DNA from: Mermis nigrescens
Taxonomy: Eukaryota > Nematoda > Enoplea > Mermithida > Mermithidae
Length of the DNA: 64,000 bases
NCBI GenBank assembly: GCA_036768485.1
Contig: JAVLUZ010000154.1
Span: forward strand, 511,308-575,307
Direction of reading: 5' to 3'
Both the position numbers and the translations under genes were made by a program. The notes under the pieces were generated by a model. The model saw nothing but the letters and a program-made list of their open reading frames with translations. It was not told the DNA's origin and searched no databases. Positions 1 through 64,000 of the stretch are shown here, piece after piece (within the stretch, counting starts at the first letter, position 1; each line of letters begins with the position of its first letter).

Positions 1-135
1 CAATTTTTTGATGCCAATGGAGGAGAAACGTTGAAAAATGTTGTTTTTTCGTTAAACCATCATTTTTAAGGCCATTTTTTACTTTTGAAAAAATCTTGCA
101 GCCCACCCAGAGCTTTGGTGCCGCCCACCTATATG
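1..135 (+). mobile_element. hAT-type MITE family A, cut by the window edge
   Basis: Right half of the family, from the GATGCCAATGGA block to the terminal CCCACCTATATG. Confidence 0.8.
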
Positions 136-587
136 GATCAATCGTGGATTCGTCTTCCACGCTTTGGCTTCCTAGTTTTCTAAACTTGACGCTAAGTGAT
201 TTTTTCTTAGCAATTCATGAGAGCAGATGTGTACAAAAGGCACCCATCGAACGCTCAAAAATTGAGAAATCGCACTTTTTACATTTTTACTGATGCTAAA
301 GTCGAAGAGCGCTGAAAAGTTTTGCTCAATTGTTGGGAGCATTAATCTAAATTTCCGAAAATGATTGAGTTCACATAAAAGTGTTATACACCTAAAGTAT
401 CAACTTTGACAATGTAAAACCTCATATAATGCAACTTGTATATCCTCTCTAGAACCTGGTAAAATTTTATGTTGTTTGGATAAAAATTGTAGTACCTGAC
501 GAGAAACAGAATATGGAATGATAAGTGCGCCACCCTAAACATAAATGGCAAGCTGTTTTCTAATATAGCACTATCATACCTTTATGA

Positions 588-1052
588 CATTGGTGGATTC
601 AGAGGGGGCGGGGGCGCCCCCTAGCGTCAAAAAATATTTGGGCGCAATGAAAAACAAACGAGTTTTTTTATGATTTTAACCATTTTTTCCATGATTTAGC
701 GAAATTTTCCTGTGCTTCGCGCCGAAGAGATGTTTATTTATGACATTTACTGACTTCCTTGTCGCTCTAACAACCTATTTGTACGTCAGGAGAGTATTTT
801 AACTTCTTACAATGCTTTCTCGAGTATCTCCTGGCGTTTTGTATCGATTTTGTGCATTAATTTTGCGAGTTTCTCATGAAAAAACTGGGAAAATTATTGA
901 AATTTTGAACATTTTATCATACAAAGAAATAATCCTGCTTATCAAAAAATGGCATGAAACCGCTACTTTAAGGATAATGGTCGAATTTTTTGGACAATTT
1001 TTGACACTTTTAGAAAAATTTGGATCTGTAGAAAATCCTGGATCCGCCACTG
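588..1052. mobile_element. hAT-type MITE family D, 465 bp
   Basis: TIR CATTGGTGGATTCAG / CTGGATCCGCCACTG, flanked by CTTTATGA at 580-587 and 1053-1060 (8 of 8). Longer than other family D copies. The short ORFs at 812-1077 belong to it and are not genes. Confidence 0.92.
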
Positions 1053-1506
1053 CTTTATGATAATATCTTGTTGTCATAACCTATCTTGTATGTTCAACTA
1101 ATATTTAATTTAAAATCCTGCTCTTTTTGTCTTACTATATCTACGTAAACATTATATTACTTATTAATGTATATAATGATTATATATTCATTTACATACT
1201 TATAGAATGTACGTAAACACACAAGCGCCCAACCTTGATAAATACCTATGTTACTTATATACAGCGTGCATATCCTTAAGCGTGTAAGCCCGGGCCGGGC
1301 GGGCTAGCTAAACCCGGGCCCGTTTTTTTAACCCGGTCGATTGCTGATGAGGAGGTACCCTCCTACATACCACACCTTTCGGAAAGCATATCCTTCTCAG
1401 GCCATTTTTGGGTCAAAGCGAATTATTTTTACGATAAGGCAGCGCCAAATGATACGTATTCTTGCATGTCAATACCTAAATCTTGCGGAGTTTACCTACC
1501 TTTGAA
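1053..1506. other. Gene-free stretch with a GC-rich CCGGGCCCG patch
   Basis: AT-rich sequence. A patch at 1288-1338 is GC-rich (GCCCGGGCCGGGCGGGC and ACCCGGGCCCG) and resembles patches at 18359-18430 and 20285-20335. Nothing else was recognised. Confidence 0.5.
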
Positions 1507-1735
1507 CAATTGTGGGCGTGGGGAGTTTGGGGGTATGCACTCCCATCAGAAGGCCGGATTACCCCACCGCCCCAGAATTCAATTTTTGAAATTTTTCCTG
1601 TTTTTTTTCGCATTTATTTATGCCAATGGATAGTGCTGAATGAGAAACGTTAAAAAACGGCGTTCCATTTTAAAGACCAATTTTGACTTTTCGAAAAATC
1701 TTGCACCCACAGAATTTTAGTGCAGCCCACCTATG
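1507..1735 (+). mobile_element. hAT-type MITE family A
   Basis: GTGGGCGTGGGG...GCAGCCCACCTATG. The target duplication is not preserved. Confidence 0.8.
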
Positions 1736-1924
1736 CCTGATTATTCCCACGAATTGCTGTTAAAATGAAACAGTTACTTCATGTTAGGGAATCTCGTGAA
1801 AACTTGATTTCATTAGAAATCGCTATCTTCAACGGAAATTGGTCAAAAAATACCATATGCTATTCATTACATTCTCCAAAAAAGCCGGTTTACCCCCTCC
1901 CAGGACAACTGACCGTGTGCATCT

Positions 1925-2510
1925 ATGGCCTGAACTCATAAGCGGATTTAAGACAGGGACAGCCCCCATTGGCCACAAATAATTGGCAAGATAAAGAAAG
2001 GACATGTATTTGCAATGATTTTCGGCCGTCAGTGTTCACAATTTCTCAAATTTTTCCGGCGCGTAATACCTACTAATAAGATTTATTTACTTTTTTTGGC
2101 AGTCCGCACGCCATTCATTGCTAAGCGAATAGGTTTTAAGACAATTTCAAGAGCAGAAACAGCTTTTTCCGCGTAGTTTTCACCCATTTTCAAGCCCACT
2201 TTTTTCGAAATTTTTGATGTTCTGATCATGCGTCAAATGCTATACATGAAGGAGATGAAGCAGTAATTCAACCTTCTGAAGGTTCTTCGCCTTGATTTCA
2301 CAAATTTTTCGGCACTTCGCGACGAATTTTCGCTAAAATCATAGAAATTTAATGATTCTTTCGAGCGAAATTGTCGGAAATTTTAAAATATTCCGAGAAA
2401 TTTTGCGCTAAAAGCAATTTTAAATAAACGTAGACAACGCAAACGCCAGAAAAACGCTATTTCGCCCGTCAAGTCAATGGTAAATTTTTGGATCTATTCC
2501 GAATGTTTTT
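1925..2510. repeat. Dispersed repeat J, copy 1
   Basis: Shares long diverged stretches with 15708-16205: GCGGATTTAAGA.AGGG, CCCCCATTGGCC..AAATAATTG, GGCCGTCAGTG, GGTTTTGAACAATTTCAAG.GCAGAAAC.GCTTTTT. No TIR was defined. Confidence 0.65.
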
Positions 2511-2661
2511 GGAAAAGATGGAGTATACACGGGCAGCAAGAAAATTCTGGGGATCGGGATGGGTAAACTTGCCAAAAACGTTACTAAAAATAGAATTCTA
2601 GGGGTCTACAGTAATCTGAAGGGGTTTCAACATCTGGGGGACTTCAAATCACCCCCCGCCC

Positions 2662-3148
2662 ATGTGTGGTACCATCCCCTTGCTTAAGAAAATCCGAAAT
2701 CCTCCTCTGCCTTAACCCAATCATGCGCGTCACTATACTAGCATTTGCAACCCGGGGTACAAGGGCTGACAGCTACAAAAACGTAGGCTGCTCGAGCACC
2801 CGCGCACTCCAAAGTTACAGTAGCCAGCCATGGTGTAAACATCATAGCAAGGTTCAACCATTACGGATCCTTGATTCCCACCTTCCTATCCAGTTGGCGC
2901 TACCAGGTGGGCCTTGAGTATTTGGCTGGATCCCAGGACAACTGAACATTGCAGTCTCTCAGTTAGGTCCACTGCTTGCGCAGAACATAGGTTCAATTTT
3001 TGCATTAATCCTTCTTCAGCCCAAATAGGACCTCTCCAGCAGTTCCAACCACAACAACGAACAAACTGATCTTGTAATGTCAGAGTTGCGCTATCTCATT
3101 CACTAGGTTTGGACCTGGGGCCACCACTGAAGTGTTGTGGTGGTCCAC
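2662..3148 (-). pseudogene. Same retrotransposon, extreme C-terminus and 3' region
   Basis: On the minus strand, LNLCSAQAVDLTERLQ..VVLGS..ILKAHLVA (about 3000-2900) matches the terminal helices of these polyproteins (usually L.KTVLLGTARILRKVL). It is separated from the 5931-6883 part by the Harbinger-like insert. The 3' end near 2662 abuts a degenerate MITE fragment (2520-2661). Confidence 0.72.
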
Positions 3149-4919
3149 CTGGGGTGGGTTTCTCATAAGACTTCTAAGCTAAGACGCGTCTAAATTTTTA
3201 GATTTGAACGCGTCGATTCTTAACTGTGTTTCTCATAAGACGTCTAAGTTAGACGCGTTGAAATTTTGTCAAAGTTAGATGCGTCGATTCTTAAGTGTGT
3301 TTCTCATAAGACGTCTAAGTTAGACGCATCGAAATTTCGTCGAACTTAGACATGATTTAGACGAATCACTAGACAAGGCAGAAGGCTGGGTTAACTTTTG
3401 ATTAAAAGCTTATTCTTTGCATCAGCATGCGCATATGAAAGTTGTTTTCGTAAAAATATGGCATTTTCGATGGTTTAACACATTTTCAATCAAAACGACA
3501 ATCATTTGAGTCTTGTAATTTTTATGACCTTCCGGATAAAGATTTTTACGTTCATTTTGGATTAACTAAAAATTGTTTCAGAAGAATTCATGCTTATTCA
3601 CCGGTGAAAGTACCAGCAAAGGGAAATCCAAGTTGTTGAATGGAATTAAAATTGGCAATAACGTTGCATTTCTACAGAACTGGAAGCCCTTATTTTGCTC
3701 TGGCGAAACTGTTTAATTTGTATTCTCCAAATGCAATTGTCTTTCAATAGCATGAAAACGATTTGGGAAATTGTGTGTTTACATTGAAGCAGAAGAGAAG
3801 AAATTACTTTATAGCTCGAAGCACCGAGAAAAACACATTTTTTCAATGAAAATCAGCATTTTCAACTCATTTCTTCTTTTCAACATTTTTTTCTGCCATT
3901 AACTCATATAAAAATTCATTTTTCACAATGGGGGAGGGGACGGTGCCCCCCACCTACTAAATACAACCTCGCAAATAGTGACTACATTTATGATTTCTGA
4001 TGTCACTAGATCCACATATTACTCAAAAATTTTCCAAACAATTTTCAAGACTTTTGTCATTTTTCCACAGGAAATGATGCTATATGACAGACAATGCTCA
4101 ATAACACGTTTTTAATGCTTGCTTTGTATTTTTCCTATGATTTTTTGGTTTTTTCGGAAAAAATTGATGGACCCCCATAACTTTTTTGCTGCCGATTTAT
4201 AGTCGGGACAAGAAATTTCTGAGAGGTAGATGAAGAAAAAGAAAGAAAATGAAAGATGGTCAGATAAGTGCAAAACTGATTAGTCTGTTGACTTTTGATG
4301 TCAGTAAGTAAAAATTTTGCTCCAAACAGTCCTATAATAATATATTTCTCATCGATTTCTGCCCGCTTTTCACAAAAAACTTTTTGGTGTACTTTTCCCA
4401 TAATTTTTTTCCTGCCGATTTATGATAAAAAGGCTTAAATTTTGTGCAGATCGGCTTTGACTGCTACTCTTTAAGAATCTTATGTTCTTTCGATGTTAAA
4501 TTGCAGTCGGAAAGGTTAGTCTCAAAAATTATTGAACACTCTCTGTAACATACATATTTTAAAACAAATGGGAATTTAGTTTCGTTTACAGAACAAAACT
4601 TTTTGTGAATACATGCAAGATTTGTGGAAATATAACAAATTGGCAAAATTTTGGGTATTTGCCATGGTTCCATATTAACTCATTTTTTCGAGCAAATTAA
4701 TGTATCTTTGCTCAATTTGGAATTATACAGTTTCTGCAATTTTTAAGCCAAAAAAGTTGCGATTGATTTTTTAAGTGTCTTGTAAGTGTTATTTTGTACT
4801 AACAAGAATATTACATAACTTTATTTTTTAGGCACTTGTAGTTATTTGTTCAAATTAGCTTACTTCATTTAGACTTTCTTGAGACATTATCCCTGTTTCG
4901 ACACCTGTGTTTAGTCCCA

Positions 4920-5291
4920 TTAACCTTGCTGATCCTTCTCTACATTCGATAATTTAGCCAAATAATCCGGCAATTCGGTAGGCGCCGGACCGCCATTAGT
5001 AACGTGATGCTTTTTCATGGTTTTGGTTTTGTTGATGTCCCGCCAACATAGATGTAATTTCGTTTTTAATTGATCAATCGACCTTTTTTGGCTGGCTATC
5101 GCGTTATATTCATTCAATAAACTTTGCTAGGCTTTGTTTTTCTTATTGGCTGTACATGTAGCCAAAAAGGGGGCATCCAAAAGTTTTTGATGCTTTTCAT
5201 ATTCTTGAACTAAAATTGCAGTGTCCGCAGCAGAAAAATTCGAACATCGCGGACGTTTAGCTGATCCTTGACCTTTACTATTGGTTTTGGA
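4920..5291 (-). pseudogene. Myb/SANT-like DNA-binding protein (Harbinger accessory type), degenerate
   Basis: Read on the minus strand: a Ser/Lys-rich start with AKRPRCSNFSAADTAILVQEY, then KKNKA, an in-frame TAG where these domains have Trp, then LLNEYNAIASQKRSIDQLK, CWRDINK and the hallmark NGGPAPTEL (usually TGGGPPP). This is the trihelix order of Myb_DNA-bind_5 proteins carried by Harbinger elements or domesticated from them. One stop codon (near 5128) breaks it. A family A MITE lies directly upstream at 5329-5572. Confidence 0.75.
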
Positions 5292-5328
5292 TGTTTTTGA
5301 TTCAGAATCTGATTTGAACCATGGTGAT

Positions 5329-5572
5329 TACACCTGGGCGTGGGGGTTTGGGGGGTATGCACCCCAGAAACCAAATACCCCCAGAAATCAAAATACCCCC
5401 CAAATTCGATTTTTGAAAAATTTTTTCGTTTTTTGCAATTTTGATGCCAATGGATAGTGCTTGATGAGAAACGTCGAAAAATGGTGTTTTTATCGCCATA
5501 CACCATTTTTGAAGACCATTTTTTGACCTTCAAAAAATCTTGCACCCCAAATTTTCTTGCTGCCCACGTATG
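5329..5572 (+). mobile_element. hAT-type MITE family A, inside the Harbinger-like element
   Basis: Full-length family A sequence from ACACCTGGGCGTGGGGG to GCTGCCCACGTATG. A third insertion level: MITE in Harbinger in retrotransposon. The target duplication is degraded. Confidence 0.85.
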
Positions 5573-5930
5573 GTGGTGTGGTGACTCTATTGAAAATTTT
5601 TTTCCAGCATTCAATAATACAAACACACACTTGAAAAATATTTGCAATCACTGACAATTTATTGCCACTGCAGTGTTCTTTTACAAATTTAAAATTTGAA
5701 TCAAAGAAACATACTTACACTAATATTTGTTTGTATTGAGCAAGTGACACCTAACTTACAACTTAGACATAATTTAGACGTCCTATGAGAAACACAGTTA
5801 AGACTTTTAGACGCACGTGTCTAACTTCCGTCTAACTTTGACACGTCTAAACTTCGACAAAATGGCGTCTAAATTTGACGCATCTAATTTTGACGCATCT
5901 AGATGTTCTAATGAGAAACCCACCCCAGGA

Positions 5931-6883
5931 TACTCAAATCCACACTATATCTCATGGTTTTGATCTACCTCTGCAGATCCAATTATTGGGGTCACTAACT
6001 GTGAACTCTACAACAACTGCTGACTTTGCAACCCTGTCTACCACAACCATGTCTGGTCTGTTATGGACTAATGTACTGGTTGTCTGCACCAGCTGGTTCC
6101 ACCAGATTTCATCAACATCTGTCTTTTGGACCGATGGTACTTTCTCTGTGTATGGTGACTGTAGTGGTGTACTTTCATCCCAACCTTTTTGCTACTACAT
6201 TATAAATATTACATAGCGCTGCTGGTTTATAGACCAGTTGGTTCGCCATCGGATGCAAGATGTAAGTATGTGAGACAGTCTCTCAGTCGCGTTGCACTGC
6301 TGGCATGATCTGTCAAACACTCAACTTGTGGGATGGGTCTTGGTCAACATCTGGTTCTCCTGTATAGCAAATCCGTTTCTGAGAATAAGTTTGGACATAT
6401 TTCCAGCCTGAATCCAAAGCGTAGACTTTGGCCAGTCTATTGTGCGCTTGCTGGAGACCTTCCTATATGCAGTAGAACCCCACCAAGCCATTCTAAGCCC
6501 CATCTGTATTGCACTGGCAAGACCCTGCCTGACGACAGACACACCTTGTTGAACTGATTCAAAGGGTCTCCCACTAAGAAAACTTCCAGTCTCATCATAG
6601 ACAAAGTCCAGTCCCAACTTGTTCCAAACCTTCACAGCATTGCTCAACAGATTTCTCTTCTTTTTCCATACTCAATTCACAGGGACAGAAAAAACTCAGT
6701 TGAAAAGACAACTGGGTCATTTGAAACCAATTGAAGGTCATTAGGCTTCGCATCCTTTAATTTTAACGCTTCTACACAGCTCACTTTAATCAATGATGTT
6801 ACACTCATAGCATTGCTATAACCAAAGAGTCTAGCAAAGCCACAAGGAGGTTGAAGAAATGTTCGATAGTATGATGGTTCCAT
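5931..6883 (-). pseudogene. Same retrotransposon, zinc-knuckle and endonuclease-like C-terminal part
   Basis: Continues the RT ORF from 13281 after removal of the Polinton-like insert. The sequence LMEPSYYRTFLQPP at 6883-6840 joins in frame to VVDL at 13281. The C-terminal cysteine cluster CQQCNATERLSHILTSC lies near 6310-6260. The block NRPDMVVVD..AKSAVVVEF near 6080-5990 matches the RPDIV..D..K..LLIDI segment found at the end of R2-like and related non-LTR polyproteins. It contains several stops. Confidence 0.82.
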
Positions 6884-6889
6884 AAGGTT

Positions 6890-7180
6890 AGTAGTACTCC
6901 TGGACCTCCTGGCTCTACAATGTTTAAGCATAGCACATGCTTAAGCATAGAGACTCCATGTGGCGCAAAGCGCCAAAGTTCGGGTCATACTACTACACAA
7001 TAAAGCACAAAAGTATAGGCGCGAAGCGCCGGACCTGGGCAGTACACTCCCTGAAGCAAAAGCGCGAAGCGCCGAATTCAGACCCTACGCGGGCGCAGGA
7101 TGTCAAATTTCTCCCTAGGTCACATGAGCCCATCAGGTACAGGGTGCCAATTTCAGTAACACCATCAGAATAAAGATAAA
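6890..7180 (+). repeat. Left terminal inverted repeat of the Polinton-like element
   Basis: About 291 bp, matched in reverse complement by 12941-13274. It contains three hairpin palindromes of the GGCGCGAAGCGCC type (6962, 7018 and about 7060), and ends around CATCAGAATAAAGATAA. Confidence 0.88.
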
Positions 7181-7391
7181 ACATCAAAGCTATGGTTTAA
7201 GCACAAAAAGAAGAGAGCTAAAATGGCTGAGAGTTCATTAAGTGTTCAAGTGTTTGGCCAAGTTATTAACATATCCATCACCTATTTAGGCACCACTGAA
7301 AGAAAGTATGTGAATAATTCATGTAAAATAAAAACACATTAATTAATTGATTAACTAATTAATTGGACACTACATGTACCTTAGAGACTGA

Positions 7392-8060
7392 TTAAATTCT
7401 GAGCATTTTAATCTGATCTGGATAGTCTAGCAGAGTGCTGCTAGACTCTTCAGCAGATGTGACAACTTCATTATTGTCTTCTTGTTTCATCTGCTCATCC
7501 TCAAATAGATCGGCATTTTTGCTAATCAATTGTTTAAACATGAATTTTTGACTGGCCCAAGCTGTCTCTTCAGCTTCCCTTTTGCCAAACTTTAATTCAT
7601 AATGGTAAAAATGATTAGCGCATTCTACTTCTTCCCTTAATTCGCTTTCATTTAGAGCATCTGAGAGTGATTCATAAAAACCATAGAAAGTATGGATTTT
7701 ATTAACAAAACTGATGTAAAATGGTTCTGTTTGAAGGTCTTGTATACTATTCGAAAAATTTTCAAAATCTGAAAGCACAACTTTTACGAAAAAGCGCCAA
7801 AATGGGTTAGTCCAACCAGTTTCAATTTCAGACTCATTTGAGCTGTCTTCAGACACTTCTGAAGAATTTTCATCTGTTATTACCTTCATTACTATCATCA
7901 ACTGACATTTGTTCAGACTCTGATGTATCATCCCTCATTTCTGATATCCCATCTTTGAAGTATTTGTGTCGTTTTAAGGTAAAATTATTCAGTAGTTTCT
8001 TATTGCAGATCTCAGATTTTATTCATGTTGTCAACTATTCAAGATGTGGCAGTTCTTAAA
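7392..8060 (-). pseudogene. Acidic ORF of unknown function in the Polinton-like element
   Basis: Minus-strand frame 7392-7931 is an acidic, Ser/Glu-rich protein (DENSSEVSEDSSNESEIETGW, then a FW/FF-rich helical part and a DLFEDEQMKQEDNNE tail). One frameshift near 7880 joins it upstream to EMRDDTSESEQMSVDDS (to about 7945) and a basic stretch KKLLNNFTLKRHKYF (about 8000). Further upstream, 8150-8060 encodes YCEECELLCQECDVNVDHMC, a C-x2-C-x4-C-x2-CD-x4-H pattern like a B-box zinc site, but stops intervene. I do not recognise the family. It lies just inside the left TIR and reads outward, opposite to the capsid and TBP genes. Confidence 0.45.
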
Positions 8061-8257
8061 TACACTTTATTGCACATGTGATCCACATTTACATCACATT
8101 CTTGACATAGAAGCTCACATTCTTCGCAATATTGGTCACTACAGTCACTTTATTCAATTCTAAGCCTAGCATGCGTTTTCTTCATATGCAAAACATTAAG
8201 CCTGGTTCTAGAGTAAAAATTATCGCTGACAAAGTGTGCCGATTTTTAATTGACAAT

Positions 8258-9020
8258 ATTCAGCAATCTCAACTTTTGTTGGTAATATCATCGATAATAA
8301 AACCTCATGCAGAAAGGTGATTTTCTGCCAATTCTGCTAGCTGGTCAGTTGTAAGCTGATGCAATTTTAAATCGGTGACTTTTATAAAACGCGCATAAGA
8401 TATGCCTTATTGAGATTTTTAGAGGAATGTGGCAATGTGATGGCTTTTGTGCAGAATGTGAGGATTTTGTGCACCTCACATTTTGAAGAAAACCTCACAT
8501 TCCAAATTGTGCGCCTCACATTCTGCACAAAAACCATCACATTGCCACATTCCTCTGAAAATCTCAATAAGGCATATCTTATGCGCGTTTTATAAAAGTC
8601 ACCCATTTGTAGTTGCATCAGCTTACAACTGACCAGCAATCTCAACTTTTGTCGGTAATATCATCGATAATCAAACCTCATTCAGAAAGGCGGTTTTCTG
8701 CCAATTCTGCTAGCGTCTGTATTGGGGATTGTTGGTTAGTTGTAAGCTGATGCAATTACAAGGCTTTTATAAAATGCGCATAAGATATGCCTAATTGAGC
8801 TTTTCAGAGGAATGTGGCGATGTGATGGCTTTTGTGCAGAATGTGAGGATTTTGAGCACCTCACATTTTGAAGAAAAACCTCACATCCCAAATTATGCAC
8901 CTCACATTCTGCACAAAGACCATCACATCGCCACATTCCTCTGAAAATCTCAATAAGGCATATATTTTTTATAAAAGTAGTAGTAGTTTTATAAAAGTAG
9001 TTTTATAAAAGTCACCTATT
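8258..9020. repeat. Tandem duplication of an 85-bp flank plus a palindromic MITE
   Basis: Two palindromic units (8346-8632 and about 8735-9020) run from GGTCAGTTGTAAGCTGATGCAA to its reverse complement, with inner arms GAGGAATGTGGC.ATGTGATGG.TTTTGTGCAGAATGTGAGG. Each is preceded by the same 85-bp segment (AGCAATCTCAACTTTTGT..ATTCTGCTAGC). The whole roughly 375-bp unit was therefore duplicated. It lies in the Polinton-like element and ends at the capsid fragment. Confidence 0.82.
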
Positions 9021-9027
9021 TGTAATT

Positions 9028-9324
9028 GAGCCAAATCTAGTAAGTGTGGGGTTTGAAGCTATGTATGTTTATGCCAACACTTTAGAACCCCAGATCTTAG
9101 GAGACGTTTCTGCAACTCTTTTGCATATTTTAATGGTTGAGGAATCTTACCCTAACGTAACTGATAAAATTTATGACATGCCCCACTATGTCCCGGTTTT
9201 AGTAAAAGACATTTCTAGCATAGAAATTAACATAATGGACGATTTCAATGCGTTGATTCCATTTTTCTTAGGGAAAGTGATTGTCAAGCTGCATTTTAGA
9301 AAGATTAAACTGTCATATTTTTAG
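9028..9324 (+). pseudogene. Polinton minor capsid (penton-like) protein, C-terminal fragment
   Basis: An open frame of about 98 codons ends with TAG at 9322-9324. It has LEPQILGD, HYVPVLVKDISSIEINI and IPFFLGKVIVKLHFRK. From memory of the family this matches the C-terminus of Polinton/adintovirus minor capsid proteins, often annotated in animal genomes as F54H12.2-like, where PQIVGD, HYVPV, a DDTG turn and GKVxVxLHFR are typical. In virions this protein forms the vertex. The upstream part is lost at the palindromic repeat that ends near 9020. The TBP-like start codon follows 46 bp after the stop. Family assignment rests on motif recall, not on a search. Confidence 0.62.
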
Positions 9325-9407
9325 ATATAAATAGTTGTGTGTGTCTATTTGAAATTCACCATTCTCAATCATGATTACATTTCAAAACATTGTTTCAACA
9401 GCTCGAG

Positions 9408-9672
9408 CACACCTGGGCGTGGGGGGTTTAGGGGGGTATGCACCCCCCAGAAAACCAAAATACCCCCAGAAATCAAAATACCCCCTCAGAATTCTATTTT
9501 TGAAAATTTTTTTCGTTTTTTTCGCAATTTTTTGATGCCAATGGATAGTGCTTGATGAGAAACGTCAAAAAACGGTGTTTTTATCGCCATACCACCATTT
9601 TTAAGGCCATTTTTTAATCTTCAAAGAAATCTTGCACCCCCCCCCCAGAATTTTTCTTGCTGCCCACGTATG
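9408..9672 (+). mobile_element. hAT-type MITE family A, in the TBP-like gene
   Basis: TIR CACACCTGGGC / GCCCACGTATG, flanked by AGCTCGAG at 9400-9407 and 9673-9680 (8 of 8). Confidence 0.93.
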
Positions 9673-10064
9673 AGCTCGAGTCTCTTCAAAACTTTTTAAA
9701 TTTGTATAAAATTAAAATGACTTGTGATGGGGTAGAATACAATCATAGAAGATTTAATGCTATGATAATAAGAATAAAAGACCCCAAAACAACGGCTCTG
9801 TTATTCAGTACTGGCAAACTTGTATGCATTGGTGCTAAAAGCGTCGAACAAAATAAAATTGCAAACAAAAAAATTTGCAAAATGTTGGAGAAAAGTGGAT
9901 ACTGAGCTAAAACTAACTGAACATAGAATTCACAATATTGTAGGGTCGGGAATTTTAGGCGCAAATTTAAATTTACTAGCCATAGCACAAACATACAAAA
10001 AATTTGATAAATACGAACAAGAATTATTCCCGGTTTGAAAATACGATTTCCAGATGGTCCACCC

Positions 10065-10321
10065 CATACGTGGGCAGCAAGAAAATTCTGGGGGTGCAAG
10101 ATTTTTTTGAAGGTCGAAAAATGGCCTTAAAAATGGTGGTCTGGTGATAAGAACACCATTTTTCGACGTTTCTCATCAAGCACTATCCATTGGCATAAAA
10201 AATTGCGAAAAAAACGAAAAAAATTTTCAAAAATTGAATTCTGGGGGTATTTTGATTTCTGGGGGGAGTATTTAGGTTTCTGGGGGTGCATCACCCCCAA
10301 ACCATCCCACGCCCAGGTGTG
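10065..10321 (-). mobile_element. hAT-type MITE family A, in the TBP-like gene
   Basis: CATACGTGGGC...GCCCAGGTGTG, flanked by GTCCACCC at 10057-10064 and 10322-10329 (8 of 8). Confidence 0.93.
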
Positions 10322-10377
10322 GTCCACCCTCTGCCCTTATTTTTACAACGGGAAAATTGTTATAACAGGCACAAGAA

Positions 10378-10756
10378 CATAGGTGGGCAGCACCGAAATT
10401 CTGGGGTGAGAAATTTCTGTGAGGGGGTGAAAAAATTTTTAAAGGTCAAAAATGGTCTTAAAAGTGGTCGTATGCATAGGTGGGCAGCACCAAAATTCTG
10501 GAGGGGGTGAAAAAATTTCTGGGGGGGGGGGGGGTGAAAAAATTTTTAAAGGTCAAAAATGGCCTTAAAAATGGTGGTATGGCGAAAAAAACACCATTTT
10601 TCGATGTTTCTCATCAAGCACTATCCAATGGCATCAAAAATTGCTAAAAAAGCAAAAAAAATTTTCTGGGGTGGGGTATTTTGATTTCTAGGGGGGGGGG
10701 TATTTCAACTTCTGGGGGGTGCTTACCCCCCCCCTAACCCCCTACGCCCATGTGTG
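10378..10756 (-). mobile_element. hAT-type MITE family A, composite, in the TBP-like gene
   Basis: CATAGGTGGGC...GCCCATGTGTG, flanked by CACAAGAA (10370-10377) and CACGAGAA (10757-10764), 7 of 8. The left end is repeated internally from about 10474, so the copy is partly duplicated. Confidence 0.85.
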
Positions 10757-10832
10757 CACGAGAAATGAAGCACAACTGAAACGATTTCAAAACCGCATAA
10801 TATGTTTGACTGATGCATTCAAAATAGCTTGA

Positions 10833-12228
10833 GCATAAGGTTATTGTTTATTCAAAACGTTGTGCAAACAGAAAGGTCAGCTATTGAACAATGTGCAATG
10901 CTCGGTACCTAAACATGTTACGGTCTGAGTCTTCCTCCTGGTATGGTTGGGGTACGTACTATGCTTGGGAGAGAGATTGCTATTAGGTTCGACGTCTAAA
11001 GGTTAAAATGTGGTAAGTACCGAGAATATTCCAACACACGTTTTACTCAAGACACAAAAAAGCTAACTCAAGAGATGACCGCCAACAAGCTAAAACAACG
11101 TACTTAAATACCAAGCAGGCGACGTGCCACCAGGCAACAAACGAAAATGCTATTTTAGGCAACAAACGAAATTCACTCAGATCACTTTTGTCGATTCCTC
11201 CACGTATTTCGCTTTTTGCCTCACATCTTTGACGGCTGCCTTGAGTCACGTATTTTGTTTTCCACCATCAAATGCACATCGACCCTAAGTGCACAATTCA
11301 TTAATGTTCGACGGCTTGCGCAGCTAATCGGCGTCATTGCTGTCATCAGTCCCTTGGCCATCCTGACAAACTGTATGCAGGATGCATAAAGCCTTGCATT
11401 CTTACAAAACAGAAAAATACTTACCCTTGCAGACAATCGTTCCTGGGTTTGTTGTTGTCCTTGATCTCCTTTGACATCTTCCTATTCCTGCCAATAGTAG
11501 GTGATAATTTAAATGATAAGAAAGCAGCGCTCATTCTGTTTGACTAGATGAAGCTCTCTCAGCCAGCTGCTTACACAGCTGCCCAGCCTGCAGGACGAGG
11601 ACCCGGAGCTTCAGCACAGGCCATTTTCTTTCATTTTTTTAGATTTTTTTAAATATTTTTTTCATTTTTTTCTTCTTTTAAATTTTTTCTTTTTTTTTCA
11701 ATTTTTTTCTTTTTTCTCTTTTCCTTTTTTCCAGTTAATTAGCATGCCTATAGACTACAACTGTCTATGCCGCTCTTGATACACTTTATTTGCGTATCAG
11801 CAATATTTCCCATTGATAGGGACCAAATAGTGTGGCATTCTGGCCGAATATTTTGCTACATTTCGACATACAAAGATGTTTCAAAATGTGCAAAAGCTTT
11901 AGCAAAATACCAGAAGCTGTGCTGTTTGCTTCTCCCTGTCAACTCGCGTTGTGTGTTGAATTGTGCAGCAGCCACTCTCCACTGACTCTTGTAGGAGTCA
12001 GTGAAGTGGTTCCAAAAAGAAATAGTGAGCCAATGAAGTTGGTAGTTGTCGTATGGAGATGACGAAATACAGGCCAAGTCGGAGCAAAAGCTGATAAATG
12101 TTGCTTGAGCAGAACACATTTTTGCAAAGGAAAATGAATGAATGCGTTTTGGGGGAGCAGTCAGGGATGCTTATACTTTTTTCAAAAGCAGCTGAAAATC
12201 TTTACACTAATGTGCTAAAAAGATTTCT
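10833..12228. other. Polinton-like element, right interior without recognisable gene
   Basis: No gene is recognised between the TBP-like gene and the tandem repeats. A minus-strand ATG at 11477 (MSKEIKDNNK) runs to a good GTAAGT donor at 11424, but no partner exon was found. 11630-11735 is a T-rich tract. The rest shows only short ORFs without familiar motifs. Confidence 0.4.
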
Positions 12229-12860
12229 ATATAATTTTTCTTTTGTATCTTTCTGAACAATGAAAAGTAACTTGAGTTGGACCTATTTTTGTAATGTTTT
12301 GCTCTTCTCTGAATAATGAAAAAGTAGCTTGAGTTGGATCTGTTTTTGTAATGTTTTGCTTTTCTCTGAATAATGAAAACTTAGTTTGAGTCGAAAGCTG
12401 CAGTTAAAAATAAATTTCTATAATATTTCTTCTTTTGTACTTTTCTGAATAATGAAAACTTAGCTTGAGTTGGACCTATTTTTGTAATATTTTGCTTTTC
12501 TCTGAATAATGGAAACCTAACTTGAGTCGACAGCTGCAGTTCAAAATAAATTTCTACAAAATTTTTCTTTTGTACCTTTCTGAACAGTGAATATGTAGCT
12601 AGAGTCAACAGCTGCAGTTTAAAATAAATTTCTACGATACATTTTTCTTTTGTGCCTTTCTGAATAATGAAAACTTAGCTTGAGTTGGACCTATTCTTGT
12701 AGTAAAGGGTCAATAGCTAGATGCCAGCAACCTTTTAAATTTCAATAACATTTTGCATGGAAACCTAGCTTGAGTCGACAGCTGCAGTTCAAAATAAATT
12801 TCTACAAAATTTTTCTCTTGTACCTTTCTGAACAGTGAAAACATAGCTAGAGTCAACAGG
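12229..12860. repeat. Tandem repeat array, unit about 60-125 bp
   Basis: Diverged units combine TTTCTGAATAATGAAAACTTAGCTTGAGTTGGACCT with CGACAGCTGCAGTTCAAAATAAATTTCTACAAAATTTTTC. They recur at about 12255, 12315, 12370, 12450, 12505, 12590, 12665 and 12760. The array lies just inside the right TIR of the Polinton-like element. Confidence 0.85.
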
Positions 12861-12940
12861 GCAAATAGTTTATTGCTCTAATAAAACTGTGTTATAGTAT
12901 GTGTGTATATGCCGCCTAGTGATTACACAGTTCAATGTTG

Positions 12941-13274
12941 TTATCTTTATTCTGATGGCCTTACTGAAATTGGGGCACACTGTACCAGATGGGCTCATAT
13001 GACCTAGGGAGAAATTTCGCGTTCTGCGCCCGCATAGGGCCCTAATTCGGTGCTATGCGCCAATGCTTTAGGGATAGCCCTCTCAAGTTTGGCATTTCGC
13101 GCTTTTGCTTCAGGGAGTATGCCGCCCGAGTTTGGTGCTTTGTGCCTATACTTCCGTGCTTTATTGTGTAGTATTATGACCCAAACTTCAGCGCTTAGCG
13201 CCTCATGGAGTCTCTATGCTTAAGCTTGTGCTATGCTTAAGCATTGTAGAACCAGAAGGTCCAGGAGTACTACT
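12941..13274 (-). repeat. Right terminal inverted repeat of the Polinton-like element
   Basis: Inverted partner of 6890-7180, with about 40 extra bp near 13045-13090. Shared blocks include the CTGATGG..TTACTGAAATTGG end, the GGGCTCATATGACCTAGGGAG block and the AGGAGTACTACT terminus. Confidence 0.88.
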
Positions 13275-13280
13275 AAGGTC

Positions 13281-14999
13281 AACTACCTAATCCTTGTTTC
13301 CAACAACTAGAAAAACTAGCCCTTTCCACGGCCGGCTATATGCATATGGGGGGATACAATCGATTTGCTCTGTTAATGCTTTGAAGGAAACAGTACCAGA
13401 ATCCGCTGTGAAATGCAAAGTTTTTCCCACTGTGAACCCTGCCTTTTGTGCCCTTAAACAGCTTAGCTGATGTTTCATCAAATGCGTTCTCATATTTGCA
13501 CACTACAGTACTCTGAAGTTGACTGAACAATTGAAATCTTGTGATCCAATCAGCCTCAAACCCACACGCACCACCGATTGAAACCACAATCAAACATGCC
13601 AAAGGAATCATACTGACACTCTGATAAACTTTTCAAAACTTGTTTCGAATTTATCATTGGATAATACGCCGCAACTTTGCAATAGCATAGAACCAAAAAT
13701 TTAATCTGGGAGAAATACTCTGGAACAGGAGCTTGCAAGGCACCATAGGCGGGTGCATGCTTGAGTACATTTCCTTATGGGCAACATTGATCAGGTATTC
13801 CACTTGAACAGAAGCTAGTCCAAGTCCCCCATCAGATGACTCGAAGTACAACCGGGCTTTCATGCTCTTGCTAAATCGAACCTGCTCATCCTTGAGCACT
13901 CAATGTACTTTCTTGTTGAGATTTTTAGCCCACTTAACATTGCTGCTGAATTTTCTGGAGTAGATACTGTTTGCGAACAAGTATCGGGCAATGGGGAGTA
14001 CTTTACTATTGTACAGTTTTATCTCTTGCCTAACAGTCAATCCACTTGAGAAAATGACCATAGAGAGCTTAAGAACCCTCTCTTTGAGCTTTTCCTGGTT
14101 GCATACCTTGTTGTAGGACAGATGTTGCTGTATTCCCAGATACATGTACGACTAGTTAGCTCCCAGTGTTGGAACCAGATCAACTCAAACTGGGGTGATT
14201 GTGGCCATGGCAGCCGTCTTTTTGACGTTAATACTCATGCCTAAGGCTTGCGTAAACGCTCGGGTAGCGTTGAAGAGTGCTTTCAGCTCCTTAGGGGGTA
14301 TGGGCATATAGTTTCAGCTCATCCATGTAAAGTGGTGATTAAATGTCAAACTAACATCTCTAGCCCTCCTGGTATATGCTGGACACATCGCCTTGCTATT
14401 CAGATGGAATGACAAGGGGCTTACCACCAGGACAAACAGTGAAGGGCTGAGTGAATCGTCTTGCAGGATGCCCTGAAGAATTCTATATCTCCGACCCTTT
14501 CAGGTACCAATCACAATGTGGGTGTTCCACTTCTTGATGAGATTTATAAGGGTAGATTGTAAGCCTGCATGGAGTTGCAATTTCCCCAGTACAAACTGTA
14601 CTATTGAGTGGGGGATCGAATCATACGCTTTGGCATAATCTATCCACGCCACTTGCAGACTACAACCCTGCTGAATTTTTGAGTCTAGAGACATGGCACT
14701 ATCAAGCATTAGTGCCGTCATCGTGTTCCAGTCCCCCTTGACTGGTACCCGCTGTTCTTTCGGGCAGGCTGGCGTACCTACCGTCCTCTCATCAAGCCAA
14801 GACGCAATAGCACCCATTAAGATCTTATCTTATAAATAAGAACGGTCCCGCCTTCACAAAACCAAGGGGGACATCAGCACCCTGGTCTACCACATTCGTG
14901 AGAATGTGCATAAGCCACTCACTTACACTTGGGAGCTTCCAGTATGCTGCAGATATACAAGCATAAGCTTCTGATTCAGGCGGCTTAATCATAACTGAA
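13281..14999 (-). pseudogene. Non-LTR retrotransposon reverse transcriptase, RT palm and thumb part
   Basis: Degenerate minus-strand RT. Upstream (about 14999-14830) are YWKLPSVSEW and a G..VP..F stretch typical of the start of the RT domain. At 14500-14817 is motif A, AWIDYAKAYDSIPHS, of the AWIDYxKAxDSxPH type. Motif C at about 14303-14331 reads YMDELKLYA where YMDDLKLYA is expected, so the second catalytic aspartate is replaced. Thumb-like YLGIQQ, VLPIARY and GGLGL follow at 14145-13800. Stops and frameshifts abound. The ORF continues in the same frame across the Polinton insertion at 6883. No 5' part is visible beyond about 15.0 kb, so the copy is 5'-truncated or decayed. Confidence 0.88.
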
Positions 15000-16261
15000 T
15001 ACTCCTTTAATCATCCTAATGTAAGTGAGACATCAAGAAACGTATTATTAAAATGATTTGAGACGACCACGACACTGAACAGAATAAAAGATTTACATTG
15101 AAGTCATAAAATATATTTTTTAGTAAAAAAGCTTAGAGTCGGTGTTGCTGTATTATACTAAACAAACGCAATCACACTCTGATATTTCATAACCCTAATT
15201 CGAGGCTAGCAAACTTTCATTTGAACTTCAATAAATTTTCAAGAAACTATCGTTCAAAATGAAATATTGAAGATTTAGACGATTTTAAACCTCGTTTAAA
15301 AAAATGTGTAAAGTGTAGGCAGGCTAAGCAAATAACTTTTTTCGACACTGCAACCATACATGTAACAGGGGGAACCCCTCACCCAAAGTCGGACACGCCC
15401 TCCCATCCAGTCGTTTTTAGGCGTTTTTTGGCCAAAAATTGCAAGACATTAACCCCCCCCCAATTTCGAGCCGTTACATAAATGCGTGCAAAATGCTTAT
15501 TTTTAAACCCCGCATAGTAACCTGAATCAATCAACAGGATTAGTCGCTTTTAAGATACATAAAAACATGATCATACAGGTCGGGGTCTTCACTATAGGCG
15601 GAAGTAATCCAAACTCTGGGGGTCCGATGGGAGCAAAAGCCAAAAATTAGCACCAAAAATTCAATTTTGGAACTCTATCGATGTTAGGGAGTCTGCTGGT
15701 TTCTCCAAGAGGCATAGGCGGATTTAAGAGGGGCAGGAGGTGATCGTCCCCCCATTGGCCCGAAATAATTGACGGGACGAAGAACGTATAGGTATATAAT
15801 TTGCGATAATTTTTGGCCGTCAGTGATCATGATTCCTCGAATTTTATCGGCGCTTCGCACCAGATAATATGTAGATATGTACCTCTTACTCTGACACTCA
15901 TTTACTTTCTTGGCGGTCCGAAAGTCAAATTTTTGCTCAGGAAATATAGGTTTTGAACGATTTCAAGCGCAGAAACGGCTTTTTAAGCCTTGTTTTCCTC
16001 TATTTTCAAGCATAGCTTTTAAAAATTGATTTACGCTAAAATAAACGATATCTAATGATTTTTTCGAGCAAAATCGTCGAGAATTTAAATTTTCTCGGGA
16101 AAATGTTGCAACAAAGAGATTTTAAATAAAAAAGGCGACGCAAAACGTCGAAAAAACGCTTTCTCGCGAGTGAAGGGCAAATTTTTGTATATACCTATTC
16201 TCGACTGTTTTTGTAAACTTGGGAACAACCCCCTTAGGGAAATATCCACCACTATTAGGGG
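15000..16261. other. Gene-free stretch with repeat J copy 2 and a family F fragment
   Basis: 15361-15476 is a family F fragment (ATGTAACAGGGGGAACCCCTCACC...TTTCGAGCCGTTACA). 15708-16205 is repeat J copy 2. No exon was recognised. Confidence 0.5.
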
Positions 16262-16269
16262 GTCCAGAC

Positions 16270-16698
16270 CATACATGATTTGTGGGGTTCTCCCACCCCA
16301 AATTTTCAAACCTCCCCCGCGCAAAAAATTTTTTTACTCCTCCCCCAGAATTGGCAAATTTTTATGAAAGTTCCCAAAAATTTTCTGAAAATTTGTGAAA
16401 AAGATGCTTTTTCAAGCGTTTTTAGCTATCTATTTGCTCATCAGTGCCAAATTTTCGGCGCTTCGCACCATTATACTCATGTTTTGACTATATTTTGTTC
16501 GCTTTGTTCCTGACTTTTCAAAATTTTTTCCCAGAAATTTTTGTTATGTTTTTATGCTCTAGAAAGATAGAGCGTCGTCAGAAACGCTGAAAAATGATGT
16601 TTTTGACGCGTACCAAACAATCTTAGACCCAAAACAGGCACTTTATAATTTCAACCCCCTTTCTCCAGAATTCCCATGCTGTGCAGTGTGCATATATG
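16270..16698. mobile_element. hAT-type MITE family B, 429 bp
   Basis: TIR CATACATG / CATATATG, flanked by GTCCAGAC at 16262-16269 and 16699-16706 (8 of 8). Contains CGGCGCTTCGCACC, a variant of the hairpin motif. Confidence 0.92.
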
Positions 16699-17214
16699 GT
16701 CCAGACTCCGCACGCCCTAGTTTTATTCTGACCAGGATTTTTATTTGTGAAAAAAACCGCAGAGAATGTGTCGTTTCCAGCGTTTTTAAACTCAAACGTA
16801 TCGAAATTTCGGCACTTCGCACAATACGCTAATTTTTTTGACTATGTTTTGCTCAATTTATTCGCTTATTTCGATGATTTTCGAAATTGTTTTATGTTTC
16901 TATGTTCTAGAAATAAGGAGCATCATCTGGAAAGTCAGAAAAGTCGATTTTGACGCATAATCCTCCTTTTTGCGTCCAAAAAAGCACATTATTTTTTGGT
17001 TCCATCCACCCAGCCATCAGAATTTTAATGCTGCGCTTATCAAACCCAAGTACGGTTGAGGAGACATTGATGGGCAGCAGCCAAATTCTGGGGGTCCGAT
17101 AGAACCAAATTGCCAAAAAAGCCCCTAAAATTAAATTCTGCTGGGGATGTCACCTTGATTTTGAGGGAGGGGATCAAGATAACGCAGACCCCCTCTCCCA
17201 CGAGGGGTCGGATC

Positions 17215-17486
17215 CATATGTGGGCGGCATCAGAATTCTGGGGGTGCAAGATTTTTGATAGGTCAAAGAATGGCCTTAAAAATGGTGGTATGGCGAAAAA
17301 ACACCATTTTTCAACGTTTTTATCAAGCACTATCCATTGGAATCAGAAAATTGCGAGAAAAAAAAACAAAAAAAAATTTTCAAAAATTGAATTGTGGGGG
17401 AAGTACATATTTTGTTTCTAGAGGAGGGGGCGGGTATTTTTATTTCTCGGGGGTTGCATACCCCCAACCCCCCACGCACAGGTGTG
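17215..17486 (-). mobile_element. hAT-type MITE family A, in the EBAG9-like 3'UTR
   Basis: CATATGTGGGC...GCACAGGTGTG, flanked by GTCGGATC at 17207-17214 and 17487-17494 (8 of 8). Its duplication starts 24 nt past the EBAG9-like stop codon. Confidence 0.93.
17439..17444 (-). terminator. Candidate poly(A) signal of the EBAG9-like gene, inside a MITE
   Basis: TTTATT on the plus strand is AATAAA on the gene strand, 74 nt past the stop codon and within MITE copy 17215-17486. No host-derived AATAAA lies between the stop and the MITE. Confidence 0.4.
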
Positions 17487-17517
17487 GTCGGATCTCCCAC
17501 CTGTTTTTACATTCAAA

Positions 17518-20500
17518 TTATAAAGGTGGGGCTATGACAGTCGTCGTCCTATGCATAGAGTATTTATCAGCTTTCATCTGTTGATGCCTCTGCAACCTCT
17601 CTAATCGTTCTCGGTGCTTCAATTCCCTCAGGGCATTATCAACATCGGGATTATCGTGGTCGAAGTCCCACGACGAGTCGCCTCCGGCGCCCTCAACTCC
17701 CTGAACCAACCCCGACGCTTCGTCCATTTCGCCGAGCTCAACGCGATTACGCTTAAAAAAATTGAAAAAATATTCCAAAACGAGAGGCAGCGAAGTAAAA
17801 TCAATTAAATAAATAATATTCAGTAAATTCAAATTTAATTTAAAATTATAATTAAATTTAAATCTCGAATAAATATGAATAAATGATTTTTTGAATAAGT
17901 ACGCACATGTTCGGTTAGCTCGAATAAGAATGACTGATTAGATTTCATTTATCAAAAAATAATAAAAAGAGTAATAATCCTATCAATTAAAAAGCTAACA
18001 ATAAACTGACCAGGTACGATTTAACTAGGTAAAATAAATCTGCAAGTGAATAGGTGAAAGGATAGATAGAGATAAATAAAACGTAACAGAAAATCAGCAC
18101 TACAAAAATCAAAACACAAATACATCGGAACAAAACGACGACTATGCATATTTTTCGAAAAAAATCCAAAATACGATAGCTTGAAATTCCTAAAACTAAA
18201 GCAAAACATAGAAAGTAAATTGTAAAAAATAAATATCCGAAATTTCGAGTTTCCAATAGAGCAATGTTGCAAATTGATTCGTGCGAATTAAATTTGAATG
18301 AACAGGCACGCAGCTCTGGGGGAATGGGGGGTCAGGACCAAGGAACGACTGGGCGCTCGGTCCCGGTCCCGGCCGGGCCTAGCAGGCCCGGTCCCGGTCC
18401 CCCACAAATCGGCCGGGCCTGGGCCGGGCCTTGTAGATTATGCAAGGCACTTAACTTACCTAACTGAGAGAAGCGTGTAATGCTGTACATGCGTACATAA
18501 TCTGAACCTTTGTAGCACGTGAATCAGTAGGCATTGTCTTTGTATCAATTTTGCACTTAATTTGAACTAATACAAATCGTAATATTCGTGTGTCACCAGC
18601 TTAAGCTCGATCTCATTCATATATCGACACGTGAACCTTATGTTATGCATTTATGCGCATTAAAATCGTGCATAAAATAGAATTTTTTTAAATACCGATA
18701 TATCGACTTTTCCGCACATTATGGAAATGATTTGTGTATTCGAAAAACCATAGCATTATAGTCGTTATATTTACTACTTGACTATGCTTATGCGCGATTA
18801 GATTGTGCAACCCTTACAATTCAACATAAAGACACATTGGTATGAATATTAATTTATGCAAAAAGTGTAAAGATTTATTTTGTTGTCTACGTGACAGTGA
18901 GCTAATAATAAAGTGGTCGCCATGAAAGATGACGCGCCATCACCCTCAGAACTATAATGGATGGTGCGTCGCGAGCGCCGCGTTACGTCCATCATGCGCC
19001 ATCATCCCTTTTTTTCTATTCACCGCCATTAACCTCCATCATCCCGTTAATCTGGCGATGCGGATGGCGCAATTAGCTATTAATAGCGCCAACAAGAAAG
19101 CGCGCACGTGAATGCTGGCGCGCTTCCTTCTTGTTGGTGCTATTAATAGCTAAATTGCGCCGTCCGCATCGCCAGATTAACGGGATGATGGAGGTTAATG
19201 GCGCTGAATAGAAAAAGAGATGATGGCGCATGATGGACGTAACGCGGCGCTCGCGACGCACCATCCATTATAATTCTGAGGGTGATGGCACGTCATCTTT
19301 CATGGCGACCACTATAGCTTGCTCAAGAGAAGTCAAGCCTTTTCTTAAAAAATTCTGTCGAAGAAAAAGCACTTTTGTCGGCAACCTGTGTACCTGTGAC
19401 TATTCCTTTGTAGCCTTAGCTTTTTTATTCTACTTAAGCAAAAATTTACTCGAAAACTCGTCCTCTTATTTAAGCGACTAAATACAATCTTAGATTATTC
19501 CACTCAAATGATAAGCCACTATTTTGTGAATGCGTGTTCTTGTTGCTAAGATCGATGTCTTATGGAATTAACTTCTTGTTTAAATCAATTATGTCCACCC
19601 CACTATATTTTTGCTGGTTTTGCGTACCGTATGCAGCACTGCTTCCTGACAGTGTTTTTTTGTACTCGGCAAAGATTTTTCGTGATGTACAAAGACTTTT
19701 CGGGGCCGTCTTTGTAGATATACAAAGATTTTTGGGAAGACAAAAATTGCAAAAAAGGTCTTAAATTTGCAAAACTTTTCGGCGCTTTGCGCCGGAATGA
19801 GTAATTGTGTGTTTTATATATCTTTATAACGGCAGAAATTGCATTTCAAAAGAAAAAATTTCAATTTTTTCAGCGCTTTACGCCGTTTTAAAACGATTCT
19901 TAGTGATTAGAACCTTTAGAGACCCAGAAATAAGCTAAAATATGTACACTACCAAAGATTGAAAACCCTGTTTTACGACACTAAAATCGCTATTGTACTA
20001 TATTATAGTACACAAAAAGTTGCATGTACAAAATGTACAAACACTTTTGGGGACCATCTTTGTACATGTACAAACGGACCTTGTACAAAAAAACACTGCT
20101 TCCTGATAATCTTGACAAATTGTTGTTCTTAAAATATGGTTTACATGCTATTGGTTACAAAGCGTTCAATTTAGGATTCTGATTATGTCTCTGAATAAAG
20201 GTTTTCTGATGCCTCAGTGTGCAAATGTATATATCAATTTATGCCAACATAATGCAAGGCCTACCTACATATTACTTATATAGCAAGGCCCGGTGCCGGT
20301 CCGGCTTCAAAAGCCCAGTCCGGTCCCGGTCCCGGCCAAATTATGGGCACGGTCATTCGCTGGTACGGACCCCCCAAATTCAGAAAAATCAGAAAAATAT
20401 GACTTTTTAAAGATTAATTTGTGCTATTTATTTTTGGCCTTTTTGGCCTTAGTCCCTTCCAAAATTGGTGTTGGTCCCCCCAAGATAGGACGGCCAGCTA

Positions 20501-22873
20501 CGTGACCCTGAATGAAAAACTAGAGTTTCGCAAGTACATTTCTTTGCGAAACTTTTTTTCGTTCATTTCAACGTAAATTTTCCAAGTACAATCGAACTAG
20601 GATAATGCACACCCCCATACATGTAACGGCTCGAAATTTGGAGTCCCGGCCATTTTTAGGCGGGGGGGGGTAGATGATCTCCAATGTTTGGTCAAAAACG
20701 GCCAGGGCTATAGGCGGGATGGGGGGACGCCCGACTTTAGGTAGGGCATCCCCAACCCCTGTTACATGTAGGCAGGCACATCCCCTAGCGACTAAGGCTA
20801 AAGGTGTGCATTAACCGAGAGTGTGCATTATGCGTGTGCATATGCACACTGCGATATATGCAACGGCCCAGTCGGCAGGTGCGCATTATCCGGGAAAATG
20901 AATTGTCCAGGCTTTGCATTATCGGAGTTCGACTGTACTTCGACTGATATTAGCAAATTCTCCTACGTTGTAAGAATTATGCAAATATTACGAAATATTT
21001 CCTATCTTTCCTCGAACTTTTACACAAAAATTCGCAACTATTTTGCATATTATTTTAGTACATCACAAAGCATTTGTAAAGATAGCAAAGTCATGAAAAC
21101 TGCTTAAATTGACTAAACGTAAATCGACAAAACATATATACGTGCACAAGGTCAGGGTCGGCAGGGGGGTGAAATCCTAGAAATCCAAAACAGTAAATTT
21201 AACGTTCACGATTTTTTTAGCTGTTTTCACGATCAAAATGGTAAAAATATAGCCTTTTAAACGTTTTTCGTGATATCGCATTTTATAAGCATCTTTAGTC
21301 CATTTTGACTGCATTATATCACTTTTAATACTAAAAAATGCACAAATTTATCAATTTTGGGCGCTTTTTGAGTGAAAAGTGCTTAAAAGTGCTAATCTGG
21401 CGCGGAGCGCTGGAAAAACTTTGACGTTTTTACTGCTTTTGACCCCCTTAAAAATTATGCAAAAAACGTCCCATCAGATCAAAATAGCCGGACAGTACCT
21501 GTCCGGCTGACAGGCATGTAGCTAGCCGTCCTATTTTGGGAGGACCAGCACCAATTTTGGGTGGACTAAGCCCAAAAATGCCAAAAATAGCACAAAATAA
21601 GGATTAAAAAGTCCTGTTTTATTTTTCTGAATTTTGGGGGGGTCCGAACCCCCATTCCCCCCAGAGATACGTGCCTGCCGGCTGACCCTTCACGGGGAAC
21701 CCTATGTGCATGTATTATCCATGCGTATTTGTCATTTTGGACCAAAAACAAATATCACTAACGGTTGGCTACACATAGGCAAAAAGGGACGAGAAATCTC
21801 AAACCAGAAGTCGTTCGTCGCCATACATGCAATAAGGGGTGAGGCTGGAACATCCCTCCCAACCAACCTTAGCAGTCCTCGCACCCTAGAAGTCAGAATA
21901 TTTTTGACCCACAATTTTAGGCGAATACTTGCGTTTTTTTGTCCATTTTTAGCTGTCTTTTTCGTCATTTTTGGCCAAAAATTGGAGTCATTTAGCCCCC
22001 CCCTATGAATGGCCAAGGGCCCCCAACCTAAAATTTCGAGCCGTTACATGAATGGTCGTAAGCTTGGGTTTTTATGTGCTTTTTTGCTACTTTTCGGCCA
22101 AAAATAGAAGGTCACGAAAAATTTCGAGCCCCTACATATATGTACAGTTGGTTATCATCTACATATTCTTTACACTTGACAACTTCGAACTTCAGTATAT
22201 ATAAATAATTTAATAATAATTGATAACAAAATTACTTATTTGACTAATTATGGATTATCATAATTACTCTGATAACCCGATATTCTAACACGTATACGCT
22301 ATTAATGAAGCATCGTGCTTACGGTTCGACGCATAGCAATTTAATGTGCATCAAGCATGCTCACCATACTGTAGATTTCGTCGTTTCTGACTGCAAACAG
22401 TTCCCGCCTCGGCGCAACATCTACATTCGCTTCGTTTTGAGGTTTTATGAGTATCTAAAACGCATATATACATATAACTACAAAAGTGAATAAAAAAATC
22501 GTTCAAAAAACTAAGCAAAATCCGTTTTTTATGTAAGTATTTTCTAAACTTTATTTTTTAGTTTCTCCCTAAAATTTAAAATAATATATTGCAAAAACAG
22601 AAAACAGCCAAGCGAGCTATCTACGGAACAATATACATAAAAAATGGATTATCTGGCCCAGACAAGCTACTGCTCAAAATTTTGAGAAGGGAAGTCGGCC
22701 ATGCTCGAGCAAAAAAACCTAAAAACGACCTAAAAACGCAATGCAATCATTCGTCAAAAATGGATGGTAAAAAATCACGTATTTAAGAACTTGAAATTTT
22801 TTAAAAATTAAATTCTAAATTTTAATTTGTGAGTATATTTTTGATAGACTAAGTTATTGAATAAAGTTAAAAT

Positions 22874-22966
<93 letters not shown>

Positions 22967-25900
22967 ACATTATGTTTTAGGATGAAATAAAAAATAGGTC
23001 TAATTTCTGCCGAAAACTGCAATTAGAAAACAGGCGACGTAGAAAACAAAGTGATCTTTCGATAAAAATCAGGACAGCATCCAGACATTTACATAAGACA
23101 CAGCATAGAAATTCTTATACTTCAGCCGGAAAAATGTCAAAATTACCTTTTTGCAGACATGTAACAGGGGTGCGGGGATCCCGCCACCCAAAATCGGATG
23201 TCCCCCCGTCCCCCCAGAGAAAATTTTTTGACCCTCCCCCTTTATTTTTGGAAAAAATCGAATTTTTTGGCCGGTTTTAGGCGTTTTCTGGCCGTTTTTG
23301 GCCAAAAATTGGAGGTCATTTAACCTCCCCCACTGAAAAAGACCGACACTACCCCCTCCAATTTCGAGCCGTTACAAGTATGCCTTTTTGGGTAAGAAAA
23401 CGGTTGGCAAGCCTCAAACATTATTTCTCGACGTCATTGACGATGCTCCTAATTTACAGGATATGTATAAAAACAAAAAAGGATTTCAAACATATGAATA
23501 AAACTGAACAATATGTTCAAAAGAATGACTAAAAACATCGTCAAGAAATTGCCAAATGGACAAAAAATTGTCAGAAGGATAAAAAAACATTTTGGTCAAA
23601 GAAATGCTGAATAATTATTAGTTTTTTTATAAAATTAATAAAAATGCACAAAAATTTTTGAACGCGTTCTAAAGTAGTAGTATATAGTAGTACAAATTAT
23701 AAAAACTAATATATAAAAAATTATTAATAAAAGATAAACAAAAGTTACTTTTTTCGTCCTTCTTAATTCCGGAGCCAAGTCATCGAAATAATTCGATTCC
23801 ATCGGATCGTTGTCGGCGACCTGTTGTAACTCGGCTTCTGATTTAAGCTTGTTTCTATATTGTTCAATTTGACTTTCGACTAAAGTTTTAGATCTAGTTT
23901 TAACCGCGTTATTCCACGCGCCCCATTCAGCCGATACGAACTCATCAGTGGCTGATGGTTCCTAAATTAGAAATAGCCGAGCCGAATTCACAATAAAAAA
24001 TTAAACTAAAATAAAATAAGTGTAAAATAATAAAAAATTATTGAATAAGACATCTAGGAAGGCAAGTACGGTGTTCGCCCAAAATTGGGGGTTTCAAGGG
24101 GCGTGAAAGTTTGTCCCCATCTTCACCCAAAAAAAGATTTAAGTATTACCCTTCCCATATTTTAGGACAATAACTTGATTTGGTGAACATTCTTGGGCAT
24201 TTTTCGCCGTTTTTGGTCCATCCCACCGGAGCGCTATATGAATAATTCAACATTAATCAAATTTTATACATTTGGTACCTAGTCCAACTAAAATGGCATC
24301 TGAAAAATATTTTTGTCGATTTTTCTGAATTTTTCAAATCAGTCAAACGGTTAGGTTTCTATTTTTTCCGTCAAATAATAGGTACTTAAAGGCCTAAATG
24401 TGGACAAAAGCAGGCAGACATGCACATAAGGTAATACAAAATTGAAAAATGTGAAATTTTCTGAGAGCAAGGCCAAAGGGGATGAAAATTGAAAATTTTA
24501 CTCAAAAGTGTTTTAAATTGACCAGAAACTGCGTAATAATATAATTTTAGCGCTATTATAACGCTTAAACCAGTTTTTTCAGGTTTTTTTTGGCCAAAAA
24601 AGCTTAATTCTCAACCCCAGACCGACTGACCGTTCAGTTCCGCCATGCTGTCAATCTATGAAGTAGATAGGAATTCAGTGACTCCATTCATCTTATGATC
24701 AATACATCAAAGTTTTATTTCTCTTAGAATTAGATAACTAAGTTCTTCTAAGTAGCACCTATTTAATTTTTTTCAAACCTTCTTTTCGTCCGATTTTGAG
24801 TCTGCGATGAAAGCAATGCGTGTAGACTCGACTTTTTTGAAAAAGACGATCTCGTCAGCTCGCTTTTGAAAAATGAAATTAGCTAGTCCCTCCAAAAAAC
24901 ATGGGATATACAGGGTTGCTCAAAAAAAGAATGGCATAATGATCCATATAGCTTCTCTGATATTTGACCAACTCAAATTCGGTTTGCTTTTTCGAAGAGC
25001 CTATCACCTCTGCAAGAAAGCGCTAAAGTTTTCTAGTTAAACTGCTCTTGGTTTACACTAAATTGAGCAAAAGTCGTTTTTTCATCTCTTTAGCATATTT
25101 TTAGCCTGAATAAGCTGTCTCAACGATAGAGTAACGCTTCAACAAAAAATCATTCATTCAACGTGGTTTGGTTTACATAAAGCCAAAATTATTTGGTTAT
25201 TGCACTACTCATTTTTAATTTGATTGCATTATTCTGTGCGGAACAGCAGTACTTTTATCAAGAGTTGCTGCATTCATTCATTAAGATTTTTGACCTGCTG
25301 GCAGTTGCCAAAATTTACAATATTTGTTTGAAGTACAATTATTTTGCAGCAACTTTAAATATCGTAAAGCAAATCATTTCAGTAATGACAATTAAAAAGA
25401 TTCTAAAATAAAAAAGTCGCATTTAAGTTTCTTACGATTTTGAAAAGATAAAGAGATAAAAAGGCAAATAATGCTTCTGGCGGATGCTTTCATGACTCAA
25501 AAAAGAACTTCTGCCTAATTTATTGTAGACTAACTGCGACTAAACCTGCTTATATAAAAGTTTGCAACATGCTTGCAATGTCATATAGTGCTGGCCTCTG
25601 AAAAAAACCAGTCGATTTGTAACCTAAAAAAACCACCCCTTTTTTCCATAACCAGAAGGAGATGACTGATGATATTATACTGGCGAACAAGCTATGCTGT
25701 GAGGATTACAACTGACCCCTGGTCGCTTTCCGGATCATTCAGAAACTTGAGATATAAATTTGTCGAAAAGTTACTAAAAATTGCCATTTTTATGATTTTT
25801 TTAAAGCATTTTTGAGGGTCAGTATTTCTACCCGTATTCATATTTGGTGGAATCTTTCATGTTTTCACGTTAAGCTCCCTTGCAGACTGATGTCAGAAAA

Positions 25901-26937
25901 AATTAAGTTCTCCTATGTCATCCACATAGCTACAGTATACCTTCAAAGCCAAACCTAAAAAAAACCAGTTGTAACCTAAAAAAAAACCAGCGCCAATTTT
26001 TACAAAACTTAGCAGGAATGTGCCTCGTAGCATCTTTCATGATGCCTGATATTTATTTTTCACAAAAAATAAGAATCACCCCAAAAATTGCCAAAAAAGT
26101 TCGATTGTAACCTAAAAAAACCACTGTAACCTAAAAAAAGACCAATGCTAAGTATACGTTGCCATGGCAACGACATTACTTTTCATCAAGTTGCATAATT
26201 TTGCACTGATTTCTTGCAGAGGATGTAGAAGAGACTTACCTAGAGTCGTTTTTATCACTTGAAGACTTTATTTGTGAAATTTATAGATTTTCTAATGAAA
26301 TTCAGAAAAAATTATTGATTTTTATATAAATGTGATAAAATGAACGGAAATATCGTAAAAAATGAATTTTTTCAAAATTGTGATCATTTAAGGTCAACTA
26401 ACTGTCTTACGCTGCCAACCATGCACTTCGCATAACATTTTGGGGGTGGTTTTTTTAGTTCCCATGGTTTTTTTAGGAAAAAGTGGTTTTTTATTCAAAA
26501 TTTCGTATTTCATGCAAGCTTGCTATGGAATATGGCGCTTAAAAATTCTTCCATGCAGCAAGTTATAGGCCTAGGGCAGCTGTCAAAAATAGGTGTTTGT
26601 TGACTTCTTCAATGCTATTTGTTCGGAAGTTATAAGCCAAAAACATGAAAATGTTTTTTTAGAGGCCAGCACTATAGGTTTTTGAACAAAGCTAACCGCG
26701 TTCAATTGGAACAAGTTATAAGGACCAATATGCCATTCGTTTTTATAGCCACCCTGTATAACATGAGGTTATTTAATGAATCCGGTGAATAATTACCCCG
26801 GATCTGACAGTGAAAGGCAGCGAGTTGGCATTGTGAGGGCTCCTGAATAAACACAATGCCCGCTTCAGCGGCGATAAAATCCAAAGAAAGAAGGCCAAAA
26901 TCCGTTTAAAATAATGTAAAGCAATCGGTCCAGTCAT
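17518..26937 (-). CDS. EBAG9: EBAG9/RCAS1-like Golgi membrane protein, 4 coding exons
   Basis: EBAG9 (RCAS1) is a conserved single-pass Golgi protein that modulates vesicle traffic and secretion. Exons are 26797-26937, 23749-23961, 22365-22454 and 17518-17751, all phase 0, with donors GTAATT, GTAACT and GTGAGC and acceptors TTTAG, TTTTAG and TTTTTAAG. The product is 225 residues (human 213). Residues about 8-31 form the N-terminal membrane segment (LHYFKRILAFFLWILSPLKR). Exon 2 has the W-x2-W and IEQYR region and ends NYFDDLAPELRRTKK, matching human DYFKDMTPTIRKTQK. Exon 3 opens ILIK as human IVIK. Exon 4 has VELGEMDE, then WDF, and a charged coiled coil (ALRELKHRERLERLQRHQQ). Human EBAG9 has the same order of membrane anchor, acidic W motifs and C-terminal coiled coil. 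Intron 2 contains a long TA microsatellite. A MITE begins 24 nt after the stop and may provide the poly(A) signal. Confidence 0.86.
18303..18430. repeat. Family C left end fused to a GC-rich CCCGGTCCCGG patch
   Basis: CAGGCACGCAGCTCTGGGGGAATGG is a family C end. It runs into CGGTCCCGGTCCCGGCCGGGCC repeats also seen at 20285-20335. In the EBAG9-like last intron. Confidence 0.6.
18913..19312. repeat. 400-bp near-perfect palindrome (fold-back element)
   Basis: Arms run from GTGGTCGCCATGAAAGATGACG to its reverse complement at 19291-19312, meeting near 19110 (CACGTGAATGCTGG). Arm identity is very high. The arms are rich in GCGC and CATCATC motifs and have higher GC than the flanks. The overlapping ORFs on both strands are products of the symmetry. 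Confidence 0.93.
19650..20098. mobile_element. hAT-type MITE family E
   Basis: TIR CAGTGTTTTTTTGTAC / GTACAAAAAAACACTG, flanked by CTTCCTGA at 19642-19649 and 20099-20106 (8 of 8). Confidence 0.95.
20285..20505. repeat. GC-rich patch and family C right-end fragment
   Basis: CCGGTGCCGGTCCGG / CCGGTCCCGGTCCCGG, then a family C body ending GGCCAGCTACGTGACCTG. Confidence 0.6.
21130..21510. repeat. Dispersed repeat G
   Basis: Characteristic ends GACAGTACCTGTCCGGC and AAGGTCAGGGTCGGCAGGGG. Other copies are near 46937-47180, 47893-48222 and 59425-59735. Confidence 0.7.
21511..21677 (-). mobile_element. hAT-type MITE family C, nested in family G
   Basis: TIR CAGGCATGTAGCT / AGATACGTGCCTG, flanked by CCGGCTGA at 21503-21510 and 21678-21685 (8 of 8). 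The surrounding GTACCTGTCCGGCTGAC is family G sequence. Confidence 0.93.
22876..22963. repeat. (TA)n microsatellite
   Basis: About 44 uninterrupted TA units in EBAG9-like intron 2. Confidence 0.98.
23160..23376. mobile_element. Non-autonomous element family F
   Basis: TGTAACAGGGG...CGAGCCGTTACA, with a weak TGTAAC TIR. Related copies: 20621-20772, 21820-22060, 30690-30905, 31340-31760 (interrupted), 47200-47450, 49262-49482 and 50070-50542. Confidence 0.65.
25584..26676. mobile_element. 1.1-kb element with TIR TATAGTGCTGGCCTCT
   Basis: The 16-bp ends are exact inverted repeats and the termini show TA, as for TA-targeting elements. Inside, TGTAACCTAAAAAAACCA recurs about five times and inverted forms (GGTTTTTTTAGG) occur near the right end. 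A decayed relative lies at 51065-51780. In EBAG9-like intron 1, ending 120 bp from exon 1. No coding sequence was recognised. Confidence 0.75.
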
Positions 26938-26950
26938 TTGACAGCAACAG

Positions 26951-26960
26951 TCTGCATCAT
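26951..26960 (-). promoter_or_regulatory. 3' splice acceptor 14 nt before the EBAG9-like start codon
   Basis: Minus strand GTGAAATGATGCAG is followed by ACTGTTGCTGTCAA and ATG at 26937. A T-rich stretch (TTTGTGATTGTTGTT) lies a little upstream. Confidence 0.45.
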
Positions 26961-27739
26961 TTCACGTAACAACAATCACAAACACGATCGCATGGATGAA
27001 ACAATAAGAAGCCGTTAATGCGAAAAAAGGCAAGAAAGAAAAAATAAATAAATAAAAAAACTGGTAAAGTGCAGCATGCTATTACTATGAAAGAAACAGA
27101 AAGACGCAAGAAATAGCACAAATATACCTAAAAATTAGATTATGAGAGGTTACATGTTTTACGAGGCGCAAAAGTCTAAGTGAAGCGTGCTGACTGCCTA
27201 TCGCATGGGTGAAAGATATACTCGACCGTTAGCAAACAAGTGTAAATTATAAAGGCGATTGATTCTTAACTGAAAACTAAACAGGGGCATGGGAGGATCT
27301 TATACATTAAAATCCGCCCTCACTTATATTCCTCAAACCGAGATTTTTAAGCCCGCTCAGTTATAGTAAGAACTTGCGCTTATAGGTCACTTTTAGGTCT
27401 TTCTTGAGCCATTCTCAGGCAAAAAAGATCATTCCCTAATAACTGGCTATTCCTGAGCCGTTGCATGAATGATCTAGATTGCATATTAGGAATCGGTCTG
27501 TTGTAAAATTTTAAAGATTTCAGATCCGAATATTAGCAAATGAAAAAACGAAGGCAGGACCAGGCTGATCCTAAATTCTGCATTAACCTAACCAAAATAT
27601 CCAAAAACAATCTCCTTAACCAGAAGGACTATCGAACCTTGTTTTACAAAGAACAAGCATACGACTCGCAATTCCTACTCCTGTTCAGACGTATTGTGGT
27701 TAGACCCCCTTCCCAACGGCAACTGATCACCAGAATTAT

Positions 27740-28045
27740 CGATTTTCGATAAGTCGTAAAAAGTGTACCTTATTAAGCGATTTTAGCCCATTTTTGGCTC
27801 AAAAACCTCAAATTTTCGGCGCTTCGCGCATACACACATTTTTTGACCATAATGTTTAATTTACTCGATTTTTTCAAACTTGTAAGAAATCTTTCAACTT
27901 TTTTGTTCTAGAAAGAACGACCATTGTCTTTAACGTCAAAAAACAGTGCTCTTGACGTGTACCCAGTTTTTAGCTCAAAAAACGCATATTTTAAAAAATT
28001 TTTGGACCTGACCCCCCGAGAACTCTCATGCTGTACATGTATGCT
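27740..28045. repeat. Family B fragment
   Basis: Right half of family B: CGGCGCTTCGCGCATA, then TTCTAGAAAGA, then CATGCTGTACATGTATG. Confidence 0.65.
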
Positions 28046-28384
28046 CCTGTTATAGGCAATAAACTTAGACGTCTGATTTGGAAGACATCAAAAACGCAGC
28101 CTACCTCGCTCCAAAGGCCCCAAGAATTCCTTTTTTAATTATATTTTTGACGATTTTTCACACCAACGGATAGAGTTCGACGGAATACGTCAGAAAATTA
28201 GATTCAAAGAATTGGATTTGTTGCCATTACCAAGAATTTTTCCAACCATTTATCGACTTTCATTTTTAATCCAAAAAAAAGTTGAAACCAGCCAACGCAA
28301 TGATAGCGTGGGTTTTAGCTTGCTACTCGATTTAAAAATTTTAACGATGAATCTCCAAGAGGCAGGCATCAATAACGTATTGAT

Positions 28385-28611
28385 CATGCGTGGGCGTGGG
28401 GGGTTGGGGGTATGCACTCCCAAGAAACCAAAATAACCCCACCCAGAATTCAATTAATTTTTTTGTTTTTCGCAATTTTTTGATGCCAATGGATAGTGCT
28501 CGATGAGAAACGTTAAAAAATGGTGTTTTTTCACCATATGACCATTTTTAAGGCCATTTTTTGACCTTTGCAAAATCTTACACCACCAGAATTTCGTTGC
28601 TGCCCACCTAG
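28385..28611 (+). mobile_element. hAT-type MITE family A
   Basis: CATGCGTGGGCGTGGGG...GCTGCCCACCTA. Lies between the MLLE gene and the EBAG9-like gene. Confidence 0.85.
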
Positions 28612-28922
28612 TATAGTTTTGATGCCTTAAAAATGAAACTGATTCCGCTTTTTTTAATTATTCGAGTTTTTTTAAGTGGATCTATGAGCGTGTATAGCAT
28701 AAAGGTTATAACCGCGAATAAACCATGAATACCTAGGTGCGGTAGTCAAAAAATAGTGCCGGAAATGCAATCGTTTATTTGGTAAAACAAGGCACGAGAA
28801 ATGTAGCGAGCACGTTAAAGTGAGCAAACATTCAAAAAACGAGGCAAAATGCATAATGTCAAACAGAGATTCGTGTTGTAAGGTCGTTAGAATATCCTCG
28901 TTGATTTTTATACGCAAACTGA

Positions 28923-31900
28923 TCATGCTCCCAAACGTTTCAGCGCATCGTCGATCTTAGAAAAGAGCAAAAATAATATGAATTCAGTTTAAATCGAAGT
29001 AATTTTATTATAAAAATTCTTATTCAATTAATTTCAATTAGAAAAAACTAAATCGTAAGAGTTCATTCGTTTACGGTGTTTGCAATGGATAGCGTATAGG
29101 AAAGCAGTTTAAACTACTATTACTTTACACCACTCGATAAATTAAAACGTTGCGTTTATAAAAATATTCCTTATTCCGACGTGTTGATCGAAGTTTTATA
29201 ATTAATTTTTAGCAGGCACGTAGCTGGCCGTCCAATTTTGGGAGACCAATACCAATTTTTGGGGGACTAAGCCCAAAAAGGCCAAAAATAGCACAAAATA
29301 ACCTTCAAAGTCCTATTTTTCCGATTTTTCTGAATTCTGGGAGGTCCGAACACCCCTCCCCCCGCGCCCCATTCCTCCCGAGAGATACGTGCCTGATTTT
29401 TAGATACCCATTAACAGCTTTACACTTTATTTTCGTGTTTTTTTATCAATTTTCATTTAATTATCTATCATTAAAGACAATAAAGGTTATTACTGGCACG
29501 ATTATCATCAGGTATGATAACGTAACGCGAGATAACAGATTATTAGGAAACAATGAAAATCGATAGATGATAAAATTCAAAAATTTGAGCAACTTTAGTC
29601 GTCTTTTTAATACGAACTTTTTGGCGGAATTTAAGGCGAAATATTAACTTTACAACACGATCGTGTTTTGCAGTCTTCGGCATTCTGAATCGAGCTTGAA
29701 CAACCCAAATTTCTGGATGAACTTGGATCCCTGTCGAAATGAATTTCGATTATTTTTGTCACAAAAATTATTCACGTTGCAGAGAAATGTAAGGGAATTA
29801 GATTTGACATCAATTTTGAACAAAAAAAATCGAATTTTCTGCAAATTTTATTCAGAAAATGCTGATATTTTTGATTGAATTATGGTTTACACCAGTGTTT
29901 TTTGTACAAGGCCCGTTTGCACATGTATGGTCCCCAAAAGTCTTTGTACATTTTGTACATGCAAATTTTTGTGTACTATAATATAGTACGGTAGCGATTT
30001 TAGTGTGGTAAAACAGGGTTTTCGATCTTTGGTAGTGTATTTTAGCTAATTTCTGGGTTTCTGACGCCAAAAATTACTAAAAATGTCTCAAAACGGCGCT
30101 AAGCGCCGAAAAATTAGACATATTTCCATTCTAAATGCAAATTTTGCCATTTTAAAGATACGTAAGACGAAGAATTACTCGCTTCGGCGCGAAGCGCCAA
30201 AAATTTTCGGCGAATTTCACACCTTTTTACAGTTTTTGTCTTTCCAAAAATATTTGTACATTTTGTACACTTAAATTTTTGAGTACTATGATGTGAATAC
30301 AGTAGCGAGTTTAGTGTGGTAAAAACAGAGTTGTTCGACTTTTGGTAGTGTATTTTATCTAATTTCTGGGTCTCTAAGGGCACAAATCACCAAGAATCGC
30401 CTTAAAACGGCGCGAAGCTCCGAAAAATTTGGCATTTTTCCGTTTGAAATGCAATTTCTGCCTTTATAAAGATTTTTGCGAATTCCAGACCTTATTTGTA
30501 ATTTTTGTCGTCCCAAAAATCTTTGTATTTACATGTACAAAGACGGTCCCAAAAAGTATTTGTACATCGGAAAAATCTTTGCCGAATACAAAAAAGTGGT
30601 TTACACACTTCTTATTTTTCCACATTTTAATTAAAACTCTGAACGAAGATAAGCTCGCTTTATCACCAAACTTCGTGATACGTACATGTAACAGCACAAA
30701 ATTGCGTAAACGGAGTTTCGGGCCATTTTCAGGGGGGGGGGTGGTGATAACCTTATGCTTTGGCCAAAAATGGCAAAAACCGCACCTAAAATGGCCAAAA
30801 ACGCAAGTTCTCGCCAAAAAAACACGAAGGGGTCAGAATTTTCTGACTGTAGGGGACGGAGGAACGACCAACTGGGGGGGCCGTTTCCCACTCACCCTCA
30901 AAGATGTTCGTCGTGACAGACACAGCATTATTTATTTATAAATTTCCTAAAATATTATTTATTTATTGTTTACAATAATATAAGTCGTTTACACCAAGCT
31001 TCAGATAATCCGGCTCGTCCATCATCAGCAACAAGGCGACGGCTTCAGTTTCCAACAAAATGTCCGTGATTTCATTGGCCAATCCGGCGTTGTAATATTG
31101 AACCAATGGGAAAAGCAGATCCCGTATTACTTGCGCTCTCTGTTGCCCGCTGAGACCACTGGTCAAAAGCCAAACCAGCGGATTTTGCCCCTGAATCAAG
31201 TTGACCGAAGGCGGAGTCGCCTGAGACTGCTGTCCGGAAAAATTTAGTGTAAAGCAGGTTCCCGGAGTCTGGAGTTCAGGGAGAGGAGGGGAAATCCCGA
31301 AGTTCGGGTAAGTAAATTTAGGGTTGGAGCCATAAATGTGACGGCTCAAACTTTGGATGGAAAGTCGCCAAGCACGTATCTTTGGGGGAATGGGGAATTC
31401 GGAACCCCCCCCCAATTCAGAAAAATCGGAAAAATAGGACTTTTTAAACGTTATTTTGTGCTATTTTTGGCCTTTTTGGGCTTAGTCCCCCCTAAAATTG
31501 GTGTTGGTCCCCCCTAAAATCAGACGGCCAGCTACGTGCCTGGGGGTCGCGGCCATTTCTAGCGTGGGCGTGGGGGGGGAATGACCTGAAATTACTGGCC
31601 AAAAACGGCCAAAAACCACCTGATTACCAGAAGACCCAATTTTTTCCAAAAATCAGAGGGAGGGGGGGTCAAAAATTTATTAGCTTTGGGGGAATGGGGG
31701 ACAAAAAATTCAGGTTGCTGATCCCCCCTTTGCACGTATGTCGAGCCGTTTTCGCAAGTCAAATATGAAGAATGATTAACAAGTCCGTTAAGAAATGTTT
31801 TAATGTAGAAGTCTATATTTTTTTAGTACTTTTTATCCAATTCGTACCCCTTTACGTCACTTTTGTCAGTTGAAAAAAGTATAAGAATTCATCGAAAACT

Positions 31901-34900
31901 TTGACATTTAAGACGATTTCAGCTTCATTGTAGGCCGTTGATGGGTTAACAGAACATAAATGTACTACTTGGCGCAAAGCTACGAAAAAATTTTAACATC
32001 CTTTTGTCCCAAAAAATCAAGTAGAAAATGTTTGGTAGTCAAAATCGTCGGACAGCGACTCGATTATTGAACCCAGAGGCAGGGGTAATACCCCATCTCG
32101 TGGGAATGTATGATAAATGTGGCTAAGAATCAATGCATGCATAAAACATGCGCAGGTGTGACCATACATGATTTTGGGGGTTAGGGGAATTTCACTCCTC
32201 AGAAAAATTTTCACCCCCACCAGCCCCCTAATGAATTTTTTTAACCCCCCCCCCCTTTGAGAATTAATGATTTTTTGAAAATTCCTAAAAATTTTCTAAA
32301 AATCTGTAGAAAAGATGCGTTTTATACGTTTTTTCCTATCTATTTGCTCAAAAGTGCCTTATTTTCGGCACTTCGCGCCATTAAGCTCATATTTTGACTG
32401 TATTTTTTTTCAATTTGTCCCAATTTTTCGAAAATTTTCCAAGTTTTTATGTTCTAGAAAGATAGAGCATCGTCAGAAACGCTGAAAAGCTATGTTTTTG
32501 ACGCGTACCTACCATTTTTGGACCCTAAAAAGGCACTTTATTATTTCAGCCCCCCCCTCAGAATTCCCATGCTGTGCATGTATAATGGGTCTGACCAATC
32601 ATACGCGTGGTTGGACCAGTTCGGGATGTTCAGACCATACAGTGACTGGGGTGGTAACAGAGCGGAATGGAGGACTCCCACCCAAAGTCGATGGTCCTCC
32701 ATCCTCCCAAAGAAACACAGAAGTTTTTAATCCCCATTTCTGGATAGAAATCCCGTTTTCTTGCCATTTTTTATGCTTTTCTGTCATTTTGATCAGAAAT
32801 TGAATGTCATACACCGCTCCGCCATAAACATAGCCAACAACTACCTTGCTGTTGAATGTCTAATCTTAACCATAGATTTTCAACATGCCCGATCTAGGGG
32901 GTCAGCCAGTCTGGGAAAAGAGCAGTTAGTAAGCTTTTTGGGCCAAAATGAGCCCAAAAAACTAGTACACAATTGCTAAACTAGCGTTAAATTTGGTGTA
33001 ATCCACAGTTTGTATTCCCTCTAAACCACTTCCGAATAAAATTTTCGTTTTTCAGCCACTTTTGGCCTTCAGTTCGTATCACTTGCACCGGAAATTTTTC
33101 AAGTTTTCATTCCAGGGTTCTAGATACCCCAACACAAATCCTGTCCTCATTCGACGTACATGTCTGATCTGGATCTCCAGAACATAACGATGGGACATTT
33201 TCTGATGAAAATGAGGGAAAATAAAGGCCAAAAACTGATGAAAATCAAAAACGTTCTTTAAAATTATCAGAAATTTATCGAAACCGCCAGTCAACTTAGT
33301 TTTAACGCTATTTCAGCATTTAGAACGATTAAAATTATTTAAATAAAAATCGATAAAATTAATGAAATTATATTAAAATCTTGTAAGTTGTGAGTAATAT
33401 TAAAATTTTATTAAGACGTTTGGAGTGATTTCGAAAGGTTTTGCGGGAACGACGGCTAAAATCCTGTTAAAAGCCCGATTTCCGTCGAAAACACTAGGCA
33501 AAAAACAGATCGTGCGCTGCGATTAGGGTTTAGTGTTAGTAATACACACTAAGAATTTGTCAAACTGACCTTTGACCAAGAGTGCGAAATGCTATAAAAA
33601 CAAATTTGTCCCGGAACTCCGGGAAGGAGCTCAAATGGGACAACTGTCAAAACTTTTCCCTAAAAGTTTACCCATTAAATTTAATTCGGAAATTTATAAA
33701 TCGCCTTAACAGAAATATAAATGAATATCAGCGTTTCAATTGATAATTTAATGATAGGATTAAGCATTAAAGCGTTGTGACCGAAACTTTTTGCTTAAAC
33801 CACGAAAACAGCGTCAAGACATCATTGTTCCAAGTATAAATACTTTTTTAGGATAGTAGACTGTGCAATTCATTAGGATTGGGCAAAAAAATTTAAACGA
33901 TCAATTAGTAGAAGCTCATAACTTTGACGCTATTTTAATAAAATTAGCTGGCAAGTGTCAATTTCCGAAATATTTTCAGGAGGGATAATCGAGGAAGATC
34001 CGGAATACTTGTTAGATCTTTAAGACCTCGTATTGAATAGACGCAACACGCAATAAAAATAGCTGGAAGGAAATTTGGATCTAGTTTACAATTTACCCAC
34101 CAGCGTTTTTTAGCCGATCCATATAAGCTACAGTAACCAAACTTTACAAGGAGATAGCTATAAGCCTATTGTACTAATCTGGCAAAATTGATTAACTTGC
34201 GGTGTAAACTTACTACTTTACACTCACAGTTTACATCGTACTAACGGCATCTAAAAATTGTAAACGATTCGGTGGGTTTTAAACAAAGCAGTTTTTTGTA
34301 ACTCAATCAACATCCTACATTTAAAAAAGTAAGTTTAAAAAAGTAAGTTTAAAGTAAGTTTAAAGTAAAGTAAAGTAAGTTTTTTTAAAGCAGTAACTTT
34401 ACACCGTAAAATAATCAATTTTGCCAGATTAGTAAAATAGGCTTATAGCTATCTCCTTGTAAAGTTTGGTTACTGTAACTTATATGGATCGGCTAAAAAA
34501 CGCTGGGGGTAAATTGTATACTACATCAGGAAATTTTCATTTCAATAACGGAATTACCTATTTTGCCCCGTTCCAAGGAAAATCGATTTACCCCTCCCCA
34601 CCACTTTTGGCCATTAAATTATTTGGAACAGTTAATAACTAAAGAATTATTAATGGATGTAAAGATGACAAATGCACCAGACTCAAAGTAAATCGTTATT
34701 AAGGTAGGGCATCTTGGAATGTAAATAAACCAGTATGTATGTACTATAATTTAGAGAAATTGCAACGTCCGTTCAATTTATCATCGGAGGCTTTTACAGA
34801 ATTCCAACATTGCGGAGTCTGGCAATAAATAAATCATTCATTTCTAACAAAGTCACAGTCTGACTGTATAGCTAATTTTTTATGTATACAGGCGGTTTTT

Positions 34901-37900
34901 TTTTGCATTCGGCAAAGATTTTTCCCGATGTGCAAAGACTTTTCGGAACCGTCTTTGTACATGTACAAAGATTTTCGGGAAGACAAAAATTGCAAAAAAC
35001 GTCTAAAATTCGCAAAAATTTTCGGAATGAGTAATTGTGCGTCAAATTTTTCGGCGCTTCACGCCGTTTTAAGACGATTCTACGTGATTTTGCCCTTAGA
35101 GACCCGAAAATTAGCTAAAATACATTACCAAAAGTCGAACAACTCTGTTTTTACCACACTAAAATCGCTACTGTACCATATTATAGTACCCAAAATTTGT
35201 GTATACAAATTGTACGACTTTTGAGGACCATCTTTGTACATCTACAAACGGACCTTGTACTAAAAAAAGACTGTATACAACATATAATTCTATTTGTTCC
35301 ATCAGACCATACATAATCTTGGGCCGGTTTGGGACCCCGAATTCGCGATTTTTCGAAAATCCCCAAAAATCGATGAGAAAACAGTTATAAATCAGTTTGG
35401 CAATTTTCTCTTTTATTTGCCATTAGAAAGCTATATAATTGCGTTTTAGGCAGTATTAAGACAATTTTGGCGCTCCGCGCTAATTCAGCGTTTTGAACTA
35501 TTCTCTGTCGTTAAAGACGCGTAAACTCTGCATGAAAACGCTAGAAATTCCAGATGTTCCTATGCTATGCGTCCTGTTGATAAGTTGTCGCAATTTTAAT
35601 TGTAATGCACAAGTTGAATTTATTTAAATTAAATTGAATTAAATTAAACCAAATTGAATTCATAAATTTATTTGCCATAATGCACAATTACATGTGTATT
35701 TAAATATAAAATATAACATAGAATGTATACTGTACTATATTGTTCTGTAATACCATTTAGGTACTGCATACAAAATGTACAAAGACTGTCGGGTAACCTC
35801 TTTGTACCTCTTTGTACGTGTACAAACGAACCTTGTACAAAATAGAAAAAACACTGCTTGCCGCTGATATTAGAATTTTAATTCTCGGAAAAATTAAATA
35901 GCATTGAAATTTTGAATTAAAGGCCTAAAATTATCAATAAATTTAATTTCCAAACGGGCAGATTGAATTCTGGGGTCTAAATGGCGCAAAAGTAACAAAG
36001 TCACAACGGAAATGCTTAAAATTCAAGCAGAGGCATTCTTGGAGGGGGGTCCAAACCATACGTGGGCAGCTAGAAAATTCTGAAGGGAGGGGTGCAAGAT
36101 TTTTTGAAGGTCAAAAAATGGCCTTAAAAATGGTGGTGTGGCGAAAAAAACACAATTTTTCGACGTTTCTCATCAAGCACTATCCATTGGCATCAAAAAA
36201 TTGCGATAAAAACGAAAAAAAATTTTTAAAAATTGAATTCTGAGGGGGTTATTTTGATTTCTGGGGGGGTATTTTGGTTTCTGGGGGGTGCATACCCCCC
36301 GAACCCCCCCCACGCCCAGGTGTGGTCCAAACCCCTCTCACATGCCCATATGTAATTATTACTAATCTAACAATAACCTGAAAACTCGCAGGCATCGTTT
36401 GTTGATAAAGAATTTTTCACAGAACTAAAACAATGAAATTCATTTTAGGGAGCCATACAGACTTTCTATTACTTTCAAATAATATTGGCTTAGGTACGTC
36501 TTTGCTTATACACACAGGTGTTAATCTTCTAATTGATAAATATAGAGCCAAACATGCCCGTATCCAGGATTTCATTTCGGGGGAGGGTAAGGGGAGCCGA
36601 AAATTTTGAGGTCAAAATCTCGAGAACCATTAAAAAATGGGCAAAAATAAAGGCATTTTTAAGCATATCTCAACGAGCTCTATGCAATGGTGAAAAAAAA
36701 TTTCAAGAAACAATTTTTAAAATTTTTCTTTTTATTCTGTACTCATATTACACAAATCTATCGTTTGAACAATCTACACAAGTGATTTCTCATCAATTAA
36801 TTGACGAATAATTTCCAAACTTCTGTCTTTGTAATTAATCTTCGTCATTTACAAAGAAAAACAATACAGAAAATGAATAATTGGCCCGCAGCGCCGAAAA
36901 ATTTTGACATGTTCTACATGTCTAACTCACACTTGAGCGGTTTTGGGTGGGCTAGAAGACAAAAACTATACATAAACAATAAATCCAGCGCGGAACGCCA
37001 AAAAATTTTGAGTTTACCAACTCAAAAGTACGCTGGAAAACCCGTTTCGACGGTGTTTTAGACTCATTTTAGGATTGCTAAAAATCACTTTGTTAATTTT
37101 CTCTTTTATTTGCTACTGTATCATATTACAGTACCCAAAATTTGCCAATATATGCCAATGTGCAAAGTTAGACGAATTCCCTGAAAGGCAAGCATAAAAA
37201 ACAAATTTGATCATTTTTACCTTACATGGGCGACTACCTAATTCTGAGGGCTGGATGGAGCAAAAGTCCATAGAGTCATCACAAAAATACAAAAAATTCT
37301 ACCTTGGGGGACTATTAAAATCTGCAGGGGTATTTTGAAATTCTAGTGGTCTCAATCCCTCCTACATGTCCACATGGCAAATATCCTTAAGTTCACAGCC
37401 TTTGTTTGTTGATTGAGTTCTTTTTGTTGAAATGAAACCATAAAGATCAATTCCAGAGAGCCATACAGACTGGTCATGAATAGTTTAATGCTCCATCGGG
37501 AGAAATAAAATAGAAAAATATTTAAAACGTGCAATGTCGGAAGAAAAATATTATAAAAATGAAATCGCAAAATATCTAATTATTTTATTGACCCTTTTAT
37601 AGATTTGAAATCAGGCAAGAACATTTATTCTCATAGAAGAGCGTGAAAATGAATCGCCTTAGTAAAAACTCCTCCGACAACAAGGTTCTATCCCTCCAGA
37701 GTAACATTAGTTACCCTAAGTCCTCCTTAAGTGCTCATATGAACATTTCAGAATGATAGCGTTGATTCTTTTATTATGAAACAAAATTTCCTAATATTTA
37801 TGTATCACATTTTTTTATTTGTGTTTTTTGACTTGCTCGTAGTTCAAGCATTCCAAAATATTTCCTTGAAATTTTTAGCTTACTCGGTTCGTCGACGAAT

Positions 37901-37925
37901 GAGATTCTTGATTTGTACCCGACAT
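28923..37925 (-). CDS. Small MLLE (PABC) domain protein, 3 exons, tentative 103 aa
   Basis: The core is the peptide-binding MLLE/PABC domain of poly(A)-binding protein, which binds PAM2 motifs. Exon 30993-31229 (79 codons) carries LIQGQNPLVWLL, LLFPLVQYYNAGLA and EITDILLE, the counterpart of KITGMLLE. Its end is a GTAAAC donor that joins in phase 0 to 28923-28955, which encodes IDDALKRLGA and the stop, completing the last MLLE helix. The acceptor is TTTTCTAAG. A candidate first exon, 37884-37925 (MSGTNQESHSSTNR), has a GTAAGC donor and also joins in phase 0 at CCGGACAG. I found no RNA-recognition motif between 31.2 and 39.4 kb, and the PNPLA4 gene ends at 39.5 kb, so a full PABP does not fit. 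UBR5 also has an MLLE, but there it is followed by a HECT domain, which is absent. AATAAA lies at 28774-28779. The domain call is firm; the link to the 5' exon is inference. Confidence 0.7.
29213..29395 (-). mobile_element. hAT-type MITE family C
   Basis: CAGGCACGTAGCT...GATACGTGCCTG, flanked by ATTTTTAG at 29205-29212 and 29396-29403 (8 of 8). In the last intron of the MLLE gene. Confidence 0.94.
29893..30598. mobile_element. hAT-type MITE family E, long dimeric form
   Basis: CAGTGTTTTTTGTAC...TACAAAAAAGTG, flanked by GTTTACAC at 29885-29892 and 30599-30606 (8 of 8). 706 bp with the body repeated, including GGCGCTAAGCGCC and GGCGCGAAGCGCC. Confidence 0.93.
31369..31542 (+). mobile_element. 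hAT-type MITE family C, nested in a family F copy
   Basis: AAGCACGTATC...AGCTACGTGCCTG. Family F sequence (GGCTCAAACTTTGG... / GGGGTCGCGGCCATTT) lies on both sides. Confidence 0.8.
32163..32587. mobile_element. hAT-type MITE family B
   Basis: CATACATGATTTTGGGGG...CATGCTGTGCATGTATAATG, flanked by GGTGTGAC and GGTCTGAC (7 of 8). Confidence 0.88.
32596..34086. other. MLLE-gene intron 1, partly repeat-derived, no exon recognised
   Basis: 32600-32820 has family F-like sequence. The remainder to 34086 is AT-rich unique-looking DNA. I looked for RNA-recognition-motif exons of a PABP here and saw none. Confidence 0.4.
34087..34518. repeat. 430-bp fold-back element
   Basis: Arms of about 130 bp (TACAATTTACCCACCAGCGTTTTTTAGCC... 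and inverse), separated by a short AAAAAGTAAGTTT tandem repeat near 34323-34385. In MLLE-gene intron 1. Confidence 0.88.
34893..35273. mobile_element. hAT-type MITE family E
   Basis: Degenerate TIRs, flanks TATACAGG and TATACAAC (6 of 8). Confidence 0.85.
35756..35856. repeat. Family E right-end fragment
   Basis: TACAAAATGTACAAAGACT...CTTGTACAAAATAGAAAAAACACTG. Confidence 0.75.
36057..36324 (-). mobile_element. hAT-type MITE family A
   Basis: CATACGTGGGC...GCCCAGGTGTG, flanked by GTCCAAAC at 36049-36056 and 36325-36332 (8 of 8). Confidence 0.95.
36543..37075. repeat. Dispersed repeat L, uninterrupted copy
   Basis: Starts near CCCGTATCCAGGATTTCATTTC, a terminal type seen in hAT elements. 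A second copy at 51812-52850 is split by a family E MITE. The ORFs here are not genes. Confidence 0.7.
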
Positions 37926-37943
37926 TTTAAGCTCGATAAACGA

Positions 37944-37952
37944 CCTGAATAA
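37944..37952 (-). promoter_or_regulatory. 3' splice acceptor 19 nt before the MLLE-gene start codon
   Basis: Minus strand AAATTATTCAG precedes GTCGTTTATCGAGCTTAAA and ATG at 37925. The pyrimidine tract is weak. Confidence 0.45.
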
Positions 37953-38269
37953 TTTCTCTCCTCAGCAGGCTCAGATCCGACACTGACTCTTAATAAGTAT
38001 AGCGCAAGTTGAAGGCGTAAGAAGAATAAGGATGACAAATTCATATTTAAAAAAGTGTTCTAATAAATTTCATGATAAAAAAAGCTTTAAAATGGTGGAT
38101 AGAAATCAAAAGCATTCGTTTTGGCGTTTCTAGCTATGCTGTTTCTAGGACGTAGACCTGAAACCTCGGTAAAAATTAAAAAATTCAAGGAAAAAAACCA
38201 AAACAGCGATCAGATACATATATAAGTAGCTAAAAACACTTATCACGCCTTTTCTACGATTTTCTTTGA

Positions 38270-38460
38270 AAATCGCGAATTCTGGCGGGGTGGTGGGGGT
38301 GAACATCGATTTTTTTGTTTTTATGCTCTTAAGAGCTAGAGCATTGTCAGAAACGCTGAAAAACGATGTTTTTGACTGTCGTACCTACCATTAATATACA
38401 CAAAAAAGGCACTTTAAAATTTCACCCCCCCCCCAGAATTTCCATGCTGTGCAAATCTGG
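38270..38460. repeat. Family B fragment
   Basis: TTTTATGCTCTTAAGAGCTAGAGCATTGTCAGAAACGCTGAAAAACG...CATGCTGTGCA, the right half of family B. Confidence 0.65.
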
Positions 38461-38886
38461 GATGAAATACCGCCGCATGTGCGCCTATGCAGATTGATGA
38501 TTTTTACTTCAATGCAAACCGTCATTAGAGGTAGACCTGGATAGTTAGCCAAGCTGTTTTATAGGAAAACTTCGTACTGAAGGATACGTGCCGTGTTTCA
38601 AGTCGTCAACACTTCGATTTTTTATATTCTTTGTTTTACACTTTATTTTCTTATTCTCAATATTTTTTTATTACATTTTTTTTACTTTGCACATTTAGAC
38701 TGCACAATATCCTTTAAAGTGATCGGTAACTTGAGCAATTTTCCAAATAAATTAAAAGCCCACATTTGAAAAGATCTGACTTTCTTCTTCCTTAACTTTT
38801 TGCCCATCTTCAATTTTTTCCGTTCCGCCAATGCGTTTATGTTTCAGCGAAACAGCCGCAAAATTCATTATGTGTATTAGTGTGGG

Positions 38887-39293
38887 CATACATGATCTTG
38901 GGGGTTTAGGTGGGTTTGCACCCCCCGCAGAATCATTTTTCACCCCCCGCAAAAAAAGTTTCACCCCCCCCCCAGAATTGGCGATTTTTCAAAAGTTTCC
39001 TTAACTTACCTGAAAATTGGTAGAAAAAGTCATTTTAAGGGTTTTTGGCTATCTATTTGCTCAAAATCGCCAAATTTTCGGCGCTTCGCGCCATATATTC
39101 AATGTTTTAAACGATATATTGGTCAATTTATTCGGCTTTTTTCGAAATTTTTTCGTGATTTCACGCTCTAGAAGGATAGAGTATCGTCAGAAACGCCAAA
39201 AAACGATGTTTTTAACGCGTACCGGCCGTTTTTGGGCCCAAAAAATGCACTTTAGGTTTTCACCCCCAGAATTCCCATACTGTGCATGTATGA
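38887..39293. mobile_element. hAT-type MITE family B, downstream of the PNPLA4-like gene
   Basis: CATACATGATCTTGGGGG...CTGTGCATGTATG, flanked by AGTGTGGG and AGTGTGCG (7 of 8). Contains a perfect GGCGCTTCGCGCC at 39080. Confidence 0.9.
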
Positions 39294-39480
39294 GTGTGCG
39301 GTATACGAAAAAGTCAAACGACAAACACGGTTTTAAGCATTTATTTACGTTCGAAACACGGAACAGCGAAATTCGAAAAAGTCACAATTTAGGAGCCAAA
39401 AAATGGAAAAAACACAACAAATCGAGTAAAAAAGCAAAAATACTAAACAACCGATTAATAAGAGATCGTTTTGACTAAAA

Positions 39481-42400
39481 TCACACCGCGGAACCTTCTT
39501 CCCTCTCGAAAAGTTTATTGTCCAGCAAATACTTCATCGTTTGGCCAAATCCGATTAGATAATAATCCTCTAGTACCGATCGCTTGGGCGGAAATAAAGC
39601 CCTTGTGCCTCTGACTAGGTTCTTCAAATTAAGCTGCAAAAGGGGCCAATGAGCATAGGGTCAGATGCATGATCTTTAGAGGATTGAGAGGGGTCACCAT
39701 AGGTGGGCGGCACCGAAATTCTGCGGGGTGCAAGATTTTTAAAGGTCAAAAAATGGCCTTAAAAATGGTGGTTTGGCGAAAAAACACCATTTTTTAACGT
39801 TTCTCATCAAGCACTATCCATTGGCATGAAAAATTGCGGGAAAAAACAAGAAAAAATTCAAAATTTAAATTCTGGAGGTATTTTGGTTGCTGGGGGTATG
39901 CAACCCCACCAATCCCCCAACGCCCACCTGTGGGGTCACCCCCATACATGCACAGCATGGGAATTCTGGGGGTTTGAAATTATAAAAGCCTTTTTTGGGT
40001 CTAAGATTGCTAGAAACGCGTCAAAAACATCGTTTTTCAGCGCTTCTGACGATGCTCTATCTTATAAAAACAAAAAATAAGTCGGAAAAAAATTAAAAAT
40101 CGGGACAAAGTGGACAAAATTAGTCAAAACATGAGTATAATGACGCGAAGCGCCAAATTTGGCACTTTTGAGCAAATAGATAGCTAAAAAACGTTTAAAA
40201 AGCATCTTTTCTATAAACTTTTGGAAAATTTTTGTTAACTTTCAAGAAATTTTCAATTCTGGGGCGAGGGGTAGAAAATTTTTTGCGGGGGGGGGGGTGC
40301 AAATTTTCACCTGCCCCCCCAGATCATGTATGGTCCCCCGGAAAGTTTAACATCTCCAGAAAATTTTCCACATCTTTCCTAGAATTCGCGGATTTTTAAA
40401 GAAGAAAAAATTCTTGAGAAAAGTTACTGTTTAAAAAGCTTTTAGCTAAATATGAGCTTGCTTTCGGCGCTCCGTGCCATGTGCTCTTTTTTTACAATTT
40501 TTTCGCTTTATTCATTTTTCAATTTTTTCAAATTCGAATGACCAAAGTCGATCATTTCCACTAAACTCCCTGAGGCTCAAGGGCGGATTTAGGGGGTGGG
40601 ACATCCGCCCCCCCCCACTGGCCCAAGATAGCGCGCAAAATTAAGCATTTTCAAGCCATTTTTAGGCTAAAACGGCGAATTTTTCCGCCCAAGTCAGGGT
40701 TCCGCCCCCCCCCTTAGGGTACGCCCCCCCCCTTAGGAAAATCCTAGATCCGCCATTGCTGAGGCTAAGCTTGTTTTACGCCTCCTCCATTTTTGGCAAA
40801 AACGTGCGTTTTTAGACCATTTTCAGGTGCGTTTTTGCCATTTTTGGCCAAAACTTGCCTAAATTTAACAAAAAGTGTTATTTGCAAAACCATATGCATG
40901 TAAGAAGGTTTTGAAAGTAATTAATTCAATTCAGACACTGACTTCATTCTAAGTAATTTCCAATTACTCATTACAATAATAATTAATAATTATCATTGTG
41001 CATTAATAATTTTTAATTACAATAAAATTCAAATTTATGCAAATATAATTTGGCTCCGTATGCTTAACAAATTTCTAATTAAAAAAGTCTTAGCGATTCA
41101 ACACAGATAAACACTGCGGGAAACATCATCTTAGTGGCATCATTAGAATCGCGACGATAGCGGAAACCTTACCAGGGGAAAAACTATCGAAAAAATGTAA
41201 AAAACGTTAATTTTACGAGTTGCTTAAAAGCTAATAAAAATTGAAATTTACAACAACATAAGTCCTGCTTAGTGCGTCGCATTAGATGAATAAGATGATA
41301 CATATGGAAGCAAGCCGCGCCAAATGAGTCACGCAAGAATATGCTTAAATACGAGAGTGCCGAAATTCTGCGGGTGTGGGCTTAAAAAATTATTTAAAGG
41401 TCAAAAAAGTGCCGAAAATTGAGGTACATACGTACGTAAGAACAATAAACACTACTTTTCGACCTTCGTCATAGAGACACTATCCATTGCAATAGAAAAA
41501 AATCTTCAAAAAAACGCGAAAAAACTATTAAAAAATTAAATCTAGGGGGTCTGCGGATCCAGACGACCCAGAGCATCGTCGCGCCTATGTGTGCTGGACG
41601 TAAGACATTCGTTTTTTGACCGAGTAAGTCTAAATTCTTCACTTAAAATGAAACAGTAAATTTAATAATTAAATTGTGTAAACGAGATTTAAGATAAATT
41701 CCGTAAGTATGTAGTTTACACTTTAATTCTGAATTAATTGACTTTACACTCTGCGATGATTATCGAAAATTAAAGATGAATTACTAGCATTAATAATTCA
41801 ATATATTAAATTATAAAATCTCTTAATAGAACAACTGGAACAAAGTAAAATAAGCTTTGGCAAAAAACTGCCAAATCAATATATATTCCAACACCAATGC
41901 ATTAAGATAGGAAAGTGAGCATTTATTAAAAAGATCAGGCTAGAATCGTCAAAAATCGGAATTTTTAGACAAAAACAGCAGGCACGTATCTCTGGGGGAA
42001 TGGAATGGGGGTCCGGAACCACCCCCCCCCCAATTCAGAAAAATCGGAAAAGACTTTTTACACTTTATTTTGCGCTACTTTTGGCTTTTTTGGACTCAGT
42101 CCCCCCAAAAATTGGTGTTGCCCCCCCCCACCCCAAAAATAGGACAGCCAGCTACGTGCCTGCCAAACAGCCGAAAAAGCATGCGCCGCAATATTATTAG
42201 GAAGTAAAAGTTCCTTTTTATAACATTACGCGCCGCAACACTTTTAAATCTAACGAAATTTTGGGTAACAGCCTGCTTTTTAGCCTTTCAGGTGTTTCTG
42301 ATCGTTTCCGACCAAAAATTACGTTCAATCTGGCCATAATTTTACGTTGAATTTAATTTTTTTAAATTAAATCGAAATTATTCAAGTTTTAAAATTCTAA

Positions 42401-45400
42401 CCGAATAAAACCTAGAAAATTAAAATTTCACACCGAATCAAAAATTTACGCCTTTTTGATCAGTGGCGGATCCAGGATTTTCCTAAGGGGGCGGGTACCC
42501 CTTAGGGTAGGGGCGGTACCCTGACTTGGGCGGAAAAATTAGCCGTTTTAACCCATAAATCGCTAAAAATCGCTCAAAAATCCATAATTTTGCGCACTAT
42601 TTTGGGTGGCGGCCGCCCCCTCCGCCCCCTTTCCCCATAAGTCCACCCCCTTTTTTATTACCCTTAAATTATGTTGTCCGATCGATATGGTCCAGTCGAA
42701 CATAGAGGGCATATCCCTGGGGCAAACATCGGCTTCGCCGCAAAATGGACTGATGGTCAGTGTTGTGACGTCATCAAATTTTGGCAGATTATTCGTGAAG
42801 CCGCCATCGATGTATTCCTAACGGAACACAAATCATGTCTTAACTTTTTATTCAATTTAAAAGTTGATTAAACTTTTGAAAAATTAATTATTTAACCAAT
42901 TAAAATATTTTCATTTAGAGAACAAATGAAAATAATTTTAAAAAACAGAAAAGTGATATATATTCTGCAAATTGATTTCGTTTTGGGTATAAAAGGGCCA
43001 AATTCTGGGTCGACCAACAGGGCCACGCAGCCAAATATATTTCTATTCCGACTATTCTAGTTCAAAATCTAATTTTTCGACAAAAACATACCAGTCTAAG
43101 GTAGTTACAGTATCCGAAGTATCTTAGAATTCGATCAGCAAAAAAATAGGTAATAATCATGCATAGAGTGGCTCAAAATTTTCAGTGGGGGGTCCCCAGC
43201 CATTTTTAAAGAAAAAATGGGGATGACTTCCAACTTTTGGTCACAAATGGCCAAAAACAATTAAAAACGACAAAAAAATTCAATTTCTATCAAAAAGTGG
43301 GGGAGGGGAATAGGGAACAGTGGCGGATCCAGGATTTTCCCAAGGAAGGGGTGGTACCCCTAAGGGGGGCGGAATCTTGACCTGGGCGGAAAAATTAGCC
43401 GTTTTAACCCGAAAATCGTTAAAAAATCGCTCAAAAATCCTTAATTTTGCGCACTATTTTGGACCAATGCGGGGTGGCCGCCCCCCCCCCTAAATCCCCC
43501 TGGAGGGGAATCATTTGCTGGCTTTGGGAGGATGGGAGGGACAACCAAGTTTGAGTGCGGGATCCTCTCTGTCACATGGATGACAATAATCACAAAAGAA
43601 GAATATCTGATTCAACAATTGATTCGCTTACCCCTAATGATACAAAATCAATTATAGAGCAGCAAGTATTGATTATTCGCTCAACCCATTTCACACTAAG
43701 AATTAAATTTAATGTCAGTTTAAAAAATGAAACTCAGTGGACAACATATAAATATATGCAATGTTGTTAGGTATGCACGTATACGGCAGACAAGTGAAAA
43801 ATTGAGCATCGAACAAAGAGAAAACAGCAGATATACATGTATTTTGAAACCATTTCTGTACTGTTGAGAAAATAAAATTATTAAAACTGTAAAAAGTTTA
43901 ATTTGAAAACCCAAGCTAATGACTGATTTCCAAAAAAATCTGCCTTTTTTCCGTATTCTAAGCAAGCGCACAAATCGTCATAGTGACAATTGTACACTTT
44001 AGCAAGTTTTTAGTAATTTTATCTAAACATTGCTCATCTTTCTATTACATACAATCAATCAAATTGCCCAAAATTTCCTAAAAAATTCAAAATTTCCTTC
44101 CCTAAAAATTCCCTGAAAAATTAACGCCCGATTGCCGGCGGTAACCTGGCGTAACAAAAGTTTTATAATTAGGCCTTTAATCATTAAATGTAGTCGACTA
44201 TGGAATAAGAAAGGATTCTAAAGTCAAAGTAGTCTGAGTTTACGGAATTTTTACATGGTTTATGCAAATTTGAGACTTTAAAATATAAGCACATAAGAAA
44301 AAATATGTATATTTGGAATAAATCCATACTTATTAAACTAAACACATATAGTGTAAACTAGCGAGCCAGCTACTACATAATAAGGTGAAATGATACCTCG
44401 CCATCAATCACTGGCGATGTTTCGAACATGCCAACGTAATACGGTATGTAGCAGCTGGCGAGAAGGCACTGAAAAGAGTAAATCGCATGCAGGCACAGGC
44501 GAATCCAGGATTTTCCTAAGGGGGCGGTACCCCTAAGGGGGCGGTACCCCTAGGCGGAACCCTGACTTGGGCAGAAACATTAGCCGTTTTAACCAGAAAA
44601 TCGCTAAGAATCGCTCAAAAATCCTTAATTTTGCGCACTATTTTGGGCCAATTGGGGGGGGGGGGGCTGCCGCCCCCCTAAATCCGCCCCTGCATGCAGA
44701 AATACGGATTTTAATCTTTTCTGATAAATAATTTTTTATGTTATCTTAGTTCATTCTGGACCCTAATTTTGCCTCTGACCTAATAATTATTCCTTCTCTC
44801 CGCCCACGATATAAGCGTACCCCAAACAGTCTCATTCTTACCCCCAAATTTTCGAATCACCGAATTTGCGGTCAATATCGGTCCTATTTTTTTCATGCTT
44901 TTCAAATTTTTTCCAATCTTTGAAATTTTTTTGGCAAATAGCATTAGGCCGCTTATAGGTGTTTTTCGTCATTTTTGAGCAAAAATTGAAGCTAAATAAA
45001 CCCCCAACCCCGTGGCCAAGTCCCAAATTCTGAGTCGCCACATGCAAGTTGTGAAAAAAAAGTATGTTAGGATACGTTAACAACTACGATCAAACAGATT
45101 ATATCATAGGTAGCGCGTTAGTGCGTACCTATAATATACTAGGGTACCCCGATATATGAGCCCCCTATACCTATTTTGGGACGTATCCGGAAGGTGCGGT
45201 TTTTTAAAGAAAGATAATAGAAAAATTCGCAGCATATCATTTTTTATTTTACTTTACACTCAATGCCCAGCTTACACTCAGCGTGTAAACTTTGCACCAA
45301 AAATTCAAATCTATGTCCATTGCTTCCGGAATGGCTAATTTTTTTCGAATGTTGCCCAAGTCATTTCAAACACCAAAGATAATCTAATGCATTTATAATG

Positions 45401-48400
45401 TAGAGCATGAAGTCCTCTAAAAATGCATTTCTTTGTTTTTTTAGATTTGCGCTAGTTCTTGAACCACTGCACGCTAGGGTATAAAACTACTGTTGAAAAA
45501 ACACGTTTTTGTCGGTTTTTTGATTGCCCTCTTGTCGGGTTATATATAGGTCGCGCCTAGGAAATTATGCGTAAAATAAAATAGGTTTCAGAGGCTACAC
45601 ATAGAACTTGACCGCGCGCGTTCTTATAAAATCAATACGGAGTTAGTTATAGGGGTTTAAAGTTTACACTCTGAGAAGGACGAAAAATGCGGTTTTACCT
45701 CTATTTTACTTTACTTGCTTCTTCGATTATGAACCGAGACGTGCAAGGTAATATAAAAACAATACTTTTAGGGGTTACACATTGCAGGACACGTTTCTTT
45801 AAACTCGATAAAGAATTAGCTGTGGCGGTGTAACGTTTAAACTCTGGGTAAAGACATGGTTTGCGACCGTTTTTTACTGCTAGCTTCACCGGTTATGAAT
45901 CGAATCGTGCGGAATATTTTAAAAAGAATCACGTGTCAATGGTTACTTAACTCATTTGATCGCGTTTCTTTATACTTAATAAGGATACTCAATAAGGAGT
46001 GCGGCGCTGTAAAGAGCTAGCTATAGGGTGGAAAAAGTCGTTTTTCCGGGTGTTTTTCGGTGAACTTCGCTCAATTTGACTTGTAACCAGTGTTTTTTTT
46101 AACAAGGTCCATTTGTACATGTACAAAGATAGTCAACAAAAGTCTTTGTACATTTTGTACACACAAATTTTTGGGTACTATAATATAGTACAGTAGCGAT
46201 TTTAGTGTGGTAAAAACAGAGTTGTTCGACTTTTGGTAGTGTATTTTACCTGATTTCTGGGTCTCTAAGTGCAAAAATCACTAGGAATCGTCTTAAACGG
46301 CGCGGAGCGCGAAAATTTGACATTTATCCATTCTAAATGCAAATTCTGCCATTTTAAAGATATATCAGGACAAACAGTTACTCATTTCGGCGCGAAGCGC
46401 AGAAAATTTTTGTGAATTTTACACCTTTTTTACAGTTTTTGTCTTCCCAAAACTCTTTGTACATTTCGTACACACAAATTTTTGGGTACTACTATAATAT
46501 GGTACAGTAACGATTTTAGTGTGGTAAAAACATAGTTGTTTGATGAGTCTAAAGGCAAAAATCACTAAGAATCGTCTTAAAACGGCGCTAAGCGCCGAAG
46601 AATTTGACATTTTTCCTTTTGAAATGCAATTTCTGCCATTATAAAGATATAAGGAACACACAATTACTCATTTCGATGCGAAGCGCCGAAAATTTTTGCG
46701 AATTTCAGACCTTTTTTGCAATTTTTGTCTTCCCAAAAATCTTTGTATATGTATGTACAAAGACGGTCCCGAAAAGTCTTTCACACATCGGGAAAAATCT
46801 TTGCCGAGTACAAAAAAACACTGGGCAGGACCCCAAGGATTTGAACGCCCCAAAAACGAAAAAAAACAGGGCATGTTCATACCGGTCATACAAGCACATT
46901 GGGGCGGGGGTAGAGGGTATTATCCCCCGCTGAGGGCTGAGGAATCGGTCAACTAAGTACTGTCCGGCGATTTTGAGCTGACGGGACGTTTCTTGCCGCA
47001 CTTTTGAGGTCAATAGAAGCAAAAATGTCTACTTTTATGTACTTTTTGCTCAAAAATCGCCCAAAATCGATCAATTTCTGCATTTTTTTAGTGTTGAAAG
47101 TGATAGGATACGTTGTCGTTAAATCTACTGATTTGGATATATAGGAAATTCACCCCCTTCCCCTGCCGACCCTGACCTTGTGGACCTATCATACAGGTAA
47201 TGGCTTGAAATTTCGGGTGGGGGGTCTCCGGCCATTTATAGGGAGAAGGGGTTGAATGACCCAAATTTGTGGCCAAAAGAGCAAACAAGCAACTAAAAAG
47301 GGCCGAAAAAGGCAAGTTTTTTCCAAGAATTCCAAAAATCGGGGAGGATGGTTAAAAAGTTTCTGACTTTGGGGGATGGATGGATGGACGACCAACTTTG
47401 GATGGAGAATTCGGAATTCGTAGCCCACAACCCCCTGTTATATGTCCGAGCATGCTCTTCATGAATACGCTGATTTATTCAGATATTATAAATAAAAAGG
47501 TGGGTACTAGCAAGGAAAAATGCTCTAATCGAACAAAAACGGACGAATATACTTGGAAACATGCATTGTTGAGAATATAAAAAATGGGGACTAGAAAAAG
47601 TCACCTGTGCAAGCAAAAATCATATGGATATGCTAAAAACATCAGACTCTCTCTAAGCAAAGCAAAGATAGAAGTATATTCTGCGGCCTTTGAAAAAGGA
47701 GGTACAAAACATTTTTTGCTGGTTCACTCACACAAGAGCTTACGAAGAAATTTTGATGTGTATTAAACATTCGATTTGTCGTTTATCAATATAGCATTTT
47801 TTGACATTATATAGCATATAGCCAATATTTAATAATAACTAATAACATACATGCACATAGAGGGGTTTTACACACTTGAAGGGTTAGCCATACAGGTACT
47901 GTCCGGCGATTTTGAGCTGATGGAATGTTTTTGCATCATTTTTGAGGTCAATCGCGCCAGATTAGTACTGTTAAGTACTTTTTACTCAAAAAGCGCCCAA
48001 AATTGATAAATTTTTGCATTTTTTAGTGTCAAAAGTGATATAACGTAGTCAAAATGTAATAAAAATGCTTTTAAAATGCCATATTATCACGAAAAAACGT
48101 TTAATAGGCTATTTTGACCATTTTGATCGTTGAAACAGCAAAAAAATCGTGAACGTTAAATTAACTGTTTTGGATTTTTGAAATTTAACCCCCTCCCCTG
48201 CCGACCCTGACCTTGTGCACCTATGACTAATAAGTGATTAATGAATTATGAAAATCGAATCTTATTTGTTATATTATGGTCCTACAGTTAAATTTTCTTC
48301 TGTTTTCTATCGTCCTTTCGTATTCTACTCAAATTTTCCTTCTGTTATTACGAACTGTTGTCCTGATTTACAGGCACGTAGCTCAGGGGGAATAGGGGAG

Positions 48401-51400
48401 TTCGGACCCCCCAAAATTCAGAAAAAAACCGGAAAAGTAGGACTTTTTAAACGTTACTTTGTGCTATTTTTGGCCTTTTTGGACCCCGGACCACCCCCCT
48501 TCCCAAAATTGGTGTCGAAATTCATATTGTCTTTCTAATTATTCTTACCCGCCTTATACGTTTTAGTGCTGAATATTGTTCACGCGCGTGATTAGCCGTT
48601 GTCAGAATTAGCGCCCCTGCTGCGTTACCTCAATTTGAATTGCCCTTATAGTAAGTAATCCGCGAGATTTCTCCTTTTTTTACTTTAAAGTGATCACTTC
48701 TATTTGGATAATACACCATTTGTGTTTTCCTTTTGCGGGCCGCAGAATATACTTCGATTTTTACATCGCTTAGAGAAATTCTAATTTTTTAGCATATTCG
48801 TATGATTTTTGCAGGCTTAGGTGACTTTTTTCTAGTCCCCATCTTTTATATCCTCAACAACGCATGTTTCCAAGTATATTCGTCCTTTTTTGTTACAGCA
48901 GATTATTTTTCCTTGCTAGTACGTAAAATATCTTTTGATCAAAACCGCAAGCAAGGAAAGAGCTCTTCACTTTACAAATAGTAGATATAAGAGGTAATAT
49001 TTAATTATATGTAAACATATAATAAATAAAACCAAATAAACACCTCATACGTACTCGTAATAGACAAAAATCGCCAGCCATGTGACACTATACACCGAAA
49101 AACAGCAAACAATTCTGCGCAAATTATATTCTTCAGGAACTTATAATCTCTTTAAATGTGTATATTTTCAATCAACTTCCTCAATTTTTTAGCTTGTTAA
49201 TTTGTCAACCGTGTAACATGCGAAGAAGACTTGCGAAGAAGACTTAAAGTCATACATTGAATAGAAGGGATGAGGGATCCCCCCAACCATGTAAATCGTC
49301 CCCCCATACCCCTAAAGCTAGAAAATTTTTGACCCACCCTCCCAATTTTTTTGGAAAAAATCGAATTGTTGGCCGTTTCTAGTTGTTTTGGTCGTTTTTA
49401 GTCAAACAATAAAGGAAATTTACCACTCCACCCCAAATTGGCCACGGATCCCCCACCCAAAATTTTAAGTCATTATATATACATATGTTTACATTGAACA
49501 ATTATTCAGTATGCCCAATTAAATTCAAAGCGCAACTTTGATCATAAAATGAGAATCTGCTTAAGCTGAAGATGCATTTGCATTTGACACACGCCTTGAT
49601 TGATTGCCGAAAACAGGCCTTATACCCAGACATGCGCAGCCTGATAGCGTAATTCTGGAGGGGGGGGAATGAAAAATTTTGCTGAAACGTTTTTTTTGGC
49701 TTAAAATCGGTGAACACGCATCAAAAACATTGTTGGCCTTCATAACGGCACGTTATCCTTCAAAACGTAAAGGCGTTGAAAACTTTCGAACAAAATATTG
49801 AAAAAATTCGAAAAAATTGAACAAAATACAGTCGAAAAATAAGGATGTGGCGCGAAGTACTGGAAAATTTGACACTTATGAGCAAACAAATAATCAAAAA
49901 CGCTTAAAACAGCACATTTTCTGCGAATTTTAAGGAAGATCGCGAAGTCTGCAGGGGGAGGTGAAAAATATTCTGGAGGGGAACCTATCCTAGTGTGAAA
50001 ACCCTGAAACCCCCCCAGATCATGTATGCCTACACCCAGATCAGATTGCACGTTAAATAAAAGAGACATGCGTGCAAGAGGGGTACAATTCCCACCAACC
50101 AAACGATCCAGACTCAGCCGTCCCTCATTCCATCCAAAGTCGAGACAAACCCCAACTTGCTTTTTCAGGCGATTTTTGGCCATTTTTAGCTCTCACCGTA
50201 GATGGGATGGGCAGCACTGAAATCCTGCGGGAGCAAGATCGTTTAAAGGTCAAAAATGGTCTTTTAAATGGTGGTATGGCGAAAAAACACCATTCTTCAA
50301 ACGTTTCTTATCGAGCGCTATACTATCTATTGGTATCCGAAAATTGCGCAAAAACCAGAAATAAAATTTCAAACATTGAGCTCCAAAGGGGGTCATTTTG
50401 GTTTCTGAGCGGGGGAAGGAGTTCCGGGCTTCTGGGGGTGCAAACCTTTAAACCCCCCACGCCCAAGCGTGGTCCTCATCCAACGTTTAGCCCCAAAACG
50501 GCCAGCCACCCTCCCGCCCGAAATTCTTAACCGTTACACGCGTTACGACGGCCGATTGGCCGGAAATTTAACCGAAAGCGCCATTTTATTCTCACTTTGA
50601 TGAGGTAGTCGCGCGAATGGAATTGGGAAATGATGCGATTTTCGCTAGTTGCCTTTTTGCTCACGCTAATGAATAATTTACTGGACGCCATTTCGTGAGC
50701 GTTGAAGGGTAGAAAATGTTGCATGACCTGTTCGAGTCGCCGGAGCAGCGAAAAACCCGAAGTCAGGGCGCCAAATTTCAAACTATTAACTTCGTCCGCC
50801 ATATTGAATATGGTCGTTCTCGCTTCCCAAAAAAATCGAAAGTAACCAAATTTAGGTTCCGCGGAAGGGAAAATTTCATTGGGCATTAATCATCTACCTA
50901 TTTTGTTTAATTACGTTCCTTTAATTTCCCCTCTACTTTATTGAAAATTGGGTCAAAATAGAAAATTTACGACGAAAATGTGTCATCGGATTGAGGGTTA
51001 TCCATCGGACGTTAAAGTTGGGGACAGATGCTCACAAGCATTATTTCATCAATAGCAATGCTATAAATAGATGAATCAGACCAATGTTCAAGCGGGTTGT
51101 TTTAGGAAAAAGTGGGTCTTTTTGAGAAAATTTTTTCTTTTGCAAGCTATTTTAAAAAAAGTTTAACACAGATGGGAACCTTTTTGATGGTAGCATGTGC
51201 AGCACACTACTCTGTTCAATATACGGTGGTTTTTAATAAGATTTGGAGAGGATTTTTTTCAAGACCAATGTTGCTTTTTTTAAACTCCGTCTATGAGGGT
51301 ATACTGTAGCCCAAGGTCCCGAGCAAGAAAAATAAAAATTTTTTTTTCTGGATTCGTATTGAAGCAGTATTCATTCAGATTTGGTCCTTGCTTTCTTCAA

Positions 51401-53418
51401 AATGACGCAATTTCTAAGAATATTCCTGATATCTGAGATCTCGTGATTGGAAGCGGGCGCGTATCTCTGGGGGAATGGAAAATTCAGAAAAACCGAAAAA
51501 GTAGGACTTTTTAAATGTTATTTTGTGCTATTTTTGGCTATTTCGGGCTCAGTCCCCCCCCCAACAATTGGTGTTGGTCCCCCAAAAATAGGACGGCACC
51601 TACGTGCCTGATTGGAAATACCATGAGACACAATTATTATGTTTTCCCGTTGGCCTTGGTCAGCTTCAAATGCTAGCGAAAAATTTTGCGACTAGTATTT
51701 ATGTCGGGGGACGCTGGGTTGAGTTTCCTAGGACTCATTTTGAGTGGTTTTTTTGTTTTTTTAAGGACAGCACTACATGAATATAACCTTAGAACTAATG
51801 TGCCTGCTCCAGACCCGTATCCAGGACTTTATTTCAGGTAAGGGGTCGAAATTGCGAGGTCGAATATATATCTCGAGAACGATTTAGAGATGGGCAAAAA
51901 TAAGGGCAATTCTGAGCACGGTTTTTTGTATTCGGCAAAGGTTTTTCGCGATGTACAAAGCCTTTTGGGGACCGTCTTTGTACATGTAGAAAGATTTTTT
52001 GGAAGACAAAAACTGCGAAAAAAGTTCGAAATTCGCAAAATTCTCGGCGCTCCGCGCCGAAATGAGCAATTGTGTGTTCTATACATCTTTATAATTTCAG
52101 AAATTGCATTTTGAAAGGAAAAATGCCAAATTTTTTAGCGCTTCGCGCCGTTTTGAGACGATTGTTACTGATTTTTGCCCTCAGAAACCTAGAAATTGCT
52201 AAAATACGTACCTAACCGAAAAGTCGAACAACTCTGTTTTTGCCACACTAAAATCGCTACTGTACCATATTATAATACGCAAAAACTTTGTGTGTATGAA
52301 ATGTACAAAGACTTTTAGGGACCATCTTTGTACGTGTACAAACGGACCTTGTACAAAAAGAACACTGATTCTGAGCGTATCTCGATCTCGACGAGCTCTA
52401 TACAATGTATAGAGAAATTCCCGAAGAAATTTCAAAAAAATCAAACTTTATTTCGTGCTAAAATAGGGCGAATCTAACGTTAAACTATGTATTCGTGTAC
52501 GACTGATTTCACATCATTCGATCGACAAACAATTTCTTGACTTTTTTCTTTGTATTTGATCTTTGAGTTTTAATGAATAATTCGGCGCTCCGAAGAAAAT
52601 TTGGCATATTCTATAAATATATTTCAAATTTGAGCGATTCTGACCGAGATAGAGGACCGACACTATAGATAAACAAAAAAGCCAGCGCAAAACGCCAGAA
52701 AATTTTGCGTTTCCTAGCTAAATAGTATTCTAAAAAGATATGCTACTTCGAGAATCATTCATTTTCCCGTTAAAGGACCCCTGTGAGATTCAAACATTAA
52801 TACGTATTTCCGGGTAGGCCGCCTCTTGCCGCCCTCGAATACGGGCCAGCCAGCCTACATCAATTCAGATAGTCTTTCGTTTATTTTATTTAACAATCTA
52901 TTCATTACGCTTAAATAAGCAGGAATGGACTGTTGTTGATTACTTCGCCTGAAATATGATCTGCCTTGTAGTAAAAATTTAAAAATTATCATGAAAAAAA
53001 TGTGATATAAAAATTAAATACGTAGAAATTCATTTACAAAAACGGGAGAGTCAAATTAAATATAATTTTAGTGCAATGGAGTCCTTATTACACGTATTCA
53101 CCTCCGTTTTATCAGGACACGTGATTAAAAGGGCGGCAACAACGGAACCCATCGAAGCGCCGGCAAAGCGGTCGACCCGTTCGCGCAAAAATACATTGGC
53201 GTGCTTGAGCATGCAAGCTACGCTGCCAATGTGATATATGCTGAGGAAACCGCAACCGCTAAACGATATTGCTACTTTTTCCAGCTTCACGATTAAGAGC
53301 AAACTGACTAAATACCCGTGTGATGATAATTTCGCAAAACTTAATTATTAATTTGAAGAATAAATCGCCTAGAAATAATAAGCATTCGCTTTAATCGTAG
53401 ATACCAATCTTGTGACAT
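39481..53418 (-). CDS. PNPLA4: PNPLA4-like patatin-domain lipase, 6 coding exons, one frame anomaly
   Basis: Patatin-like phospholipase/acylglycerol hydrolase with a Ser-Asp dyad. Exons are 53405-53418 (tentative MSQD start), 53092-53303, 50596-50822, 44397-44468, 42662-42817 and 39481-39634. The oxyanion block reads SFSGCGFLSIYHIG, the nucleophile elbow is GASMG, and the catalytic aspartate is in YIDGGFTNNLP. PNPLA4 landmarks follow: SRDYLIK, CLLASCYIPYY, LTISPFCG, NLKNLVRG and ALFPPKR. Junction phases agree: the T/CG codon joins exons 2 and 3, and the later junctions are phase 0. Expected length is about 277 residues against 253 in human PNPLA4. The last exon is 154 nt, one base too many, because ACAAGGGGCT at about 39599-39606 (minus) has an extra G. 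This is either a homopolymer sequencing error, a real frameshift, or use of another acceptor (TAG near 39617). MITEs hug three exon edges. AATAAA lies at 39340-39345. The first exon is the least certain part. Confidence 0.9.
39698..39932 (-). mobile_element. hAT-type MITE family A, beside the last PNPLA4 exon
   Basis: CATAGGTGGGC...GCCCACCTGTG, flanked by GGGTCACC on both sides (overlapping the first base on the left). Ends 57 bp from the 3' splice site at 39635. Confidence 0.9.
39943..40332 (-). mobile_element. hAT-type MITE family B, abutting the family A copy
   Basis: CATACATGCACAGC...CAGATCATGTATG. It begins three bases after the family A duplication. Confidence 0.85.
40578..40758. mobile_element. 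hAT-type MITE family D
   Basis: CAAGGGCGGATTTAGG...CCTAGATCCGCCATTG, flanked by CTGAGGCT at 40570-40577 and 40759-40766 (8 of 8). Confidence 0.94.
41979..42162 (+). mobile_element. hAT-type MITE family C
   Basis: CAGGCACGTATCT...AGCTACGTGCCTG, flanked by AAAAACAG and CCAAACAG (6 of 8). Confidence 0.88.
42461..42650. mobile_element. hAT-type MITE family D at a PNPLA4 donor site
   Basis: CAGTGGCGGATCCAGG at the left. The right end is degenerate. TTTTTGAT / TTTTTTAT flanks suggest the duplication. It ends within about 5 bp of the GTAATA donor at 42656-42661. Confidence 0.72.
43318..43502. mobile_element. hAT-type MITE family D
   Basis: CAGTGGCGGATCCAGG...CTAAATCCCCCTG, flanks ATAGGGAA / GAGGGGAA (6 of 8). 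Confidence 0.8.
44494..44692. mobile_element. hAT-type MITE family D just upstream of a PNPLA4 acceptor
   Basis: CACAGGCGAATCCAGG...AATCCGCCCCTG, flanked by CATGCAGG (44486-44493) and CATGCAGA (44693-44700), 7 of 8. Its duplication starts 18 bp from the exon at 44468. Confidence 0.9.
45470..45990. repeat. Diverged tandem repeat, unit about 170 bp
   Basis: Units share TTCGATTATGAACCGAGACGTGC / CCGGTTATGAATCGAATCGTGC, then GGTTACAC, then CTTTAAACTCGATAAAG. A segment CAGAGGCTACACA recurs at 61585, so a related array lies there. Confidence 0.65.
46088..46823. mobile_element. hAT-type MITE family E, long dimeric form
   Basis: CAGTGTTTTTTTTAAC...GTACAAAAAAACACTG, 736 bp. The TACTATAATATAGTACAGTA block occurs twice (46175 and 46493). 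Confidence 0.88.
47504..48922. mobile_element. Element with about 220-bp inverted repeats
   Basis: 47504-47725 and 48695-48922 are inverted copies (GTACTAGCAAGGAAAAA... and GACGAATATACTTGGAAACATGC), each containing an ATGGGGACTAGAAAAAGTCACC segment. The interior holds a family G copy and a truncated family C copy (from 48372). No transposase was seen. Confidence 0.78.
49627..50028 (-). mobile_element. hAT-type MITE family B
   Basis: CAGACATGCGCAGCC...CAGATCATGTATG, flanks CTTATACC / CCTACACC (6 of 8). Confidence 0.78.
50206..50472 (-). mobile_element. hAT-type MITE family A
   Basis: GGGATGGGCAGCAC...CACGCCCAAGCGTG, inside a family F copy. Confidence 0.78.
51454..51610 (+). mobile_element. 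hAT-type MITE family C
   Basis: CGGGCGCGTATCT...ACCTACGTGCCTG, flanked by ATTGGAAG and ATTGGAAA (7 of 8). Confidence 0.9.
51812..52850. repeat. Dispersed repeat L, copy split by a family E MITE
   Basis: CCAGACCCGTATCCAGGAC...CCTCGAATACGGGCC. It aligns to 36543-37075 on both sides of 51917-52367. Confidence 0.78.
51917..52367. mobile_element. hAT-type MITE family E, nested in repeat L
   Basis: Flanked by ATTCTGAG at 51909-51916 and 52368-52375 (8 of 8). The uninterrupted repeat L copy at 36.6 kb gives the empty site. Confidence 0.95.
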
Positions 53419-53440
53419 TGTTTGACGTAAAATTCAGAAA

Positions 53441-53452
53441 ACTGAAAAAGAA
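53441..53452 (-). promoter_or_regulatory. 3' splice acceptor 23 nt before the PNPLA4-like start codon
   Basis: Minus strand TTTTGTTTTCTTTTTCAG is followed by TTTTCTGAATTTTACGTC and ATG at 53418. It has a strong pyrimidine tract and supports the chosen start. Confidence 0.6.
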
Positions 53453-55946
53453 AACAAAAAGTCAGATCGATTTTCGCACCATAAGCATAAGAACGAAAAA
53501 CAGTGGTACCTAAGCTTATTTGCAGTAAATCGCAAACACAATATATTATAAGCAGCCAGTATGAAGAGACGCAGACAGCAAACAACATTATTTGCAGTCC
53601 AGGTCGTTGGTTTTTGACTGAAAATAATATTGTGCCGTGTGTTGAGGGATTCTGGGGCTTCTCATCCCCACAGAAATATTTTACCCGTCCACTCTGCATA
53701 ATGTTTTCCACGGGTCGAGCAGCCTAGACCTCAAGTAATACTCTATGCCTACATAGCACACAGCGCAATATTATTTACAGTCAAAAACCAGCGGTGTAAA
53801 AACAAGCAAATAAACGAACGGATGAACGAATGAACGAGCGATCGAGCGAACGAACCAACCAACTAACAAACTAACAAAAACAAATTTCATTCGCTTCAAG
53901 AAAAATACGCACAAAATAAATAAAAAAATTTTAAAAATACAAAAAAATAAGCAGGGAAGGCGGCCACCCTTTCGCCCAAGAATAATTTTGAAAAGGAAAG
54001 GTACCTAATGCACGGAGAATAACGGAAATAGCCATCTTTTCATCGAAAAATCTCAAAATTTTCGGTGCTTCTGCCGTAGGATCATTATTTGGCAGTGGCA
54101 ATTCTACAGAATAGTAACATACTTTGTTAAAGTAATTAATAATGATATGCTTTATTTTTATCCTTAGGCTTAGGCTTGGTTAAATGGCCAGACCCGTATC
54201 CATGGCGGATTGTAGACTGGTCATGTTCCCTATGCTAAGCAGTTTTGAAAAACACAATCTATACAAAGCGCACGAATTTTGTGCATATTTTTGAATTTCT
54301 ATTGACTTGAAAATGTTTGCAAATAGTAAGCTTCTCATGGCGACAAACGATTTTTAGCTCTTTGTTGCCATTATGTTAAAATAATAGCCCGAGCTAGAAT
54401 AAATCAGCGCGAAGCGCCAAATTTTATTTTAGTTTATTCTCAACAAATCATCGCAGGAACAGCGTTACGCAACCACATAGCTCCATCTCAAAAAATTCAA
54501 ATTTTCCTCAGTGGGTAAATAAGGATTCTATGCATTCGGGAGGCTAGTATCACTGCCATTTAGGTAGATGGCAGAAGCAGAAACGTTGCTGATATATAGC
54601 TTCAAGCCGAAAACAAAAATACAGAGGAGAGGAAGGAAAGCAAAACGCTAAATTACGAAAGTATTGAGTTTAGTACTATGCTTGGCTACAGTAATAAGTA
54701 AAATGTGGAGAAGTAAAAACTTCCTCCTCAGAAAATCTAAAGCTCTCAGAAATCTAAAGCGTATGCAAAGACTCATCTTTCGCCTATTTCACGTAAATTT
54801 GAGCACAGAAATAAGTTTTTATTTATTATGCAAGTGACTACAAATGCGCTTTCTGGGCAGAGCCTGCAATAATAGGATTTTGCCGCGTAAAAATTTATAG
54901 GCTTATTAATTATTAAGCACAGCATCGCGTGTGTTGCTTCAGCGCTTTTTCTAATCAATATGCATACATTGGCACTAAAATTGTGATCTGCGCACATCGT
55001 TTCGTAGCATGGACTTCTAAACAGTTTCCTGGAAATCTCAAAGCAATAAAAATCAGATTTGAGAATCGAGTTATTTTAAAGTGACTACAAAAGTATTTCA
55101 ACCTATGTATGTAAAGACATAGTTCGACAGGATTGACGTCTATGATATCAATAATATATAATCAATATATTATTATCGTAATCGGTCGACTTACTTTCAG
55201 AAACATTCTTAAAATTTATGCCAAAAATCGTGTTAAACAGACTGTACATAGATAACAGTTGAGTCTCAGTATGTCATTTACTATTTTAGAGCAGCAAAAC
55301 TGTATCAGACTTCCAGACCTCTTTTTTAGTAGGTAATTATTGCGGCTTAATTTTATTGATAAGGCTCTCGAGTCGAGACTATAGTCTTACAAAACTTTCA
55401 ATAGGTTTATTTTGCTGCATACGTGGGGCGGGACATTTGTATTCGATTTTGGCGATGAGAAGGCGTTATATGCATGAGCAGCATGAGAATATTCATTTTT
55501 GTCGAATAAAGGATAATTAAAAATATGACAACCGCGCACAGAGAAGCTGCGGACTTCCATAATTCAATTTTTCAGTTTTTTACGATTTCCCGATCCAAAT
55601 GACAATTCAGAAAATATTGTTTTTCTCCCATTAGGTACGTACCCCAAATCATTAATTTTTATTCTTTGAAGGTTATTTTATTTGTTGACCTCCATAGAGC
55701 CTTCAGAATGTTTATCCGCTGATGCGCGATTAGGATCAAGATTTATTCCGAATACAAATCTGTTTTCAATTGAAATATGTATGTAGAAAATCTATGATGC
55801 GAATCAGTCGTACATGAAATTAATTGCGACCATTTATTAGTCAAAAGTGTTAAAATATGCAAGTTTACTGAATCAAATATTAAAACGGCAATAAAAACTA
55901 TTAAAAAACCGTTGGATAACGCGTTTCCATATTGAATTGAGCACGA
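53442..55946. other. Intergenic region between the ferritin and PNPLA4-like genes
   Basis: 53810-53880 is a degenerate tetranucleotide tract (GAACGAACGGATGAACGAATG..AACCAACTAAC). A lone GCGCGAAGCGCCAAA lies near 54409 and a CCAGACCCGTATCC end at 54190. AATAAA for ferritin is at 55833-55838 (minus). No exon was recognised. Confidence 0.5.
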
Positions 55947-60618
<4,672 letters not shown>

Positions 60619-60648
60619 TTTTGCAGAAATTTTAGGTGATATTCAAAC

Positions 60649-60657
60649 GCTAAAAAA
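60649..60657 (-). promoter_or_regulatory. 3' splice acceptor 31 nt before the ferritin start codon
   Basis: On the minus strand a CTGTTTTTTAG acceptor precedes CGTTTGAATATC and the 31-nt leader that ends at ATG 60618. It could be the acceptor of a 5'UTR intron or a spliced-leader trans-splice site. No matching donor exon was recognised upstream. Confidence 0.6.
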
Positions 60658-63537
60658 CAGCATGCAACATTGAAAAATTCGAATAAACGATCTTCTTTAT
60701 CATTTATACAGACTAGGGTCTTTGGGACTGTAAGCACAACCTTGTCCAATCTCCAAAAAACAACTTGAAGCCTATAATTAATTGGTGTTCTATTGTAATT
60801 TTTCAGTTTTCTCTCTGTTTTTCGTTCTTTTTGCGCCCAAAATTTTGGATTCTCGAGTGTCTTTTGGCCTTGAATTCAGGCTTTATTATTGTCGCAAAAC
60901 GCATCAGTTGAATCTACCGTTTCTCCCATGAGGTGAAATATCAAGAATTCGAAAATTCTGAGCAAATGGGGTCGTTCATCATATTATTTTAATTAGCTTA
61001 GTCGAAGAAATTTGAATAATTTCAGCAAGTTTTAAAATCGCAATGCACGGTATAGATAACAGCTCTGAATTGATTGGGGTCCGACAATTTATTATTCAGG
61101 GAACGAAGGTCGATAAATCGTTAACTTGAGCTGAAAACTCTCTTTTTTGCTTTCGCCATCAAGCTCAGGCCATGCAAAAAACGAAAATTCAGAATAAACA
61201 TCACACTTTAGTTGCGTAAATCCCTAAATTTCACGAAACACACATAATTGAAAAACGATAATCACATTCGAGAATAAAGTACAAATAATACGAATGAACT
61301 GGGCCGTAAAAGCAACAAAGATAATATACAAGGCATGGCAAACGCATGGCAGACGATGATGAGTCACCGAACCGATGAGATAAGACGAAATTTTGATGAC
61401 GTCATTAATTCCGAGAAGAAGCGGGTTAGACATAAAAAGCTTAACTTCTTGTTATTTTTCAATTTGACAGCCGAGAACGACGTAATATTGAAAACGAAGA
61501 TACAGAAGGGCAAAGCTGAAGCGTTTAAAAATTCATTTTACGTTGAAGCTGGCTGCTTTTGGACCGTTATAGCGTGAAGAAAAGGCACCAGAGGCTACAC
61601 AAATAAAAAAGTTAACTTTATCTGGTCATTTCAATTCTTCATTAATTTCGAGAAATGACGAAATAGAATAAGTTTACTTATTTATTCTTAATTGACGGTC
61701 GAATAGTGTTCCGGAACTTTTGGACGACTTAATATTTACAAGAAGATAAGAATGGCAAAGTTGTTGAAATTGATCACTTTTGGCAATTAGCGGAACAAAC
61801 GACACCAGAAACTACACGAATAAAAAGCCAACTTTACTTACCCTTTTCTCTTAAAAATCAATTATTCGAATGTTATCTTAGCATCAGCTGTCGAATTTGA
61901 TGCGCTGACTGGCAGGCCACGCCTAGATTTCTAGATTTTCGGAATTGATGACGTTTTAGTACAGCACAAATAATGCTGTGGGTCAGCACCTTAGGCGGGC
62001 GGCACCAGAGTTCTAGGGGCGCAAGATTTTTTCAAAGGTAAAAAATGGCCTTAAAAATGGTAGTATGGCGTAAAAAATCAGTTTTCAACGTTTCTCATTG
62101 AGCACTATACATTGACATCAAAAAATTGCGAAAAAACAAAAAAAATTATTTTGAAAATTGAATCCTGAAAAGGGGATATTTTGATTCCTGGGGGGGTTAT
62201 TTTGGTTTCTCGGAGGGGGTGCAAACCCCCCCAGCCATGCCCAGGTTCTCGTCATTTGATTTTGGAATTCACGAGATCCCGGTTGAGCGAAAACTCAAAC
62301 TTGACGGGTTACAGCGGATGCGCACGTGAACGGAACAATCTGTCTAACTTGGGCAGCATTTCAGTTACACGTAGAGCGAGTGCCGAAATGAAATTTTTCC
62401 ATTTAAATCAGGTTCTACAAAATTCCCCTACCTAGGATTCTTCTAGTTATAACTTATAAGTCGTGCTTAGAAACGAGCAATTTCTGAATTTTTTCAACGC
62501 TCTTGCTTTCTAGAACGGTACGAAAGAAAAACCTTAAAAAGTTTAACATATCTGAAATCACGCACACCTAAATTGGACGTCGAGCCAGAATTTTAGAAAA
62601 AATTCCAGATATCGACGTTTTTCCCCCAAAATCAAGCAGTTCTAAATTTAAGCCGAATCGCACACGTATGTGTACGTACGTAGCAAAAATTACCGCGCTA
62701 AATCTGATGGCACCTACAGTTATTATCAATAAGCAAAAGCGGCTGCATCTGGCACGTTTCTCGTTTCTTATTTATGAGAAACAAAAACTTATCTCTTTAA
62801 TCAATAATTCAAGCCCAAATTATAAGAAGCATATCAGCTAAAAGGGCGGTCAAATAATATATTACGCTGACAAACATACATGATGGTCATAGCGCACGTG
62901 TTGAAATTATTTGATTAATACGTGGATTTGCGTTTATGCATATTTGTCTGTGATCTTACTCATGCTTCCCCGTCTGCTTTATAACGAAGACAAGTAACAC
63001 GCTAATTCGGTCTGAAACTTGGATCGATTCTGTCATCAATTAAGCCATGTTCTAAGAGAAGCAGGCCTATCTAAAATACGAGTATGCCCGTCCACATGAT
63101 TTGGACAAAGGAGCCGTAAATATCAACTATGGGAATTTGTGAGAGTCAGCCCCCTGAAAATTTTTTAAAATCGGCTTTTTTGGGTTTTAAAACATATGGT
63201 ACGTTAGAAAAATCTGTTTTTTTACGTTTCAAACGATGTTTGTTCTTTTAAGGACATACATGTTGAACAAAAAATTCAGAGAAAAAATCGAGTTAATTAG
63301 ACAACATTAGTCAAAAATGAGTGTATGGCGCAAAACGTCGAAAATTTGTTTTTTCGAGCAAAATTAGCGTAAGACAGCAAATCCTTACGATTTTTTTTTG
63401 AAAAATCAACAATTCTGCGGAATCGAGGCCATTTTTGGGAGTCAGCTGCCATTCTGGCGGATCCAATATCCCAAAGGCCCCCTCCTCCAGAACGCATTTG
63501 GTGTCAGCACACATCTGGTGTCAGCATCACTACCTTG
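60650..63537. other. Region upstream of ferritin, promoter not resolved
   Basis: 61400-61850 has diverged direct repeats around CACCAGA.RCTACAC.AATAAAAAG (61585 and 61803). 61988-62248 is a family A copy (GGCGGGCGGCACC...ATGCCCAGGTT). 63140-63420 is a family B-like fragment. No 5'UTR exon, TATA box or iron-responsive element was identified with confidence. Confidence 0.45.
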
Positions 63538-63780
63538 GCGTGGGGGTTCGGGGGTATGCACCCCCGAGAAACCAAAATACCCCGCAAAAACCGAAATATC
63601 CCCCTAAATTTAATTTTTGAAACTTTTTTTGTTTTTTTCGCACTTTTTCGATGCCAATGGATAGTGCTCGATAACAAATGTTGAAAAATGGTGTTTTTCG
63701 CCATACCACCATTTTCAAGGCCATTTTTAATCTTTGAAAAATCTTGCGTCCCTCCAGAATTTTGGTGCCGCCCGCCTATG
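63538..63780 (+). mobile_element. hAT-type MITE family A
   Basis: CACTACCTTGGCG...GCCCGCCTATG, flanked by GTCAGCAT at 63530-63537 and 63781-63788 (8 of 8). Confidence 0.93.
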
Positions 63781-64000
63781 GTCAGCATGCGTCTAATCGG
63801 ATCTGGCAAATTTTAGGTTACTCAACATTTTCGAATAAGCAGGCAGGGGTCCACTCATAAAAGCGCAGACTAGCAAACGATGAATGTGTTTTTAGTGACG
63901 AATCTACAATTTTTGTGTGCAGGCGGTATCCCAAATTTTTACAACACGGTCAAGAAGGTATGCAAATTTCATTTTTTCTGCAAAATTCAACATTTTTTGT

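Follow-up and report, generated by a model that had tools for sequence, protein, structure and literature searches.

A TATA-binding-protein gene in Polintons of the nematode Mermis nigrescens

Polintons, or Mavericks, are some 15-20 kb in size and are defined by long terminal inverted repeats (TIRs), 5'-AG...CT-3' ends and a 6-bp target-site duplication (TSD). Their genes, as given by Krupovic et al. 2014 (PMC4028283), encode PolB, an RVE integrase, an A32-like ATPase, an adenovirus-like protease, a DJR MCP and the penton PX. Genes for the TATA-binding protein (TBP) have been recorded from large DNA viruses (PMC11410667, PMC7221094 and PMC10132985). The seven families named in PMC11410667 are without exception families of large dsDNA viruses; a TBP is present in 59% of mirusvirus genomes (PMC10132985) and sporadically in mirusvirus-like elements of Cymbomonas (PMC10675990). 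Mirusviruses have HK97-fold capsids and large genomes, whereas the elements described below have Polinton capsid genes. We found no report of a TBP in Polintons in the open-access literature searched; 'TATA' is absent from the main text of PMC4028283, and both 'TATA' and 'TBP' are absent from the main texts of PMC4642659, PMC11071308 and PMC10120064. The full-length relatives of the locus analyzed here resemble the elements outlined in PMC4028283 in gene content, long TIRs, 6-bp TSDs and a penton near the MCP; unlike the described elements, they carry a TBP gene at fixed positions.

A shortened Polinton with a broken TBP gene

The window, a 64,000-nucleotide stretch of contig JAVLUZ010000154.1 of Mermis nigrescens, contains an element of 6,385 bp (6890-13274) that starts with AGTAGTACTCC at 6890 and ends with GGAGTACTACT at 13274 (Table 1). 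These bounds, with TIRs of about 300 bp, AG...CT ends and the duplication AAGGTT/AAGGTC, had been proposed in a sequence-only reading and proved exact to the base. The ends are those of a Polinton, with a TSD that agrees at five of six bases. The TIRs (295 and 340 nt) align with gaps and 12.2% substitutions, and their ungapped arms are complementary at 87%, 82% and 94%; the left TIR has 43 matches across the genome. Perfect 6-bp TSDs flank the relatives L025 (CAAATG) and L029 (ATTGAA), and no TSD was recognized for L026, L027 and L028. Because PolB, integrase, ATPase, MCP and protease were all not found between the TIRs, the window element is a non-autonomous Polinton derivative, shortened and decayed. 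The acidic reading frame O180 has no Pfam match and a median dN/dS of 0.58 (71 pairs).

Table 1. Features of the element and its flanks in the window
Feature	Position	Strand	Basis or remark
Left TSD, AAGGTT	6884-6889		5/6 bases equal to right copy AAGGTC
Left TIR	6890-7184	+	TIR alignment
O180, acidic ORF of 180 codons	7395-7934	-	conserved near TIR in related copies
Nested inverted-repeat (MITE-like) insertions	8340-9028		inverted-repeat search
Penton (PX), C-terminal ~90 residues, N-terminal part missing	9049-9324	+	protein matches, homologue fold
TATAAATAG box	9326-9334	+	45 nt upstream of TBP start codon
TBP piece 1 (MITFQNIVSTA...)	9371-9407	+	compared with relatives
MITE 1 within TBP gene	9408-9672		TSD AGCTCGAG at 9400-9407 and 9673-9680
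TBP, remainder of repeat 1 and beginning of repeat 2	9673-10063	+	PF00352/PDB matches; frameshift near 9880
MITE 2 within TBP gene	10064-10320		TSD GGTCCACC
TBP repeat 2 piece (NGKIVITGTR)	10321-10376	+	translation
MITE 3 within TBP gene	10377-10755		TSD GCACAAGA/GCACGAGA
TBP C-terminal piece and stop codon	10756-10832	+	translation, compared with L048 TBP
Right TIR	12935-13274	-	TIR alignment
Right TSD, AAGGTC	13275-13280		one base off left copy

The penton (PX) that helps to define a Polinton is represented in the window by a C-terminal remnant only. Its ORF (9001-9324) is similar to 14 proteins, with E values between 2e-18 and 6.5e-10; one of the matched proteins, P0002, has a predicted fold similar to adomavirus LO5, the mavirus minor capsid protein and the adenovirus penton. 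The TBP gene starts 46 bp past the penton stop on the same strand. Its piece at 9618-9905 matches PF00352 with E 1.1e-19 and 70.4 bits (cut-off 22.9), and the piece at 9778-10038 scores 22.4 bits, slightly below that cut-off, and matches TBPs in the PDB with E 5.9e-7 and weaker. The last piece (10758-10832) encodes TRNEAQLKRFQNRIICLTDAFKIA followed by the stop, and the last 23 residues are one residue off the intact relative L048. Both TBP repeats are present, and the penton and TBP matches are not due to chance; the profile and protein matches confirm the arrangement that the sequence-only reading had described. The gene itself is a pseudogene, a dead copy with a frameshift and three MITE insertions, which have 8-bp TSDs, one of them matching at 7/8. 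Further copies of the MITE 1 family occur in the window. Searches for proteins similar to the window TBP piece found nothing, and scans of viral contigs gave no accepted relative, the lone match (L001) being a contig with phage-like ORFs.

TBP as a regular gene of related Polintons

Copies without the TBP had earlier been named as a sign of a later host insertion. Among the ten elements examined that have both TIRs (the window element, L024-L029, L036, L038 and L039), eight carry the gene and two do not. The order O180 (minus strand), penton (plus) and TBP (plus) is common to the window element, L024, L025 and L027-L030. The 524-Mb genome has at least 266 TBP loci besides the host gene, a count that includes segmental or haplotype duplicates. 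Within the lists of matches, 107 of these 266 loci have a listed penton or MCP no more than 8 kb away, whereas controls shifted by +/-100 kb give 6 and 4; the other 159 have no listed capsid gene nearby. One of the TBP lists kept 148 of 150 rows (137 distinct) after removal of two host-TBP rows. From one list of 150 penton rows, 19 belonging to other lineages (42-43% identity) were removed, leaving 131 rows or 127 loci of the L044 lineage, and seven rows of another list of 150 penton rows were dropped as second halves of listed pentons. A TBP follows within 1 kb on the same strand at 88 of the 127 listed L044-lineage pentons, with 64-127 bp between match edges in 79 of the 88 pairs; 39 have no listed TBP downstream. 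Pentons of other lineages among the matches listed have no TBP within 1 kb downstream. Most listed MCPs (70 of 87) are without a listed TBP within 8 kb, and among the TBP loci near a listed MCP ten lie at 1,312-1,348 bp and seven at 2,280-2,285 bp from it.

The gene occurs in two arrangements. In one lineage it stands behind the penton, as in L044 (INT(part)-ATP-MCP-PRO-PEN-TBP on one strand, the TBP ATG 54 bp past the penton stop); in a second (L045 and L046) it is placed between the integrase and the ATPase and is divergent from the latter. L005 shares the divergent TBP-ATPase pair, but with the integrase on the opposite side, and in L004 the TBP is located past the protease. A TBP is likewise present in Polintons of two contigs that come from other samples, and is absent from L068, a Polinton stretch of 8.5 kb that runs from INT to PEN. 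Integrase, ATPase, MCP, protease and penton are all found in L045 and in L044, where the integrase lies partly within the stretch; L046 has the first four, the penton being absent from the stretch examined. The Polinton genes of L004 were identified with PF00665, PF04665, PF00770 and blastp, and those of L005 with blastp against L004 and L003. PolB is present in L004 (PF03175) and as small pieces in L005, and was not found within the examined stretches of L044-L046. The two PF00352 repeats are intact in the TBPs of L004 and L005. This ordinary Polinton gene set leads us to reject the earlier suggestion of a virus lineage intermediate between Polintons and larger DNA viruses. At its fixed positions the TBP gene has been passed down together with the elements; it belongs to the normal gene content of many related Polintons and is not a stray insertion. 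Its recurrence in related elements and in Polintons from other samples suggests that these small virus-like elements supply a promoter-recognition factor of their own. Of the same proposal made earlier for the window element, the gene proved real and general rather than one odd copy; its function is what we infer.

Role and origin of the element TBP

Comparisons of residues and identity, dN/dS and the tree excluded L058 (masked N) and shorter ORFs. The residue table has 24 rows for 23 distinct intact TBPs, as L012 and L047 are one gene in two rows, in the tree likewise. The phenylalanines that we take to intercalate into DNA are kept almost throughout (F99 in 23, F116 in 23, F190 in 22 and F207 in 21), and the TFIIB contacts E186 and E188 are each kept in 21 of 23. 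R137, K138 and K145 are presumably N-lobe positions; R137 is kept in two TBPs (Glu in 14) and K145 in seven. Judged by these residues, the element TBPs keep the intercalating Phe and the TFIIB-contacting Glu and lose N-lobe residues. The large dsDNA virus TBPs are similar in having conserved DNA-contacting Phe and lost N-lobe regulatory signatures (PMC7221094, PMC11410667). However, the TFIIB contact C.L3.2 is reported to be about 40% conserved in viral TBPs and almost all such genomes to encode a viral TFIIB (PMC7221094), whereas the equivalent Glu is kept in 21/23 element TBPs; no TFIIB domain was detected among the element ORFs run against Pfam, which were part of all ORFs. Of 210 TBP pairs 40 were usable, and in every one of these dN/dS is below 1, with a median of 0.20; the values come from intact ORFs only, with L004 and L005 left out, and are biased downward; with this bias, the element TBP looks constrained.

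Of 51 element positions, five of them match edges rather than start codons, 29 have a TATAWA no more than 90 nt upstream, compared with 6.0 (SD 2.2) for random stretches. The best reading of the gene is a Polinton-encoded basal factor that would use host TFIIB to direct host Pol II to the promoters of the element. Made upon element expression, the TBP would bind and bend the TATA boxes that lie about 30-55 nt upstream of the element's genes, and would recruit host TFIIB and with it host RNA polymerase II; through its altered N-lobe it may respond less to host TBP regulators (the TFIIA/NC2/Mot1 side), and element genes would be transcribed preferentially. We give a probability of roughly 0.76 to the reading that the window element is a decayed member of a Polinton lineage with a regular TBP gene that probably acts in this way. 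The herpesvirus TBP mimics of the KSHV ORF24 type are comparable in that the virus itself supplies the factor that recognizes TATA at viral promoters; the ORF24-type protein is a mimic, not a plain PF00352 TBP.

A chance insertion of a host TBP gene or retrocopy into this single element is very improbable. The intact element copies are intronless and the host gene has separate exons, as a retrocopy would lead one to expect, but the TBP has the same position across many insertions and is divergent from the host protein, and we reject a later host insertion for these reasons. Element TBPs are 23-48% identical to the host exons; the repeat-1 piece in the window shares 32/69 residues with host TBP, whereas human TBP shares 73/79. 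In the tree the window TBP falls within a clade of element TBPs; the sequence-only reading had named tight nesting with the host gene as the refuting outcome. A tree that keeps the 25 element rows together, as one ancient capture would, is 6.7 log units worse, a cost at which it is not rejected (AU p 0.198). The union of groups B and C carries a long-branch warning, and the branches of L004 and L005 are long.

The TBP might also be a decoy or inhibitor that occupies TATA boxes or sequesters TFIIB and so represses host or rival-virus transcription instead of transcribing the element. The altered basic residues of the N-lobe would suit such a role, and L068 has TATA boxes though it lacks a TBP; host TBP must therefore serve some elements, and the boxes are no proof that the element TBP is used. 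However, the abundance of TATA boxes at element genes and the retained TFIIB contacts, which one would expect in initiation but not in a pure DNA decoy (a TFIIB sponge would keep them too), make this reading improbable. Still less likely is a role as a DNA-bending architectural factor in replication or integration: short derivatives retain a TBP piece despite the loss of other core genes, but their TBPs are mostly broken, and retention is thus no sign of use.

The elements that carry this gene for a basal transcription factor are far smaller than the large DNA viruses and are otherwise expected to depend on host transcription factors, and their proteins are natural TBP variants that keep TFIIB contacts and lose N-lobe regulatory residues. 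Polinton escape from host transcription control and a Polinton source of the TBPs of larger viruses become open to test. A wider version, which we offer tentatively and consider rather doubtful, is that these Polintons may have an element-specific promoter system, in which a captured, fast-evolving core TBP is tuned to the TATA variant of each lineage (TATAWAAGA for one, TATAAATAC for a second), works with TFIIB and Pol II of the host and is freed from host TBP regulators; the TBP, which occurs in Polintons of several sources, could then have belonged to the group for a long time and be the source of the TBPs of larger DNA viruses. In the box-type comparison, to which three of the five match edges contribute boxes, AGA-type boxes make up 6/6 in L044, 0/5 in L045, 0/7 in L046 and 0/7 in L068 (Fisher p 0.002 for L044 against L045 and 0.0006 against L046). 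The box TATAAATAC is found at 5/7 in L046 (one of the five being TATATATAC) versus 1/7 in L068, a difference that is not significant (p 0.10). L004 and L005 have few TATA boxes.

The TBP gene and the remnant that led to it

The TBP-bearing Polinton that the sequence-only reading described is real; its copy in the window is dead, yet it leads to a TBP gene in many related elements. The sequences point to a TBP gene that is widespread and constrained in Polintons, with copy numbers inflated by duplicates, and the dead copy serves as a pointer to it. No report of a TBP in Polintons was found in the open-access literature searched, a negative limited to that literature; the available text of other papers places TBPs in mirusvirus-like elements (PMC10675990), mirusviruses (PMC10132985) and a megavirus (PMC11464507).

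The boundaries proposed for the element are exact, and its termini, TIRs and 6-bp duplication are confirmed (see table). The penton remnant and the TBP gene 46 bp beyond it also held up: the former comprises the last ~90 residues, and pieces of the latter represent both TBP repeats and the C-terminus. The TBP gene starts at ATG 9371, lacks an N-terminal extension, and is disrupted by a frameshift and three MITEs with 8-bp target-site duplications (one 7/8). The interior also holds inverted-repeat insertions. There is no second copy of the element within the window, whereas the family of the three MITEs that disrupt the TBP gene, whose ends are G-rich/C-rich (CCCCCAGAAATCAAAATACCCCC), recurs there in more than ten copies. 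The acidic O180 frame is open while penton and TBP are both broken, and is found in most of the short related copies examined. The ferritin-domain and MLLE-domain stretches of the window are probably host exons.

Coordinates of features in the window and in other stretches (L) and contigs (C) of its genome (G000)
Feature	Location	Strand	Details
Polinton-like element	6890-13274		termini AGTAGTACT/AGTACTACT
TIRs	window element ends		~295 nt and ~340 nt
Target-site duplication	flanks window element		6 bp, AAGGTT/AAGGTC
O180	7395-7934	minus	180 codons, inside window element
MITE family, examples	36048-36338, 5330-5578, 17214-17490
Repeats	12230-12870		57/79-nt spacing, adjoining right TIR
Ferritin-domain coding stretch	57539-57925	minus	PF00210
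MLLE-domain coding stretch	30963-31460	minus	PF00658
Conserved small Polinton ORF	L044:666-1037, L046:1637-1978, L068:1862-2218, L012:2084-2410		[RK]PYGRSI[RK]PPI...C[YF][YF]CQ; in L012 beside third TBP type
TBP pairs	C68:2305717, C68:2755073, C77:1365609, C161:99076, C194:3279300		exactly 34,545 bp apart
Three TBP loci	G000:C61:48392998-48464045		repeated 53.2 kb further along
Three TBP matches	G000:C51:3876189, 3884571, 3892956		~8.38 kb apart, each with one internal TAG and one TAA

Fourteen proteins, the longest of 424 aa, match the penton remnant (E 2e-18 to 6.5e-10), and the motifs PHYVP and LHFR are invariant among them. The AlphaFold model of one homologue, P0002 (mean pLDDT 80.8), was compared against BFVD and matches adomavirus LO5, the mavirus minor capsid protein, a MELD virus 'putative penton' and an adenovirus penton. 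The Polinton penton is protein PX in the available text of PMC4028283.

TBP loci and their capsid neighbours

Besides the host gene, whose two exons are identical to human TBP at 73/79 and 67/83 residues and so suggest an animal host, the 524 Mb and 860 contigs searched contain at least 266 distinct listed TBP loci, a number that counts the window's own and is inflated by duplicates; they are spread over 125 contigs. The 34,545-bp pairs, found in five places, reflect either duplication of a long segment or haplotypes left uncollapsed, the stretches L038 and L039 look like a single insertion on two contigs, the repetition on C61 suggests segmental duplication, and the C51 matches form a tandem array of an element.

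TBP was found by tblastn in 10 of the 20 stretches fetched around TIR matches. Sibling copies lacking the gene were to mark it, according to the sequence-only reading, as a later host insertion; two such copies exist (L026, L036) among ten examined elements with both TIRs. Beyond these ten, C748 has one more pair of TIRs, separated by 24 kb. Because the other eight of the ten carry the TBP, and gene order and strand are identical between the window element and six other elements, we conclude that the TBP came with the element family.

Full-length carriers show two fixed arrangements. L044 encodes on a single strand part of an integrase, ATPase, minor protein, MCP, protease, penton and, 54 bp later, TBP. 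In L045 and L046 the TBP separates the integrase from the ATPase and is divergent from the latter; L005, a contig from another sample, has the same divergent pair with the integrase on the opposite side. A third TBP type (L012/L047, one gene) is followed by a small ORF common to L044, L046 and L068, and no capsid gene was seen within 4 kb of this TBP.

Judged by coordinates, at least 88 of the 127 listed L044-lineage penton loci are followed on the same strand by a TBP no more than 1 kb away, with 64-127 bp between match edges in 79 of the 88; the listed pentons of other lineages have no TBP in that interval. Of the 266 TBP loci listed, 107 have a listed penton or MCP no more than 8 kb away, versus 6 and 4 in controls shifted by +/-100 kb. 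Near listed MCPs alone the figure is 17/266 (0.75 expected), and the TBP-MCP distances fall into two fixed spacings, 1,312-1,348 bp (n=10) and 2,280-2,285 bp (n=7). The TBP is common but not universal among Polintons here, because no listed TBP comes within 8 kb of 70 of the 87 MCP genes listed and scored (from 2,322 first-look candidates), and the stretch around one of these 70, L068, has none across 8.5 kb.

Carriers in other samples and relationships

GTDB contigs, scanned once with the penton alignment, yielded four (L002-L005) that are filed under bacterial MAGs and are probably eukaryotic or viral contaminants. Two of the four, L004 (13.4 kb) and L005 (11.6 kb), carry an intact two-repeat TBP (PF00352, E 8.9e-37 and 1.9e-45, respectively); both are Polintons that also encode integrase, ATPase, penton, MCP and protease. 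No TBP was detected in L003 (penton, MCP, protease) or L002 (penton plus part of the gene that follows).

In a tree without giant-virus TBPs, the element TBPs split into groups A, B and C, and the window piece groups inside the L044-lineage TBPs. The L005 TBP is placed weakly with cellular TBPs and that of L004 weakly with group A; the AU test does not reject a single clade uniting the 25 element rows (p 0.198).

Constraint on the TBP and promoter boxes

The element TBPs are 32-46% and 23-48% identical to the first and second host exon. Among 21 distinct intact genes (210 pairs), dN/dS is below 1 in all 40 usable pairs (dS 0.05 to 1.5), with a median of 0.20 that the selection of intact ORFs biases downwards. 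Across 23 different intact TBPs from the elements, the intercalating phenylalanines F99, F116, F190 and F207 are kept in 23, 23, 22 and 21 (2 Tyr), and the N-lobe residues R137, K138 and K145 in 2, 16 and 7.

Both TFIIB-contact glutamates, E284/E286 of human TBP (PMC7221094, available text), are retained in 21/23, whereas the same text gives ~40% conservation of the first in viral TBPs and reports a viral TFIIB in almost all TBP-bearing viral genomes. Given this difference, the element TBPs look suited to host TFIIB; no TFIIB domain was found among those element ORFs given to Pfam.

Of 51 positions in L004, L005, L044-L046 and the window (five of the 51 not start codons), 29 have TATAWA in the 90 nt upstream, versus 6.0 (SD 2.2) in random stretches of the same loci, where 0/500 draws were as high. 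At 20 of these 29, a box is located 30-55 nt ahead of the position. Boxes are sparse in L005 (2/9 positions) and L004 (4/12). All six L044 positions with such a box have TATAWAAGA, L045 and L046 mostly TATAAATAC, and the TBP-less L068 TATAAATAT/A; these family-specific boxes, from few elements, are suggestive of TBP-promoter co-evolution.
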